Shown in pieces: positions 1 to 64,000 of a DNA stretch of 64,000 bases (positions are counted from its first letter, which is position 1; every line of letters begins with the position of its first letter). The DNA lies in contig NZ_ATWF01000001.1 of NCBI RefSeq assembly GCF_000421105.1, positions 1,933,407 through 1,997,406 on the forward strand, read 5' to 3'. This DNA comes from Limisalsivibrio acetivorans. Its GTDB lineage: Bacteria; Chrysiogenota; Deferribacteres; Deferribacterales; Geovibrionaceae. The notes under the pieces are model-generated. The model had not been told where the DNA came from, made no database searches, and saw only the letters and a program-made list of their open reading frames with translations. Made by a program: the position numbers and the translations under genes.

Positions 1-205
1 CAGCTATGTTATAACAGTTTGCGATGAGCTGACCGCACAGAGATGCCCCATATTCCCCACTATCAAGGACAAGCTTGTATGGAGCATTGAGGACCCATCC
101 GCAGCTGAAGGAACGGATGAACAGAAGCTGGAAAAAACTATCGCTGTACGGGACACAATTAAGATGCGTGTTCTTGATCTTATCGAGAGGATAAAGGGTG
201 AGTAG
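1..205 (+). CDS. arsC: Arsenate reductase ArsC (LMW phosphatase type), C-terminal fragment
   Basis: Only the last 67 codons are inside the window; the reading frame starts at base 2 and ends with TAG at 203-205. The visible part carries the C-terminal pattern of thioredoxin-coupled arsenate reductases of the low-molecular-weight tyrosine phosphatase fold: a VCDE block, a CP pair a few residues on, then a W-S-x-x-DPS-A-EGT-type segment and a helical end. The N-terminal CX5R P-loop is outside the window, so activity cannot be judged. The stop codon touches the ATG of the arsenite pump, as expected for an ars operon in which arsenate is reduced to arsenite and then exported. Confidence 0.85.
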   Translation, partial: SYVITVCDELTAQRCPIFPTIKDKLVWSIEDPSAAEGTDEQKLEKTIAVRDTIKMRVLDLIERIKGE

Positions 206-1246
206 ATGGGACTTTTCGGCAAATATTTGACACTATGGGTGGCTCTATCCATGGGGGCAGGCGTCTTCATTGGCGAGATGTTCCCAGGGTTTACAGATAC
301 GATGCGTTCTCTAGAGATAGGCGGAGGCATAAACCTCGCCATCGCCGTTTTGATGTGGTTCATGATCTTCCCGATGATGCTCAAGGTGGACTTTGCCTCT
401 GTTAAGGATGCGGGAAAGAACCCTGCGGGTCTGCTGATTACTCTGGCGGTGAACTGGCTGGTTAAGCCCTTCAGCATGGCATTATTCGGCTATCTCTTCG
501 TTAAGGTCCTTTTTGTTCCATTTATTGGAGAGGAGCTGGCCAATCAATATATGGCAGGTCTCATAATCCTTGCTGCGGCACCCTGCACCGCCATGGTTTT
601 CGTGTGGAGCAGTCTAACAAAGGGTGATCCCGGCTATACCCTTGTTCAGGTGTCGGTGAACGATCTTATCATGCTTTTTGCATTTGCCCCCATAGTTAAG
701 TTTCTAGTTTCCGGAACCTCTGATCTCAGTGTTCCCTATAACGTGCTGTTTCTCTCTGTGACTGTATTCGTAGCGGTTCCGCTTATCAGTGCTGTGGCGG
801 CAAAGGGTGCAGTAATAAAGACAAAGGGTAAGGAATGGTTCGAGAACAGCTTCGTCCCTTTCTTTCAGCCCCTCTCAATCTCCGCACTGCTGGCAACGCT
901 TGTATTCATCTTTGCCTTTCAATCGGAAAATATCACAAGCCGCTTATTCCATGTTCTTCTGCTTAGTATACCTATACTGCTGCAGGTTTACTTCAATTCC
1001 GGGCTTATATATTGGCTGATGCGCAGGTTTAGAATACGACACAACGTGGCTTCACCGGGTGCCCTCATCGGTGCGAGTAACTTTTTCGAGCTCGCTGTGG
1101 CTACAGCTATATCTCTGTACGGACCGGAATCCGGCGCCGCACTGGCAACGGTGGTAGGCGTTCTTGTGGAGGTTCCTGTAATGCTTTCCGTATGCTCGAT
1201 ATGCGTCAGAAGTGCTGGATGGTACAAAGCCGCTGGTACGGGATAG
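206..1246 (+). CDS. acr3: Arsenite efflux pump, ACR3 family
   Basis: A 346-residue, very hydrophobic protein with about ten membrane segments, the usual size of ACR3 permeases. It exports arsenite across the inner membrane, driven by the proton motive force. ACR3 signatures are visible: a GGGINLAIAVLMWFMIFPMM segment in the N-terminal third, the APCTAM motif carrying Cys127 (the conserved thiol needed for transport in studied members), and NFFELAVA with Glu295 near the end. Its ATG directly follows the arsC stop, so the two are translationally coupled. No ArsR gene is visible; a regulator would lie upstream of the window. Confidence 0.93.
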   Translation: MGLFGKYLTLWVALSMGAGVFIGEMFPGFTDTMRSLEIGGGINLAIAVLMWFMIFPMMLKVDFASVKDAGKNPAGLLITLAVNWLVKPFSMALFGYLFVKVLFVPFIGEELANQYMAGLIILAAAPCTAMVFVWSSLTKGDPGYTLVQVSVNDLIMLFAFAPIVKFLVSGTSDLSVPYNVLFLSVTVFVAVPLISAVAAKGAVIKTKGKEWFENSFVPFFQPLSISALLATLVFIFAFQSENITSRLFHVLLLSIPILLQVYFNSGLIYWLMRRFRIRHNVASPGALIGASNFFELAVATAISLYGPESGAALATVVGVLVEVPVMLSVCSICVRSAGWYKAAGTG

Positions 1247-1274
1247 GTCTTATAAGTTAGCTCCGTGAAGAGGC

Positions 1275-3077
1275 TCAGGCTATGGAGCTTTGCACACCCT
1301 TAACGATGGTAATCTCCTTCTGGCCCATGCTGGCGATAGCGATCTTGTCATCGCTGGCCTTAGCCTGCTTTTTAAGGTCGGCGAGGATATTGGAGATCTG
1401 GTCGGGTGTGTGGGCACGGTCGCCCGGGGGGAGCTCGATTATCGCTGCAGAAACACTCAGAAGGTTAAAGCTCTGGATGTTTCCAGACCTGTCTTTTGCG
1501 GTATAGTGGCCAGTGTCCACCTCATCCTCGGTGTAAAAAGATACCACGGAATCGGTGAATTTACGGATAGTTTTCTTTATCTTAGCAACGATGTTGCTGC
1601 ACTCCATGCCGGAACAGGACATCCCACCGAAAAAATCATCACCGCCGACGTGTCCTATGAACTCATTCTTACCGCTGAAATCTTTCTTAAGTATATCAGA
1701 GAAAAGGATAATGGCCCTGTCACCCTGACGAAAACCGAAGCGGTCATTGAAAGGCTTGAAGTTGTCGAAATCGAAGTATATGAGAAAATACTGCGTATTC
1801 CCGTCTTTGAAAGCATCGTTAAGGTAAGCATTGATAAGGTTGTTTCCGGGGAGCTTGGTAAGCGGGTTCATATCCCTCGCAAAGGCGAGGTTCTTCTCGT
1901 TAAGGGTATTAAGGAGTGACTGAGCGGTGAGAAAGCCAAAGTATTTAAGGCCTTTCGTGATAATCACGCCATCCGCATCCTTGTTGGAAACAAAAAGCTC
2001 AAGGATCTTCTCAATGGGTACATTGATCTCCACGATGGGGCATCTGCTAACAAACTTTCGGATATTTACCGTGAGAGAACGGTTATTCAGAAGCTCCTTT
2101 CCGTAGGGCATGTAAAGGTATTCCTTCAGATCCTTCTCGCTGATTATCCCCACGGGAACATCGGCATCATCCGTTACAGGAACAACCGGCACATCCATAT
2201 GCTCACGCATAGCCGAAAGCACCTTGTCCGCCTTATCTTTAATATTGACTGGCGAAAGCTTCACGATCTCGTTCGAGATAAGGTAGGCATCCTCGCTGAG
2301 GTCCCTTTTATCGTAGCTGTCAAGCTCCTGAATAGAGGAATACGTTGTCTTGATATCGAAACTGTTGAGGGTTGGTCTCTGGATAAAAAAGCCCTGAACA
2401 ATGTCGAAGCCAACCTCTTTGCAGGAGAAGAACTCACCCCTTGTTTCAACACCCTCAGCGATAACGGATATACCGAAGAAATGCGCCATGCTAACTATGT
2501 GACTACAGTATTTCTTCTTTTTTATATCTGTATCAATATCCTGTATAAGGAAACGGTCTATCTTTATAAAGTTCGGTTCGGCGTAATAGAAGAGCTCGAA
2601 GTTTGCAAATCCTGCACCGAAATCGTCCAGTGCTATCCGGCACCCGGAGGTTCTGGCGTTTTCAAAAACGCTCTGGGCGCTTGCCGCCATACCGTTTCTC
2701 CCCCGCTCGCTTATCTCAAAGCAGAATGAGTCCGGCTCAAGCCCGTTTTCCTGAAGGAGCTGAAATGTTCTCCCCTTAACAAAATCGGGCATTGTAATGG
2801 TACGCTCATCATAGTTGTACATGAGCTTCATCTTGGAGAAGCCGCCCACGGTCTTGAACTTTACCATCGCCTTTGAACGAAGAACCAGGTCCAGCTCAAA
2901 GAGTACATTATCCCTGTAGGCACGGTCAAATAACTCGCCAACGCTCTCAAAACCGCACTGCTCATAGTTTCTAAGCAACGCTTCCACTGCGAAGGTAACT
3001 CCGCTGAAGGGGTTTACGAGGGGCTGAAAGGCATGATCAAGCTTATCAAGAGATTCCTGCCAAAACCGGGGTAGCAT
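1275..3077 (-). CDS. EAL-CBS-GGDEF cyclic-di-GMP turnover protein
   Basis: A 600-residue cytosolic protein without membrane segments. Order of domains: EAL phosphodiesterase (about 10-245), a CBS pair (about 265-395), GGDEF cyclase (about 405-580). EAL catalytic features are present (EALLR at 32-36, an E-x-x-E-R motif, DDFGAG, KID and AEGVE), so it may hydrolyse c-di-GMP. The cyclase signature reads GGDDF, an accepted variant, and I see no RxxD inhibitory site at the usual place five residues before it. CBS domains usually bind adenine nucleotides, so activity may be tuned by energy state (inference). ATG start with AGGTGAT just upstream. Net direction of activity is unknown. Confidence 0.85.
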   Translation of the reverse strand: MLPRFWQESLDKLDHAFQPLVNPFSGVTFAVEALLRNYEQCGFESVGELFDRAYRDNVLFELDLVLRSKAMVKFKTVGGFSKMKLMYNYDERTITMPDFVKGRTFQLLQENGLEPDSFCFEISERGRNGMAASAQSVFENARTSGCRIALDDFGAGFANFELFYYAEPNFIKIDRFLIQDIDTDIKKKKYCSHIVSMAHFFGISVIAEGVETRGEFFSCKEVGFDIVQGFFIQRPTLNSFDIKTTYSSIQELDSYDKRDLSEDAYLISNEIVKLSPVNIKDKADKVLSAMREHMDVPVVPVTDDADVPVGIISEKDLKEYLYMPYGKELLNNRSLTVNIRKFVSRCPIVEINVPIEKILELFVSNKDADGVIITKGLKYFGFLTAQSLLNTLNEKNLAFARDMNPLTKLPGNNLINAYLNDAFKDGNTQYFLIYFDFDNFKPFNDRFGFRQGDRAIILFSDILKKDFSGKNEFIGHVGGDDFFGGMSCSGMECSNIVAKIKKTIRKFTDSVVSFYTEDEVDTGHYTAKDRSGNIQSFNLLSVSAAIIELPPGDRAHTPDQISNILADLKKQAKASDDKIAIASMGQKEITIVKGVQSSIA

Positions 3078-3220
3078 ATATCACCTGTTAGAGGGCTTTT
3101 TTTGAGTTATTCGCTTCCCACATTCGGCCTTTTTCTGTGGGCATGCATCACCAGTACCCGATCTAGCACTATTATGTCATATAATTGTTATGAAGAACGA
3201 AATATAACAATTTTTTCATA

Positions 3221-3745
3221 TTATTTCTCTATACCATCCCTTGCGGAGACACCTGAGCTGAAATAATGCTTAATTTCCCGCATCTCTGTGACCAGATCCG
3301 CACGGTCTGTCATCTCCTTTGGGGCAAACCTTCCAGTGATCACCAGCTCGACCTTCGGGGGTCTTTTCTCCATGAGCTCAAGGACCGACTCAACGGACAA
3401 AAGACCAATATGAACAGCCACATTCAACTCATCGAGAATAACTATATCATAGTCTCCAGAGGTCATGGCACGCTCCGCCCTGTTAAGCCCTATCTCGGCA
3501 AGACGCTTGTCTTCTTCACTCGGGTGCCCCTCTATAAAGCTTCCGCTGCCGTAAGTTTCCACATCGATGAGCCCCGTATGCTGAACAAGGTACTCATGCT
3601 CTGAATACTCCGCACTTTTGAGAAACTGCCCCATATATGCTTTAAGGCCAGCCCCTGCTCCCCTGAGAGCAAGGCCAAGGGCGGCGGTGGTTTTCCCTTT
3701 GCCGCTTCCTGTATATATCTGTATGTATCCGTTCTTCAGTGTCAT
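3221..3745 (-). CDS. cobO: Corrinoid (cob(I)alamin) adenosyltransferase, CobA/CobO/BtuR type
   Basis: Transfers the adenosyl group of ATP to cobalt of corrinoids to make coenzyme B12 forms. The protein of 174 residues begins with a glycine-rich P-loop, GSGKGKTTAA, at about 13-22, and contains ILDELN and the PPKVELVITGR stretch typical of the family. The frame is open further upstream, but ATG at 3745 is the better start: it gives the normal family length and overlaps the larC stop as ATGA. Last gene of the ubiE-ubiD-nth-larC-cobO run. Other cobalamin genes are not in the window, so salvage or synthesis cannot be told apart. Confidence 0.92.
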   Translation of the reverse strand: MTLKNGYIQIYTGSGKGKTTAALGLALRGAGAGLKAYMGQFLKSAEYSEHEYLVQHTGLIDVETYGSGSFIEGHPSEEDKRLAEIGLNRAERAMTSGDYDIVILDELNVAVHIGLLSVESVLELMEKRPPKVELVITGRFAPKEMTDRADLVTEMREIKHYFSSGVSARDGIEK

Positions 3746-4893
3746 TTTATAAACACTCCCTTTGCCGCAGTATATATGTCCGAGGGTCTCCGCCCGGTTT
3801 CCTTCGAAGCTCTGAGACAGTCCTCCCATTCGGGCGAGAACTTTATTATACCCTGATATTCCAGAACCTTCACACAAACCGCAGAACCGAAAACCTCCAC
3901 CCTCTCGATCCTTCTCTGCATTATACTACGCAGAACGGGATAGTATCTAACGCCGGCGGTGGAAGTTCTTTCGAGGATGAAAGCGGTTAAAGGCTCTATA
4001 CCCTTCTTCTCAACAACCGCCTCAATGCGCCAGCCGGGTCGGTTCTTTTTGCCGAACCTCGGGGTGTATGAGATATCCAGCACCCCCTCTATGGAGAGGG
4101 CATCCATAACACCGGCGAGATCTTCACCCGATGCATCATCGATATCCGTATTGAGCACGTATACCGACTCAAGTTCGACTTCCTCTAATATAATCATCCG
4201 CAGGAGATTCGGAAAGGTTTCAAGCACCTTTGTCCCTGTGGAGAAGGTTGAGCGTAGAATGTTTCCCGTGAAACGTACGCTCACCTCATCCGCCAGAGCT
4301 GATATTATCGCCGCACCTGTGGGTGTTGTGATCTCGTTCGGCTCGTCCGTTCTGATAACCTCTATCCCCTCAAGGAGTTTAAGGGTTGCAGGTGCCGGAA
4401 CGGGCATTATCCCGTGGGCGCACTTTATACTCCCATGGCCGAGCATCGGTTTAGAGACTGCGATCCTTTCGATACCCAGCCTGCCCAGACCCCAGCAGAA
4501 GCCCGCAATATCTGCAATGGAGTCAAGGGCGCCCACCTCATGGAAATGGATCTTCTCCGGCGTTGTGCCGTGTATCTCCGCCTCCGCCTCAGCAAGTTTC
4601 CTGAACACTTTCAAAGCCCTCAATGCATCATCTTGAGATAGTACACCGTTGCCGAGCATCTCCTCTATATCGCTCAGATGCCTGTGGGCATGTTCATGGG
4701 GGAGATTCAGGCTAAGCCTGCATGCGGAGATACCGCTCACCAGAACATTCTCTACGCTAACCTGGATATCCCTTCCTGTGAGCCTTGAGAGCATATCCCC
4801 AAGCTCTCCCGTCTCAAGGCCAAGGCCGATGAGCCCCGCCAAAGACATATCACCTGAGAGCCCTGCATGCATATCAATGTATAAGGTTTTCAT
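3742..4893 (-). CDS. larC: Nickel-pincer cofactor biosynthesis protein LarC (DUF111)
   Basis: LarC is the CTP-dependent cyclometallase that inserts nickel into the pincer pyridinium cofactor of lactate racemase-type enzymes. The 383-residue product matches the family in length. It opens with a D-x-H-x-G-x-SGDM block (family: DPFSGISGDM), followed by a His-rich stretch near residue 70, a KIHFHEVGALDSIADI motif and an EPNEITTPTGAA segment. In Lactiplantibacillus larC is split by a programmed frameshift; here it is one continuous frame. It overlaps nth by 4 bp at its start and cobO by 4 bp at its end. larB, larE and larA are not in the window. Confidence 0.9.
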   Translation of the reverse strand: MKTLYIDMHAGLSGDMSLAGLIGLGLETGELGDMLSRLTGRDIQVSVENVLVSGISACRLSLNLPHEHAHRHLSDIEEMLGNGVLSQDDALRALKVFRKLAEAEAEIHGTTPEKIHFHEVGALDSIADIAGFCWGLGRLGIERIAVSKPMLGHGSIKCAHGIMPVPAPATLKLLEGIEVIRTDEPNEITTPTGAAIISALADEVSVRFTGNILRSTFSTGTKVLETFPNLLRMIILEEVELESVYVLNTDIDDASGEDLAGVMDALSIEGVLDISYTPRFGKKNRPGWRIEAVVEKKGIEPLTAFILERTSTAGVRYYPVLRSIMQRRIERVEVFGSAVCVKVLEYQGIIKFSPEWEDCLRASKETGRRPSDIYTAAKGVFIK

Positions 4894-5549
4894 AATTCAC
4901 CATTAAGGTATGGGCATATTTCGGCAATGGGGCATTCGGAGCATTTCGGCTTCCTGGCAGTACAAGTTTCCCTGCCGAAAAGGATAACCTGATGGGACCA
5001 TTCCGCACCCTTCTCTCCGGGGATAATATCGTACAGCTCTTTCTCAATTTTATCGGGGTCATTGCTCTGCACCAGCCCCAGCCTGTTTGATATTCTTTTC
5101 ACATGGGTATCCACAACTATGGCGGGCTTGGCAAAGCAGTTGCCGAGGATAACGTTTGCCGTCTTTCTGCCCACACCGGGGAGTGCCGTGAGCTCCTCCA
5201 TCGTATCGGGTACCTCGCCGCCGTGCTTCTCTATCAATGCTCCAGCCATACCCTTAAGGCTCTTCGCCTTGTTTTTATAGAATCCGGTGGAGCGGATATC
5301 TTCCATGAGCTCCCCAATATCGGCATCCGCCAGATCTGCCGGTGTCGGGTATTTCTTGAATAGTGTCTCGGTTACTATGTTCACTCGGGCATCGGTGCAT
5401 TGGGCACTGAGGATGGTTGCCGTCAGGAGGGTAAAGGGTGAATCGTGGCGGAGGCTGCAGTCAGCCCCCGCATAGTTTTCATCGAGGAAGCGGATGAACT
5501 CCTCCGCTCTCTGCTCTCTGTCTAAAGGTCTATACCGTAATCCTTCCAT
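4890..5549 (-). CDS. nth: Endonuclease III, DNA glycosylase/AP lyase
   Basis: Base-excision repair enzyme that removes oxidised pyrimidines and nicks at the abasic site. The 219-residue protein has the helix-hairpin-helix LPGVGRKTA with catalytic Lys129, the general acid/base Asp147 in VDTHV, and the [4Fe-4S] cluster ligands Cys196, Cys203, Cys206 and Cys212 in the C-x6-C-x2-C-x5-C spacing. The only ATG that keeps the N-terminus lies 28 bp inside the end of ubiD, so the genes overlap. Its stop overlaps the larC start. A repair gene inside a cofactor/quinone operon is probably co-transcription of convenience. Confidence 0.96.
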   Translation of the reverse strand: MEGLRYRPLDREQRAEEFIRFLDENYAGADCSLRHDSPFTLLTATILSAQCTDARVNIVTETLFKKYPTPADLADADIGELMEDIRSTGFYKNKAKSLKGMAGALIEKHGGEVPDTMEELTALPGVGRKTANVILGNCFAKPAIVVDTHVKRISNRLGLVQSNDPDKIEKELYDIIPGEKGAEWSHQVILFGRETCTARKPKCSECPIAEICPYLNGEL

Positions 5550-6976
5550 TTCTCGTCCACACGTTTTACGATATCCTCGTCCATGGAGATGTCATCGGGC
5601 CATTCCCTGTCATGACCCTCACCCTTCCACTTCTTAGTGGCATCGATACCTATCTTGTTTCCCCAATAGGCATAGGGGGAGGAGTGGTCAAGGGCATCGA
5701 GCGGGCCCTCCATAACAACGATGTCCCGCTTCCAGTCCACGTTGTTACCCATTCTCCAGAGGATCTCTGAGTTGTTATGTACATCCACGTCCGAATCGAC
5801 AATGACGATCATCTTGGTGAACATCATCTGTCCCGTACCCCATACAAAGTTCATTATCTTCTTGGCGTGCATAGGGTATTTCTTATCTATGGAGATGAAC
5901 ATTATATTATGGAAAACACCCTCCAGAGGGAGAGCCATATCTACTATTTCAGGAACCTGCTTCTTCAGCACAGGGAGAAAGACACGGCCTGTGGCGATAC
6001 CCATGTAGCAATCCTCCATGGGGGGCTTACCCACGATGGTGGAGGGGTATATCGCATCCTTCCGGTGGGTTATGCAGGTTATGTGGAAAACGGGATACAT
6101 GTCTGCGAGGGAATAGTAGCCGGTGTGGTCGCCGAAGGGGCCTTCGAGCCTGAGCTCGTCCACATTAACATAACCCTCTATCACGATCTCGCTGTTTGCA
6201 GGGACCTCCAGATCCACGGTTTCACATGGGACCATCTCCACGGGGCTTTTGCGGATGAAGCCAGCAAGAAGCATCTCATCGATACCCTCAGGAGCAGGCG
6301 CCGTGGCGGAATATGTTATGGCGGGATCAGCCCCGAGGGAGACTGCCACCTCGATCTTATCAAGCCCCGCTTTCTTCGCCTTACGGAAGTGGTCCGCACC
6401 GTGGTGGTGCTTATGCCAGTGCATACCCGTGGTGTTGCGGTCGTAAACGTGCATACGGTACATGCCGCAGTTGCGCTCACCCGTAACAGGATCCTTCGTG
6501 AAGACGCAGGGCAATGTTATGAATCTGCCCCCATCCTCCGGCCAGCACTGGAGTACGGGGAATTTTGTAATATCCACATCGTCGCCCTTCAGGATAACAT
6601 CCTTGCATGGCCCCTTCTTCACCTTCTTAGGGAAAAGTTTATTGAGCTCCATGAGCGTGGGCAGAGCCTTCACCTTGTCCATGAGGTTCTCAGGGGTATC
6701 ACGATCTATGAGGTTAATGATCCGCTCCCCCATTTCATCAAGGGTATCCACCTCAAGGGACATGCACATCCTCTCGTTTGAGCCGAACATGTTCATGAGT
6801 ACAGGGTGGTCGCTCCCCTTAACGTTCTCGAAAAGAATGGCGGGGCCGTGCTTTTTGGAGACACGGTCGGTTATCTCCGTTATCTCAAGGATCGGATCCA
6901 CCTCTTCGGTGACCCTCACAAGCTCACCCTTTTTCTCAAGCAGTTTTATGAATTCTCTTAGATCTTTATAAGCCAA
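5522..6976 (-). CDS. ubiD: UbiD-family decarboxylase, probably menaquinone pathway
   Basis: A 484-residue prenylated-FMN-dependent decarboxylase of the UbiD fold. The central part has the features expected of the family: WHKHHHGADHF, a VAVSLGADPA block, and the RLEGPFGDHTGYYS segment that carries catalytic acid residues. UbiD enzymes need prFMN made by a UbiX partner, which is not seen here. The neighbour 24 bp upstream is ubiE/menG, which suggests a role in quinone synthesis, either the classic decarboxylation or the futalosine-route MqnL step; the sequence alone does not decide. Long overlap with nth downstream. Confidence 0.85.
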   Translation of the reverse strand: MAYKDLREFIKLLEKKGELVRVTEEVDPILEITEITDRVSKKHGPAILFENVKGSDHPVLMNMFGSNERMCMSLEVDTLDEMGERIINLIDRDTPENLMDKVKALPTLMELNKLFPKKVKKGPCKDVILKGDDVDITKFPVLQCWPEDGGRFITLPCVFTKDPVTGERNCGMYRMHVYDRNTTGMHWHKHHHGADHFRKAKKAGLDKIEVAVSLGADPAITYSATAPAPEGIDEMLLAGFIRKSPVEMVPCETVDLEVPANSEIVIEGYVNVDELRLEGPFGDHTGYYSLADMYPVFHITCITHRKDAIYPSTIVGKPPMEDCYMGIATGRVFLPVLKKQVPEIVDMALPLEGVFHNIMFISIDKKYPMHAKKIMNFVWGTGQMMFTKMIVIVDSDVDVHNNSEILWRMGNNVDWKRDIVVMEGPLDALDHSSPYAYWGNKIGIDATKKWKGEGHDREWPDDISMDEDIVKRVDEKWKDYGIDL

Positions 6977-7000
6977 TTTAAACCTCCTGAAAGGCAGCTG

Positions 7001-7681
7001 TTATTTTATACAGATAGTGGCATCGCAGATGCCCATGCTGAGCGGATTAAAATCCACCTTAGAAAAGCCCGCCTGCATTATCATCCTGCGGTACTCGGGC
7101 TTTTTTGGGAATTTATAAACGGAATCGGGGAGATACTCATAGGCCTTCCTGTTCCCCGATATAAGCCCCCCGATGAAGGGGAGAATCTTTGTGAAATAGA
7201 AACGGTAAACTGCGGCAAAAACAGGGTTTTCCGGTGTGCTGAACTCGAGTATGCAGAGCCTTCCCCCCGGTTTAAGAACCCTGTTCATCTCGCTCAGCCC
7301 CCTCGGCTTATCCGTAACGTTGCGGAAGCCAAAGGCTATGAGGATCCGATCGAAGGATTCATCCTTGAAGGGGAGACAATGGGCATCGCTTACGGAAAAA
7401 GCACCCTCGGGAAACTTCTCCGCACCCTTTCTGAGCATGTTGTAGCTAAAATCACCGCCAATGAGCTCGATATCCTTTTCGGACTTGCTCATCTGGATCA
7501 TCATATCCGCCGTTCCACAGGCCAGATCAAGGATCCTCTGCCCGTCCTCCAGCTCCGAAAGCTTTATGGCCTTCTTACGCCAAGCCACATCGGTGCGGAA
7601 GCTAAGGGCACGGTTGAGAAAATCGTATTTAGGGGCGATGTCGTCAAACATCTTCTGTATTTCACGAGATTTCTTTTCCAA
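7001..7681 (-). CDS. ubiE: Demethylmenaquinone methyltransferase UbiE/MenG
   Basis: S-adenosylmethionine-dependent C-methyltransferase for the last step of menaquinone synthesis. The 226-residue protein has motif I LDLACGTADM, the FGFRNVTD block and the LKPGGRLCILEFS block that mark the UbiE/MenG family. It most likely starts with TTG at 7681: GGAG lies six bases upstream, and the next ATG would lose conserved residues of the first helix. First gene of the run ubiE-ubiD-nth-larC-cobO. Confidence 0.94.
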   Translation of the reverse strand: MEKKSREIQKMFDDIAPKYDFLNRALSFRTDVAWRKKAIKLSELEDGQRILDLACGTADMMIQMSKSEKDIELIGGDFSYNMLRKGAEKFPEGAFSVSDAHCLPFKDESFDRILIAFGFRNVTDKPRGLSEMNRVLKPGGRLCILEFSTPENPVFAAVYRFYFTKILPFIGGLISGNRKAYEYLPDSVYKFPKKPEYRRMIMQAGFSKVDFNPLSMGICDATICIK

Positions 7682-7731
7682 GTAATACTCCGGGTTAAGA
7701 TGGTTTGCTTCAGGGGAAATGGACGTATGCT

Positions 7732-9300
7732 CTAGAAGTTCAGCAGCATACAGGTGAAGTCGTCCCTCTGTGTGTCCCTGTCTGTGACAAGTTCTTTATA
7801 TAACTCATGGACGACGTTTTCGCAATCACCTTTAACAAGGGCACCCACCTTATCCTCCAGATCATCCTGGCTGATATACTCCGTTATGCCGTCCGTATAA
7901 ACGAACAGGGTGGAGTTTTCCGGAATGGGTACCGATTCGCTCTCATAGTTGTCATCCGCTATGCCGAGGGGGAGATAGTGGGAACCGAGAACGTTCATAC
8001 CTTTCTCATCATAGAGAACACCCGGTTCATGGCCGCAGGATATATACTTGAGCTCCTTGTTTGTCCTGTTATATGTTCCAAAGAAGGCGGTGATAAATCT
8101 GTCCTCAAAGTTTTTGTCTATAAGGAAGAGGTTCATTGTTCTGGTAAGGTTTTCAAGGCCGTTCTCACCCTCAAAACAGTTGCTCATAGCTACGAACACG
8201 CTGAGAACAACGGTGAAGACAGCAGCGGAGTACCCTTTTCCGCAAACATCGGCGACGCAGAAGAAAACCGTATCCCCCTGCTCTCTCACAAAGAAAAAAT
8301 CACCACCTGCGGTTCTGGCGGGGTAGCTTATGCCGTATATCTCGGGATAACTATCGTAATAGACATCCCGCTGGACAAACTTGTTCAGGATGCTTCCCGT
8401 TGCCTTCATCTCGTTCTCTTCCAGCTTGAAACGGGTCATCGCCTCATGGTTTGCGGCGTTTTCCACAGCAATGGTTACAAGGGATGATACGAGCTCGCTG
8501 AACTCCTTATCGGGCACTATATCGAAATGTATATTGAAGAGGAGAAATCGGATCTGCATAGTCTCTTCATACACGATGAATACGTTGTTTATATTGAAGT
8601 CGTTGGAATGGCACGACTCCTCTATGAATTCAGTTCTATCGGTCTTTGAGGCAAACTCCCATGCTGAAACACCCTCAATGCTTATCTTTTCACGTAAATC
8701 ATTCTCCTCAAGGCCGTATCCGCTGAATTCGCTCTTATAGAGCGCACAGACCGCTTCGGCTGTGAAAACCTCCATGAAGAATGAAAGGGAAACCGCGATA
8801 ACCTTATCCAGCTCGATGGCCTTGAATATCTGGCTCCCCTTCTTTATGAATTCGATCTTTTTCTGGTAGTCCACATAAACGTTTATGTTGGCATCCCTTG
8901 CGAGGAGCTCATCCATTCGGGAGCCTATGAAGGGTGCGCATTCGCTTATCTCGGAAACGATCTCAGCCGGTGGTTCTTCGTGGAAGGTCACCACACCGAG
9001 GACACGGTTTGAGCTTTTGAAAAACAAGGCGGTGTGGACACTGAAGGCCTCATCAAAGTACTGGATCTCCATCATGGGGACGGTTACAGCATCCCCGCTG
9101 TATCCAAGATCGAAGATATCCATACTGATACCACTGCCCCCTTTTTCGCCTAGAGCGGGTTCGCAGATGTTCCCTTCGCATGTCCAAAAGGTGAAGGAGA
9201 GACAGCCGTTCTCCATGATATAGTCGCACAATGTATATTGAAAGTCTGCAGCGGTACTGGTAAAGAATGCGTTGAAAAGCTTCTTATCCAGATTCACCAT
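7732..9300 (-). CDS. SpoIIE/RsbU-type PP2C serine phosphatase with sensory N-terminus
   Basis: The C-terminal 220 residues (about 300-522) form a PPM/PP2C-SpoIIE phosphatase: AGGDFFFV and VADVCGKGYSAAV supply the metal-binding aspartates, and CGHEPG and FVYTDGITEY follow. The 300-residue N-terminal part looks like one or two GAF-like sensory domains but has no motif I can name. Such proteins dephosphorylate anti-sigma-factor antagonists or similar phosphoproteins; no STAS or RsbW partner gene is in the window. The start overlaps the HDOD gene by 17 bp, making it the last gene of a four-gene signalling operon. Confidence 0.85.
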   Translation of the reverse strand: MVNLDKKLFNAFFTSTAADFQYTLCDYIMENGCLSFTFWTCEGNICEPALGEKGGSGISMDIFDLGYSGDAVTVPMMEIQYFDEAFSVHTALFFKSSNRVLGVVTFHEEPPAEIVSEISECAPFIGSRMDELLARDANINVYVDYQKKIEFIKKGSQIFKAIELDKVIAVSLSFFMEVFTAEAVCALYKSEFSGYGLEENDLREKISIEGVSAWEFASKTDRTEFIEESCHSNDFNINNVFIVYEETMQIRFLLFNIHFDIVPDKEFSELVSSLVTIAVENAANHEAMTRFKLEENEMKATGSILNKFVQRDVYYDSYPEIYGISYPARTAGGDFFFVREQGDTVFFCVADVCGKGYSAAVFTVVLSVFVAMSNCFEGENGLENLTRTMNLFLIDKNFEDRFITAFFGTYNRTNKELKYISCGHEPGVLYDEKGMNVLGSHYLPLGIADDNYESESVPIPENSTLFVYTDGITEYISQDDLEDKVGALVKGDCENVVHELYKELVTDRDTQRDDFTCMLLNF

Positions 9301-10396
9301 CTTCCGATTCTTCAGAACTAACCTCCAGAATCTGCATTACGGGTATAGCGACATCCTCATAGGACACGCCGAAGAATTCAGCTGCATCAGCAAGATATCC
9401 TTCAGCATTTTCTCTATCCTGCGCAAGGAGATTCGCAAAATAAACAATCATAGCCTGCCTGTTGTCCGTCTTCAAGTGATGTTTATTCACAGCTTCGGAG
9501 ATAATATCCGCAACGGACCATTTGCTAAGTATCATAGAGCCTACACTCGCATGATCGATCCCGATCTGTGCAAGCTCGTCCTTGGTGGTGTCCACCTCTT
9601 TGACGAGGAAATCCACAAGAACAGTTTTGCCTATATCGTGCATAAGCCCTGCAAGATAAAGGGCATCGGAATCCTCACCCACACGTGACGCCAAGCACTC
9701 AGACAGTAAGGCAACCATAACCGCATGCTCCCAAAGGGCGTGACCGTCTGTTTTATATATGTTGAACTGCTTGTTGTAGTAACCTTCGGTGGATACAGCG
9801 AGGGCAAGATTCTTAACCGTATTAAGCCCAAGAAGAACCGTAGCACGGTCTATACTCGTTATCTCCTTTCGGAGGCCATAGAAGGGGGAGTTGACAAGCT
9901 TTATTATGCGGGAGGAGACACCCTGATCCTTCTTGATCTTATCCACGAAGTCCTTCATCTGGGAGTTGTCCTGCTGGGTAAGCCTTAACAGCTCCCTCGC
10001 AAGGGCAGGCAGAGCTGGTATGCTCTCCGCCTTGGCGATAACCTTCGCCTTGAGAGTATCGAAATCACCGGAGGTTTTCCCCTGGCTGGTATGCTCGGCA
10101 GAGACCTTAAGCTTCTTGAGGATATCCTCTTTCTTCAGCGGAGGGAAGAAGAGTCCGGAGATCTTGAAGTTTTTGATCCCCTCCCGTATCCGCTTATCCT
10201 TCGTATTGATATAGAAGAAGGTGGGGATCCTGAACTCCTTGTTCAGCTTATAGAGTATCTCAACATCGCTGATCTCGATGATGCAGACATCCGCCGAATC
10301 CTCCTGCACAAATTCAATCTCACCGGCGAGCATGGAGATAAGCTGTTTAAGCGTATCCTTGCTCCCTCTGTACGAAAGTTTCATATCCTTTCTCAC
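9284..10396 (-). CDS. HDOD-domain signalling protein with REC-like N-terminus
   Basis: A 370-residue protein. Residues about 1-95 resemble a degenerate receiver or small alpha/beta domain with no clear phosphorylation aspartate. Residues about 110-350 form an HDOD domain, a non-catalytic relative of HD phosphohydrolases: ESIPALPALARELL, SRIIKLVNSPFYG, and LAGLMHDIGKTVL are diagnostic. HDOD proteins commonly act in regulation of motility, biofilm and stress. Start is GTG at 10396, overlapping the response-regulator stop as GTGA; an in-frame ATG lies four codons later. Confidence 0.83.
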   Translation of the reverse strand: MRKDMKLSYRGSKDTLKQLISMLAGEIEFVQEDSADVCIIEISDVEILYKLNKEFRIPTFFYINTKDKRIREGIKNFKISGLFFPPLKKEDILKKLKVSAEHTSQGKTSGDFDTLKAKVIAKAESIPALPALARELLRLTQQDNSQMKDFVDKIKKDQGVSSRIIKLVNSPFYGLRKEITSIDRATVLLGLNTVKNLALAVSTEGYYNKQFNIYKTDGHALWEHAVMVALLSECLASRVGEDSDALYLAGLMHDIGKTVLVDFLVKEVDTTKDELAQIGIDHASVGSMILSKWSVADIISEAVNKHHLKTDNRQAMIVYFANLLAQDRENAEGYLADAAEFFGVSYEDVAIPVMQILEVSSEESEDGESG

Positions 10397-10758
10397 TCTG
10401 TTTTAAGTTTGCTGTTTATAACCTCAATAAGCTCCTTCGGGCTAAAGGGCTTTGTGAGGTAATAATCCGCCCCTGCGGTGTTACCTTTTTCAATATCGCC
10501 GCTCTCCGCCATAGCTGTGAGCAAAATAACGGGGATAGAGGAGGTTTCATCATCCTCTTTTATGGCAGCGCAAGCCTCAAGACCTGTCATTTCAGGCATC
10601 ATAACATCAAGAACGCAAACATCGGGCTCCTTCTCTCCAAGAAGCTCAAGCGCCTGCTTTCCGTTGCCCGCCTCCACCACCTCAAAACCTGCTTTCTTAA
10701 GGTGCATGGCAACTACTTTTCTGAGCCTGAGCTCATCATCTGCAATCAAAATTCTCAT
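10393..10758 (-). CDS. Single-domain response regulator (CheY-like)
   Basis: A stand-alone receiver domain of 121 residues. The acidic pair is in ADDE at 6-9, the phosphoacceptor is the Asp of CVLDVMMPEMTG, the switch Thr is in LLTAMAESG, and the Lys is in YYLTKPFSPKEL. The ATG at 10758 is preceded by GAGG at seven bases. It sits between a histidine-kinase-like gene (overlapping by 23 bp) and the HDOD gene, so it is probably the output of that kinase acting on the HDOD or phosphatase protein (inference). Confidence 0.93.
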   Translation of the reverse strand: MRILIADDELRLRKVVAMHLKKAGFEVVEAGNGKQALELLGEKEPDVCVLDVMMPEMTGLEACAAIKEDDETSSIPVILLTAMAESGDIEKGNTAGADYYLTKPFSPKELIEVINSKLKTE

Positions 10759-11347
10759 TATCAAACCTCATGGATATTTCATCGCTGGTGTATGAAAACC
10801 TTGTTCCGCCCCTTTCAAACATATTGGTAAAGATGCTGAAAACCACAGGAAGTTCGTTAAATCCCTGGCCGCATGAGAGGCTGAGCACAGGGGGCTCCCC
10901 TTTGATTATCAGCTTCCCCTTTGCGTTTGCCACGGCCTCGCTGAGCACCATCATAAAAAGTGTTTTGAAGACATAGCCGCATGTACGTATGTGGAAATCA
11001 TCCTCCACATCGATCTCGATATCCGCCTGATCGGGGTGTGTGGAGAATTTAGTTTTATCGAGGTAGTGGTCCACCAGTCTTTTCACATCAATGTCATCAT
11101 CGGCGGCATCAACCTTGTCTTCCAAAAGAAAACGGAAACAGGAGCTCATCCCCCTGTCGAAGGTGTCCAGCAGAAAGCCTGATTCAGCAACTATCTCTAG
11201 CATCTCCTCTGCATCGTCTCCCAGGTCGTCATTGACCGCCTCAAGCATAGCAACGATGGTAGCCGTTGATGTACGCAGGTTATGTGAGAAATATTTATAT
11301 GCTGCGATAAGGTCTGCTCTGGAGATGCAGTCTTTTTCATTATTCAC
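10736..11347 (-). CDS. Short histidine-kinase-like protein with degenerate ATPase part
   Basis: A 203-residue product starting at GTG. Residues about 12-70 look like a dimerisation/phosphotransfer helix pair with an H-box-like YFSHNLRTSTA motif (His at about 22). The remaining 130 residues resemble a HATPase_c fold by position, but I see no clean N-box, GDG or GHGLG motifs, so ATP binding is doubtful. It could be a histidine phosphotransferase-like adaptor rather than a kinase. It overlaps the CheY-like gene and heads the operon. Assignment is by pattern, not by a firm family match. Confidence 0.6.
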   Translation of the reverse strand: MNNEKDCISRADLIAAYKYFSHNLRTSTATIVAMLEAVNDDLGDDAEEMLEIVAESGFLLDTFDRGMSSCFRFLLEDKVDAADDDIDVKRLVDHYLDKTKFSTHPDQADIEIDVEDDFHIRTCGYVFKTLFMMVLSEAVANAKGKLIIKGEPPVLSLSCGQGFNELPVVFSIFTNMFERGGTRFSYTSDEISMRFDNENFDCR

Positions 11348-11579
11348 AGATCTGCCCCTTTTGGCACTAGGACGGCTTCAGATGCGCCGCTGCCAGGATT
11401 TCCGGCAGTTGTAGGATAAACCAATGAAACATAACGCCGCCGGAGTATCATTATATTGAATTATAAAGGATGAGTGCTGTTTTTCAATATATTTAGGTAT
11501 TTTTGATTTGTCTGCCACCTTTACATGGATAATGTTTCAGTATAAGAATATATTACTCGTAAACGGGAGGACAGAGATT

Positions 11580-11990
11580 ATGGAAACGATTTTCAGCAAG
11601 ATAATCAAAGGGGAGATACCTTCATCCAAGGTTTATGAGGATGAGGATTTTATAGCGATTCTGGATATTATGCCCACCAACCTTGGGCACGTTCTCCTTA
11701 TACCAAAAGAGTATTTTGAGAATATCTTCGATGCGCCCGAGTCTGTGGGCTCAAAGGTTTATCCACTTCTGTCGAAACTGGCAAAAGCCATGAAGGAAGC
11801 GCTCAACTGCGACGGGATCAATATTGTGCAGAATAACGGCAAGGCCGCCGGACAGGAGGTCTTCCACGCCCATATACACCTCATACCACGCTATGAGAAT
11901 GACGGCATCCGCTTTACGCCCCAACATAAGGAGTACGACTCAACGGAGCATATGCAGCAAACCGCAGAAAAGATAAAAAGCAGCATTTAA
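11580..11990 (+). CDS. HIT-family nucleotide-binding hydrolase
   Basis: A 136-residue Hint-branch protein: it opens with METIFSKIIKGEIPSSKVYED and carries the histidine triad HAHIHLIPR near residue 98. Family members hydrolyse nucleoside phosphoramidates and AMP conjugates. ATG at 11580 is chosen over an upstream in-frame ATG because it gives the canonical N-terminus and follows a GGGAGG ribosome site. It is the only plus-strand gene between 1.3 and 12 kb and is followed 13 bp later by tRNA-Sec. Confidence 0.93.
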   Translation: METIFSKIIKGEIPSSKVYEDEDFIAILDIMPTNLGHVLLIPKEYFENIFDAPESVGSKVYPLLSKLAKAMKEALNCDGINIVQNNGKAAGQEVFHAHIHLIPRYENDGIRFTPQHKEYDSTEHMQQTAEKIKSSI

Positions 11991-12003
11991 TAGTTCCATT
12001 AAT

Positions 12004-12097
12004 GGAGGTGTTTGGGATGCTGGTGCTCCCCGCAGTCTTCAAAACTGATCGGGAGGCTCTTTGAGTCTTCGGCAGGTTCGATTCCTGTCCACCTCCG
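12004..12097 (+). tRNA. selC: tRNA-Sec (UCA anticodon)
   Basis: A 94-base tRNA with the marks of bacterial selenocysteine tRNA. The acceptor strands GGAGGTG (from 12004) and CACCTCC (to 12096) pair and are extended as expected for the long Sec acceptor. Anticodon loop CTTCAAA at 12037-12043 places TCA at 12039-12041. A long variable arm has a 6-bp stem, AGGCTC/GAGTCT. The T-arm reads GCAGG-TTCGATT-CCTGT, near-identical to E. coli selC, with discriminator G at 12097. CCA is not encoded. The D-arm pairing is imperfect by eye. Implies selA, selB and selD elsewhere. Confidence 0.93.
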
Positions 12098-12210
12098 TAT
12101 CATTTGCCCGCCAGATTGTTGGTTTACTACTGCCCTTCATATAGTACCGGATTGCAAGCTGATTATTCAGAAACATGTGCTTAATCAGTTAATTACTAAA
12201 TAAGATGTCG

Positions 12211-12449
12211 GTCCACAAGAAGCAAATCAGAGTTGTATACGAAATCATTGATGATAAGTTAATCGTTTTAATCCTCGGCATCGGAAAGCGGGATAATCTT
12301 GAAGTATATTCAGATGTTATCAGAAGACTCAGATAACGCCATGATTCAGGCACAGCATCATGACTCCCCGCTGAATGTTCCCCTTGAGTATCCGCTCCAG
12401 CTGTCTTCGTAGTCCTCCCATTCCTTTCTTTTCTTTACACTGATGTAGC
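12211..12449. repeat. 239-bp direct repeat, copy 1 (toxin end plus membrane-gene end)
   Basis: This segment matches 13004-13242 with 10 mismatches in 239 ungapped positions (about 96 percent). It holds the last 41 codons of the RelE-like toxin frame (open from ATG 12205 to the stop at 12334-12336) and, on the other strand, the final part of the membrane-protein gene at 13151. It is therefore a duplicated fragment, not a gene. The rest of the stretch 12098-12542 holds no coding frame I can support. Confidence 0.95.
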
Positions 12450-12542
12450 TTAGAAAACTCGTAGCAGGAATTAGCCCGTATTACATAAATATTGACATAC
12501 GTATTATCCTGCGTATTATTATACGTAAGATTGGAGGGGGTT

Positions 12543-12833
12543 ATGGGTTCTGTAAAGTACGAACTAAGTGAGATGATGAGCGCTAGCTCTTTCTCTAGAA
12601 ACATGAGCAAGGTCAGCGAATTACTAGACACGATGCGGCGTGTTGTTGTCCTGCGTAACAACACTCCAGAGATGGTGGTTCTGCCTGTTGAGGATTATGA
12701 GCTCATGAAATCCATCATGGATTTAGCCGAACATCTTGAGATAGCAAAACTCATTGAAGAGAGAAGATCAGAGCAGAGCTTTTCTCTTGATGAGGTACTA
12801 GACGATGAAGGGATTGCTGTCGATGAACAATAG
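12543..12833 (+). CDS. Phd/YefM-family antitoxin
   Basis: A 96-residue antitoxin starting at ATG 12543 behind TTGGAGGGGG. The first half fits the Phd/YefM DNA-binding fold (short N-terminal strand, SSFSRNMSKVSELL helix, RRVVVLRNNTPEMVVLPVEDYE). The acidic C-terminus would bind and neutralise the toxin. A toxin frame overlaps its end. The toxin is frameshifted, so the antitoxin may be an orphan. Antitoxins of this class normally repress their own promoter; the AT-rich sequence 12480-12540, with repeated TACGTA-like words, is the likely site. Confidence 0.88.
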   Translation: MGSVKYELSEMMSASSFSRNMSKVSELLDTMRRVVVLRNNTPEMVVLPVEDYELMKSIMDLAEHLEIAKLIEERRSEQSFSLDEVLDDEGIAVDEQ

Positions 12834-13129
12834 CTTCAAGGTTGAACTCAGCGAATCAGCCATGGAAGAGTTCAAAAAGCTGGACGGCAGCATCAAAAAG
12901 ATTGTCGGAAAACAGCTAAAGGCTCTTGAGACAAACCCATACAAAGGCGAAATGCTTTCGTAACAAAGCCGGCATTGATCTCAGCGGATATTACAAGTTG
13001 TACGTCCACAAGAAGCAAATCAGAGTAGTATACAAAATCAATGATGATAAGTTAATCGTTTTAGTTCTCGGCATCGGAAAGCGGGATAACCTTGAAGTAT
13101 ATTCAGATGTTATCAGAAGACTCAGATAA
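12823..13129 (+). pseudogene. RelE/ParE-family toxin, frameshifted
   Basis: Reading from ATG 12823 gives a RelE-type N-terminus (FKVELSESAMEEFKKLD, then LETNPYKGEML) that meets a TAA at 12961. The C-terminal half (RNKAG, LSGYYKLYVHKKQIRVVYK, LVLGIGKRDNLEVY) continues in the next frame to 13129. Removing one T from the TTT at about 12956 would restore one continuous protein of about 100 residues. This is a single-base insertion in a short T run: either a true inactivation or a base-calling error. The start overlaps the antitoxin gene by 11 bp, as in intact modules. Confidence 0.85.
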
Positions 13130-13242
13130 CGCCATGATTCAGGCACAACATCATGACTCCCCGCTGAATGTCCCCCTTGAGTATCCGCTCCAGCTGTCTT
13201 CGTAGTCCTCCCATTCCTTTCGTTTCTTTGCACTGATGTAGC
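13004..13242. repeat. 239-bp direct repeat, copy 2
   Basis: Second copy of the 12211-12449 repeat, offset by 793 bp. This copy is in its original context: it joins the toxin C-terminus (plus strand) to the C-terminus of the convergent membrane-protein gene (minus strand). The pattern is what a partial tandem duplication followed by loss of the first copy's remaining parts would leave. Confidence 0.95.
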
Positions 13243-13786
13243 CGTAAAGTGCAAACCCTATGGAGATAACCTGCTCTGTGAGCATTATATAACGCCCAGC
13301 CAGATACATGAGTGCAGCTACGCAGGCGCTCATCATCATAAACAGGAGCCAGCCGTTATGATTAAACTTCGCAAGCATATAACTGCCGAGGAGAAAACCG
13401 GTTATCGTTCCAAGCTCGAAGATCTGCGACAGTGAGGTTATCCCGCCATAGTCGTATAGGCTGTATAGTATACCCGCCGAAAGAACTGCATACATGGAGA
13501 CTGCACCAAAGGACTGAACTGCCTTTCCCGGTTTGTCTGTATTACGATATGCAGTCATGAAACCGAGCATCATAGTTGGTATTCCACCCGCTTCGATAGA
13601 GGCGGCCATCCAGTTATGTTCAGAAACATAAACAACAACCCATGGCGGAACGCCGATGATGAACACAGCCCACCCCAGAATCTTAAGGTTTCTCCTTATA
13701 TCTGGAGCCTTACCCTCCGCAACAGCAAAAAAGATCTTGTTGAGAAGGTAAAATAGAGCTCCCCAAATCTGCAGGAACAGATCCAT
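13151..13786 (-). CDS. Integral membrane protein, weakly PnuC-like
   Basis: A 211-residue protein with about six or seven hydrophobic segments and a soluble, acidic and aromatic tail (KKRKEWEDYEDSW). The last two membrane helices and the KKR end recall the PnuC nicotinamide-riboside transporter family in position, but the substrate-binding W/N residues are not clearly there, so this is only a resemblance. It ends 22 bp from the toxin pseudogene, convergent with it. The end of this gene is copied in the upstream 239-bp repeat. Function unknown. Confidence 0.7.
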   Translation of the reverse strand: MDLFLQIWGALFYLLNKIFFAVAEGKAPDIRRNLKILGWAVFIIGVPPWVVVYVSEHNWMAASIEAGGIPTMMLGFMTAYRNTDKPGKAVQSFGAVSMYAVLSAGILYSLYDYGGITSLSQIFELGTITGFLLGSYMLAKFNHNGWLLFMMMSACVAALMYLAGRYIMLTEQVISIGFALYGYISAKKRKEWEDYEDSWSGYSRGTFSGES

Positions 13787-13877
13787 TACCGCCTCCGTAA
13801 ATCATGGACACACTTTAAAAGGTGTGCCCTGAATTCAGAGTTGCAAGGGTTGTGTGAAAAATCGCTCAGTGGTGTAT

Positions 13878-14765
13878 CTATTTATCAGCTAGAAATGTCC
13901 TTATTAGATTAAGAAGACTTGCCCTTTTTGTTTTATTCTCATAATAGTACCCATGAATAAACGTTCTTGAGTTGCACAGATAAGAGACATTGCCTTTGGA
14001 TACCATCTTCATATTTGTGTTCCACGAATCCACATATGGTACAGTATTATCTTTGTCTCCATGGATAAATAGTGTCTCAGGGAGCCCATCCCCTATATAG
14101 TTGTATGGCTCAATAAACTTCTTATTCACACGGTACTCATCCCTGTAATACCCCTCCTTGCGTAACCTTGTTATCGGGTTAAGAAGTATGAGCTTATCAG
14201 GTTTAATATCAATATTATACGAAAAGAGGGGTATAGTGAGCATCGAAAGAGCAAGGTGCCCCCCAGCGGATTCCCCACCAATGATAAAGTATTCACCCGC
14301 TCTACCACCACTGTGTTTACTCTCCGCCCAGATAACTGCACTCTTCGCATCATCCACAGAGATAAACGGCATATGATAGTCCCAGACCTTCCTATAGGAT
14401 GGAAGATGGACAACAAAGCCTAAACCGGAGAGGAATTCACCCATAAATTCGAGCTGTTCAGGCTCTCCACCTGTCCAGCCACCCCCATGGAAGAATACAA
14501 CAACCCCCATGGCGTTCCCCTCTGGGTAGTACGAGATAACGTCCAGCTCCCTGCCGTTTGACTCATATTTATCCTCTATCCGCTTAGATTTACGCATATC
14601 AAGCTTGTGTTCCGGTACGGCATTATAGTGATACTTATCGATGAAACCTCCTGTGCATTGGTATCGGATCACATAAGGTGAGAGATCAGAAAAAGCCATT
14701 GCTATGGAGGTGAGGCAAAGGGTTAAGACTGCCGTATGAATGAATGTACGAGCCAGAATCTTCAT
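13878..14765 (-). CDS. Secreted alpha/beta-hydrolase, carboxylesterase/lipase-like
   Basis: A 295-residue protein with a signal peptide (KIL-AR start, hydrophobic core, AMA-F cleavage at about 24), so it acts in the periplasm or outside. Hormone-sensitive-lipase-type motifs: HGGGWTGG oxyanion loop, nucleophile elbow GGESAGG with Ser at about 168, Asp in IHGDKDNTVPY, and His in FIHGYY. The catalytic triad is complete. Substrate unknown. It stands alone with its own promoter region. Confidence 0.88.
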   Translation of the reverse strand: MKILARTFIHTAVLTLCLTSIAMAFSDLSPYVIRYQCTGGFIDKYHYNAVPEHKLDMRKSKRIEDKYESNGRELDVISYYPEGNAMGVVVFFHGGGWTGGEPEQLEFMGEFLSGLGFVVHLPSYRKVWDYHMPFISVDDAKSAVIWAESKHSGGRAGEYFIIGGESAGGHLALSMLTIPLFSYNIDIKPDKLILLNPITRLRKEGYYRDEYRVNKKFIEPYNYIGDGLPETLFIHGDKDNTVPYVDSWNTNMKMVSKGNVSYLCNSRTFIHGYYYENKTKRASLLNLIRTFLADK

Positions 14766-14845
14766 TAGTGTTGCTCCGGGGGATACATTTGAGTTTTATG
14801 TTTTTATGAATATAACAGGCGGTCATGGATTACTCAAATTAATTC

Positions 14846-16699
14846 TTAGAGCAGTATACCTCGGACACGGTCCTCATTCTTTGAGATAAGGTCCACAAGC
14901 TCCGGCTCAAACTGCTTCCCCCGCTCAATGACAATAATATCCATGGTTTTCTCAAAGGAGAAGGCGTCCTTGTAGCTTCTCTTGGATAATAGTGCATCCA
15001 TAACATCCGCAATGGCAACAATTCGACCAGAAAGTGGAATATCTTCACCAGCTATACCGTTCGGATAGCCTTTTCCGTCCCATCGCTCATGGTGGTTCAG
15101 GGCAACAATTCTCGCCCATTCCATAAGCTCTGAACTCGGGTTTTCCAGGATCTTTGCACCGATCTCTGAATGTTTCTTGATCACATCATACTCTTTAGCT
15201 GTGAGCTTGCCCGGCTTCATAAGGATGTTATCTGGCACACCTATCTTTCCAACATCATGCATTGCGCTGGAATGTTTAATTAACTCGACATCTTTTCTGC
15301 CCATACCAAGGGCATCCGCAATAAAGACAGACAGGGCACTAACCCTGTTAAGATGCTCAGCTGTATAGTAATCCTTATATTCTGCCGCAAGAGCGAGGCG
15401 GTAGAATGTATCAAGGTGTGCCTCACGTAGGTTTTCGTTAAGGTATTCGTTTGCGACTTTATAGTTGTTAAGGTTCTCAAGCATCTCGTTGAAGTTATCA
15501 ACAAGCACATTCGCCTCGGAATATTTCGTATTAATACTTATCGTCCGGCCAAATTCCAGGTTTGCAACGGAGCCAGTGGCACGGCTCAATATAACGAAGG
15601 GTTTTGCCAGTGCGGAGGAAATGACCATACTGAAAAGTACGGCCATTATTATAACGATAATGCTAAGAATCAGTATCTGTTTTTCTCCCTGCCGCAACGG
15701 TTCAAGGTAATCACCATAGGGAGTGTAAAGCCCGATAAGGAACTGAAGCCCTGCGCTTCTGTGCTCACCAAAGATAGTTTTGTAGCTTTTGTTTTTAATA
15801 CGGATATCCCGAAGGTCCATGTTCCTTAGGTTTTCCCTGTGGGAGGTGAATATGGACTCAACTATGGTATCGCCAAAATCATCAACCCTTGGTATTCTCC
15901 CCTTCTCGCCCGCAAGCTTATAGAACTTATCCAGCTCCGAATGTGCTATTATCCTCCCCTCACCATCAGCCACAAAGAACTGTGTGTTCGGCGTGTAGGA
16001 GCTAAGGTTTGCAAGCGAGATAGTTTTGACCTCGAGATCCGCACCCACAACCCCCTTAAACTCACCAAACTGCTCAAAGGGAATCGCATACGTAAGCCCT
16101 GGCTGACCTGTTATGTAAAAAATATAGGGATCGGACCATACCGATGTACCGGAACGTTTTGCTTTTTCATACCATGGCCTTACCCTTGGGTCGTAGGTAT
16201 CAGTCTCTGTTAGATCAGTAACCGCAACCACCTCACCACGTGTATTCATCCATTTTTCGGTCACCCTGCGAACACCATCATCAATAACAGACTCCTTCGC
16301 AAAATACCCTGTTACCCCATCTTCTCGTTCCCTCTTGCCGACAAGGAAGAATTCACCCTTTTCGTTACCGTAGTAAACCGTATATACGTTCTGGTGGTTG
16401 AGTAGAGAGCGCAGCATAAGCTTTCTAAGATATGCACGCTCCCTGGGAAGACCGCCGTTCTCTTCTATGGCGACCTGCAGAATTGAGGATATCCGAACTG
16501 CGGACCCTATGGACTCGCCGATGTTTACCTTGGCATTCTCTAGTGTGCGAACCATGATTCCATCCGCCAGAGAGTGCAGCGCTTTCTCGGACTGCTGGCC
16601 GGAGATCAGCATGATACTGAGACCCACCGTGACAACCAGCGCAACGGCAAAGATAGTGAGTGACTGAAAGATGGTGTATGATTTCCAGAATCTTTTCAT
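14846..16699 (-). CDS. Membrane dCache-HAMP-HD-GYP c-di-GMP phosphodiesterase
   Basis: About 617 residues. A first membrane helix (about 8-28) and a second (about 340-365) flank a periplasmic double-Cache sensor; a HAMP-like segment follows, then an HD-GYP domain (about 430-600). Active-site motifs are intact: HSSAMHDVGKIGVPD, and NHHERWDGKGYPNG followed by RIVAIADVMDAL, which includes the GYP and metal ligands. It should degrade c-di-GMP in response to a periplasmic ligand. An ATG four codons upstream (16711) lies inside a hairpin arm; the ATG at 16699 has GGGG six bases before it and is preferred. Confidence 0.88.
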   Translation of the reverse strand: MKRFWKSYTIFQSLTIFAVALVVTVGLSIMLISGQQSEKALHSLADGIMVRTLENAKVNIGESIGSAVRISSILQVAIEENGGLPRERAYLRKLMLRSLLNHQNVYTVYYGNEKGEFFLVGKREREDGVTGYFAKESVIDDGVRRVTEKWMNTRGEVVAVTDLTETDTYDPRVRPWYEKAKRSGTSVWSDPYIFYITGQPGLTYAIPFEQFGEFKGVVGADLEVKTISLANLSSYTPNTQFFVADGEGRIIAHSELDKFYKLAGEKGRIPRVDDFGDTIVESIFTSHRENLRNMDLRDIRIKNKSYKTIFGEHRSAGLQFLIGLYTPYGDYLEPLRQGEKQILILSIIVIIMAVLFSMVISSALAKPFVILSRATGSVANLEFGRTISINTKYSEANVLVDNFNEMLENLNNYKVANEYLNENLREAHLDTFYRLALAAEYKDYYTAEHLNRVSALSVFIADALGMGRKDVELIKHSSAMHDVGKIGVPDNILMKPGKLTAKEYDVIKKHSEIGAKILENPSSELMEWARIVALNHHERWDGKGYPNGIAGEDIPLSGRIVAIADVMDALLSKRSYKDAFSFEKTMDIIVIERGKQFEPELVDLISKNEDRVRGILL

Positions 16700-16701
16700 A
16701 T

Positions 16702-16731
16702 ACTGCCCCATACTGATTTATATGGGGCAGT
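16702..16731. terminator. Hairpin between oxidoreductase and HD-GYP genes
   Basis: ACTGCCCCAT (16702-16711) and ATGGGGCAGT (16722-16731) form a perfect 10-bp stem with a 10-base loop. No T-run follows, so it may be a factor-assisted terminator of the oxidoreductase transcript or a structure that controls the HD-GYP start, since the ribosome site of that gene lies in one arm. Confidence 0.5.
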
Positions 16732-16770
16732 TGTGATCTAATTGTTAAATATTTATTATATTTATTAGAA

Positions 16771-17718
16771 TCAGGCTATCTTTAGTACACATTTCCCCTT
16801 GGAGTGTCCAGACTCTATAAGACGATGCGCCTCTGCGGCTTCGTCCAGACCGAATACCCTGGATACATGCACCTTAACCTTGCCGTTCTCAATGAGCTCC
16901 CGAATCGTATCAAGGTTGTCTCTGGACGGTTTCACCTTGATGCCCCTTACATCGAGACTCCTGTCCAGACCCTTACGGCATATCTCCTCCGCAGTAATCG
17001 TAGGGACCGTTACCATAACGCCGCACTTGCGAAGGATATCCATTGAGCGGATGCCTATCTCACCACCCATCGTGTCGAGTATAAAATCTGCACCGTCCAT
17101 AACCCTTGTAAAGTCCTCACTCTTGTAATCGATAACCCTGTCTGCACCAAGGCTAAGAAGGAAATCCCTGTTATGCTCAGACGCTGTGCAAGTGACCTCT
17201 GCGCCGTAAAGCTTTGCAAACTGGACAGCGAAATGCCCCACGCCACCTGCACCGGCATGGATAAGCACACTGCTCCCCTTTTCGAGGTGAGCCGCATCGT
17301 GGAATGCCTGCCAAGCGGTGAGAGCCGCTACAGGTATACCTGCCGCCTCGTAAAGTTCAATGTTTGATGGTGCGAAGCTGAGCTCATCTTCATTAACCGC
17401 TGCATACTCTGCGTAAGTTCCCGATGTTGCGGAAAAACCGATTCTGCCGTAAACCTTATCACCCACCTTGAGCTCACGAACACCGGTTCCAATCTCCTCC
17501 ACCGTGCCTGATATGTCAAAACCCGGTATCCAGGGAAGGCTGTCCTTTATCATCTCTGCAACAAAACCGGAGCCTCTTCTGGTTTTCGCATCCACTGGGT
17601 TCACCCCTGCGCCAGCTATCTTCACAAGAACCTCATACTCACCAGGCGCAGGTTTATCCATCTCCGCCGTCTCAAGAACCTCAGCTCCGCCGAATTCCCT
17701 GATAATTACTGCTTTCAT
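16771..17718 (-). CDS. NADPH:quinone reductase-like zinc-free medium-chain oxidoreductase
   Basis: A 315-residue medium-chain dehydrogenase/reductase of the quinone oxidoreductase branch. N-terminal GroES-like domain (MKAVIIREFGG, PWIPGFDISGTV), then a Rossmann domain with HAGAGGVGHFAVQFAK. The Cys/His zinc ligands of alcohol dehydrogenases are absent, as in QOR enzymes. ATG at 17718 is chosen over one seven codons earlier because GGAG sits nine bases upstream. Substrate is not predictable. Confidence 0.88.
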   Translation of the reverse strand: MKAVIIREFGGAEVLETAEMDKPAPGEYEVLVKIAGAGVNPVDAKTRRGSGFVAEMIKDSLPWIPGFDISGTVEEIGTGVRELKVGDKVYGRIGFSATSGTYAEYAAVNEDELSFAPSNIELYEAAGIPVAALTAWQAFHDAAHLEKGSSVLIHAGAGGVGHFAVQFAKLYGAEVTCTASEHNRDFLLSLGADRVIDYKSEDFTRVMDGADFILDTMGGEIGIRSMDILRKCGVMVTVPTITAEEICRKGLDRSLDVRGIKVKPSRDNLDTIRELIENGKVKVHVSRVFGLDEAAEAHRLIESGHSKGKCVLKIA

Positions 17719-17747
17719 CTTAGTAATCTCCTGCCTCAAAAATTATT

Positions 17748-17942
17748 AAAAAATCCGCACCCTCTCAGGCGGGAATACTTGTTCTGTATCGATCTCTGCG
17801 CCTTCGCAAAGCTCATTACAGATCACGTATCCCTTCGCGATCTCTCAGGCAGCTTTCACGGCTCCAAAATTCCCCCTCAGAGCGCTCGATGCACATTATC
17901 GCAAACAGTCATACTTCACAGCCCCCGCAGGCTCAGAGGCCC
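17748..17942 (-). ncRNA. ssrS: Candidate 6S RNA (rod-shaped structured RNA)
   Basis: The 227-bp gap between the TrkA-like gene and the oxidoreductase folds, on the minus strand, into one long rod. Closing stem: CCTCT (17939-17935) with AGAGG (17765-17761), then GCGGG with CCCGC (17773-17769). Upper stems: ATCGA/TCGAT, CTCTG/CAGAG and AAAGCT/AGCTTT, topped by a 7-bp stem GATCGCG/CGTGATC. A T6 run follows the closing stem. A long hairpin of about 190 bases with a closing stem, a large open middle and a terminator-like tail fits 6S RNA. The identification is structural and by eye; a covariance-model search would settle it. Confidence 0.5.
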
Positions 17943-17945
17943 AAT

Positions 17946-19358
17946 TTATTCTGTGGGCAGAACAAGTGCTGACATACCGCATTTCATCGCCACAAGGTAG
18001 GTCACGTTTGGCCTGAAGAAACCTATGGGCTTCTTTCTGTCGTGGCCGAGAACCAGGATCGAACGCTCCTTCTCTCTTATGTAGTTAAGCGACTCGATAA
18101 CAGGATTCCCCTCGGGAATATCGTAATCAATATCCAATTTATATATGCTCTTAAAATCCTCAATGATCATATCACGTTTCTCTAGAGCATCGTTCCCCTC
18201 TTTACCCCTCAGCTCCCTGGGGAAAGCAACGTAAAATACGCTTAGGGGCACATCAAGCTCCCTGGCCAGCTCCATCCCTGTCTCCATTACGTACCCGGGG
18301 TCGTCACAATTCAGTGATACAACCACTTCTTCGTATGGAAATGTTCCACGTGAAACAAGAAACGGTTTCTGCGCAGTATCAAAAAGATCACGCATAATGA
18401 AATGCCGGAGAATGGTCTCTGATCTGTCCGGAAGAACATAAAGCCCATCCACAGGGTCCTTGCCAAGTATCTGGTTCATACTGTGTACAGGATCGGCAAC
18501 GCTGAAGTTTTCCAGCTCCTCCTTCACCTTCCCCACGAGATCCTTATTGAGCCCTTTTTTGACAGGATAAAGGTTTAGACCGCTCGTTTTAACATTCTTT
18601 GAAAGGTAAACTGCCTCATCAACAAGGTCCGGCCATTTGCTCGACAGCGCTACACCTAGCCTTGAGCCAAACTGGGAGGGGAACTGCGGAGTACCCTGCA
18701 ACAGCATGTTGGCAAGGTTCTCAAGAACCTTCGGCTCACCTGTAAAAACGACTCTGTCCCCTACTCTCAACTGTTCCTCTGGGGTTGGGAGTACAAGCTC
18801 GTCCTCACGGTATATGGCGGCAATGCGCCACTTATTCGGCCTTATGGTGCGCATCTTTCTATCTGTAAGGTGACTTTTTGACAGTATGGAAAGCTCAATT
18901 ATATCGCCACGCTTTAGACCCAGGTCAATCGCCTTAGAGTAGTTGCGGTTTAGCTTATTCAGTACGATATTAATGGAGGTTTCCAGTGGCTTTATAAGGG
19001 TTGCGCCATATTCAATAAACTTATCATCTGGCCTGTCATCGTATTTAAGAACGATGGCGGGGAGCTTGGACTCCATGCTCTCCCTCAGAATCCGCACGAT
19101 TTCCAGGCTTATATCCGAATCCCTGAACGTTGAAACAACATGCCCTACTTCGTCGAGATCTATCTTCTTCCACGTAAGAATACTGCTCGCATCCGCATTG
19201 AGGAATCGAACACTTTCGAATTCATCTTTAAGATCCTCGATGCGCTTAGTATCCATCTCCACAACAATAACAGGCCACTGCTCCACTATTTCATAGAGAA
19301 GCATCCTTTCGAAGTAGCCGACACCGCAAAGAACCACAGTCGGTTTGTGCATATTCAT
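17946..19358 (-). CDS. TrkA-N/TrkA-C (RCK) protein with UspA-like C-terminus
   Basis: A 470-residue cytosolic protein. Residues about 8-125 form a Rossmann-type RCK_N domain (VVLCGVGYFERMLL; E at the end of the second strand, suggesting NAD(H)). Residues about 150-220 form an RCK_C domain, and the C-terminal 250 residues resemble two universal-stress-protein folds, with SILVLGH-D near the end. RCK proteins gate potassium channels or transporters. No channel gene adjoins it, so a partner must lie elsewhere. A ParB-site consensus sequence lies within its coding region. Confidence 0.75.
   Translation of the reverse strand: MNMHKPTVVLCGVGYFERMLLYEIVEQWPVIVVEMDTKRIEDLKDEFESVRFLNADASSILTWKKIDLDEVGHVVSTFRDSDISLEIVRILRESMESKLPAIVLKYDDRPDDKFIEYGATLIKPLETSINIVLNKLNRNYSKAIDLGLKRGDIIELSILSKSHLTDRKMRTIRPNKWRIAAIYREDELVLPTPEEQLRVGDRVVFTGEPKVLENLANMLLQGTPQFPSQFGSRLGVALSSKWPDLVDEAVYLSKNVKTSGLNLYPVKKGLNKDLVGKVKEELENFSVADPVHSMNQILGKDPVDGLYVLPDRSETILRHFIMRDLFDTAQKPFLVSRGTFPYEEVVVSLNCDDPGYVMETGMELARELDVPLSVFYVAFPRELRGKEGNDALEKRDMIIEDFKSIYKLDIDYDIPEGNPVIESLNYIREKERSILVLGHDRKKPIGFFRPNVTYLVAMKCGMSALVLPTE
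18342..18357. promoter_or_regulatory. parS-type ParB binding site inside coding sequence
   Basis: TGTTCCACGTGAAACA fits the bacterial parS consensus TGTTNCACGTGAAACA exactly and differs by one base from the two other sites in this window. It lies in the frame of the TrkA/UspA protein, like the parS inside spo0J in Bacillus. Confidence 0.88.
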
Positions 19359-19371
19359 ATATTACCCGCTC

Positions 19372-19773
19372 TCAAAACAGCTCAACCCCCTCCATACCTT
19401 CAAACTCCGCCGCCTTCTCCTCCAGCCAGTCACCCGTATCCATCTTTTCCACATTAAGCGCGGTTACGAAGAACGCCATACCTTTTCGGATAATGCGTTC
19501 CGGCCTTCTTGCCTGATTCTGGCAGATACACTCGATACGTATGCTTGTGGGGTAATCCATTCGGTTGTCCTGCAGTCTGCGCTCAAGGAGAACAGCCATA
19601 TATTCCGCAAACTCCTCAACACCTGTAAGGTCATTAGAAAATAGGCTGGCACAGCCGCAGGAACCTTTTTTGTATAGCATTCCATGCTTCTTGAAGATTT
19701 CTTGGGTTTCTTGGCAAAGGAACTCTTCGGGCAGGCATGGTCGTACAACGGCACGGCATTTTAGCTTAACCAT
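19372..19773 (-). CDS. Conserved-looking cysteine-rich protein of unknown function
   Basis: A 133-residue soluble protein; I do not recognise the family. It has seven cysteines, including a GSCGCAS pair and an ECICQ pair, which could bind metal or form disulfides. The ATG at 19773 has AGGAG six bases upstream; the other in-frame ATG two codons earlier sits right on that ribosome site. It lies 13 bp upstream of the TrkA/UspA gene on the same strand, so the two are probably co-transcribed. Confidence 0.7.
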   Translation of the reverse strand: MVKLKCRAVVRPCLPEEFLCQETQEIFKKHGMLYKKGSCGCASLFSNDLTGVEEFAEYMAVLLERRLQDNRMDYPTSIRIECICQNQARRPERIIRKGMAFFVTALNVEKMDTGDWLEEKAAEFEGMEGVELF

Positions 19774-19824
19774 AATCATCTCCTGTTAGGAGAAGGTTAA
19801 CACATTTTTGATACATTTGAAGGG

Positions 19825-21135
19825 TTATATAAAGGATTGCTTCTCAACTCTGTTACGACCACGGCTCTTTGCCATATAAAGGGCATCGTCTGCGGTCTTT
19901 ATGAGCAGATCGGCGGATTCCAATAAGACATACTCAGTAACACCGAAACTGCATGTAACCCTGCCGGCATATTCAAAATCATGCTGTTCGATACGGAACC
20001 GGATCTTCTCCGCAAGGATACAGGCCCCTTCCATATCCGTTTCAGGAGCCAATACAGCGAATTCTTCACCACCATATCTTGCAAATACATCTACAACTCG
20101 GATATTCTTGCCTACAACAGCGGCTATCTCTTTAATGACGTAATCACCAACCTGCTTACCGTAACGCTCGTTGATATCATTGAAGCCGTCGATATCAAAA
20201 AGGATAAGTGACAGCGGCCTTGAATACCTCTGGACACGCTGAAGCTCCCGGTCCATCTCCTCATGGAAACGCTTCCGGTTCATAACCCCGGTTAGGGGGT
20301 CAATTAGGGAAAGCTCCTCTTTGTTCCTAAGCTTCTTCTCAAGCACCGTAATATCAACCAGCGAAACCAGATAGCAATTCTGTTCGGGTATGGGAATTAT
20401 CTTTGCAAGGAAGCTCTTGGCCTCGCTTTTAAGGGATCTGGCTCCCTCGATGGATATAACGCTCTCCCTGTTTCCTGAGATAACGGCCTCTCTAACCCAG
20501 GTACAGAAATCGTTTCCTTTATAATCGTTCTGATCCTTAAGGATCCTTATCTGGTTCATATCCAGCCCGGAGCGAACAAAATCTTCATAGCTTTCGTATC
20601 CGAGGTATTGCAGGAATGTATCGTTAATAAAGTCGATATTGTCTAGATCAGTCACGATATAGAGTTCGTTAGAGTTCTGCATAACAAGGCGCAGGAGCTT
20701 TCTCTTACGCTCTGCCTCCTTCCGCTGCAGCACTGTTAGTCCTATCTCACTCAAAAGTCCACGCAGGTGCTTTATGTCTACCGGCTTTTTGATATATTTC
20801 TGTGCGCCAATATCTATTGATCCGACTAGGTATTTCTCGTCATCAAAGCCTGTGGTTATTATGATAGGAACATCGGGATCAACCTTACGTATCTCCTCTG
20901 CCATCTCCAGGCCATTCATCATTGGCATCTGAATATCGGTTATTACGATATCCGGACGCTTCTCCTCATAGATCTCAAGCCCTTCGGTTCCATCGGATGC
21001 GTTTAGTATCTCGCCAAAATTTTTGCCAAGAAAGCCAGCCAGTCTCTCCCTAGTTTCAACTTCATCCTCAACACAAAGGATAGAAACAGACTTTAAGGCT
21101 TCGGGCATGTCGCCCTGCGCAACTGTTTTCTCCAT
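19825..21135 (-). CDS. REC-PAS-GGDEF response regulator (diguanylate cyclase)
   Basis: A 436-residue cytosolic protein. Receiver domain at about 15-135 (CVEDE; phosphoacceptor Asp in VITDIQMPMMNG; KYIKKP), a PAS-like domain at about 145-265, and a cyclase at about 270-430. The active site reads GGEEF, and RVVD five residues before it is the c-di-GMP inhibitory site, so product inhibition is likely. The hybrid histidine kinase gene 69 bp upstream on the same strand is the natural phosphodonor candidate (inference). Confidence 0.9.
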   Translation of the reverse strand: MEKTVAQGDMPEALKSVSILCVEDEVETRERLAGFLGKNFGEILNASDGTEGLEIYEEKRPDIVITDIQMPMMNGLEMAEEIRKVDPDVPIIITTGFDDEKYLVGSIDIGAQKYIKKPVDIKHLRGLLSEIGLTVLQRKEAERKRKLLRLVMQNSNELYIVTDLDNIDFINDTFLQYLGYESYEDFVRSGLDMNQIRILKDQNDYKGNDFCTWVREAVISGNRESVISIEGARSLKSEAKSFLAKIIPIPEQNCYLVSLVDITVLEKKLRNKEELSLIDPLTGVMNRKRFHEEMDRELQRVQRYSRPLSLILFDIDGFNDINERYGKQVGDYVIKEIAAVVGKNIRVVDVFARYGGEEFAVLAPETDMEGACILAEKIRFRIEQHDFEYAGRVTCSFGVTEYVLLESADLLIKTADDALYMAKSRGRNRVEKQSFI

Positions 21136-21204
21136 ATACCCGCTTCATTACCAGATTTAAACTAATTTATCATAACCATGATTAAAGAGAAGATATTTTT
21201 ACCA

Positions 21205-23487
21205 CTAATTACTAATACCCTGCGATATCTCAGCAGAAATCCTGCTTAGAAGCTCCTGGGTGAATACAGGTTTCCTGACAATATTAAGCCCTCCAACCTC
21301 CAGCCCTTTCTCCATAAGATCATCCTCACCATAGCCGCTGATGTAGATTACCGGTATTGCACTATCCCGCTCATGGAGGAGCTTCCCTGCTATTAAACCG
21401 CTGTGATCTTTCAGCACTATATCCACAACGGCAAGGCCGATGTCAAATTCGCTATCCAAGAGAAATTCCTTGAGTTCGTTGCACCCTGGCATGGAGATCG
21501 TTTCATAGCCGAACTCCTGGAGCATTGTCTCGATACTCTCCCTCACTCCGGCATCGTCATCGATAACCAGAGTTTTCCCCTTTATATAGGGGATGGTGTC
21601 GTATACCGCATCCTTCTCTGCGAGGAATGTGCTCTTTGCCTCCGGTATATAAACACTGAAGGTTGTTCCCTCGCCTATTACCGATGAGCACTCTATGAAA
21701 CCACCGTGCTTTTCAACAATCTCACGCACTATGGCAAGCCCCAAACCGGTGCCCTTCCCTTTTGTTTTCGTAGTAAAGAAGGGCTTGAAGATATTGCTTC
21801 TTGTATCCTCGGACATCCCGCTGCCAGTGTCTGCGACCTTAATATAGACATAATAACCAGGAATCTTACAGGTTTTACCGCTTTCATCAACAGGCTCTAT
21901 ATACTTCGCACCTGTCTCCAGGCTTAGTGTACCCCCCTCCGGCATGGCGTCCCTTGCGTTTACAGCAAGATTCATTAGAACCTGCCCGATCTGAGTCTCA
22001 TCAGCGAAAATACTTCGCTCGTCACAGTTAAGCTCGGTATCGATAACAATATCCTCGGCGATTATCACTGCCAGCATCTGCGAAGTTTTCTTTACAATAT
22101 CATCGATGGATACTGTCTCTCTGCGGAACTCTTTTTTCCTTCCGTAATCAAGCAGTCCCCTTGTTATATCTCTTCCGGTTACTGCAAGCTCCAGTATCTT
22201 GTCAGCGAACTTTGATGCAGCGTTATCATCGCCAAGCCTTCTTCTTATAATGGTAGCAAATCCGCCCATAGCTGTAAGCAGATTGTTGAAATCATGGGCT
22301 ATACCACTGCTTAACTCTCCGAGGGTTTCCATCTTCTGGGCGTGGCGTAACTGTTCCCGTATCGTTTCCTTCTCCGTTATGTCCTCATCAACAAAAACAA
22401 GGTTTACTATCTCATTGTTCATATTGCGTATGGGGGAAACGTAGCTGTAGGTCCTTATCTCGTTCCCTTCCTTAGTTAGAAGCCTCGTTTCACCAATCCA
22501 AGTTCGCCCCCCGGTAACATTTTTCCAAATAAGCGAATAGGCTTCACCTTTGGTTACACCACCCTTGAGCCTCTCAATAGACTCGCCAATAACAGCCTCT
22601 GGGTCCTGCCCTGTCACCTCCGTAACCCTCTGGTTTATATAGGTCACGATCCCGTACCTGTTTGTTACCGTTATGGGCGTGTGGCTTCGTTCAATAATCT
22701 GAGCCAATGATGAGGTGTGCTCCTGGGCTTTTATTTTTGGTGTTATGTTCTCTGCGGAGATAAGTATCAATGTTTCATGTGTTTTAAATACTGGATAAAG
22801 GCTTATTTCAGCTTGAAAGCTGCTTCCGTCTGATTTGATTATATCATTATAAAAGCTGACTTTTTTGCGCGTTCTGAATATAAGAGGGGCAAGCATGTTC
22901 CGCATTCTTCCAGAGCTGAACCCGCTGAATAACCCAACGGGAGACATCCCTATAAGCTCTTCAGGGCTATATCCTGTCTCATTAATACATGCACTGTTCG
23001 CATACCGTATTCTCAGCGTCTTTTCATCAACGGCCATATAGATTGTTGATGTGTATTCAACAATATCTCCCAAAAGCTCGATATCCTCTTTGTATGGATT
23101 ATGGCTGTTTTTTACAAGATTGGATGCAATATTACGTATGGAATCGACTAATCCCTCAAGGTTGTCCTTTGTTTTATAGTCAGCCGCTCCTCTTTTAATG
23201 CACTCAACGACGGTATTCACATCCGAACTTGAGGAGAATATTATGAAGGGGATCGAGCTGTTTGACGTGTTCAGATAATCAAGCGCTCTCAGTGCAGAGT
23301 ACCCATCAGCTTTAAGCTCAGATATTATTATCTGACATCGGCATTCCTTAAATTTTGAACAGAACTCAGACATGGATACAGCGGTGAAGAACTCTGCATC
23401 ACCAAATACAGCAGACAAGGCATCACTAACCCGCCTGCGTTCAACGGCAGATGTATCCGCAATAAGAAATCTAAGCCCTTCACCCAT
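21205..23487 (-). CDS. Hybrid histidine kinase REC-PAS-PAS-HisKA-HATPase-REC
   Basis: A 760-residue soluble kinase. Order: pseudo-receiver (about 5-120), two PAS domains (about 130-260 and 265-385), HisKA with [14 protein letters not shown], HATPase_c with the N-box [21 protein letters not shown] and GKGTGLGL, then a C-terminal receiver with Asp in [11 protein letters not shown]. In the first receiver the usual phospho-Asp position reads Glu ([10 protein letters not shown]), so it probably is not phosphorylated and may mimic the active state. ATG at 23487 is preferred to the TTG at 23508 because of the upstream GAGG. Likely partner of the REC-PAS-GGDEF protein. Confidence 0.88.
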
Positions 23488-23660
23488 ACCTTCAACCCTC
23501 AGTGGCAAGCAATATAATTAAATCAAATACTGTTGGCTTCCAATTATAAAAATATGTTCGATTATGCGATTTTGCCACCTTTAATAAGCTATTACTCGCA
23601 CATTTACATGCACATGACAGGTATCGGTCATTTACATACATATTTCTTACTATTTTTCAC

Positions 23661-23690
23661 ACAAAAAAACCCGGGCCATCGACCCGGGTT
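23661..23690 (-). terminator. Rho-independent terminator of the IclR gene
   Basis: On the minus strand AACCCGGG (23690-23683) and CCCGGGTT (23675-23668) form an 8-bp GC-rich stem with a 7-base loop, followed by a run of T. It lies 27 bp past the IclR stop codon. Confidence 0.92.
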
Positions 23691-23716
23691 CTGTGTATTC
23701 CAAGTTTTCTTATCCA

Positions 23717-24514
23717 CTATTCCGTAACAATCACATCACTGCTTCTATGTCCAAACTTGACAGAAAGGCTTCTTGCCGCCTCCAAAATAACAGGGGCAAT
23801 CTCAGTTTCGATCCGCTCCATGCTCATACGCTCCTTAGGTGCGCTAACACTGATACCGGAGATGACATTACCCATGAAATCACGAACAGGTGCACCAACG
23901 CATCTTACGCCTGGCTCATACTCCTCATCGTCAATGGCGTAGCCAACCTGCTTCACTTTTATAAGCTCCTGCTTGAGCGCATCCATATCTTTTATCGTGT
24001 GCTCTGTTATATAGGTCATCTCACCACTGTAGAGCTTATCGATCTCACGTTCATCGTAGTGCGCCAGTTGAGCTTTACCTGTGGCAGTGGCGTATGCGGG
24101 ACCAACATTGCCTATGCGGGGGAGGACCCGAACGGCCTGGTCCGTCTCTATTACATTGAGATAAACCACATTACCGTCACGCATAACACTGATGTATGCA
24201 CTTTCGTTAGTTTGCTCCTTGAGGCTCTGAAGAACCTGAACCGAGATATCAATGATACTCAGCTTATTAATGTATGCCTGTGATATCTGGAACGTTTTAA
24301 CACCAAGCCTGAAGTTGCCAGTGTAACGGTTGTACTCAACGTAGCCGAACATCTCAAGTGTTGCCAGAAGCTTATTTACATTGCTTCTGGTAAGGTTTAG
24401 CTTAGTAACTATATCGCTGATGCTGAGCTCGTGATCACCGTCGCCAAGAAGCTCAAGGATGTCGATGGCGTTATTAACCGCCTGGACAGCGTATTCTGAT
24501 TTATCTCTTTTCAT
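23717..24514 (-). CDS. IclR-family transcriptional regulator
   Basis: A 265-residue regulator with an N-terminal winged helix-turn-helix (NNAIDILELLGDGDHELSISDI, LNLTRSNVNKLLATLEMFGYV) and a C-terminal GAF-like IclR effector domain (GPAYATATGKAQLAHYDE, GYAIDDEEYEPGVRCVGAPVRD, ISGISVSAP). ATG 24514 follows GGGGA at six bases. Divergent from the thiolase at 24705, so it most likely regulates that gene and itself from the 190-bp AT-rich gap. The effector is unknown; acyl or aromatic acids are usual for the family. Confidence 0.93.
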   Translation of the reverse strand: MKRDKSEYAVQAVNNAIDILELLGDGDHELSISDIVTKLNLTRSNVNKLLATLEMFGYVEYNRYTGNFRLGVKTFQISQAYINKLSIIDISVQVLQSLKEQTNESAYISVMRDGNVVYLNVIETDQAVRVLPRIGNVGPAYATATGKAQLAHYDEREIDKLYSGEMTYITEHTIKDMDALKQELIKVKQVGYAIDDEEYEPGVRCVGAPVRDFMGNVISGISVSAPKERMSMERIETEIAPVILEAARSLSVKFGHRSSDVIVTE

Positions 24515-24532
24515 TCTAATCCCCGTACAAAT

Positions 24533-24554
24533 TTCGAAACAAAACAATGTTCGA
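24533..24554. promoter_or_regulatory. Possible IclR operator
   Basis: An imperfect inverted repeat, TCGAAAC and GTTCGA separated by eight bases, lies just upstream of the IclR start in the divergent promoter gap. Position fits autoregulation; no binding evidence. Confidence 0.3.
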
Positions 24555-24704
24555 TAAAAAACAATCTAGGCATTTGTCTAATAATCTATTATATACTCGC
24601 ATTTCATGTCAATACATTATTGATATTGTACGAAATATAACCTGACAATCCAGTATTTATAAAACAGGCTCGAAATCAATATACTCAGCTACTATACTAT
24701 ATGT

Positions 24705-26121
24705 ATGAAGGTATACGTAAAGGATGCCGCCTTGTCAAGATTCGGCAAACATAAACAAAGCCTGATAGATATTATACGGGACTCCATAAACGGGCTAGAT
24801 AACTCTATCGAGCCAGTAGAAGCTGTCTTCATTGGGCTCATGAATCCAGAGGAGTTCGTTGGTGTCGGCAATATCGCATCTTATTATATGTGATCGTATT
24901 AAGATACCCGGCAGACCTGCCATTCGTGTTGAAACTGCCTCATCAACCGGCGCAGCAGCATTCTTCCAGGCATATGCATCCATAGCGTCTGGCATATACA
25001 AGAATGTACTTGTTATTGCCGCTGAAAAAATGACCCACCTCGGAACTGACAGGGTGACCGAGATTCTTGCATCGGTAATCGACCCGGCAGAGCGTATAAC
25101 CGGAGCATCGATGCCCTCATTAGCTGCCCTTTGCACAAACAGATTCAGGCATGAAACCCGAATATCAGAAGACAAGCTGTCTCACATTCTCGGCAGTATC
25201 GCTGTGAAATCACACCATTACGGTGCGATGAACCCTATGGCACAATTCAGAAAGGAAATAGATTACGATAAGTATTTCAGCTCTAAACTAGTTGCCGACC
25301 CACTACGCTTATACGACTGCTCACCTATCAGTGACGGCTCAGCCGCTGTACTATTAACCGCTGATGAAACAGATATCGAAGTTGCCGGCGTTGGCCAGGG
25401 AACCGATAGACAGGCCCTCTGTAAACGCCCCAGTATCACTTCATTTTACAGCACAAGGAAAGCGGCATATGATGCATATCGCATGGCTGGCTGCTCACCT
25501 TCTGATATCGACTTCGCTGAAATACATGATGCATTCACCACATTCGAGATGCTGGGTATCGTTGATACAGGGTTGGTTGATAAAAGCAATATTATGGAAT
25601 TCTACCTAGATGGTGCAGCGTACCACGATGGCTCATTACCAGTTAATATTTCCGGTGGGCTTAAATCTCGTGGCCACCCCGTTGGAGCTTCAGGGCTTGC
25701 ACAGATTGCAGAAGCATTCAATATCATGAGCGATAGATACCCATTAGATATTACACCAAATAATACTGATACATGCCTTACCCAAAGCATCGGCGGGCTG
25801 GCTACAAACAATTTTGTAATTATACTTAAGAAAAGAACTAAAACTTTCAGCAAAGGTACAGACTTTCCCAAACCAGAATACAGCAACGTCATTAACAGAA
25901 CATCTAAACGCCTGAAACTCTTCTCTAAAACTACACTTCATATCACTCCAAAAGGGGTGCCTTCGCCACTCAACTTGGTAATCTGCAACCACGAAGATAA
26001 ACGATTTCTCGCAAGATACGAAGGAGAGTTGCCCAGAATCGGCACTGCACTCAAAATTAAAGGCAAAGAGCACCGCATAGTAACCGTTACAAAACCAAAG
26101 AACAAACTCAGACTCTGGTGA
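24705..26121 (+). pseudogene. Thiolase-family protein with C-terminal OB-like extension, frameshifted
   Basis: The first 59 codons (VYVKDAALSRFGKH to MNPEEF and GNIAS) are a thiolase N-terminus. They stop at TGA 24891-24893, and the rest continues in another frame from about 24870 (ICDRIKIPGRPAIRVE onward). Deleting one T near 24880 would give a continuous protein of about 471 residues. The nucleophile position reads Ser (VETASSTGAAAF) where most thiolases have Cys. The His sites EIHDAFT and GGLKSRGHPVGASG are kept. The last 90 residues look like a small beta-rich, OB-like domain, rare as a fusion. No clear ribosome site. IclR gene divergent. Could be a real pseudogene, a sequence error, or recoding. 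Confidence 0.75.
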
Positions 26122-26137
26122 TGTTTCACGTGAAACA
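26122..26137. promoter_or_regulatory. Perfect parS site (ParB binding)
   Basis: TGTTTCACGTGAAACA, the full palindromic parS, starting at the base after the thiolase stop codon. A TTTTCCACA word follows at 26144-26152. Confidence 0.95.
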
Positions 26138-26661
26138 ATGAAATTTTCCACATTTCAACATCTACTTCATTCACCCTAGAACAATAATCAACGACGGATG
26201 AATGCGTTTTTTGTGTTAAGAGTGAGGGAGTATTTACCATTTACTAATTAAGCTATCTTATACTCATCTATTAAACACAAGCTACAGCAACATTAATAAT
26301 ACTATTAGAATGAGTTTTTGAGTATTCCGAGCACTTTGATCCTTAATAAGTACCTAGTGTCATCGTCGATGTTAAATAACGCCAAAGGTCTGTGAATTGT
26401 TACTCCACTTTATAACAATGCTATTCTCCTTTTTATGAGGAAACATGCTGAATAAAGAGTTGTATTTTATGATTCACATACTACAAGCATAGTTATTCCC
26501 AGCGATAGATTGAGTTGATGAGACGCGTAAGCAGAGAGACGATATCAAAATATCAACCGTTTAAGAACGCACTCTGAATTCTCTTTATTCGAGTTCGTAC
26601 CATACACGGTTAAACCAATGCTATCGCAAAATTATATTGTGACATGGTATTTTATACTAAC

Positions 26662-27160
26662 TCATTTCTAGCTTAATATGGGTTTTTAAGGGGTCTGGGG
26701 ATTTTGTTCTCTTAAAAGCTCACCGGTTTCATATCACTTCATATGTATTTCAGTGTACTCTTAATACCAACACCTAGAACACACTCGTAATAATCTTCAT
26801 TAAAGTTGATGCTGTACATGGTTAAACTAACACTAACCTAAAATGATATTGAGACAACAATTATGTACTGACTCACTTCTAGCATAATATGGGTTTTTGA
26901 GGGGTCTGGGGAACTTTGTTCCCTAAAAAGTTCCCCAGGTTCATATCACTTCATATTTATTTAAGTGTACTCTTAATACCAACACCTAGAACACACTCGT
27001 AATAATCTTCATTAAAGTTGATGCTGTACATGGTTAAACTAACACTAACGTAAAATGATATTGAGAGAACAATTATGTACTGACTCATTTCTAGCTTAAT
27101 ATGGGTTTTTGAGGGGTCTGGGGAACTTTGTTTCCTAAAATGTTCCCCAGCTTCATATCG
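26662..27160. repeat. Tandem repeat, 211/212-bp period, 2.3 copies
   Basis: Units begin at TCATTTCTAGC (26662), TCACTTCTAGC (26873) and TCATTTCTAGC (27085). Units 1 and 2 match over nearly their full length, including the words ACACCTAGAACACACTCG and GTTAAACTAACACTAAC; the third is cut at about 27160. A more diverged part-copy of the second half of the unit lies at about 26590-26661. Each unit contains one copy of the GTTTTTGAGGGGT hairpin element; that hairpin is decayed in unit 1. Confidence 0.93.
26891..26938. repeat. GTTTTTGAGGGGT hairpin element
   Basis: Leader GGGTTTTTGAGGGGT, then an 11-bp stem CTGGGGAACTT/AAGTTCCCCAG around a loop containing TTGTTCCCTAAA. Sister copies at 26680-26724 (stem decayed), 27103-27150, 49513-49565 and 50326-50373. 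The leader and loop are kept in all; the stem sequence is not. Confidence 0.88.
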
Positions 27161-27228
27161 ACTTATTATAATCCGAGGAGCACTGTATTGGAGCAGGGTT
27201 CCCCAGTTTTATTACCTAATAACTTCTT

Positions 27229-27735
27229 CTATATTACAGTGTAGATATCTTTTACACCTTTGCGTTTTTTGGGTGATTTAGCTTCTGCGTCATAGACGCC
27301 GATAGGAGTCATAATCATTGGTATCTCGTTTTCCGGCAGTTCCATTGCGTCAGACAATATTCTTTCATCGAAGGCTGCGATCCAGCATGTGCCGATATTC
27401 TTTTCGGCTGCAGCGTTGATAAAATGGTCTGCGGCTATGGTAACATCGCATAGTAGGTAGTCTGCTCCGTCCTTTCTAATCCAGTTTTCACCTTTAAGGC
27501 CAACGAATATAGCTATGGCGGGAGCAGTCCTGAGCCAGTCACGAGGATAGGCTTCGCAGACCTTTTCAAGTAATTGCTTATCTTTGATGATGTAAACTTT
27601 GTAAGGCTGCATATTCTTTGCTGTGGGGGCAAGAGCAGTACATTCGAGGACGTACTGCAGGTCTTCCTCCGGGATATCTACATCGGTGTAAGCTCTTTGG
27701 CTGTAGCGTTTATTGAGTATATCTTTAAGTTTCAT
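27229..27735 (-). CDS. Nitroreductase-family FMN oxidoreductase
   Basis: A 168-residue short nitroreductase. Family motifs: RYSQRAYTD at the start (FMN phosphate contact), ALAPTAKNMQPYKVY, ADHFINAAAEKNIGTCWIAAF and PIGVYD. Uses NAD(P)H to reduce nitro compounds or quinones; the physiological substrate is unknown. It lies 2 bp downstream of the lipoprotein gene on the same strand and so is probably in its transcript. Confidence 0.93.
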   Translation of the reverse strand: MKLKDILNKRYSQRAYTDVDIPEEDLQYVLECTALAPTAKNMQPYKVYIIKDKQLLEKVCEAYPRDWLRTAPAIAIFVGLKGENWIRKDGADYLLCDVTIAADHFINAAAEKNIGTCWIAAFDERILSDAMELPENEIPMIMTPIGVYDAEAKSPKKRKGVKDIYTVI

Positions 27736-27737
27736 GC

Positions 27738-29195
27738 TTAACCTCCGTGATGAATGATCTTTACGTCTGAGATAATCTCATATACGCCGACATTACGCAC
27801 TGCGTTGCCGTTCTCCATAGCAGTAATTCCGGTGAGGTAGTTCTGTTCGATACGACCTTCCTTATAAGCCAGGAAACTGAGGATATCATATCCTAGATAT
27901 GAATCAACCGGCGGTTCCTCACCGTAGTTTGCCATATAGTTTTTGCGAAACTCTGATGCTTCTGGTTTGCCAACGAGCATAGTGGAGGTTATCACAACAG
28001 TGTAACGGAAATAATCGAGGAAGTCCTTCTCAAGGTACTTCTTTGTGAAAGCATCTGTACCGATAATGATCTTAACTAGCTTTGGTTCATCTACAAGATA
28101 CCTTATAAGTGGAACAACATCCACAAGCTTGCGCTCCTCACTGAGAACGAGTATATCGAGCCTTTCCTCTTCATGCTTTTTCTGGATGGCCTTCATTTCA
28201 TGCTCAAGACTACCTTTCTCAAAGTTTACGGTGTAAACAGTCGTATTAAGGCTTTTAAACTCTTCTGCATGACGCTGTGCGGGCTCTTCATATGCATTTG
28301 AATATGCAAGGATAACCGCTTTCTGTTCACGCATCATCACATATCCTGCAGCCTCCATGGCTATCTTTTCTCTGGAATAACCGAAACGGTATATATCTCC
28401 ACTCAGCTGGAGTGCGTATGCAACGGTATCGACCTTCACCGCATCCGGCTCATTGACAGTTTCCATTGTTACCTTATAGGGGAGCTGTCTTGTATCGAGA
28501 GCCTGGATCATACCCTGCATAAGTTTGGTGTTTTCAGGGTTTACAACATGAACGAACTCATGGAGCATAGTTTCATTATCCATATCCATTACGGTCTCAT
28601 TATCTTCAATGGGTTCGATTGGTTCGATTTCAACAAACGGCTTAGGCTCGTCCATTTCGAACTGTTCTTTGGGAGTTCTGAACCTACCGCTAAAGCACGA
28701 GGTGAAGGGATTGTTGTCTTTGACAGTTATTTTTTCCGATGCGCAGTAGCTCCCTGCCAGTCTTCTGTTGAGGGGGTCCTGTGATTTTGCAAAGATTCGC
28801 TCGGCATATTCCTCAGCACGCTCCATGTTACCGGCGGTCTTTTCGGCATCGTATAGCCATATAAGCCCTTGATGTTTCATGTATGAGCTCAGGATATTTT
28901 CATCATAGTTCTGAGAAAGCATGATACGACCTTTTTCGACTTCTCCATTCTGGACGTAGTAGTGGCCGAGGATAAGCGCTGCGGCTCTGGATTGCTGTGG
29001 TGGAGCGTCTCTGTTTATGCTTTCAAGCTTATCTATATCGCGTGTATTGAGATCCTTAACGGAATAGAACCTTTCGGAGAACGGGGCAACCGGCTTTTCA
29101 GTTTTTGACTGGCCTGCGCAGGAGATTATGAAAAGCATCATCGATGCTGTGAATAATAGAGTAAGTCCTTTTGATAGGCGTTTCATATCGAACAT
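27738..29195 (-). CDS. Lipoprotein with TPR-like and periplasmic-binding-like domains
   Basis: A 485-residue lipoprotein: KR-rich start, hydrophobic core and lipobox IISC. Residues about 60-180 are helical and TPR-like; residues about 260-470 look like a type I periplasmic-binding fold (alternating strands such as KAVILAYSN, LDILVLSEE, LVKIIIGTD). The arrangement recalls the LpoA/LppC group that activates penicillin-binding proteins, but the resemblance is distant. AGGTGG sits four bases before the ATG at 29195. The gene starts 98 bp inside rsmG, a large overlap. Confidence 0.72.
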   Translation of the reverse strand: MFDMKRLSKGLTLLFTASMMLFIISCAGQSKTEKPVAPFSERFYSVKDLNTRDIDKLESINRDAPPQQSRAAALILGHYYVQNGEVEKGRIMLSQNYDENILSSYMKHQGLIWLYDAEKTAGNMERAEEYAERIFAKSQDPLNRRLAGSYCASEKITVKDNNPFTSCFSGRFRTPKEQFEMDEPKPFVEIEPIEPIEDNETVMDMDNETMLHEFVHVVNPENTKLMQGMIQALDTRQLPYKVTMETVNEPDAVKVDTVAYALQLSGDIYRFGYSREKIAMEAAGYVMMREQKAVILAYSNAYEEPAQRHAEEFKSLNTTVYTVNFEKGSLEHEMKAIQKKHEEERLDILVLSEERKLVDVVPLIRYLVDEPKLVKIIIGTDAFTKKYLEKDFLDYFRYTVVITSTMLVGKPEASEFRKNYMANYGEEPPVDSYLGYDILSFLAYKEGRIEQNYLTGITAMENGNAVRNVGVYEIISDVKIIHHGG

Positions 29196-29763
29196 TTTCC
29201 ACCTTCAGCCTTTTTTTTGTGAGAAGCTTTTGGGCGTGCTTCAGCTCCTGTTCTAACTTCTCCCCTTTATACAACACCATGACAGTATTTTCCATAGTAA
29301 GAGCGAATGTCCATTTCAACATGTCCTTAACGGGCGCAACACCACGTGCGGTAATCATATCAAACTTTACTTTGATATTCTCCGCCCTGTCATTGATTAC
29401 AGTGACGTTGCTGAGTCCGAGTTGTTCCACAGCATCCTGAAGGAATCGACATTTCTTCCCTATGCTGTCTATAAGGGTTACTTCCGTTTCAGGGTACACA
29501 ATAGCGATGACGATGCCGGGAAAGCCGCCTCCGGAGCCGATGTCTGCAATATTGCCGGCAGGGTAGAAGGAATCGGAGAATAGGAGGATGCTGTCTAACA
29601 GATGCTTTTTGTAGAAGTCCTCACGTGTGGTTATGGCGGTAAGGTTGAGTCCAGCATTCATATGTATCTGATAGAAACGCTCAAGAAGAGCCAGCTTGTC
29701 ATCGCTCAAGGGGAAGTATTCATCGAATAGATTTTTTGGTGAGAACTCTCCGCTATCAGCCAT
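29098..29763 (-). CDS. rsmG: 16S rRNA (guanine-527-N7)-methyltransferase RsmG (GidB)
   Basis: A 221-residue methyltransferase with the SAM motif IADIGSGGGFPGIVIA, the TLIDSIGKKCRFL block and ARGVAP. ATG 29763 is chosen because GAGGGG lies just upstream and it overlaps the mnmG stop by 8 bp; a longer frame to 29805 runs into mnmG. The normal C-terminal pattern ends at about KRTYSIIHSI; the frame then runs about 14 residues more, inside the lipoprotein gene. mnmG-rsmG (gidA-gidB) order is classical near replication origins. Confidence 0.95.
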   Translation of the reverse strand: MADSGEFSPKNLFDEYFPLSDDKLALLERFYQIHMNAGLNLTAITTREDFYKKHLLDSILLFSDSFYPAGNIADIGSGGGFPGIVIAIVYPETEVTLIDSIGKKCRFLQDAVEQLGLSNVTVINDRAENIKVKFDMITARGVAPVKDMLKWTFALTMENTVMVLYKGEKLEQELKHAQKLLTKKRLKVENVRYETPIKRTYSIIHSIDDAFHNLLRRPVKN

Positions 29764-31639
29764 CCTTCCCCTCTTTCTCACGAATGAGCTTGAGTATCTG
29801 AACATGTAGCAGCGATACAGCCGCAGGGGTCATACCCTTTATTCTGGAGGCCTGGCCTAATGTTGCTGGCTTAACATTTCTTAGTTTCTCGATATACTCT
29901 CGCCTGAGACCGTGTATCTCATCATAGTTCAACCGCTCCGGAATCTTAACATCCTCGAATTTTTTGAACCGTTCTATGTCGGACTTCTGCCTTGTCAGAT
30001 AGCCTTCGTATTTGATGGTTATCTCCGCCTGTTCAGCAACTTTCTGATTTTCGTGTCCGCCTGCGAGCTTAGCTACAAGGGCATAATCCGCTTCGGGCCT
30101 TTTGATCAGATCGTAGGCGGTCATCCCTTGTTTATAATTTATCGATTCGGCTTTCAGCATACTGATAGCCTCGTCCGTGTTCTCTATCCTAGTCTTTTTG
30201 AGACGATCGATCTCGTTGTTGAGCATATCCTTCTCTGCGTTGAAACGCTCAAGCCTTGCCTGTGAGATTAGCCCGAGCTCATGACCCTTTTCGAGTAGGC
30301 GGTATTCTGCGTTGTCCTCTCTCAGTGTCAGCCGGTATTCCGCCCTTGAGGTAAACATCCGGTACGGTTCATCAACTCCTTTGGTAACGAGATCATCGAT
30401 CATGACCCCAATGTAGCTTTGATCACGCCCTACAATAAATGGTTCCTTATCATCCAAGCTTAGTACAGCGTTAATTGCGGCAACAAGCCCCTGTGCACCA
30501 GCTTCTTCGTATCCGCTGGTTCCGTTGATCTGACCGGCGAAGTAAAGTCCTCTCACAGGTTTTGTCTCAAGTGTTGGTAGCAGAACAGTGGGCTGAACAA
30601 AATCATACTCAATGGCATATGCTGGTCGCACAAACTCGACCTTTTCAAGCCCGGGCACTGTGCGATACATAGCTATCTGAACATCGATGGGGAGTGAGGA
30701 TGAGAAGCCGTTGGCGTAGTATTCATTGGTACTGAGACCTTCCGGCTCCAGAAATATCTGGTGCCTGTCCTTATCGGGAAATTTCTTCACCTTATCCTCG
30801 ATGGAGGGGCAGTAGCGTGGACCAACACCTTTGATAACACCACTGTAAAGTGGCGAGCGGTGCATATTCTCGCTGATTACCCTGTGGGTCTCTTCGTTGG
30901 TGTAGGTTATCCAGCATGAAACCTGAGGCTGTTTTATCACTGTGGTCTCGAAGGAGAATGGACGTGGAATCTCATCTCCTGCCTGTTCCTCGAGCTGTGA
31001 GAAGTCGATGCTGTTCACATCAAGCCTTGCCGGCGTTCCTGTTTTTAGACGGTCAAGTATAAAACCTGCCTTAGCGAGGGAGTCTGACATACCTATGGAG
31101 GCGAATTCATTCATGCGTCCGGCGCTGTAATTACAGTCGCCGATGTGGATAATTCCCTTAAGAAATGTTCCGGTGCAGAGAATAACCTTTGGTGCGAGAT
31201 AGAACATGCCGGTATCAACGACAATCCCTTGAACCTCTCCCTTCTCGACTGCAATCTCTTCTACTACAGCCTGTTTAAGGTCGAGATTAGGCTGATCCAT
31301 AGTGACCTGTGTCATCCGTTCTCTATAAAGATGCCTGTCCGCCTGTGCACGACTGCTCCTTACGGCGGGACCCTTGCTCATATTTAGCACACGGAACTGG
31401 ATCCCCGTTTCATCGATATTCTTTGCCATCTCACCACCAAGGGCGTCAATATCCTTAACGATATTCCCCTTGGCAAGACCACCGATGGCAGGGTTGCAGC
31501 TCATCTGAGCGATGGCTTCTGCTGATATTGTAAAAAGGGCGGTTTTAGCACCCATCCTTGCGGCGGCGAGAGCCGCTTCGCATCCGGCATGCCCTGCACC
31601 CACAACTATTACATCGTAGCTTTTATCGTATACAAGCAT
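29756..31639 (-). CDS. mnmG: tRNA uridine-5-carboxymethylaminomethyl synthase subunit MnmG (GidA)
   Basis: FAD-dependent partner of MnmE in modifying U34 of tRNAs for Lys, Glu, Gln, Leu and Arg. Length of 627 residues is typical. The FAD dinucleotide-binding motif VIVVGAGHAGCEAALAAARMG is at 10-30; other family blocks are SCNPAIGGLAKGNIV, LCTGTFLKG, GRYCPSIEDK-like (GPRYCPSIEDK), and GTSGYEEAGAQGL. It lies directly downstream of mnmE, with only 44 bp and a parS site between them. Confidence 0.97.
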   Translation of the reverse strand: MLVYDKSYDVIVVGAGHAGCEAALAAARMGAKTALFTISAEAIAQMSCNPAIGGLAKGNIVKDIDALGGEMAKNIDETGIQFRVLNMSKGPAVRSSRAQADRHLYRERMTQVTMDQPNLDLKQAVVEEIAVEKGEVQGIVVDTGMFYLAPKVILCTGTFLKGIIHIGDCNYSAGRMNEFASIGMSDSLAKAGFILDRLKTGTPARLDVNSIDFSQLEEQAGDEIPRPFSFETTVIKQPQVSCWITYTNEETHRVISENMHRSPLYSGVIKGVGPRYCPSIEDKVKKFPDKDRHQIFLEPEGLSTNEYYANGFSSSLPIDVQIAMYRTVPGLEKVEFVRPAYAIEYDFVQPTVLLPTLETKPVRGLYFAGQINGTSGYEEAGAQGLVAAINAVLSLDDKEPFIVGRDQSYIGVMIDDLVTKGVDEPYRMFTSRAEYRLTLREDNAEYRLLEKGHELGLISQARLERFNAEKDMLNNEIDRLKKTRIENTDEAISMLKAESINYKQGMTAYDLIKRPEADYALVAKLAGGHENQKVAEQAEITIKYEGYLTRQKSDIERFKKFEDVKIPERLNYDEIHGLRREYIEKLRNVKPATLGQASRIKGMTPAAVSLLHVQILKLIREKEGKDG

Positions 31640-31653
31640 AGGAATTACTCCGC

Positions 31654-31669
31654 TGTTTCACGTGAAACA
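31654..31669. promoter_or_regulatory. Perfect parS site (ParB binding)
   Basis: TGTTTCACGTGAAACA in the 44-bp gap between mnmE and mnmG. A TTTTCCACA word follows at 31675-31683, touching the mnmE stop codon, the same arrangement as at the 26.1-kb site. Confidence 0.95.
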
Positions 31670-31683
31670 TCCACTTTTCCACA

Positions 31684-33012
31684 TTATTTGCCGATGCAGA
31701 AATTGCTGAAGATATTATTAAGGATATCCTCTGTGTAGCCTTCACCAGTTATCTCTTCGATTTTACCGAGGCAGTCCCTTAGCTCAAATGCGAGGATATC
31801 CAGATCATGGTACTGGCTAATGTCCAGCTCGCTAATCTTATCGAGAATATACTGGAACGAGTTGCGTTGACGCTCGTTCACAGCGATATCAGCCTCATAC
31901 TTTGCAGAATCCTTACCAGAGAGCTCAGCTTCGAGGATATCGAAAAGTTTCTCCATATTGTCATCGGTTTTAATAGATATATTAATGATTGAGTCGTGCT
32001 CATACTCTGCATTATCTGATTTGCTCCCGACGATAACCCTGTTCATGTCATTTGTAAGCTCGAGTAAATTATTATCCTCATCATCAAGGGGTCTTGAGAG
32101 ATCCAGTAGTACAAGGACGATCTCCGCCTCCTCCATCCGTTGACGACTTCGTTCAATACCCTGCTTTTCAAGCAAGTCATCGGTGAAACGTATTCCGGCG
32201 GTGTCCACAAGGCGAACAGGAACACCGCCTATATATAGCTCTGCATCTATAAAGTCTCTGGTGGTTCCTGGAATATCGGAAACCAGTGCCCTATTCTCAC
32301 GCACCATATAGTTAAGTAGGGAGGACTTACCGACATTAGGCTTACCCACAATGGCTATTGCATGGGTGTCGTTCAGAGTTTTAGTTATCTCATAGGAACG
32401 GATAAGCTTTCGAAGCGTTTCGTTAATCTCAGCATACTTTCCTTCAATGTAGCTTAGCTCCTTATCGGAGAGATCCTCTTCGGGAAAGTCAACGTATGCC
32501 TCAACAACGGTGAGGACATCGATAAAAAGATCACGCAGGTTTTCAATCCTTTCCCGCAGACCACCCTTTAGCTGGTTGTAGGAATAGAAGAGACCATCCT
32601 CGGATTTTGTACAGATAAGCTCCTGCACAGCCTCCGCCTGGGATAGATCGAGTTTTCCGTTTATGAATGCCTGTTTGGTGAACTCACCGGGCTCGGCGTA
32701 GCGGATGCCGATGGACTGCATTGAAGACAAAGCATGTTTTGCAATTAGAGGGTTGCCGTGGAATGAGATCTCAAGGACATCCTCGCCCGTGTAGCTGTAG
32801 GGAGCCTTGAAGTATGTGAAAAGGATATCGTCCCTCAGCTTGCCGTCTTCGAATATTGCATAGACAGCCTGCCTCGGCTTCGGCGATTCAATCCGTTCCC
32901 CGTTTCGGGTATAAAGAAAACGGAGAACAGACAGAGCCTCCGGACCGGATACTCTGATTACGATTACTGCAGAACGGACAACAGGTGTTATTGGTGCGGC
33001 GATAGTGTCCAT
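31684..33012 (-). CDS. mnmE: tRNA modification GTPase MnmE (TrmE)
   Basis: A 442-residue protein with an N-terminal formyl-THF-binding domain (AAPITPVVRSAVIVIRVSG), a helical domain and a G domain inserted at about 215-370 (Walker A GKPNVGKSS, switch DIPGTTRDF, DTAGIR, and GSKSD in the NKxD position). It ends in the catalytic CIGK motif, so it should be active. It forms the MnmEG complex with the next gene. 12 bp downstream of folD. Confidence 0.97.
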   Translation of the reverse strand: MDTIAAPITPVVRSAVIVIRVSGPEALSVLRFLYTRNGERIESPKPRQAVYAIFEDGKLRDDILFTYFKAPYSYTGEDVLEISFHGNPLIAKHALSSMQSIGIRYAEPGEFTKQAFINGKLDLSQAEAVQELICTKSEDGLFYSYNQLKGGLRERIENLRDLFIDVLTVVEAYVDFPEEDLSDKELSYIEGKYAEINETLRKLIRSYEITKTLNDTHAIAIVGKPNVGKSSLLNYMVRENRALVSDIPGTTRDFIDAELYIGGVPVRLVDTAGIRFTDDLLEKQGIERSRQRMEEAEIVLVLLDLSRPLDDEDNNLLELTNDMNRVIVGSKSDNAEYEHDSIINISIKTDDNMEKLFDILEAELSGKDSAKYEADIAVNERQRNSFQYILDKISELDISQYHDLDILAFELRDCLGKIEEITGEGYTEDILNNIFSNFCIGK

Positions 33013-33023
33013 TCTAATATTTA

Positions 33024-33881
33024 TTAAAGGCTCTGCTCGAAAGCCCTGTATGTATTTGCAAGTAGCATCGCGATAGTCATGGGACCGACACCGCCGGGCA
33101 CGGGGGTTATATAAGAAGCCTTTTCCGCTGCCGCTTCATAATCCACATCACCCATAAGTTTTTCATCAACACGGTTCATACCGACATCGATGACAACTGC
33201 GCCCTCTTTTACCATATCTGCGGTTACAAACTTTGCTTTTCCGATTGCAGCCACGATAATATCGGCGTCCCGACAGATTGACGCAATGTCTTTTGTTCTT
33301 GAGTGACATATAGTTACAGTCGCATTAGCCCTTGTAAGGAGAGCTGCCATCGGCTTGCCTACAATATTACTACGGCCAATGACTACAGCGTTTTTACCTT
33401 CCACATCAATATTATATTCCTTGAACATCTCCATAACACCGGCGGGTGTACATGGCGCAAAACCTTTAGTCTCGCCTATGTTCAGAAGACCTACACTTAC
33501 GGGGTGGAAGCCGTCGACGTCCTTCTCAGGCTTGATTGCGTAAAGGACCTTCTTCTCATCTATCTGATCGGGCAGAGGGAGCTGAACGAGGATTCCGTTA
33601 ATGGTCTCATCGTTATTATAGGCCTCAACCTTAGCAAGGAGCTCTTCGGTGGTTGTGGATTCGGGCATGCGGTCTATGACAGATTTGAACCCTGCCTCAT
33701 CACAGGCTTTACCCTTCATCCGGACATAAACCTGACTTGCGGGATCCTCGCCAACAAGCACAACGGCAAGACCGGGTACACGGCCGTTCTTTGCCTTCAT
33801 TTCAGCTACTTTCTCGGCTAATTCGCCTCTTACCTTCTGTGCGAGGGCTTTTCCGTCAATCTTCGCTGCTGTCATCCTCAT
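33024..33881 (-). CDS. folD: Methylenetetrahydrofolate dehydrogenase/cyclohydrolase FolD
   Basis: A 285-residue bifunctional folate enzyme that interconverts methylene-, methenyl- and formyl-tetrahydrofolate. Motifs: [14 protein letters not shown] with the catalytic Lys, [13 protein letters not shown], and the NADP loop [11 protein letters not shown], then [11 protein letters not shown]. The start is either ATG 33881 or ATG 33875; AAGGAGG precedes both. It overlaps gyrA by about 26 bp. Formyl donors made here feed methionyl-tRNA formylation and the neighbouring MnmE reaction. Confidence 0.96.
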
Positions 33882-36294
33882 TTTCCTCCTTAACTACTGC
33901 AAAAGCTATTATCTCGTATTCATCGGTGGACATGAGCTTAACGCCCTGGGTGTCTCTTCCCATAACAGGTATCTCACCCACTGCCAGCCTAATAATCTTG
34001 CCGCTTCTGGTAATGAGCATTACCTCATCCTCAAGGTTAACCTGCTTTGCTCCACAAACGAGACCGGTCTTAGGACTTACACGGCAGAGCTTAACGCCCT
34101 TGCCCCCTCTGGTCTGGAGTCTGTAGTCTGAAACGAGGGAGCATTTACCGTATCCTCCAGCTGTAACGCTGAGGATGTAAGGATGCCCAGTGAGCACCTC
34201 CATGGAAACAACCTCGTCCTTCTCCTCAAGGGTGATACCCCGAACTCCGGTGGCTGTCCTGCCCATCTTGCGCACTTCCTGTGAGCTGAACTGTATGGTT
34301 TTGCCGTTCCTCGTTGCGAGGAATATATTATCATCATCGGTGGTAACATCTGAAGTTACTATCTCATCACCTTCACGGAGCTTAAGGGCTATCATGCCGC
34401 TTCGCCCGCTCTTAAAGTCACCAACGAGTGTTTTCTTAACAACGCCGAACTTGGTGGCCATGAAGAGGTACTTCTCATCCTCGGTATCCGCCAGAGCGAT
34501 AACGGAGGCGAGATACTCCTCCTTCTCAAGGGTGAGGACGTTTGATATATGCCTACCCTTGGCATCCCTAGCCATCTCGGGGAGTTCGTAAACACGGAGG
34601 AAGTGGATCTTCCCTGTGTTTGTGAAGAAGAAGAGACGTGCATGGTTTGAGGTAACGATGAGTCTTTCGGCGAAATCATCACCCTTGCTCTTCGCACCGC
34701 TTTTACCCTTGCCCCCCCTTTTCTGGGCTGTGAAGCTGCTGAGGAGAGTCCTCTTTATGTAGCCGTTGTGGGTTATTGTAACAACGGTTTCATCATCGGG
34801 AATAAGGTCCTCGATGTTAAATTCGCCTGTTTGGGGAACTATATCCGTGCGGCGTTCATCGCCGTATTTATCCTTAACCTCTTGAAGCTCATCTTTGATA
34901 ACGCCCATGAGAACGCCTCTGTTGCCGAGGATGCTTCTGTAGTATTCGATATCCTTCAGAGTTCTTTCATGCTCGTCCCTGAGTTTTTCTATCTCAAGGC
35001 CTGTGAGCCTGTGCAGACGCATATCAAGGATAGACTGTGCCTGAAGATCAGAAAAACCGTAGTTTTCCTTAAGCTTGATCTTTGCCTCTGCGGAATCTCT
35101 TGATGATTTGATAAGGGCGATAACCTCATCGATATTCTCAACGGCCTTGATAAGACCCTCGAGTATATGAAGCCTCGCCTCCGCCTTATCGAGAAGATAC
35201 TGCGTTCTCCTGGTTACTACCGTTACCCTGTGGCCTATGAACTCATCGAGTATGCGTATCAAGTTGAGTGTTTGCGGCCTTCCATCCACCAGGGCGACCA
35301 TGTTTATACCGAAGGTATTCTGCAGCTGGGTAAACTTATAGAGCTGATTAAGCATGACATCGGGCATTACATCCTTTTTAAGCTCTATAACAACCCTGAT
35401 TCCGTCTCTGTCCGATTCGTCACGAAGGTCTGATATGCCGACAATCTTCTTATCACGCACAAGCTCTGCGATCTTCTCGATGAGCATCGCCTTATTCACC
35501 TGATAGGGGAGCTCATCAACGATGATCTTCTCCTTGCCGGACTTCGTTTCTTCGATATGGGTCTTAGCCCTTATGGTTATGGAGCCTCTTCCTGTACGGT
35601 ATGCCTTATAGATATCCTCCTGGCCGAGGATCATACCCGCCGTGGGGAAATCGGGCCCTTTTATAATCTCGAATATCTCGCTTTCGGTGTATTCAGGGTT
35701 ATCTATCATATGCACGATGGCATCGATGGTTTCCGTGAGGTTGTGGGGAGGTATGTTTGTTGCCATACCAACGGCGATACCGCTTGTTCCGTTAACGAGG
35801 AGGTTCGGTATCCTTGTGGGGAAAACAGTGGGCTCTGAGAGTGAGCCGTCGTAGTTCTCTGCGAAGTCTACGGTGTTCTTGTCCAGATCGCTCAGGAGTT
35901 CATCGGAGATCTTCGCAAGGCGAACCTCGGTATAACGCATCGCCGCAGGTGAATCACCGTCGATGGAGCCGAAGTTACCTTGACCATCCACAAGGGGATA
36001 GCGGAGCGAGAAGTCCTGCGCCATACGAACAAGAGTGTCGTATACAGCTGAATCACCGTGGGGGTGATACTTACCGATAACATCACCGACGATCCTCGCA
36101 GACTTCTTATACGCCTTGTTATAGTAAACACCCATCTCATCCATAGCGTACAGGGTACGTCTGTGAACCGGCTTGAGTCCATCCCGTACATCGGGAAGTG
36201 CCCGGCCCACGATAACGCTCATCGCATAATCGAGATAGCTGTCCTTAATCGAATCTTCTATGTTTAGTTCTTTGATCCCTTTAATATCCATCAT
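33856..36294 (-). CDS. gyrA: DNA gyrase subunit A
   Basis: Type II topoisomerase subunit for DNA cleavage and negative supercoiling. 812 residues; [25 protein letters not shown] at the start is diagnostic. Catalytic Tyr in [11 protein letters not shown], quinolone-region residues GDSAVYDT, and the C-terminal beta-pinwheel with the GyrA box QKRGGKG. In the quinolone-determining stretch the usual Ser is present in this reading ([17 protein letters not shown], split here), so no resistance change is evident. Two ATG codons are adjacent at the start; AGGTGA lies just upstream. 5 bp after gyrB. Confidence 0.97.
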
Positions 36295-36298
36295 TCAC

Positions 36299-38668
<2,370 letters not shown>

Positions 38669-38673
38669 TCACC

Positions 38674-39681
38674 TTATAGGCTTACAGTATATGTATCCGC
38701 AAATATCCGGTTCTTCACGCCGGTGATTATTATCTGCCTTTCGCCTGAAAATATTTCTTTGAATAGAGCGGAGCGGTGCTCGTCAAGCCCCGCCTCGAAG
38801 TCATCTAAAAGAGTGATTATACCAGTTTTCAGGATTTCTTCAACATCAATTAAGATGGAGAATAAAACGAGAAGTTCGAAAGTCTTTCTCTGACCGAAGG
38901 AGTTGAATTTATCGTATTTTCGCTCACGGTTTCCGCTGTAAAACCTGTCCCTCTGGATGCCGTAAACGGGCCTTTTCCCTTCACGCTCACGTTCAAGAGT
39001 ATCAAGCTTATCAGTGTTTGTTTCATAAATGAGGGAAAAGAACTCCATTTCCCAGCCTAGATCGGTATAAAGCCTTTCCAGGCGGGAGTTGATCATATCC
39101 GCTACAGCACGTCTGCGACCTGATATAACACCCGCCAAAGGGACAAGTGCATCATCCACAGTCTCTATGTAATCAAAATCAATACGCTGCTTCTGATATG
39201 CGGCACTTTTTTGGGCAAGCAGACGGTTGTAGCGGCGAAGATCATAAATATGAGCCCTGTCAGAATAGAATGCAGCCCTGTCTATATAGGCACGCCTAAG
39301 ACGCTGATCCTTTGAGAGTATCGTTGAGCTGTCAGGAGAAAAGCATACAACAGGATGCTCAGTAAGATAGGTTGGTATATCCAGAACGCATGTTCCACCC
39401 TGCTTTATGGTTCGATTGTCATCATGGAAGTAGATAAGACGTTCAGAGGAATCACCTGAAACACAGCTTCCCTCTACACGTAAAAACTCCGTATCAAACC
39501 TTCGGATATTCTTTACAGACTGTTCTTTGAAGCTCTTGAGGGTGAGCAATAAAAAAACGGCTTCAGCAACACTAGTTTTGCCGGAGCCGTTACTACCTTC
39601 GATATATGTTGTTTTGTCTAATCCGCACTCAAACGTTGAGTGACACCTGAAATTATCTAGCCGTATTCCTTCTAAATACAT
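38674..39681 (-). CDS. recF: DNA recombination/replication repair protein RecF
   Basis: SMC-like ATPase that loads RecA at gaps through RecFOR. 335 residues, slightly short for the family. Walker A GSNGSGKTSVAEA at about 31-43, the KLASFGQRK-like signature present as KFNSFGQRKTFEL, and Walker B-like IITLLDDFEAGLD. The start codon overlaps the dnaN stop by one base (TAATG), showing translational coupling. Confidence 0.94.
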   Translation of the reverse strand: MYLEGIRLDNFRCHSTFECGLDKTTYIEGSNGSGKTSVAEAVFLLLTLKSFKEQSVKNIRRFDTEFLRVEGSCVSGDSSERLIYFHDDNRTIKQGGTCVLDIPTYLTEHPVVCFSPDSSTILSKDQRLRRAYIDRAAFYSDRAHIYDLRRYNRLLAQKSAAYQKQRIDFDYIETVDDALVPLAGVISGRRRAVADMINSRLERLYTDLGWEMEFFSLIYETNTDKLDTLEREREGKRPVYGIQRDRFYSGNRERKYDKFNSFGQRKTFELLVLFSILIDVEEILKTGIITLLDDFEAGLDEHRSALFKEIFSGERQIIITGVKNRIFADTYTVSL

Positions 39682-40787
39682 TAAAACTTGTCGATCGAGA
39701 TCGGTACCACCAGGTATTTATAGTCCTCATCCTCGGGGACTATTATTGCGGGATTACGCCTTCCCTGCATTTGTAGGGTGAAGTAATCTGTATCTATATT
39801 GGAAACGATCTCAAGTATATGCCTCGCATTAAAGATTATATCCATGGGCTCACCCTCGTAAACGACATCTTCAATAAGTTCATGACCTTGCCCATACTCT
39901 GTCTCAAGGGAGTTTACCGAAAGATTGCCGTCCTCAAAGGAGAGAACAACACCATGGGTTATCTCGCTGGTTATGGTGGATACCCTTCTGACTACCTCTG
40001 CAAAAAGCTTACGGTTCAGCTTGGCCTTTATGGGGTATTCAGAATCGAAAAGCTTGGTGATACTCTTTATGTACTTCTCTATGAGCTTTGAGTATATAAC
40101 GATGCTTCCCGTCTTGAACATAACCTGCTTTTTGTCCGTCTCGATCTCTATCTCTTCTTCATCATCAAGGATCTTCATGAGCTCCATAACGGTCTTTTTA
40201 GGTATGTTGATGGTAAATTCATCACTGAACTCTTCATCGAAAACTGCCTTCGCTGTTGCTATTCGCTGGAAATCAGCCGCAGAGATCTCAAGGCGGTTTC
40301 CGTAAACGGAGAAATGAGCACCGGTGTACTCAATCTTCGAAGCATCGTTAGAAACAGAGAATGCGGTCTTTTTGAGAAGCTGATGAAGGGCCTCGCTCTT
40401 GATCTTGAAGAAGTATTCCGGAGTTATCTCGCTCATCGTGGGGAAGAGTTCCGGACTGATCGTGCTGAGTTTGAAAGAGGATTTGCCCGATTTGATGTTA
40501 AGCTTGGAACCGTCATGATTAAAATCAATGACCGAACCATCTGGGAGCTCTTTTACGATATCAAGGAGCTTCTTGCCGGAAACCGTTACAGTTCCGATCT
40601 CCTCTATGCTTGCTTCCATCGTACAGGAGAAACCTATCTGCATATTTGTACTGCGCAGGGTGAGTTTCTCCCCCTCAGCTTCGATAAGGATATTCTGCAG
40701 TACCGTATTGAGGTTTTTCGGACTGGTGTAGCTGTTCGCATACTGAACTATCGGATAGATATCATCCTTAACAACTTTGAATCTCAT
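39681..40787 (-). CDS. dnaN: DNA polymerase III sliding clamp (beta subunit)
   Basis: A 368-residue ring-forming clamp that tethers polymerase III. Three repeated clamp domains; recognisable pieces are the N-terminal MRFKVVKDDIYPIVQYANS, an ISAADFQRIATA segment in the middle, and the C-terminal RNPAIIVPEDEDYKYLVVP pattern (family: P-x-x-x-x-YLVMP). It is the first gene left of the presumed origin and is transcribed away from it. No dnaA precedes it. Confidence 0.96.
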   Translation of the reverse strand: MRFKVVKDDIYPIVQYANSYTSPKNLNTVLQNILIEAEGEKLTLRSTNMQIGFSCTMEASIEEIGTVTVSGKKLLDIVKELPDGSVIDFNHDGSKLNIKSGKSSFKLSTISPELFPTMSEITPEYFFKIKSEALHQLLKKTAFSVSNDASKIEYTGAHFSVYGNRLEISAADFQRIATAKAVFDEEFSDEFTINIPKKTVMELMKILDDEEEIEIETDKKQVMFKTGSIVIYSKLIEKYIKSITKLFDSEYPIKAKLNRKLFAEVVRRVSTITSEITHGVVLSFEDGNLSVNSLETEYGQGHELIEDVVYEGEPMDIIFNARHILEIVSNIDTDYFTLQMQGRRNPAIIVPEDEDYKYLVVPISIDKF

Positions 40788-41072
40788 CGATTCCTCTTTT
40801 AATAATACAATTATATTTAAAAATAGTAGTAAGTAATAATAGGGGATCTTGATCCTGTTTACAAGTGATATTTCGCCTTTTAAATCAACATCTTGAAGCT
40901 TGGAAAAACTTGTTTATTTTCTGGATCTTTTCTCAAGAAAGTTAAGATCGATTTTGTGGAAAACGCAAATCTTTCAATATCACGTGGAAAACCCCCGGAT
41001 CTTTCAAGGTTTTTCCAATATCATTGCACAGATCATTCAAGATCACATTTTGTAGTATTATTGCAGTAATTT
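40788..41072. other. Candidate chromosomal replication origin (oriC)
   Basis: A 285-bp, AT-rich gap where transcription diverges: the dnaN-recF-gyrB-gyrA block goes left, the next genes go right. It holds DnaA-box-like words TGTGGAAAA (40955-40963, the complement of TTTTCCACA), CGTGGAAAA (40983-40991), TTGGAAAAA (40900-40908) and TTTTCCAAT (41011-41019). It also has repeated GATCTTTCAA-like words at about 40923, 40998 and 41031, and a very AT-rich flank at 40800-40845 that could unwind. Gene context is the strongest support. dnaA is absent, so other sites remain possible. Confidence 0.65.
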
Positions 41073-41101
41073 TTGACAATTAAGATGCACGTTGCTATAT
41101 T
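41073..41101 (+). promoter_or_regulatory. Sigma-70-type promoter for the hfq-like gene
   Basis: TTGACA at 41073-41078, a 17-base spacer, and TATATT at 41096-41101: close to the ideal consensus. A small hairpin, CCCTC/GAGGG, follows at about 41118-41133 in the leader, before the ribosome site GGGGGAAG and ATG 41172. Confidence 0.8.
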
Positions 41102-41171
41102 TATGATCTGATAAGAGCCCTCTGCATTGAGGGTGTATATTACTTTAGTTGAGTTTTTCACCGGGGGAAGT

Positions 41172-41675
41172 ATGTCCATCTACGCTCAGATTGAGTTTGT
41201 CTTCATGCATAATGCGAGAACGAAGAACGTTCCGCTTATGTTTATTATGAGAAATAAGGAAAGATTTCGTGGAAAGGTTGTGGACTTTGATCAGTACCAC
41301 TTTGTTATCGATGATGCAGATATTAAGATTCTCCTTTCAAAGAAGGATATTGCAACCGTTGCCTCCGCAAGAACAGTTGTGGATATCGATTTCATAAGCA
41401 AGATTTACTACCACGCACACCAGGGAAAACACCCCAGACATACACGCCCACCCATGCAGGACATATTCCTCAACGAAGTGCGTAAATCGAAATCACCCAT
41501 CATAAGCTTCCTTGTAAACGGGGTTAAGATCCGTGGCTCACTCATCGGATTCGATAACTATACCATACTAACCTCCTTCGAAGGAAGGCAACAGCTCGTC
41601 TATAAAAGCGCAATTTCCACTGTGTTCCCCCTCTACCAGTATGGTGAGATCATAAAATACGACAACGAGAGATAA
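41172..41675 (+). CDS. hfq: Tandem-domain Hfq-like RNA chaperone
   Basis: A 167-residue protein with two Hfq/Sm domains, where normal Hfq has one of about 65 residues. Domain 2 (about 96-153) is a good Hfq: QDIFLNEVRKSKSPI, FLVNGVKIRGSLIGFDNY, and the Sm2 motif YKSAISTV (usual YKHAIST, so the central His is Ser). Domain 1 (about 4-66) keeps the pattern FMRNKERFRGKVVDFDQY-like (FIMRNKERFRGKVVDFDQ) but its Sm2 reads LSKKDIATV. A His-rich linker at about 80-90 joins them. Hfq binds small RNAs and mRNAs as a hexamer; two fused domains might form a three-chain ring (inference). ATG 41172 is chosen from the GGGGG ribosome site. Confidence 0.9.
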   Translation: MSIYAQIEFVFMHNARTKNVPLMFIMRNKERFRGKVVDFDQYHFVIDDADIKILLSKKDIATVASARTVVDIDFISKIYYHAHQGKHPRHTRPPMQDIFLNEVRKSKSPIISFLVNGVKIRGSLIGFDNYTILTSFEGRQQLVYKSAISTVFPLYQYGEIIKYDNER

Positions 41676-41681
41676 ACAAGA

Positions 41682-42059
41682 ATGAAAGACAAAATCAAAA
41701 TTTTAATTGTGGACGACGAAGAACACACCAGAATGGGATACAAAGAGGTTCTCGAAATGTCCGATTACGAAGCGGATGCAGCAGGAGATGCAAGAACAGG
41801 ACTGGAACTTGCCGGCAAAAAGCAGTACGACGTTATAATAACAGACCTGCGAATGCCCGAGGTGGACGGCCTCGCCTTCCTCGAAAGATTGCGCAAATTC
41901 GATGAAATATCTAAGGCCATCGTGATAACAGCCTTCGGCTCCTTTAAAACCTATAAGAAATCCCAAGATCTCGGTGCTGTGACATACCTCAATAAACCAG
42001 TTAAAGCTGCAGACCTCAAAGGCGCTGTGGATGAGGTTCTTGGAGACATAGGCTCCTGA
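41682..42059 (+). CDS. Single-domain response regulator
   Basis: A 125-residue receiver: VDDEE acidic pair, phosphoacceptor Asp in IITDLRMPEVDG, Thr in VITAFGSF and Lys in YLNKPVKAADL. The AFGS-x-K segment and KPVK resemble receivers of NtrC-type or sporulation regulators, but no output domain follows. It starts 6 bp after the tandem-Hfq gene and is followed by a terminator, so these two genes form one transcript. Pairing with an RNA chaperone is unusual. Confidence 0.93.
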   Translation: MKDKIKILIVDDEEHTRMGYKEVLEMSDYEADAAGDARTGLELAGKKQYDVIITDLRMPEVDGLAFLERLRKFDEISKAIVITAFGSFKTYKKSQDLGAVTYLNKPVKAADLKGAVDEVLGDIGS

Positions 42060-42065
42060 TAAAAT

Positions 42066-42103
42066 AACGGGCAGACCATTCCGGACTGCCCGTTAGTAAT
42101 TTT
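42066..42103 (+). terminator. Terminator of the hfq-response regulator operon
   Basis: AACGGGCAG (42066-42074) and CTGCCCGTT (42086-42094) form a perfect 9-bp stem with an 11-base loop, followed by AGTAATTTT. Placed between convergent genes, it may serve both. Confidence 0.85.
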
Positions 42104-42114
42104 AGGACCCTATA

Positions 42115-44073
42115 TTAGCCTTCGAATTCCTGTTCCATCCTGTCATAGATGCGCCTGAACTCATCCGTATCAAAGAGATTAAAGCTCTCTTCCATACGAA
42201 GCTTATTGTCCAGATACGCCTTAACAGTCGGCGCCTGAAAGAAGTTCACCGCAAACATGGTGGGATCGCCGCTGAAGGTCTTAATAAGATCCCCGTACTT
42301 CTCAGGAACCATCTCTAGCTTAACTATATTCTCAGCCAGACCCTCGCACTGCGACATTGTGTAGAATACGATGCTGTCTGGCCTGCCGTAAAGCTTCTCT
42401 GTATAAAGAACCGCCGCCATGATGAATTTGCGCAGCCTGTGTAGATTCCTCAAGCTGCTACCTGTTATGAACAGATCACTGCTCGATTTAGAGAAGATCC
42501 TGAAGGAATCCTCACCGGGCGTCTTGGTGAATTTTGTGGTTATCGTCATAGAGTTGGGATCCCCAGCCAGCTGCTCCTCAACTTCAGCACGGTTAATCAG
42601 ATTAAGCTTACTGTCCGTAAGACCCTTCTCATAGAGAAGCGCCGCAATACGGAAGTATGAAGCAAGGCTTAGTGAATCGGGCTCACGCTCTGGATGCCTG
42701 TAAGTGTAGTCCACAAGATTGCTATCAACCTTAACCACAGGGTTCTTCCCCCGAAGAGGGGCCTTGTCGAAGGTTATATCCTCATAGGAGCCCTCGGTAC
42801 TCAGCTCGGATATCTTACCGTCGTGGTAGTGGTAAACCCGCTCAAGCATATCAAGGGGGATTATCAGCTTTCTCCCCGATGCCTGATTCAGGAAGCGGAA
42901 GAAGGCCAGGATATCCATGGGGGAATTCAAGGGCTGGATAACCTCGTATAGCGTCCCCAGCTGTTCCGCTGTGTGGTATGTTATGAGGTTGAAAAGCTCT
43001 ATACCATCAAAGCGCTCCTCGCTGAGGATGACAATCACACGCTCAGGCCTGCTAGTTTCCGTCTTCTTATCGATGAAGTCACCGATCGTTCCATCTGAAA
43101 GCATATCAGCAAGTGGAAGATCACTCTCCGCCATGCCGTCCATGCTTATGGTTCCTATACCTGCAGAATAATGGTAATACTTCACGCCGCCTGGCGCCTG
43201 TATCATTATTAAACCGTCCGTTGCATACGTCTCCGGCTCCTCTTCGGGCTCACGCCTTATGAGAGGCTCTTCCGTGTCACCCCCCCCCTTGCCGTCCGAT
43301 GCATGGGGCGGTGCGGATGTAATCCCCTTCTCCGGCTCTGTCTCAATATCCTTTATCGGCTCGATATCGGACTCGGCATCATCACTCCTGCCGTCCGAAG
43401 CATGGGGTGGCGCGGATGTAATCCCCTTCTCAGGCTCAGTCTCAATATCCTTTATAGGCTCGATATCGGACTCGGCCTCCTTCTCCCCCTTTCCATCCGA
43501 AGCGTGGGGTGGTGCGGATGTTATCCCCTTCTCCGGCTCTGTTTCTATATCTTTCAACGGTTCAATATCTTGCAGCGGCTCTGTGCTGTTTTTACCGGAA
43601 GGGGTGTAGTTTGAGATAAAGTCTTCTTCGTCTTCCTTCTCCTCAGCCTTATTCATAAACATCTCTGTGGAGAGTACGGATTTAAACTCGTTCTCATCCT
43701 GCTCATCAGCTTCAACGGGAGCCTGTCTCTTGCGAACCTCAACGCCGAGGATATTAGGATCGGTGTCCTCCCTCTTCCTCGGTTCTTCGGTATCGATAAT
43801 AAGATCCGATTTAACGTGATACTCGCAGGCAAGGCGAACACCAGCGGAGAGTGTCATCTCCGAGAGGATCTTCCGCTCGGTCTTGCTCGGTTTTGCGAGG
43901 TTCTTCCCCTCCACCTTAACCTTGCATTTCCCGCACTGCCCGTTGCCTTCGCAAAGGTTATAGATGTCTATACCGTTGTCCTTAAGCAGCTTAAAAAGAT
44001 CCGTACCCGCTTTTGCCTCAAGGTTTCTGTCCAGATTCTTAACGTACACATTGAACTTTTTAGATAGAAACAT
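42115..44073 (-). CDS. 2Fe-2S ferredoxin-domain protein, RACo/DUF4445-like, with internal repeats
   Basis: A 652-residue protein. Residues 8-95 form a plant-type [2Fe-2S] domain with ligands Cys41, Cys47, Cys50 and Cys83, in the style of reductive activators of corrinoid proteins. Residues about 100-290 are acidic, low-complexity linker that includes three near-identical 33-34-residue repeats. The C-terminal 360 residues may be a strongly diverged ASKHA domain: near the end LRNLHRLRKFIMAAVLYTE and the segment after it follow the pattern of DUF4445, but the glycine-rich phosphate loops are missing. Perhaps an inactive activator turned sensor or scaffold (inference). Convergent with the response regulator. 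Confidence 0.7.
   Translation of the reverse strand: MFLSKKFNVYVKNLDRNLEAKAGTDLFKLLKDNGIDIYNLCEGNGQCGKCKVKVEGKNLAKPSKTERKILSEMTLSAGVRLACEYHVKSDLIIDTEEPRKREDTDPNILGVEVRKRQAPVEADEQDENEFKSVLSTEMFMNKAEEKEDEEDFISNYTPSGKNSTEPLQDIEPLKDIETEPEKGITSAPPHASDGKGEKEAESDIEPIKDIETEPEKGITSAPPHASDGRSDDAESDIEPIKDIETEPEKGITSAPPHASDGKGGGDTEEPLIRREPEEEPETYATDGLIMIQAPGGVKYYHYSAGIGTISMDGMAESDLPLADMLSDGTIGDFIDKKTETSRPERVIVILSEERFDGIELFNLITYHTAEQLGTLYEVIQPLNSPMDILAFFRFLNQASGRKLIIPLDMLERVYHYHDGKISELSTEGSYEDITFDKAPLRGKNPVVKVDSNLVDYTYRHPEREPDSLSLASYFRIAALLYEKGLTDSKLNLINRAEVEEQLAGDPNSMTITTKFTKTPGEDSFRIFSKSSSDLFITGSSLRNLHRLRKFIMAAVLYTEKLYGRPDSIVFYTMSQCEGLAENIVKLEMVPEKYGDLIKTFSGDPTMFAVNFFQAPTVKAYLDNKLRMEESFNLFDTDEFRRIYDRMEQEFEG
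43290..43563 (-). repeat. In-gene tandem repeat, three units of about 100 bp
   Basis: Codes residues 171-262 of the ferredoxin-domain protein. Each unit contains DIETEPEKGITSAPPHASDG; unit spacing is 34 and then 33 residues. The DNA copies differ at silent sites (for example GCGGATGTAATCC and GCGGATGTTATCC), so the repeats are not brand new. Confidence 0.95.
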
Positions 44074-44213
44074 GTATCTCCGCCTCGGTTAGTTTTGTAA
44101 TATGATACTTAATACTGAAAATAATCCCAAATATAATTTCGGTCAGATAACGTTATTGTTTAGCAATTGCGAAATGTGTTGATCACTTCATCCGTTTACC
44201 GTATTTTTAGCGA

Positions 44214-45137
44214 ATGCGTATTGTAAGGGATATCGAAACATATACATCAGCAGAACCCTATGCCGTAAGCCTCGGAAACTTCGATGGTCTCCATCTTGGT
44301 CATATGAAGATAATAGACACCCTTAAGAGCTATTCAGCGAAGAGGGGTTTAAAGAACGGCGTCATTACCTTCTCCCCCCATCCTATGAAGTATTTCGGAA
44401 TGGATCTAAGGCTTATAATGCAGGAGAAAAGCAAGGCCCGAATCCTGGAAGATGCCGGCATTGATATCCTGTTCAATCTCTCCTTCAGTAAGAAGCTTGC
44501 GGATATCGACCCCGAGCTGTTTGTTCGAGAGTTTCTGGTCAAGAAGCTCCGGGCCGTATCTGTTATTGTGGGCCACGATTACCGCTTCGGGCAGAAGAGA
44601 AAAGGGGACTATGACCTCCTTAAAAGGCTGGGGGAGAAATACGGCTTCACCGCTGTTCGTGTCCCGAAGGTTACCGCCGGGGAATATACCGTCTCCAGCA
44701 CAAACATACGCCGCTTCCTGAAAGAGGGTAACGTTGTCATGGCCGAGAAGCTCCTGGGCAGGCCCTTCTTCCTTGAAGGGAAGATAGAGACCGGGGACAG
44801 CCTTGGCAGAAAGCTCGGCTTTCCCACAGCAAACCTGAATACCGATAATGAGCTTATCCCTAAAACAGGCGTATATGCTGCTAGAATGTATGTTGACGGG
44901 CAAAGGTTTGATGGAGTTACAAACATCGGCAGCCGCCCCACCTTCAACTTCCCCGACAATGTACGCATCGAAACACACCTATTCGACTTCGACGGCGATC
45001 TCTATGAAAAAGAGGTATGTCTCGAACTCATAAAATATATCAGGGAGGAGGAGCGCTTCTCCTCACCCGAAGAGCTCGCAGAAGTGATTAGCAAAGACTG
45101 CGGCAAAGCAAGAACAATTCTGGGATACAGGGAATGA
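44214..45137 (+). CDS. ribF: Bifunctional riboflavin kinase/FAD synthetase RibF
   Basis: Makes FMN and FAD from riboflavin. 307 residues: an N-terminal nucleotidyltransferase domain (LGNFDGLHLGHMKII, FSPHPMKYF, GHDYRFGQKRKGDY, and STNIRRFLKEG) and a C-terminal flavokinase domain (GRKLGFPTANL, GVYAARMYVDG, NIGSRPTF). No clear ribosome site precedes the ATG; the sequence GTATTTTTAGCGA just upstream could mean a leaderless or weakly translated message. The end overlaps rimO by 4 bp. Confidence 0.95.
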   Translation: MRIVRDIETYTSAEPYAVSLGNFDGLHLGHMKIIDTLKSYSAKRGLKNGVITFSPHPMKYFGMDLRLIMQEKSKARILEDAGIDILFNLSFSKKLADIDPELFVREFLVKKLRAVSVIVGHDYRFGQKRKGDYDLLKRLGEKYGFTAVRVPKVTAGEYTVSSTNIRRFLKEGNVVMAEKLLGRPFFLEGKIETGDSLGRKLGFPTANLNTDNELIPKTGVYAARMYVDGQRFDGVTNIGSRPTFNFPDNVRIETHLFDFDGDLYEKEVCLELIKYIREEERFSSPEELAEVISKDCGKARTILGYRE

Positions 45138-46444
45138 AGGTAGCATACATAAGCCTTGGGTGCTCAAAGAACAGGGTGGATCTCGAATACCTCATAGGTG
45201 AACTGAACGAACAGGGGCATGAGATAACCGTTGAGATACCCGATGCGGACCTGCTGGTGGTGAACACATGCGGCTTTATCGAACCCGCAGTAACCGAGGC
45301 CGTTGAAACTATTGTGGAATCAGCTCAGGCACTTAAGCCAGGAGCAAAGCTTGCCGTAACAGGGTGTATGACCGAGCGGTATATGGACGAGATAGCCGAT
45401 GAACTCCCAGAGATAGATTTCCACACCGGAGCAGGGAGGATGGACGATCTCCTCGCATGGCTCGACGGACGAAGGATAAAATCCACCCAGAACTACCGCT
45501 ACGACAAGCCCCGTGTTCTCACCACACCCTCCTATTACGCATACCTCAAGATAGCGGACGGATGTAGTAACCGATGCTCTTACTGCACCATACCATCCAT
45601 CAGAGGAAAACTTACCAGCAGGCGCATGGAGGATATAGTGGATGAGGCGGTAAGGCTCACGCAATCAGGCGTTAAGGAGCTTGTAATCGTCTCTCAGGAC
45701 AGCACAAAATATGGTTCAGATATATACGGAAAACCAAAGTTGATAGAGCTTATCAATAAGCTTGATAATGTCGACGGCGATTTCTACATACGGCTGATGT
45801 ATCTCAACCCCGATGGTGTAACCGAAGAGCTTGTGGAAAAGGTTAATGAATCCGGACGGATCATAAGCTACTACGACATGCCGGTTCAGCATTTCAGTGA
45901 TGAGATGCTGAAAAAGATGAATCGTAGATCGAGCTCCGCAGATATTGCGAAGGTTTTTCATATGATAAGGGAAAAGAACCCCGATGCCTTCATACGTACA
46001 ACCGCCATTGTGGGCTTCCCTGGCGAGAGCGAAGAGGATTTTGATAAACTTCTGTCATTCATAAAGGAATACAAGCCTGACTTCGCCGGATTCTTCCCCT
46101 ATTACAGAGAGGAAGGAACACCAGCGGCGGAGATCGATATAAAGATGGACGGGCGCAATGTCAGGGGAAGGATAGGTAAGCTCCGCCGTGCCCAGGAGCG
46201 CAACACTGTGGAACGCTTGAAAAAGCTCAAAAAAAATGACATCTTATGCTTTGCTGAAAAAACAAATGAGGATTTCGACTTTCTTATAGAAGGGAGGGCA
46301 ATGTTTCAGGCTCCCGAGGTAGACGGCAAGGTTATCTTCACAGCCGGAACAGCAGATTCCGGAGCCGGACCCTATACATGCACCATCGATAAGATTGTCT
46401 ATCCCGACCTCTACTGCATGATGGTCGGTGAAGAGGAGATATGA
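45134..46444 (+). CDS. rimO: Ribosomal protein S12 methylthiotransferase RimO
   Basis: Radical-SAM enzyme that thiomethylates Asp88 of ribosomal protein S12. 436 residues with three parts: UPF0004 domain (SLGCSKNRVD, VNTCGFIEPA, TGCM supplying three cluster cysteines), radical-SAM core with GCSNRCSYC, and a C-terminal TRAM domain. The CSKN-VD pattern separates it from MiaB. ATG overlaps the ribF stop as ATGA. Confidence 0.96.
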   Translation: MKVAYISLGCSKNRVDLEYLIGELNEQGHEITVEIPDADLLVVNTCGFIEPAVTEAVETIVESAQALKPGAKLAVTGCMTERYMDEIADELPEIDFHTGAGRMDDLLAWLDGRRIKSTQNYRYDKPRVLTTPSYYAYLKIADGCSNRCSYCTIPSIRGKLTSRRMEDIVDEAVRLTQSGVKELVIVSQDSTKYGSDIYGKPKLIELINKLDNVDGDFYIRLMYLNPDGVTEELVEKVNESGRIISYYDMPVQHFSDEMLKKMNRRSSSADIAKVFHMIREKNPDAFIRTTAIVGFPGESEEDFDKLLSFIKEYKPDFAGFFPYYREEGTPAAEIDIKMDGRNVRGRIGKLRRAQERNTVERLKKLKKNDILCFAEKTNEDFDFLIEGRAMFQAPEVDGKVIFTAGTADSGAGPYTCTIDKIVYPDLYCMMVGEEEI

Positions 46445-47220
46445 TGAGGATATTGATTTTAGTTCTTACAGCGGCGATGCTTTTTGTCTCATGTGGGAAG
46501 AAACCGGACGATTTAACACCATCGGAGATAAGCCTTCAGAAAGGGCTTAAGCTCTTTGAAAGAAAGAAATACGGCATGGCGGCCGATGAATTTGAGAATG
46601 CCATAAAAAGGGCGGAGGATCCGGAGCTTGCTGGAACGGCTCAGATATTCCTCGCAGACAGCTATTTCCTCGATAAAGAGTACGAGATGGCCATACCCGC
46701 CTATGAAACATATATCAGGATCTATCCCGAATCGGAGAATGCCCCCAGAGCCATGCTGCGCCTCGGTCTCTGCTATTACAGGCAGATAGATTCCATCGAC
46801 AGGGATAAGAAGAATATCGAAGAGGCGATGGTAGCCTTTCAGGAACTGCGTGAGGCATACCCCGGTTACGGTCTCGAATATGAGCTTGGCGACAAGATAC
46901 GTGAGCTCAGGGATATGCTGGCCGAGCGGGAGCTATACGTGGCAGAGTTCTACTTCCGCATCGATGAGGAAAGAGCCGCCATACGCAGGTTGCATTTCCT
47001 TGTAAAGAACTATCCGGACACCACAAGCTATCCCGAAGCGCTCTACCTGCTGGGGGATTTCTATGCAGGAAAGAAGGGGTACGAGGCTGAAGCAATAAAA
47101 TATTTCAGAGAGCTTGTAACCGAAGCACCCGAAAGCAAGCGGTTCAGTGATGTGCCGAAACGTCTTTCTGTTCTGCTTTCCAGAATTACCGAAGATATCG
47201 AAGAGAGGGGAGATAAATAA
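46441..47220 (+). CDS. bamD: Outer-membrane assembly lipoprotein BamD
   Basis: A 259-residue lipoprotein: short signal peptide with lipobox FVSC, then about five TPR-like helix pairs ([53 protein letters not shown]). BamD is the essential lipoprotein of the BAM complex that folds beta-barrel proteins in the outer membrane. Two ATG codons occur in a row; GAGGAG spacing favours the second (46444). It overlaps rimO. Confidence 0.88.
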
Positions 47221-47221
47221 C

Positions 47222-48487
47222 ATGCTTGATATGAAGTATATCCTTGAAAACATGGATGACGTTAAAAAGAAGACGGCAGCAAGAAACGCCGCTTTTGATT
47301 TCGATAAACTCCTTGAGCTTGATAAAAGAAGAAGAGAGCTCATCAGCGAGGGAGAGGAGCTTAAGAAGAAGCGTAACGATGCCTCGAAGAATATCGGCAA
47401 GATCAAGCGTGAGGGTGGAGACATAGGCGAGATACAGGCGGAGATGAAAAAGGTATCCGACCGTATCAGCGAGTTGGACGGCGAGCTTGCGGAGGCTGAA
47501 CAGGCAAGGGATTCCCTCCTGCTAACCCTCCCCAACCTCGTACACGACTCCATACCCGAAGGCAAGGACGAGGATGATAATGCCCTCTACCGTGAATGGG
47601 GTGAGAAGCCCTCTTTCAATTTCGAAGCAAAGCCCCATTGGGAGATTGCGGAAAACCTTGGTCTTGTGGACTTTGAGCGTGGAACGAAGATAGCTAAATC
47701 CCGCTTTTCCGCCTATACCGGTGACGGTGCAAGGCTTGAGCGTGCGCTGATAAACTTTATGCTCGATACCCAGAGGGAGAACGGATACACAGAGGTTATG
47801 ACACCCTTCATGGTGAACTCTCAGGCGATGATCGGAACAGGCCAGCTCCCAAAGTTCGAAGAGGATCTGTTCAAATGCGAAGGTGAAGACCTCTACCTTA
47901 TCCCCACCGCAGAGGTTCCCGTAACGAACCTTTATTCTCAGGAGATCCTGGACGAATCCCAGCTCCCCGTAGCACATGCGGCATACTCACCCTGCTTCCG
48001 CCGTGAGGCAGGCTCCCACGGCAAGGATGTTCGAGGGCTTATCCGTCAGCACCAGTTCAACAAGGTGGAGCTAGTTAAGCTCACAAGGCCAGAAGATTCA
48101 TGGAATGAGCTTGAAAAGCTTCTATCCGATGCTGAAAGTATACTCAAGAAACTCGGCCTGCACTACAGGGTAATGACCCTTTCCAGCGGTGATATCGGCT
48201 TCTCCGCATCTAAGACCTACGATATAGAGGTGTGGCTCCCCGGACAGGATACTTACAGAGAGATATCCTCATGCAGCTGTTTCACAGACTTTCAGGCAAG
48301 ACGTGCAAATATACGCTTCCGCAGAGAGGGGAAAAAGGTTGAGTTTGTCCACACTCTCAACGGTTCCGGACTAGCTGTGGGAAGAACATTCCTCGCCCTT
48401 CTGGAGAACTGCCAGCAGGAGGACGGAAGAATCCTTGTACCCGAAGCACTCAGACCATACCTAGGCGGGCAGGAATATCTCGGATAA
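47222..48487 (+). CDS. serS: Seryl-tRNA synthetase
   Basis: Class II synthetase that charges tRNA-Ser, and also tRNA-Sec, so it supplies the seryl-tRNA that selenocysteine synthase converts. 421 residues: N-terminal coiled coil (about 30-100) that grips the long variable arm, motif 2 with [17 protein letters not shown], and motif 3 [22 protein letters not shown] 47222 with GGGGAG nine bases upstream is preferred; longer frames run into bamD. Confidence 0.97.
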
Positions 48488-48539
48488 TAAAGCCCGCCTC
48501 TGGGTTATCTCAACACCCATCAACGGCGACTATAAACGT

Positions 48540-49154
48540 ATGCCCCCCTTCATCGGGGATATAGTCGCCGAAACGGACTTTCTCATAGGCGAGGAAAAGA
48601 AGACATGCCACCGTTTCCTCGCCGCAATTAAACTGCGTGAACATCCCTTCGAGCTGATTAACGAACACTCCGAAAAAGAGGATAAGAAACGCATACTCGA
48701 TATGCTTAAAAGCGGTAAAACCGCTGCCCTATTCTCCGATGCAGGAACTCCATGCGTGGCAGACCCCGGTTATGACTTCATTGATGCATGCCATAAAGCA
48801 AACGTTGAAATACTCTCCGTACCAGGGCCCTCTTCCATAACAGCTGCGCTCTCCGTCTCCGGCTTCTACGCCGAAGAGTTCGCATTTCTCGGGTTTCCAC
48901 CAAGAGACAAGAGAAAACGGAAAACTTTCTTCGATGCTCTCAAAGATAGAAAGGAAACCTTAGTCATACTAGAAAGGCCATATGCCCTTAACCGCTTCCT
49001 TGAAGAGCTTAAGATAACCAATAGAGATATCTCACTCTCAATCTCGCTTGGAATGCCCGATGAAAGAACATACCGGGGTAAATCCGGAGAAATACTGGCT
49101 AAACTGCCAGGTAAAATCAAAGCACCCTTCGTTGTGGTTGTGGATAAAGTATAG
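48540..49154 (+). CDS. rsmI: RsmI-like SAM-dependent methyltransferase (tetrapyrrole-methylase fold)
   Basis: Resembles 16S rRNA 2'-O-ribose (C1402) methyltransferase RsmI and its short paralogues: FSDAGTPCVADPGYDFI and VPGPSSITAALSVSGF are diagnostic. From the first ATG the product has 204 residues, but the same frame runs upstream with the family's N-terminal strand (RLWVISTPINGDYKR) back to a TAG at 48462. No ATG, GTG or TTG occurs there; ATC at 48477, behind GGCGGGCAGGA, is a candidate start, inside the end of serS. Translation may be coupled to serS. Confidence 0.82.
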   Translation: MPPFIGDIVAETDFLIGEEKKTCHRFLAAIKLREHPFELINEHSEKEDKKRILDMLKSGKTAALFSDAGTPCVADPGYDFIDACHKANVEILSVPGPSSITAALSVSGFYAEEFAFLGFPPRDKRKRKTFFDALKDRKETLVILERPYALNRFLEELKITNRDISLSISLGMPDERTYRGKSGEILAKLPGKIKAPFVVVVDKV

Positions 49155-49177
49155 TTGCCTTGGCTAATATAATTTAT

Positions 49178-49305
49178 GGAATTTCCATCCATGGAAATTC
49201 CATCGTTGTTCGGGCAGGGAAACCCTGCCCTCTCGCACTTCCGGCTACATAAATTGAATACAATTCAATTTAGTTTCGCCTACAGGGCTTCCATCCATGG
49301 AAGCC
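49178..49305. repeat. CATCCATG-centred palindromes, first pair
   Basis: GGAATTTCC/GGAAATTCC around ATCCAT at 49178-49201 and GGCTTCC/GGAAGCC around ATCCAT at 49286-49305. Same centre, different arms. Relatives at 49350-49374, 49459-49478, 50057-50081, 50167-50186, 50222-50241 and 50285-50311. Confidence 0.9.
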
Positions 49306-49512
49306 AGGCTAATCCTATCTGGGAAATTCATCATCCTGACTCTATCTATGGAATTTACCATCCATGGAAATTCCATCGTTGTTCGGGCAGGGAAACCCTG
49401 CCCTCTCGCACTTCCGGCTACGTGAATTGAGCAGAGCCCAATTCAGCTTCGCCTTCAGAGCCAACATCCATGTTGGCTGATTATGTATCAGCCATAATAA
49501 AAATCCCAAAAT

Positions 49513-49565
49513 GGGTTTTTGAGGGGTTGTTAAGGGGTGGTTTGTTCCCAAAAAGCACCCCTTAA
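49513..49565. repeat. GTTTTTGAGGGGT hairpin element with exchanged stem
   Basis: Leader GGGTTTTTGAGGGGT as at 26.9 kb, but the stem is TTAAGGGGTG (49530-49539) with CACCCCTTAA (49556-49565). The loop keeps TTTGTTCCCAAAAAG. Confidence 0.88.
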
Positions 49566-50325
49566 ATTCTTTTCCATACATGATAAAAATCGAAATTTAT
49601 CACTAATAATTAGGTTTCGTGCTAAAGCACGCCATACTTTTGGCGCAAAAGTATGCAAAACTATTCCCTCAGGGTTTTTAATCCGTCATTGTTATCAGCA
49701 TTTTAATAAAATACTGATAACTGATGACGGTTCCCTCGCTTCGCACTTCCTTTTCCTGAATATTTCCTGATTCTGAGGAGGTTATTAACTTATCACAGTT
49801 AACCGAAGCCATTATTCATACATTCAGCACTAGTTATCGTGCGGGAAATATTCCGGGCGGAAAAGTGAGCACTTGCTCGGCTTAAAAACATTCGGGGAAG
49901 AAAAGAAAGGGACATGGTCACAATATCTTAGTGTCGTGAGTTAAGATTGCTGGCAAAACAGGTTCACACGGGGCACGTTGTTTTGCTCGCACCGGGCACA
50001 TGACAGCATACCTCTGGCGAATTAACCTGGGAAATTCATCATCCTATTTAATCTATGGAATTTCCCATCCATGGAAATTCCATTGCCGCTCTGCTCGGCA
50101 AAGCCTTCGCTCCGCTTACTTCCGGCTACGTGAATTGAGCAGAGCCCAATTCAGCTTCGCCTCCAGAGCCAACATCCATGTTGGCTTTATCCGCTTCAAG
50201 CTCAAACGTATGATTAGCATAAGCTTTCATGGATGAAAGCTCGCTTGCGTAAGTGAGAAGGAAGCCTCTTTCTTCGAACGGCAGAATAATTTCCATGGAC
50301 GGGAAATTATTCAGACAGATAAAGG

Positions 50326-50373
50326 AGTTTTTGAGGGGTGCGGGGAACTTTGTTCCCTAAAAAGTTCCCTGCA
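50326..50373. repeat. GTTTTTGAGGGGT hairpin element
   Basis: Leader AGTTTTTGAGGGG, then a 12-bp stem (one G-T pair) TGCGGGGAACTT/AAGTTCCCTGCA around loop TGTTCCCTAAA. Third stem variant of the family. Confidence 0.87.
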
Positions 50374-50461
50374 GACTTATTATTAAATAATCACATTCGA
50401 AATTTGTCATTGATAACTATTTAGTGAATAGAGATATAAAAAGTCACCCGAGAATAATTGA

Positions 50462-51022
50462 CTATAGATAATGCGAAAGCAATATTTTCAAGCCTATAAG
50501 GATAAGTATGAGACCGCCGGCGATTTCGGCGGTGGTTTGGTATTTAGATGCGACCTTGTTCCCGGCGAGGGTTGCGAAGGCGCTTAGTCCTGCGGTGATG
50601 GCGAAAGTCACGACTGCGAAGAGTATGATCCCGCCCCCCATGGCGGCAACGCTGACCCCTGCGGCGAGTGCATCGATGCTGGTGGCCACGGAGAGGAATA
50701 CGAGCGAGAGTCCCCTGGAAGGGTCTGGAACGTTGTATGGGCATGAGTTGGGGCTGAAGGCTTCTTTGAGTGCTTTTGCACCTATGGCGGCAAGTATGAG
50801 GAATGCGACCCAGTGGCTCCATGATTCGATGTAGGATGCGAAGCCTTTTCCGGCGGCCCAGCCTATTACGGGCATGAATCCTTGGAAGAGCCCGAAGTGA
50901 AAGCTTAGTCGAAAGACGTGTCTTTTGGTGACATTCTCAATAAAAGCACCGCAGCCGACTGAGACGGCGAATGCGTCCATGCTCAGACCTATGGCAACGA
51001 GTATAATTTCGGTGATTCCCAT
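50462..51022 (-). CDS. mntP: Manganese efflux pump MntP
   Basis: A 186-residue inner-membrane protein with six helices in two inverted halves. The paired acidic motifs are LSMDAFAVS (Asp16) in helix 1 and ATSIDALAAGVS in helix 4, both needed for Mn(II) export in studied members. mntP is often controlled by MntR and a manganese riboswitch; I found no yybP-ykoY-like structure in the 113 bp before this gene, and lpxC lies directly upstream on the same strand. Confidence 0.94.
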   Translation of the reverse strand: MGITEIILVAIGLSMDAFAVSVGCGAFIENVTKRHVFRLSFHFGLFQGFMPVIGWAAGKGFASYIESWSHWVAFLILAAIGAKALKEAFSPNSCPYNVPDPSRGLSLVFLSVATSIDALAAGVSVAAMGGGIILFAVVTFAITAGLSAFATLAGNKVASKYQTTAEIAGGLILILIGLKILLSHYL

Positions 51023-51097
51023 TAGCAGAATATAAAGGGTAAGTTGTTTTCAGTCCAGCAGAGAAAGGATTGATTTGAAGGAACGAGGTTTAGATGG

Positions 51098-51130
51098 GCC
51101 CGGAAGCGGTGTAGGCGGCCGCTTCCGGGC
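51098..51130 (-). terminator. Strong hairpin after lpxC
   Basis: GCCCGGAAGCGG (51098-51109) and CCGCTTCCGGGC (51119-51130): a perfect 12-bp GC-rich stem with a 9-base loop, 5 bp past the lpxC stop. No T-run follows, so it may only reduce read-through into mntP or stabilise the message end. Confidence 0.6.
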
Positions 51131-51135
51131 GCAAT

Positions 51136-52044
51136 CTACGATATCCCCTGTGGTTTTAGCTCCAGAATCGTATTAGGAGCGGCCGGATGATCCGGCAGTT
51201 CAATTATAGAGTAGCAATTCGTAGACTCCAGAAGAGTCTTTGCGAAGATATTATTAAGCAGATGACCGGATTTGAAGGCTCTAATGTGTCCATAGATCCT
51301 GTAGCCGAGGAGGGATATATCTCCCACGAGGTCGAGGATCTTGTGCCTTACAAATTCGTTTTCGTACCTGAGTCCGCCGGGGTTCATGACTTCGTCGTTA
51401 TCAATAACAACGGCGTTGTCGAGGCTGCCTCCCCTTGCGAGTCCCATGTTCCAGAGAGCATCCACATCCTTCTTGAAGCCGAAGGTTCTGGCGCTTGCTA
51501 TTTGATCTACGAAGACGTTGTCCGAAAGGTTGAAGAACGCCTTCTGTTCCTGGACAAAGTTATCGTCGAAGGATATCCCGAAGGTTACCTTAAAGAACCT
51601 TGAGGGTATGAGCTCGATCCACTTGTCACCCTTTTCGAGGCGTATCCTTTTCTTAAACTTGAGGTATTTACGCTTCTTATTCAGCTGGCGCACTCCTGCC
51701 TGGTCTATGAGTTTAACCAGGGGCAGGGCACTGCCGTCGAGTATGGGTATTTCTGGTCCGGTAACGTCAACAAGGGCGTTGTCTATACCGAGCCCGTATA
51801 ATGCGGCCATAAGGTGTTCGATTGTGCCGATGTGCTCATGTCCACAGTTTATGGTTGTGGCGAGCTGGGTAGAGGATACGGTGTGCGGAGATGCTTTAGT
51901 ATACTCCGATCCGGTAACATCCGACCTGCGAAACATTATACCAGTTTCGGGAAAGGCCGGGCTGATTGTTACAGATATATCATCACCGCTGTGAAGTCCG
52001 ACTCCCTTAAAGGAGACTTTATTATTAACCGTTGTTTGGAACAT
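51136..52044 (-). CDS. lpxC: UDP-3-O-acyl-N-acetylglucosamine deacetylase LpxC
   Basis: Zinc amidase that commits UDP-acyl-GlcNAc to lipid A synthesis, hence evidence of lipopolysaccharide. 302 residues; zinc ligand in GTIEHLMAALYGLGID, a second His and the Asp in EFVRHKILDLVGD, and the SARTFGF block. It has its own 125-bp leader upstream of dnaB's stop. Other lpx genes are not in the window. Confidence 0.95.
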   Translation of the reverse strand: MFQTTVNNKVSFKGVGLHSGDDISVTISPAFPETGIMFRRSDVTGSEYTKASPHTVSSTQLATTINCGHEHIGTIEHLMAALYGLGIDNALVDVTGPEIPILDGSALPLVKLIDQAGVRQLNKKRKYLKFKKRIRLEKGDKWIELIPSRFFKVTFGISFDDNFVQEQKAFFNLSDNVFVDQIASARTFGFKKDVDALWNMGLARGGSLDNAVVIDNDEVMNPGGLRYENEFVRHKILDLVGDISLLGYRIYGHIRAFKSGHLLNNIFAKTLLESTNCYSIIELPDHPAAPNTILELKPQGIS

Positions 52045-52168
52045 TTATCCTCCAATGCACAGCTTTCTATATGCAATTCCTGTGCCATTGCGAGACCCCC
52101 TTGTGTGGCGGGGTGTTCAGTATTCTGTGTACACTTCCCGCAACACTGGCGGAAAAGTGTATGTATTA

Positions 52169-53515
52169 TTATACACCGTGTTTGTACAAGTCTTTAAAGA
52201 GCATGTATTCCTTTATGAACGTGAGCTTTACGGTTCCGGTGGAGCCGTTTCTGTGCTTGGCGACTATAACCTCGGTAACACCTGGTTCAGCTGTATCCTT
52301 GTGGTACATTTCATCTCTATATAGAAATACGATCAGGTCGGCATCCTGCTCAATGGCACCTGATTCACGAAGATCTGAGATGTTGGGTCTTTTATCCGGT
52401 CTGTTTTCCACGCCCCTGTTCAGCTGAGAGAGGGCGATGATTGGTATATCCAGTTCCTTTGCGAGTGCCTTGAGCGAGCGGGAGATCTCTGCGATCTGCT
52501 GTTCCCTGCTTTCGGTGCCTTTGGCGGAGCCCATGAGCTGAAGGTAATCCACAACGACCATATCCAGCCCGTGCTCCCGCTTAAGTCTGCGGCATTTTGC
52601 CCTTAGTTCTAGTGAGTTAATGGCGGGTGTATCATCTAGATACAGTTTAAGCTCGGACAGTTCGCCTGCGGCGGCAGTGAGGTTCTGCCACTCCTCCATG
52701 GAGAATTTACCCGTTCTCAGCTTATTCGAGTCCACACCGGCCTGAGCCGAGAGTAGACGCTGAACCAGCTGCTGGGAGGACATCTCAAGGGAGAAAAACG
52801 CTACGGTGAAGCTCTCCTGCTCCTTGGGTCTGTATGTGGCGTTCATGGCAAGGTTCAGAGTGAACGCTGTCTTACCCATTCCGGGCCGCCCTGCAACAAT
52901 GATAAGATCCGAACGCTGGAATCCGTTTGTCAGCTCATCGAGATCACGGAAGCCGGAGGGAACACCTGTTGTTTCTTCCTTTCTGTGATAAAGCTTCTCG
53001 AGGACTTCAAAGGTGCGGTGCATATGCTCGCCGATGGCAAGCACATCCGCCTTAAGCTTATCCTCTGCAAGCTCGAAGATCCTTTTCTCTGCGGTTTCGA
53101 CAACATCACGGATATCATCAACCTGCTCGTAGCACATCTCTGTCATATCCGCAGAGAGGTGTATAAGCTGGCGGAGGGTTGATTTCTCTTTGATGATCCC
53201 TGCGTAATACCCCACATTGGCGGAGTTCGGAATTATCTCCACAAGTGATGAGATATACTCAACCCCACCCGCCCTTGCCAGGGTATTGTTATCCGAGAGA
53301 TAGCTTGCAAGGGTAACGATATCCTTCGGCTTCATCTCATCATGCAGTTTTATCAGTACACTGAAAATGTACTGATGCTGGGGATGATAGAAGTCCGAAG
53401 GTGTGAGCGTGTGCATAACCTTATCCGCAGCACGCTCATCGATAAGAAGGGAGGCGAGAACGGCTTGTTCCGCCTCCTTACTATGCGGAGGAACCCGCTT
53501 TATTTCATTCGGCAT
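52169..53515 (-). CDS. dnaB: Replicative DNA helicase DnaB
   Basis: Hexameric 5'-3' helicase of the replication fork. 448 residues: N-terminal collar ([21 protein letters not shown]), RecA-like domain with Walker [11 protein letters not shown], Walker [21 protein letters not shown] and the arginine finger region [15 protein letters not shown] 53515 is preferred to the TTG one codon earlier; it overlaps the end of rplI by 11 bp. rplI-dnaB pairing is common. No intein is present. Confidence 0.96.
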
Positions 53516-53948
53516 CAACCTCGACCTTAACTTCGGCCTTGATGTCCATGTAGATATTTACCTTAACCTTGTGCTCGCCTATGTCTTTGAGGGGCTCATC
53601 AAGGGCGATATCCTTCTTGTCTACCTCAACACCCTGATTGGCGAGTTCGTCTGCGATCTCCTGGCTTGTGATAGCGCCGTAGAGCTTGCCGGTTTCTCCA
53701 GCCTTTCTGGTGAACTTAATGCCAACGCTGTTGAGTCTTTCAGCGAGCTTCTTAGCCTCTTCGATACGAATCTCTTCGTTCTTCTGCTCTTCTTCCTGAA
53801 GCTTCTCGGCTCTTTCCATGTTGGCCTTGGTTGCGGGAACAGCGAGTCCTTTCTTGTAAAGGAAGTTCTTTGCGTATCCTGCTTTTACGTCCTTTATCTC
53901 ATTTTTCTTTGCTACGTTTTTAACATCCTGAGTGAAAATTACTTTCAT
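53505..53948 (-). CDS. rplI: 50S ribosomal protein L9
   Basis: A 147-residue two-domain protein: N-terminal [10 protein letters not shown]...[17 protein letters not shown] with the L9 signature, a long connecting helix (about 40-80, rich in E and K), and a C-terminal rRNA-binding domain. ATG 53948 with GAGGAG seven bases upstream; the TTG before it is less likely. It overlaps the 3' end of recX by 29 bp and dnaB by 11 bp. rpsF and rpsR, the usual upstream partners, are not here. Confidence 0.96.
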
Positions 53949-54327
53949 CAAACAACTCCTCGATTAGTTTATCAATCATTCGGCCCTCAAACCCTCGCCT
54001 CATAAGAAAAGCCCAGGTTTTTTGCCGAACCTTTATTCTATCTTCTCCCGATTTTTTTTCAAGATACTTTTTTCCCGTATCCCTCATTATTCCTTCAATA
54101 TCGATATCTTTTGCATGGGCTGTGTTTTCGATGAAGCCTTCATCAACGAAAACACCCTTCTGTTTAAGGCGTGGAAGTATGTAATAGGGGCCGTATCCTG
54201 AGTTCAGGCGGGAGGCTGTAAAGTTCTCTGCGAACTTCAAATCATCGATGTATCCATAGCCGTGGAGCTTCTCCATACACTCATCCGCTTCTTCACGGCT
54301 GAAGCGGGAGAGGAGTTTCTCCCGCAT
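53920..54327 (-). CDS. recX: RecA regulator RecX
   Basis: Modulates RecA filaments. From the first ATG (54327) there are 135 residues, built of three-helix RecX repeats ([55 protein letters not shown]). The conserved first helices, SPLDYAFRVLAHKDYTEKE, are encoded in frame upstream as far as a TGA at 54412-54414, with no ATG, GTG or TTG. ATT at 54408, preceded by GGGGG nine bases away, is a possible start inside the end of pilT. Lies two genes from recA, as usual. Confidence 0.85.
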
Positions 54328-54391
54328 CTCTTTTTCGGTGTAGTCTTTATGAGCCAGAACACGAAAGGCGTAATCAAGCGGGGATTTGGAT

Positions 54392-55525
54392 TTAGTCCTC
54401 TTCCGAATCGGTCATACCCCCAAGCTTCCAATCGCTGTCGTCATCGCTGGAAGAGGAAACGCCCTTAACCTTGAGTGCGAAATCATCCGGTTTCTTAGCC
54501 CACTTCATAGCTTCCTCAAAGGTTACCATGCCGGACTTTACGTGATCCTGCAGGTGTTGATCGAAGCTCTGGGAGCCGTATACGGAACGTCCCTGCTCGA
54601 TGAAGTCGGTTATCTGCTTTGTTTTTGAGCTGTCTGAGATGCATTCCCGTATAGTTCCGTTGCTCACCATTATCTCAACAGCAGCCACACGACCTTTGCC
54701 GTCCACTGTGGGGACAAGTCGTTGGGAAATAACCGCCTTGATGATGCCGGCAAGCTGGAGCCTCACCTGACCCTGCTGATGTGGCGGGAACACGGATATG
54801 ATACGGTTTATCGTCTCCGGTGCATCGAGGGTGTGGAGTGTGGACATAACGAGGTGCCCTGTCTCTGCGGCGTGCATTGCCGTTTCGATGGTCTCCAGGT
54901 CCCTCATCTCTCCCACGAGTATAACATCGGGGTCCTGACGCAGGGCACGCTTAAGAGCCTCGGAGAATCCGTTGGTATCCTGCCCCACCTCCCTTTGGGC
55001 TACGATGCAGTTCTTATCGTTGTGCATGAATTCTATGGGGTCTTCAACGGTGATTACGTTGCATTTTCTGTTTTCGTTGATGTGGTCTATCATAGCAGCG
55101 AGGGTGGTTGACTTACCGGAGCCAGTGATTCCTGTTACGAGAACTAGTCCCCGCTGTTCCATGGATATCTTCTTGATAACATCGGGGAGATTCAGCTTGT
55201 CCACGCTGGGGATACCCACGGGAATGGTACGGAAAACCATGCTTATGACGCCCCTCTGGAGGAAGGTGTTCACCCTGAAACGACCCACCTTGGGGATGGA
55301 GTAGGCGAAGTCCGCCTCTTTATTCTCCTTGAAGCTTCCACGGAGTGCCTGGGGCATAACGGCCTGGGCGATCTTTATGGTGTCCTCTGATGTAACCTTG
55401 GGGAAGCCCTCCAGGTTTTCCAGAGAACCGTGGAGGCGGAGTGTTGGAGGTCTGCCGACCTTGAGATGAAGGTCGCTTGCGCCTTTGGCAACGGATTTCT
55501 GCAGTATCACATTTATATCAAGCAT
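54392..55525 (-). CDS. pilT: Type IV pilus retraction ATPase PilT
   Basis: A 377-residue hexameric ATPase that depolymerises pili for twitching. N-terminal PAS-like domain (KGASDLHLKVGRPP), Walker A GITGSGKSTT, Asp box with ITVEDPIEF, Walker B VILVGEMRDLET, His box TGHLVMSTLHT and a C-terminal SQRLVP region. The acidic Ser/Asp-rich tail (about 355-377) is a little longer than usual. Between recA and recX, a known but not universal placement. Confidence 0.95.
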   Translation of the reverse strand: MLDINVILQKSVAKGASDLHLKVGRPPTLRLHGSLENLEGFPKVTSEDTIKIAQAVMPQALRGSFKENKEADFAYSIPKVGRFRVNTFLQRGVISMVFRTIPVGIPSVDKLNLPDVIKKISMEQRGLVLVTGITGSGKSTTLAAMIDHINENRKCNVITVEDPIEFMHNDKNCIVAQREVGQDTNGFSEALKRALRQDPDVILVGEMRDLETIETAMHAAETGHLVMSTLHTLDAPETINRIISVFPPHQQGQVRLQLAGIIKAVISQRLVPTVDGKGRVAAVEIMVSNGTIRECISDSSKTKQITDFIEQGRSVYGSQSFDQHLQDHVKSGMVTFEEAMKWAKKPDDFALKVKGVSSSSDDDSDWKLGGMTDSEED

Positions 55526-55617
55526 TGGGCTTCCTCCGTTAAAGAGATTACGGGAACCGCACAGACTTTAATGCCGGTATAGCTGTGCAGGCCCCCTTCT
55601 TCATGAGATTATCCTCG

Positions 55618-55645
55618 GGGAGTATTGTTTTTCGAATACTCCCCA
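55618..55645 (-). terminator. Hairpin after recA
   Basis: GGGGAGTATT (55618-55627) and AATACTCCCC (55636-55645) form a perfect 10-bp stem with an 8-base loop, 9 bp past the recA stop. No T-run follows on the minus strand; a weak or factor-dependent terminator. Confidence 0.6.
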
Positions 55646-55654
55646 TATAGGATT

Positions 55655-56671
55655 TTACTCCTCGGGAATCTCTTCTTCAACGGGAATACCGGATTTCTGT
55701 CTTACGAGCCTGTCCAGTTCGTCTGCAACCTCGGGGTTTTCCTTGAGATAGGTTCTTGTATTCTCTTTACCCTGCCCCAGCCTTGTATCGCCGTAGCTGA
55801 ACCAAGCCCCAGCCTTGGTGATTATGCCGTGTTTAACGCCCATGTCGATTATGATGCCTTCACGTGATACACCTTCGCCGTACATGATGTCGAACTCGGC
55901 TGTCTTGAAGGGGGGAGCGACCTTGTTTTTTACAACCTTGGCCATGCCGTGGTTACCCACCTGCTCGTCCTTCTCCTTGAGAGCGGAACTTTTCTTTATG
56001 TCGATACGTACAGAGGCGTAGAATTTAAGGGCGTTTCCGCCTGTGGTTGTCTCGGGGTTTCCGTATACAACGCCTATCTTCGAACGCGTCTGGTTGATGA
56101 AAATAAGTGTGGTTTTGGACTTGTTCACGATGCCGGCAAGCTTACGGAGTGCCTGGCTCATCAGCCTGGCCTGAAGACCCATGTGGGAATCCCCCATCTC
56201 GCCGTCGATCTCTGCTCTGGGAGTTAGTGCGGCAACGGAGTCCACAACGATTATGTCTACTGCACCTGAGCGAACGAGGGTTTCTGCGATCTCAAGGGCA
56301 GCTTCTCCGCTGTCCGGCTGGCTGACGATGAGTGAATCGGTATCAACGCCGATAGCCTTTGCGTAAACGGGATCAAGGGCGTGTTCCGCATCGATGAAGG
56401 CGGCTATTCCGCCGGCCTTCTGTGCCTCTGCAATGGCGTGGAGGCTGATGGTTGTCTTACCGGAGCTTTCGCTTCCGTATATCTCAACGATCCTTCCTCT
56501 GGGTATGCCGCCTATGCCGAGGGCGATATCAAGGGAGAGTATCCCTGTGGGGATAACGGGCATCTTTTCCACAGCTCTCTCGCCGAGGCGCATAACTGCG
56601 CCCTTGCCAAAATCCTTTTCTATCTTGCCCATGGCAAGGTCAAGAGCTTTTAGCTTCTCTGAATTATCCAT
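55655..56671 (-). CDS. recA: Recombinase RecA
   Basis: Strand-exchange protein and SOS coprotease. 338 residues with Walker [14 protein letters not shown]-type motif, [21 protein letters not shown] and the L2 region with [12 protein letters not shown]. The C-terminus is short and acidic (EEEIPEE). I found no clear LexA box in the 28 bp before it, and cinA lies immediately upstream, so transcription may come from the cinA side. Confidence 0.98.
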
Positions 56672-56699
56672 ATTGTATTCCTCCGTAAGAGCCCCCTGT

Positions 56700-57920
56700 T
56701 CAGGACTCCCGTATCATTTTGGTCATTTCGCGAAATACTGTTTTCGCCGTTCTTATTCTAACGCTCTCCCGGTCGCCGGGAAAGAGATTGTGCGTAGTTA
56801 TTATCCTGTCCTTCACCTTGATGGAGATGTATACGGTTCCCACAGGTTTTTCATCGGTTCCGCCGCCGGGTCCGGCTATGCCTGTGACACCAGCGGAGCA
56901 TTCGGTGTTAAGAGCCTTTGCCGCCCCCTCCGCCATCTCTGCGGCTGTTTCTGCGCTGACGGCTCCGTGCTCTATGAGCGTATCCTCTCGTACACCCAGC
57001 ATGCTCATCTTTGCATTGTTGGAATATGTTACGAGGGAGCCTTCGAATACCTCACTGCTTCCGGCGATATTCGTAAGATCCTGACCGAGCATACCCCCCG
57101 TACAACTCTCTGCAAAGGAGACCTTCATCCCCTTTTCCTTGAGTATTCGCACCAGCATGGTGGGGAGATCCTCATCGCCGTAGCCCACGAACTTATCAGG
57201 TAGTCTTCGGCGTATCTCATTGGCGAAGCTTTTGAGAACATCCTCATCGTAACCCCTGAGCTTAATGAGAAGCTCACCTCTGGATACGTTCAGGATACAC
57301 TCAACACCTTCGGGGATGCCGAGATCACGTATAATGTCATCCGCATCGGATTCAGGCAGACCAGCGAGACGCATGTCCAGCATCGCAATCTCCTGCAGAT
57401 CGAAGCGGGTCTTGAGCCAGGGGATCACATGATCCAGAAACATCGGCTTCATCTCGTAGGGTATCCCCGGCATGGAGACGATTACAGCGCCGTTCAGTTC
57501 AACTGCGAACCCGAGAGCTGTTCCATTGTCGTTGGGGAAGAGCGTGCACCCAGCAGGGAGCATAGCCTGGCGGAAGTGCCCCTCCTTCGGTTTAACTCCC
57601 CTTTCAGCGAGCCTGTCTATCATATGCTTCTTCTGGGTTTCGTTCGTTACGTAATCACGCCCCGCCACCTTGGCAACGATCTCTGCTGTGAGATCATCGA
57701 AGGTAGGTCCGAGTCCGCCTGTAGTAAGGATTATCTGATACTTGGAGGACGCCTCCAGCAGAGCATCATGGAGGATCTCGGGATTATCGGGGATAAGGCG
57801 TACATCCGCAGAAGGCGCACCGAAGCGCACCATGTTGGAACCGAGCCATGCGGAGTTTGTATCAACTATGCTCCCCTCAAGGAGCTCACTCCCCACGGCG
57901 AAAATGGCAGTTTTAACCAT
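56700..57920 (-). CDS. cinA: CinA-like protein (molybdopterin-binding domain plus NMN deamidase domain)
   Basis: A 406-residue two-domain protein. N-terminal MoCF/MoaB-like part ([33 protein letters not shown]) is an ADP-ribose/nucleotide pyrophosphatase in studied members; C-terminal part ([34 protein letters not shown]) is the PncC nicotinamide-mononucleotide deamidase. Often next to recA in bacteria, as here (28 bp). It overlaps pgpA by 8 bp. Confidence 0.94.
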
Positions 57921-58371
57921 TTATCAAAGACCTCAGTATTATGAATACAGCGATGGAATAGAGGGCTGCGATGATGTCGTCGAGCATGACGGCAACGCCT
58001 CCGCCCACGCTCTCCATCTTTTTGATCGGCCAGGGTTTTGTAATGTCGAAAACCCTGAAGATAATGAAAGCCAGAATAATATTTGTCCATGTAAAGGGGA
58101 AGAAGAGCATAACAAGATAGATTGCGGCTATCTCATCGATGACAACCTCACCCGGATCGTCGATACCTGTGTAGTGCTCATGGTATTCGGAGGCGATGAT
58201 GCCGCCGATGAGCAGGAGAATGAAGACGAGTGTTTTGATAATAAGCGGCCAATCGGAGGTCAGGTAGACCAGTGCTGCACCTGCAACTGTTCCTGCTGTT
58301 CCCGGTGCTACAGGGCTCTTGCCCGAATACGCCCCTGTGGCGAGGAATGTTAGAATATGATGAAAATACAT
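57913..58371 (-). CDS. pgpA: Phosphatidylglycerophosphatase A
   Basis: A 152-residue inner-membrane lipid phosphatase for phosphatidylglycerol synthesis. Family pattern: FLATGAYSGKSPVAPGTAGTVAG at the start, then DDPGEVVIDEIAAIYLVM, and FRVFDITKPWPIKKME. Four hydrophobic stretches. Starts on the last base of the hisA stop (TAATG) and overlaps cinA by 8 bp, so the his and cinA-recA genes form one compact unit. Confidence 0.93.
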   Translation of the reverse strand: MYFHHILTFLATGAYSGKSPVAPGTAGTVAGAALVYLTSDWPLIIKTLVFILLLIGGIIASEYHEHYTGIDDPGEVVIDEIAAIYLVMLFFPFTWTNIILAFIIFRVFDITKPWPIKKMESVGGGVAVMLDDIIAALYSIAVFIILRSLING

Positions 58372-59087
58372 TAAAGCTCCATAGCTTCTTTAAGGTCAAT
58401 CTTCCCTTCGTAAAAGGCCTTTCCTGCGATGCACCCCTTTATGTTGGGGTGGTTCAGCTTCTTAAGCGCCTTTATATCTGTTATATCCTTCAGCCCGCCG
58501 GAGGCTATTACGGGGTTCGGGCTTTTATCCGCAAGGGCGGAGGTTGCCTCTATATTGATACCGGTGAGCATCCCGTCACGGCTTATGTCGGTGTAGATAA
58601 CGCTTTCATAATCGAGCCCGCTGTATTCCTCAAGAACCTCTGCCGCTGTAATATCGCTCTTTTCGTACCACCCTTCGGTGGCCACAAAGCCGTCCTTTGC
58701 ATCAACACCTAGGATGATTCGGCCGGGGAAGGCCTTTGCCGCCTCCTTCACGAAGCCCGGGTCCTTTATTACAACGGTTCCGAGGATCGCATACCTGACG
58801 CCGATGTCGAAGTAGGCGTGCATCCTGTCCATATTGCGGATACCTCCGCCGACCTCGACCTCCATATCCGCCTCTTTAACGATCCTTTCGATGACGGGAA
58901 AGTTCACAGTGTCACCCTTCTTGGCTCCGTCCAGATCTACTATGTGGAGGCGCTTTACACCGAGATCACGAAACTGCTTAGCCGCCTCTGCGGGGTCTTC
59001 GAAGTATACCTTGTAGTCGTCCATATCCCCCTGGCGAAGGCGCACAGCCCTGCCGCCGAGGAGGTCTATTGCGGGTATTATCAGCAT
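58371..59087 (-). CDS. hisA: ProFAR isomerase HisA
   Basis: Histidine-pathway TIM barrel of 238 residues. Family blocks: MLIIPAIDLLGGRAVRLRQGD, HIVDLDGAK, EVGGGIRN (first phosphate site, Asp catalytic just before it) and YTDISRDGMLTGIN (second catalytic Asp), VIASGGL. ATG 59087 is preferred to GTG 59093 because GGTGAG lies five bases upstream. Overlaps hisH by 7 bp. Confidence 0.96.
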   Translation of the reverse strand: MLIIPAIDLLGGRAVRLRQGDMDDYKVYFEDPAEAAKQFRDLGVKRLHIVDLDGAKKGDTVNFPVIERIVKEADMEVEVGGGIRNMDRMHAYFDIGVRYAILGTVVIKDPGFVKEAAKAFPGRIILGVDAKDGFVATEGWYEKSDITAAEVLEEYSGLDYESVIYTDISRDGMLTGINIEATSALADKSPNPVIASGGLKDITDIKALKKLNHPNIKGCIAGKAFYEGKIDLKEAMEL

Positions 59088-59701
59088 TTCCACTCACCAA
59101 AATTTTTAAGCATTTGAAGGCCGAGTTTCTGGCTCTTCTCCGGATGAAACTGGGTTGCGGCAATGTTATCCTTTGCCGCCATAGCTGTGAAGCGCACGCC
59201 ATACTCGCACTCCGCCGCAATGGAGGAGCTGTTGTCCGCCTCGGCATAGTACGAATGTACGAAATAGAAGCGGCTTCGGTCCTCAATATCTTTGAGGAGA
59301 GGGTGTTCCTTACGGATGATTATCTCGCTCCATCCCATGTGCGGTATCTTCATACCTTTTTCAAGGAGTATGTCGGGAAACTTTTTAACAGAGCCCTTGA
59401 AAAGACCTATACCTTCGTGTTCGCCGAACTCATAGCTCTTCTCAAAAAGCATCTGCATCCCTACGCATATACCGAGAAAAGGCTTACCCGTATCGATGAA
59501 TCTTAGGGTGGCATCGTAAAGCTCCATCTCCCTGAGGCCTGCCAGACAGTCGCCGAAGGCACCTACACCGGGGAGTATAGCCCTGTCGGCTTCGATGATC
59601 TCCTTCGGGCATGAGGTGACAACAGCATTATATCCAAGACTCTCCAGAGCCTTCTGGACGCTCCGGAGGTTTCCCATTCCGTAATCTATAACAGCAATCA
59701 T
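59081..59701 (-). CDS. hisH: Imidazole glycerol phosphate synthase glutaminase subunit HisH
   Basis: A class I glutamine amidotransferase of 206 residues that feeds ammonia to HisF. GMGNLRSV start, oxyanion PGVGAFGDC, nucleophile Cys in GICVGMQMLFE, and His/Glu of TQFHPEKSQ. hisF is not in the window; here hisH is followed by hisA as part of hisB-hisH-hisA, the usual core order with hisF normally after hisA. Confidence 0.96.
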   Translation of the reverse strand: MIAVIDYGMGNLRSVQKALESLGYNAVVTSCPKEIIEADRAILPGVGAFGDCLAGLREMELYDATLRFIDTGKPFLGICVGMQMLFEKSYEFGEHEGIGLFKGSVKKFPDILLEKGMKIPHMGWSEIIIRKEHPLLKDIEDRSRFYFVHSYYAEADNSSSIAAECEYGVRFTAMAAKDNIAATQFHPEKSQKLGLQMLKNFGEWKC

Positions 59702-59705
59702 TCGT

Positions 59706-60302
59706 TTATCCGTTCAATGTTCCCTTTGTGGACATTATTTCATCCGATTCTATGCGGCAGGCCATCTTGGCTGCCCTTGCCGACGCCTTGAAGATACCTT
59801 CTATTATATGATGGGAGTTTCTGCCGTATCGTTTAACTATGTGGAGGTTCGCTCCCGCTCTATCGGCGAAGGCTTTGAAGAACTCCTCTGCCAGTTCCGT
59901 CTCAAACTCGCCAACCCTGACAGCGGAGATTGGTGCATCGTAGTTGAGATACGTTCTACCGCAGAAGTCTATGGCGCACTCGATTAGCGTTTCATCCATG
60001 GGGAGGAGAAAAAAGCCGTATCTGCTTATCCCCTTCTTATCCCCCAGTGCTTCACGGAAGGCGTCGCCAAGGCAGATTCCTATATCCTCAACGGTATGGT
60101 GGTTGTCAATATATGTGTCGCCGGAAGCCTTGACTGTGAGGTCAAAACCGCCGTGTTTGGCGAAAAGTTCCAGCATGTGGTTTAGAAAACCCACGCCTGT
60201 ATCGATATTTGCCTCACCTCTGCCGTCTATGTTAAGGGAGAGGGAGATATCCGTTTCCGATGTTGTCCGTTTGATGAGGGATGTTCTGGAGTTCTCTTCC
60301 AA
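59706..60302 (-). CDS. hisB: Imidazoleglycerol-phosphate dehydratase HisB
   Basis: A 198-residue monofunctional dehydratase with duplicated metal motifs: HMLELFAKHGGFD and DNHHTVEDIGICLG in the first half, SHHIIEGIFKA in the second. Start is probably TTG at 60302, with GGAG seven bases upstream; it gives the normal KRTTSETDISLSLNIDG N-terminus. First gene of the hisB-hisH-hisA-pgpA-cinA-recA run. Confidence 0.95.
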   Translation of the reverse strand: MEENSRTSLIKRTTSETDISLSLNIDGRGEANIDTGVGFLNHMLELFAKHGGFDLTVKASGDTYIDNHHTVEDIGICLGDAFREALGDKKGISRYGFFLLPMDETLIECAIDFCGRTYLNYDAPISAVRVGEFETELAEEFFKAFADRAGANLHIVKRYGRNSHHIIEGIFKASARAAKMACRIESDEIMSTKGTLNG

Positions 60303-60426
60303 TGGGGCTCTCCGTTTTATTTTCCTTTATTTTTAACGGATTTTATCATACATTAGCGAAAAATAAATAACTAATTTTCCGGGCTGAAACCCTCGGTTTT
60401 CAAGCATTTCAACAAGGAGCATCTTT

Positions 60427-61317
60427 GTGAAGTATTACAGAAATCTTAAGAATTCCTACGATGTAACGGAGAAGGATCTTTCGAATATTTCAAGCATTGC
60501 CGAATTTATGGAGCAGTACCGGGAAGATTTCATAAGGGACACCTATGAAAACTTTATCAGCAGGTTCACCCTGCCCGACAAGATATTTGAGGACTTCAAG
60601 GAACACCATCAGGCCTTTCTCGGGGCATGGTACGATCGTTTCTTTGAGGGGAAGCTCAATAACAACTATCTGGACTTTCTGGCAAGGTTCGGCAAGCTCC
60701 ACACCAAGTTTGAGATAGAGACGGAGTGGATAACCTCCATGCTAAGCTATATCCGCCTTTGGATACACGAGAAGATCTTCGTGAATATGGAGGATGATAT
60801 AGCGAGGAAAGCGGTTCTGCTCAGCATGCATAAGCTCATAGATATAAACAACGATGTGATAGGGCATTCCTACTACGAAAGTAAGATGAAGCGCTACACC
60901 TCCCTTTTCAGCATGCGCAACTTTGTTGTGGGCATTTCAGAGCAGTTCTCCCTCTTCATGCACATGGTGCTCGTCACGGTGCTTATGGTTCTCACCGTAG
61001 CCGCAACGATATATTTCGGCCATGATATCCTTGAGCTTGTCCACAGCCATTCGGACAAGGTTCTGCTCACTGCCCTCGGCTCCCTCCTTATTATATGGGT
61101 TCTTGTGGAGCTTCTGCACACCGAGGTGCAGATCATCAAAGGGGGCAAATTCAAGATAAGTGTATTTGTGGGTGTCGCCCTTATTGCATTTATAAGGGAT
61201 CTCCTTATAATTACGCTGAAACATGAAGCGCAAACAAAAATGACCTATATGTTCGTTTTAGCGTCTATATTAATACTGGGCTTCATCTACTGGCTTATTG
61301 GAAGAACTGAAAAATAG
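60427..61317 (+). CDS. Membrane-anchored globin-like protein with PsiE-like C-terminus
   Basis: A 296-residue protein beginning at GTG with AAGGAG seven bases upstream. Residues about 15-160 follow the sensor-globin/protoglobin pattern: FWYDRFFEG-like helix (WYDRFFEGKLNNNYL), then RFGKLHTKFEIETEWITSMLSYI, where His92 sits at the proximal haem position. Residues about 175-292 carry four membrane helices and resemble the PsiE family (LVELLHTEVQIIKGGKFK, then AFIRDLLI). It would place a haem sensor for oxygen, NO or CO at the inner membrane. The output is unknown. 17 bp before secA, possibly co-transcribed. Confidence 0.78.
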   Translation: MKYYRNLKNSYDVTEKDLSNISSIAEFMEQYREDFIRDTYENFISRFTLPDKIFEDFKEHHQAFLGAWYDRFFEGKLNNNYLDFLARFGKLHTKFEIETEWITSMLSYIRLWIHEKIFVNMEDDIARKAVLLSMHKLIDINNDVIGHSYYESKMKRYTSLFSMRNFVVGISEQFSLFMHMVLVTVLMVLTVAATIYFGHDILELVHSHSDKVLLTALGSLLIIWVLVELLHTEVQIIKGGKFKISVFVGVALIAFIRDLLIITLKHEAQTKMTYMFVLASILILGFIYWLIGRTEK

Positions 61318-61334
61318 ATTTATAAGGGTGATAC

Positions 61335-63959
61335 ATGATCAAGGTTTTAGCAAAGAAACTGCTTGGAGACTTCAACCAGCGGTATCTTAAGAAGATATCC
61401 GGCACTGTGGAAAAGGTGAACAGCCTCGAGCCGGAGTTTGAGAAAAAATCGATCCAGGAGCTTCAGGAGCTCACAGCGGAGCTCAAGCAAAAGGTTGCGG
61501 ACGGAGCATCCCTTGACGATCTTATGCCCGAGGCCTTCGCCGCAGTTCGTGAGGCGAGTAAGAAAACCCTCGGCATGAGGCATTACGATGTCCAGCTGCT
61601 GGGAGGATACGTTCTGCACAAGGGTAAGATTGCGGAGATGAAGACGGGTGAGGGTAAAACCCTCGTGGCAACTCTGGCACTCTACCTTCAGGCTCTTGCC
61701 GATAAAGGAACTCACCTTGTTACGGTGAACGACTACCTCGCAAGGCGTGATGCCCAGTGGATGGGAACCATATACCTCGCCCTCGGGCTTACTGTTGGCA
61801 TTATCCAGCATGAGGTATCCTATCTCGTTGTGTGGGACAACGAAGAGGAGTTCACCACAAAGCTTGTCCCGGCCACAAGGAAGGAAGCGTACGCCGCCGA
61901 TATTACCTACGGAACAAACAACGAATTCGGCTTCGACTATCTCAGGGATAATATGAAGCTCTCCGTTAAGGATATGGTTCAGCGCCCCCTAAACTTCGCC
62001 ATCGTTGATGAGGTGGACTCGATCCTCATTGATGAGGCCAGAACGCCACTTATTATCAGCGGACCTACAGAGGATTCCACCGAGGTCTACTACAGTGTGG
62101 ACGAGGTTATTCGTGAGCTCAAGACCGGGGAGGACTTCACCGTTGATGAGAAACGCCGTGAGGTACAGCTCACAGATTCAGGAATAAATAAGGTCGAGAA
62201 ACTCATGGCTATAGACAACCTCTTCGACCTGGGCCATGTGGACGACCTGCACTATGTAAACAACTCACTCAAGGCACACCACGTCTTCAAACGTGATCAG
62301 GACTATGTTGTTCAGGACGGCAAGGTTACCATCGTCGACGAGTTCACCGGAAGGATGATGCCCGGTAGGCGCTATTCCGACGGTCTCCACCAGGCCCTTG
62401 AGGCGAAGGAGAAGGTGGTTATCGAGAAGGAGAACCAGACGCTCGCCTCCATCACATTCCAGAACTACTTCCGTATGTATAATACTTTGAGCGGTATGAC
62501 GGGTACGGCATCCACCGAGGCGGAGGAATTCTCCCAGATTTACGGCCTCGGCGTTGTGAGTATACCCACCCATATGCCCATGGTGAGAGACGACCGGGCG
62601 GATGTTATCTATAAAACGATGCAGGAGAAGTATGAGGCTCTTGTTAACGATATTGCTGAGTTCAACGAGCAGGGGCGCCCCGTTCTTGTGGGTACGGCCT
62701 CCATCGAGAAATCCGAGATTGTAAGCGCACTTCTCAAGCGCAAGAAGATAAAGCATGAGATCCTCAACGCAAAGAACCACGAGCGTGAGGCACAGATCAT
62801 CGCCCTCGCAGGGCAGCAGAAGGCCGTAACCATCGCCACAAACATGGCGGGACGTGGTACGGATATCAAGCTTGGCGAAGGTGTTAAGGATCTGGGCGGG
62901 CTTCATATTATCGGTACCGAACGTAACGAGTCCCGAAGGGTGGACAACCAGCTGAGGGGGCGTTCGGGAAGACAGGGTGACCCCGGTTCATCAAGGTTCT
63001 ACCTCAGTCTTGAGGATGACCTTATGCGTATCTTCGGTTCGGAGAAGATCTCCACCATTATGAATAAGCTCGGTATGCAGGAGGGGGAGCCCATTGAGCA
63101 CGGCATAATCACACGTGCCATCGAGAACGCCCAGAAGAAGGTTGAGGCGATGAACTTCGAGATTCGTAAGTATCTGCTCGATTACGATAACGTCATGAAC
63201 CAGCAGAGGAAGATCGTCTATACCCTTCGAAACAATATCCTTGACCACGAGGAGGTTGAGAATGTTGCCCTTGAAACACTGGACAACGTGCTTGATTCTC
63301 TCTACGAAGCGCATATCGGCTTGCCGGAGCAGATAGATGCGGAGTCCCTTGAATCTGACCTCAAGGAGATCTTCGGCATAGAGCCCGATCTTAAGGATCT
63401 GGATACGAAGAACGCCGATGAGAAGTTCAAGGGTGTTAAACAGCAGCTTATTGAAGCTCTGGAGGCGAAGAAGCAGGAGTTTGGTCAGCACTATAAGGGG
63501 ATTTTCAGCTACCTGCTTATAAATGTACTTGATGATAAATGGAAGGAGCACCTCCTCTCCATGGACCACCTTCGTGACAGTGTGCGTCTGAGAGGGTACG
63601 GTCAGAAGGATCCCCTTAACGAGTACAAGAAGGAGGCCTACGACCTCTTTACAGATATGGTCCAGAGAACCTACACCGACACATGCCGGTTCCTCTTCCG
63701 CATCCGCCTTGTTCAGGAGGATGTGGACCTTGAGCAGAAGCGCAGGGAAGAGGAGGCGAAGCGCCGTACCATCGAGGAACGCAGGAATATCTTCGGTAAC
63801 GACCAGCAGCAGAGCGGAAAGCCCGAGCCCGTTAGAAGGGACCAGCCGAAGGTTGGCAGGAACGACCCATGCCCATGCGGAAGCGGCAAGAAGTATAAGA
63901 AATGCTGCGGAGCCAAGGAACCCGGCGAAGAACCGAACGATGACGGCGCCGTGGTTTAA
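61335..63959 (+). CDS. secA: Preprotein translocase ATPase SecA
   Basis: Motor of the Sec export pathway, 874 residues. Walker A in [32 protein letters not shown], the [15 protein letters not shown] motif, and the helical scaffold with [20 protein letters not shown]. The C-terminal zinc-binding SEC-C motif [14 protein letters not shown] is intact, so it should bind SecB or ribosomes. A roughly 20-residue segment around [11 protein letters not shown], after the WMG-x-IY-x-ALGLTVG region, is longer than in E. coli. ATG preceded by AAGGGTGAT. Confidence 0.98.
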
Positions 63960-64000
63960 CCTGGCCTAGATTTAATAGAATAGTAAGGATACATAGAGGG

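Follow-up and report, generated by a model that had tools for sequence, protein, structure and literature searches.

The window, by which we mean the whole 64,000-nucleotide stretch of Limisalsivibrio acetivorans DNA that was analysed, carries on its forward strand a gene for a 167-aa protein (positions 41172..41675; ATG at 41172, stop codon at 41673-41675) that matches PF17209 and has homologues in 25 Deferribacterota genomes. This tandem Hfq protein is composed of a divergent N-terminal Hfq/Sm domain (residues 3-65; 41178..41366), a conserved linker (residues 66-94; 41367..41453), a C-terminal Hfq domain (residues 95-154; 41454..41633) and a conserved C-terminal tail, YQYGEIIKYDNER (41634..41672). 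A strong sigma-70-type promoter, TTGACA-17-TATATT, lies upstream on the same strand (41073..41101), with 11 of 12 matches and a TG before the -10 hexamer; the original prediction had called it near-perfect, and both hexamers are retained 5' of the tandem gene in two relatives of another genus (L004 and L046). Direct reading of the sequence also gave a likely ribosome binding site, GGGGGAAG (41163..41170, forward strand). Six base pairs 3' of the tandem gene begins a second forward-strand gene (41682..42059), which encodes a single-domain receiver of 125 aa with an intact phosphorylation site. The two-gene operon ends at a strong terminator-like hairpin (42065..42095, forward strand; -19.6 kcal/mol, z -3.8) that sits between convergent genes and could serve either strand. 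The gene convergent with the operon (42115-44073, reverse strand) codes for a protein of 652 aa that has a 2Fe-2S ferredoxin domain (PF00111) at its N terminus and a repeat, EPIKDIETEPEKGITSAPPHASDG, in its interior; this gene adjoins the tandem/receiver pair in several families.

The two fused Sm domains had been proposed in the original prediction, with borders that agree with those obtained from PF17209 (residues 11-69 in the N half and 95-154 in the C half). The whole protein scored 113.7 bits against this Pfam model, in two stretches. When each half was searched alone, both exceeded the cut-off of 27 bits, the C half clearly as Hfq (89.7 bits) and the N half at 30.5 bits (E 2.7e-7). With NCBIfam TIGR02383 (cut-off 61.7 bits), the C half scored 76.4 bits, whereas the N half, at 19.4 bits, fell below the cut-off. 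By hhalign, a profile of 20 N halves matched the canonical Hfq profile with a probability of 96.8 and the C-half profile with a probability of 95.9. An AlphaFold2 monomer model of moderate confidence (mean pLDDT 65.5, pTM 0.44; nine related sequences as input) placed a helix and five strands in the Hfq order in each half: H3-17, E21-26, E31-39, E43-48, E51-56 and E60-65 in the N half, and H97-106, E109-114, E119-127, E131-136, E139-144 and E148-153 in the C half. Folded alone, the N half matched Hfq crystal structures with a Foldseek probability of 1.00 and a TM-score of up to ~0.8 on the target. The original prediction was to be given up if the N half matched no Sm/Hfq profile or took a different fold; since the N half exceeds the Pfam cut-off by itself and its fold matches Hfq crystal structures, that claim stands. 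In the tandem protein, a single chain carries two Hfq/Sm domains.

A second, single-domain hfq, for which a search of the genome had been suggested, is present 3' of miaA (G000:C1:116056), and the tandem protein is therefore an extra paralogue. This canonical Hfq has Q8, K56 and H57 intact, and it largely keeps the residues with which E. coli Hfq contacts RNA at the proximal and distal sites. It shares its fold with the tandem protein, whose C half is ~49% identical to it over the core, but differs in having a single domain, all RNA-contact residues intact and a short acidic tail.

Across the phylum, the tandem gene was found in 25 of 51 Deferribacterota genomes, belonging to six families (f1, f2, f3, f5, f7 and f8), and in none of the 51 did it occur without canonical hfq. 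Families f4 and f6 (20 genomes, 13 of them at least 90% complete) yielded no Hfq of any kind. Canonical hfq alone was present in three f10 genomes and in G026; because G026 is a fragmented assembly, the absence of the tandem gene there may be a gap. Two f9 genomes (1.3 Mb) carry canonical hfq and, with no receiver, a two-part Hfq-like ORF (L062 5386-5850; L063 5860-6336) encoding a protein of ~150 aa whose C part is Hfq-like but degenerate and whose N part is unrecognised. As Sm similarity could not be detected in the N part (hhalign probability 0.1-1.0), this ORF was rejected as a degenerate tandem and excluded from the count. Outside the phylum, no full-length match was obtained at E<=1e-5 in a thin sample of 385 genomes; the tandem type of sphingomonads was encountered only via a plasmid collection. 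Separately, in the distant family f20 (three genomes of ~1.5-1.6 Mb) we observed two adjacent paralogous genes that each combine an N-terminal winged-helix-like region with a C-terminal Hfq domain (L096 2857-3927; L097 2618-3621; L098 2568-3553). This HTH-Hfq fusion pair adjoins efp-accB-accC-like genes, is found besides a single-domain hfq, and merits separate study.

The RNA-contact residues of both halves were tabulated for 20 loci in E. coli Hfq numbering. For known Hfq, the reading of uracil is assigned to Gln8 and the aromatic residue at position 42, contact with the free 3' hydroxyl of sRNAs to His57, and stacking with adenine on the distal face to Tyr25 (PMC5379935). In the N half, position 8 is E and position 9 is F at all 20 loci, with loss of Q8 and D9; I25 stands in place of Y25 and K29-E30-R31 in place of G29-I30-K31 (each 18/20); and D40 and K56 are invariant (20/20). 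In the C half, Q8, D9, F11, N13, R16, K17, D40, Y55 and K56 are each present at 20/20 loci and G29, V30, Q52 and T61 each at 18/20, and most distal-face residues are retained. H57 is absent from both halves (0/20 in each), being replaced in the C half by S, N or T. RNA-contact residues have been lost asymmetrically between the two halves. The proximal set Q8/K56/H57 is incomplete throughout, with Q8 and K56 in the C half and K56 only, next to E8, in the N half; the tandem protein is therefore classed as an Hfq paralogue and not as canonical Hfq.

The linker is His-rich in this species at residues 81-90, as originally read, and its predicted helix (residues 72-82 in the AlphaFold2 model) and strong conservation argue that it is no loose tether. 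Its motif, D-[IV]-[DE]-[FY]-I-S-K-x-Y-Y, and the tail motif EIIKY, which is found in all aligned rows, are retained even in the distant f5 sequences, and the motif NKERFRG is also conserved. Values of dN were 0.03-0.08 in both halves and 0.02-0.06 in the linker, with dS saturated or >1. The N half, the linker and the C half are all under strong purifying selection. In a domain tree, the N halves form one separate starred group; because this tree rests on 60 columns and has long branches, it does not decide whether both halves originated from the local canonical hfq.

The receiver scored 94.2 bits against PF00072 over residues 7-116 of 125, and its DD, D, T and K residues are all present in 20/20 aligned orthologues. 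Judged by these residues, it fits the single-domain response regulators (CheY-like) with an intact phosphorylation site. No kinase gene is adjacent to it. A receiver orthologue (E<=1e-20) was found in the same 25 genomes as the tandem gene and in none of the 26 others, a co-occurrence that is partly inherited, the absences stemming from few lineages. At every locus examined, the receiver lies directly 3' of the tandem gene, including those of f5, where the tandem protein is only ~43% identical, and the starts that were measured fall at -14 to +6 bp relative to the stop of the tandem gene. The 5' neighbours vary by family: dnaN-recF-gyr occurs only in f1, and elsewhere we read from sequence an ArsR-like gene, MoeA with a pseudouridine synthase, PlsX/FabH-type lipid genes, or PheT with a peroxidase. 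A convergent ferredoxin-domain gene is common to many loci, though not to all. Because the 5' neighbours differ between families and the receiver is constant, the conserved unit is the tandem gene with its receiver, and this two-gene unit, with the receiver intact, is retained across the order. The operon with a lone receiver that had been proposed for this locus is thereby strongly supported. With 91 receiver matches in the source genome, a lone receiver is nothing unusual by itself; it is the constant partnership that is unusual. A link between phosphorelay and small-RNA control, also proposed originally, appears more likely given this constant linkage, and the pairing hints at a signalling switch on RNA control.

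By contrast, the placement of the gene beside the presumed replication origin is not supported. dnaA lies at C1:2294306, ~320 kb away, and the dnaN/gyr neighbourhood is peculiar to f1. Between dnaN and the tandem gene there is no DnaA-box cluster, only a single box with one mismatch, and no sharp GC-skew switch occurs at the tandem gene within the window. Given the distance to dnaA, the lack of a box cluster and the lack of a skew switch, an origin link was rejected. The window has about three times as many near-matches to the DnaA box TTATCCACA as shuffles have (47 vs 14.8), and they are spread across it, unclustered.

The reading that we tentatively prefer is that the tandem protein forms a specialised RNA-binding ring of the Hfq type, made in addition to normal Hfq and co-expressed with its own receiver, and that this ring is a three-chain pseudo-hexamer under receiver control. 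Three chains would close into a ring of six units, with C and N halves in alternation. This would be the simplest closed form; the alternatives are a double ring and a ring shared with canonical Hfq.

In a double ring, which we regard as unlikely, six chains would assemble via their C halves into an ordinary hexamer, and the six N halves would form a second ring, stacked or loosely tethered, or a collar for docking partners. The C half retains the Sm2 strand pattern QQLVYK..ISTV together with Y55, K56 and D40, and the 30-residue linker with its helix would be long enough for either arrangement. However, the C half has also lost His57, which is reported to be important for hexamer organisation in P. 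aeruginosa, to go by the title of reference 11 in PMC9228748. It is rather improbable that the tandem chain instead enters canonical Hfq rings, poisoning or re-tuning them, and that the receiver sets the amount of this chain that is free. The canonical and tandem genes are present together and absent together, f4 and f6 having neither, and the Sm2 strands are kept in both proteins alike; yet the joint absence is explained by two lineages, and canonical hfq occurs without the tandem gene in f10 and G026. The tandem Hfq could also act alone, the receiver being a mere co-transcribed neighbour with a separate target. The receiver does drift faster than the tandem protein (62% vs 93-96% identity to G007), but the pair is unbroken in 25/25 genomes across deep divergence while the 5' neighbours change, and we consider such independence improbable. 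That the N half is a dead copy without function, as the loss of most of its RNA-contact residues might suggest, is extremely unlikely, such a decaying pseudo-domain being ruled out by the low dN against saturated dS and contradicted by the conserved NKERFRG, linker and tail motifs.

In the three-chain ring under receiver control, the C halves would supply the remaining base-reading pockets, namely Q8, K56 and the aromatic residue 42 on the proximal face and Y/F25-G29-V30-K31 on the distal face, together with the R/K rim. The N halves, with E8, F9, I25 and K29-E30-R31, would break the six-fold repeat and may offer a surface that faces proteins or has an altered charge. With His57 missing from every unit, the ring would prefer internal U-rich or A-rich stretches to the 3' tails of sRNAs, or else depend on a further factor for holding RNA; a weaker dependence on sRNA 3' ends is predicted from the missing histidine. 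The receiver would be phosphorylated by a kinase encoded elsewhere, and would bind the ring and change its assembly or RNA access; candidate docking sites are the helix of the conserved linker and the EIIKY tail. As the receiver partner is constant, a phosphorylation-dependent contact is predicted. In its complete form, this amounts to an RNA chaperone under phosphorelay control: unlike units would alternate in a three-chain Sm ring that lacks the histidine for reading 3' ends, a co-transcribed receiver would switch the assembly of this ring or its access to RNA, and the ring would operate beside normal Hfq in several Deferribacterota families. With all of its parts taken together, we hold that description to be doubtful.

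In many bacteria, Hfq is the central partner of small RNAs, and since its ring is normally symmetric, little is known of how work is divided among ring positions. As read here, the tandem protein is an asymmetric Hfq that has been fixed by evolution and tied to a phosphorylation-type input. If this reading is true, it would offer a natural system for testing the role of each ring half and would be the first case known to us in which a two-component receiver is directly linked to an Hfq-type chaperone. Each of the halves, like the linker motif and the two-gene unit, is small and easily expressed.

An extra Hfq beside the normal one is also found in Burkholderia. There, Hfq2 consists of a single Sm domain and a long tail, and we know of no receiver that accompanies it. 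A precedent for a signalling protein that controls the assembly of an Hfq ring is RelA-assisted Hfq assembly (PMC8060364), which differs in involving no receiver and in having single-domain Hfq as its target. Two Hfq-like proteins, possible paralogues, have been described in four Deferribacteraceae in the passages of PMC7074383 available to us, which mention neither a tandem architecture nor a receiver; the second of these proteins is probably the tandem paralogue or a part of it. Our search of the mainly open-access literature returned nothing direct on tandem Hfq in this phylum or on receiver-Hfq pairs.

The closest known system is the two-domain Hfq of Zymomonas mobilis (ZMO0347) and six other Sphingomonadales, for which a three-chain ring was suggested (PMC2877685). 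Tandem Hfq had been described in the original prediction as rare, with few reports, in agreement with what we found, the published type being the symmetric one of Sphingomonadales. That type is the one fitted by NF010691/PRK14091, the NCBI model for two-domain Hfq (cut-off 270 bits). A control protein from Sphingomonas parapaucimobilis (WP_281177287.1) scored 287 bits against it, whereas the tandem protein scored 84 of the 270 bits required and does not have the canonical YKH in both halves; membership of NF010691 was rejected on the score. The two types are alike in having two Hfq domains per chain, joined in the sphingomonad protein by a linker of roughly 25 residues. In the sphingomonad type, both halves are canonical, with YKH in each, and the gene neighbourhood is ntr-hfq-hflX. 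In the protein described here, by contrast, the halves are unlike, His57 is absent from both, the genome has a canonical hfq as well, and a receiver follows 3'.
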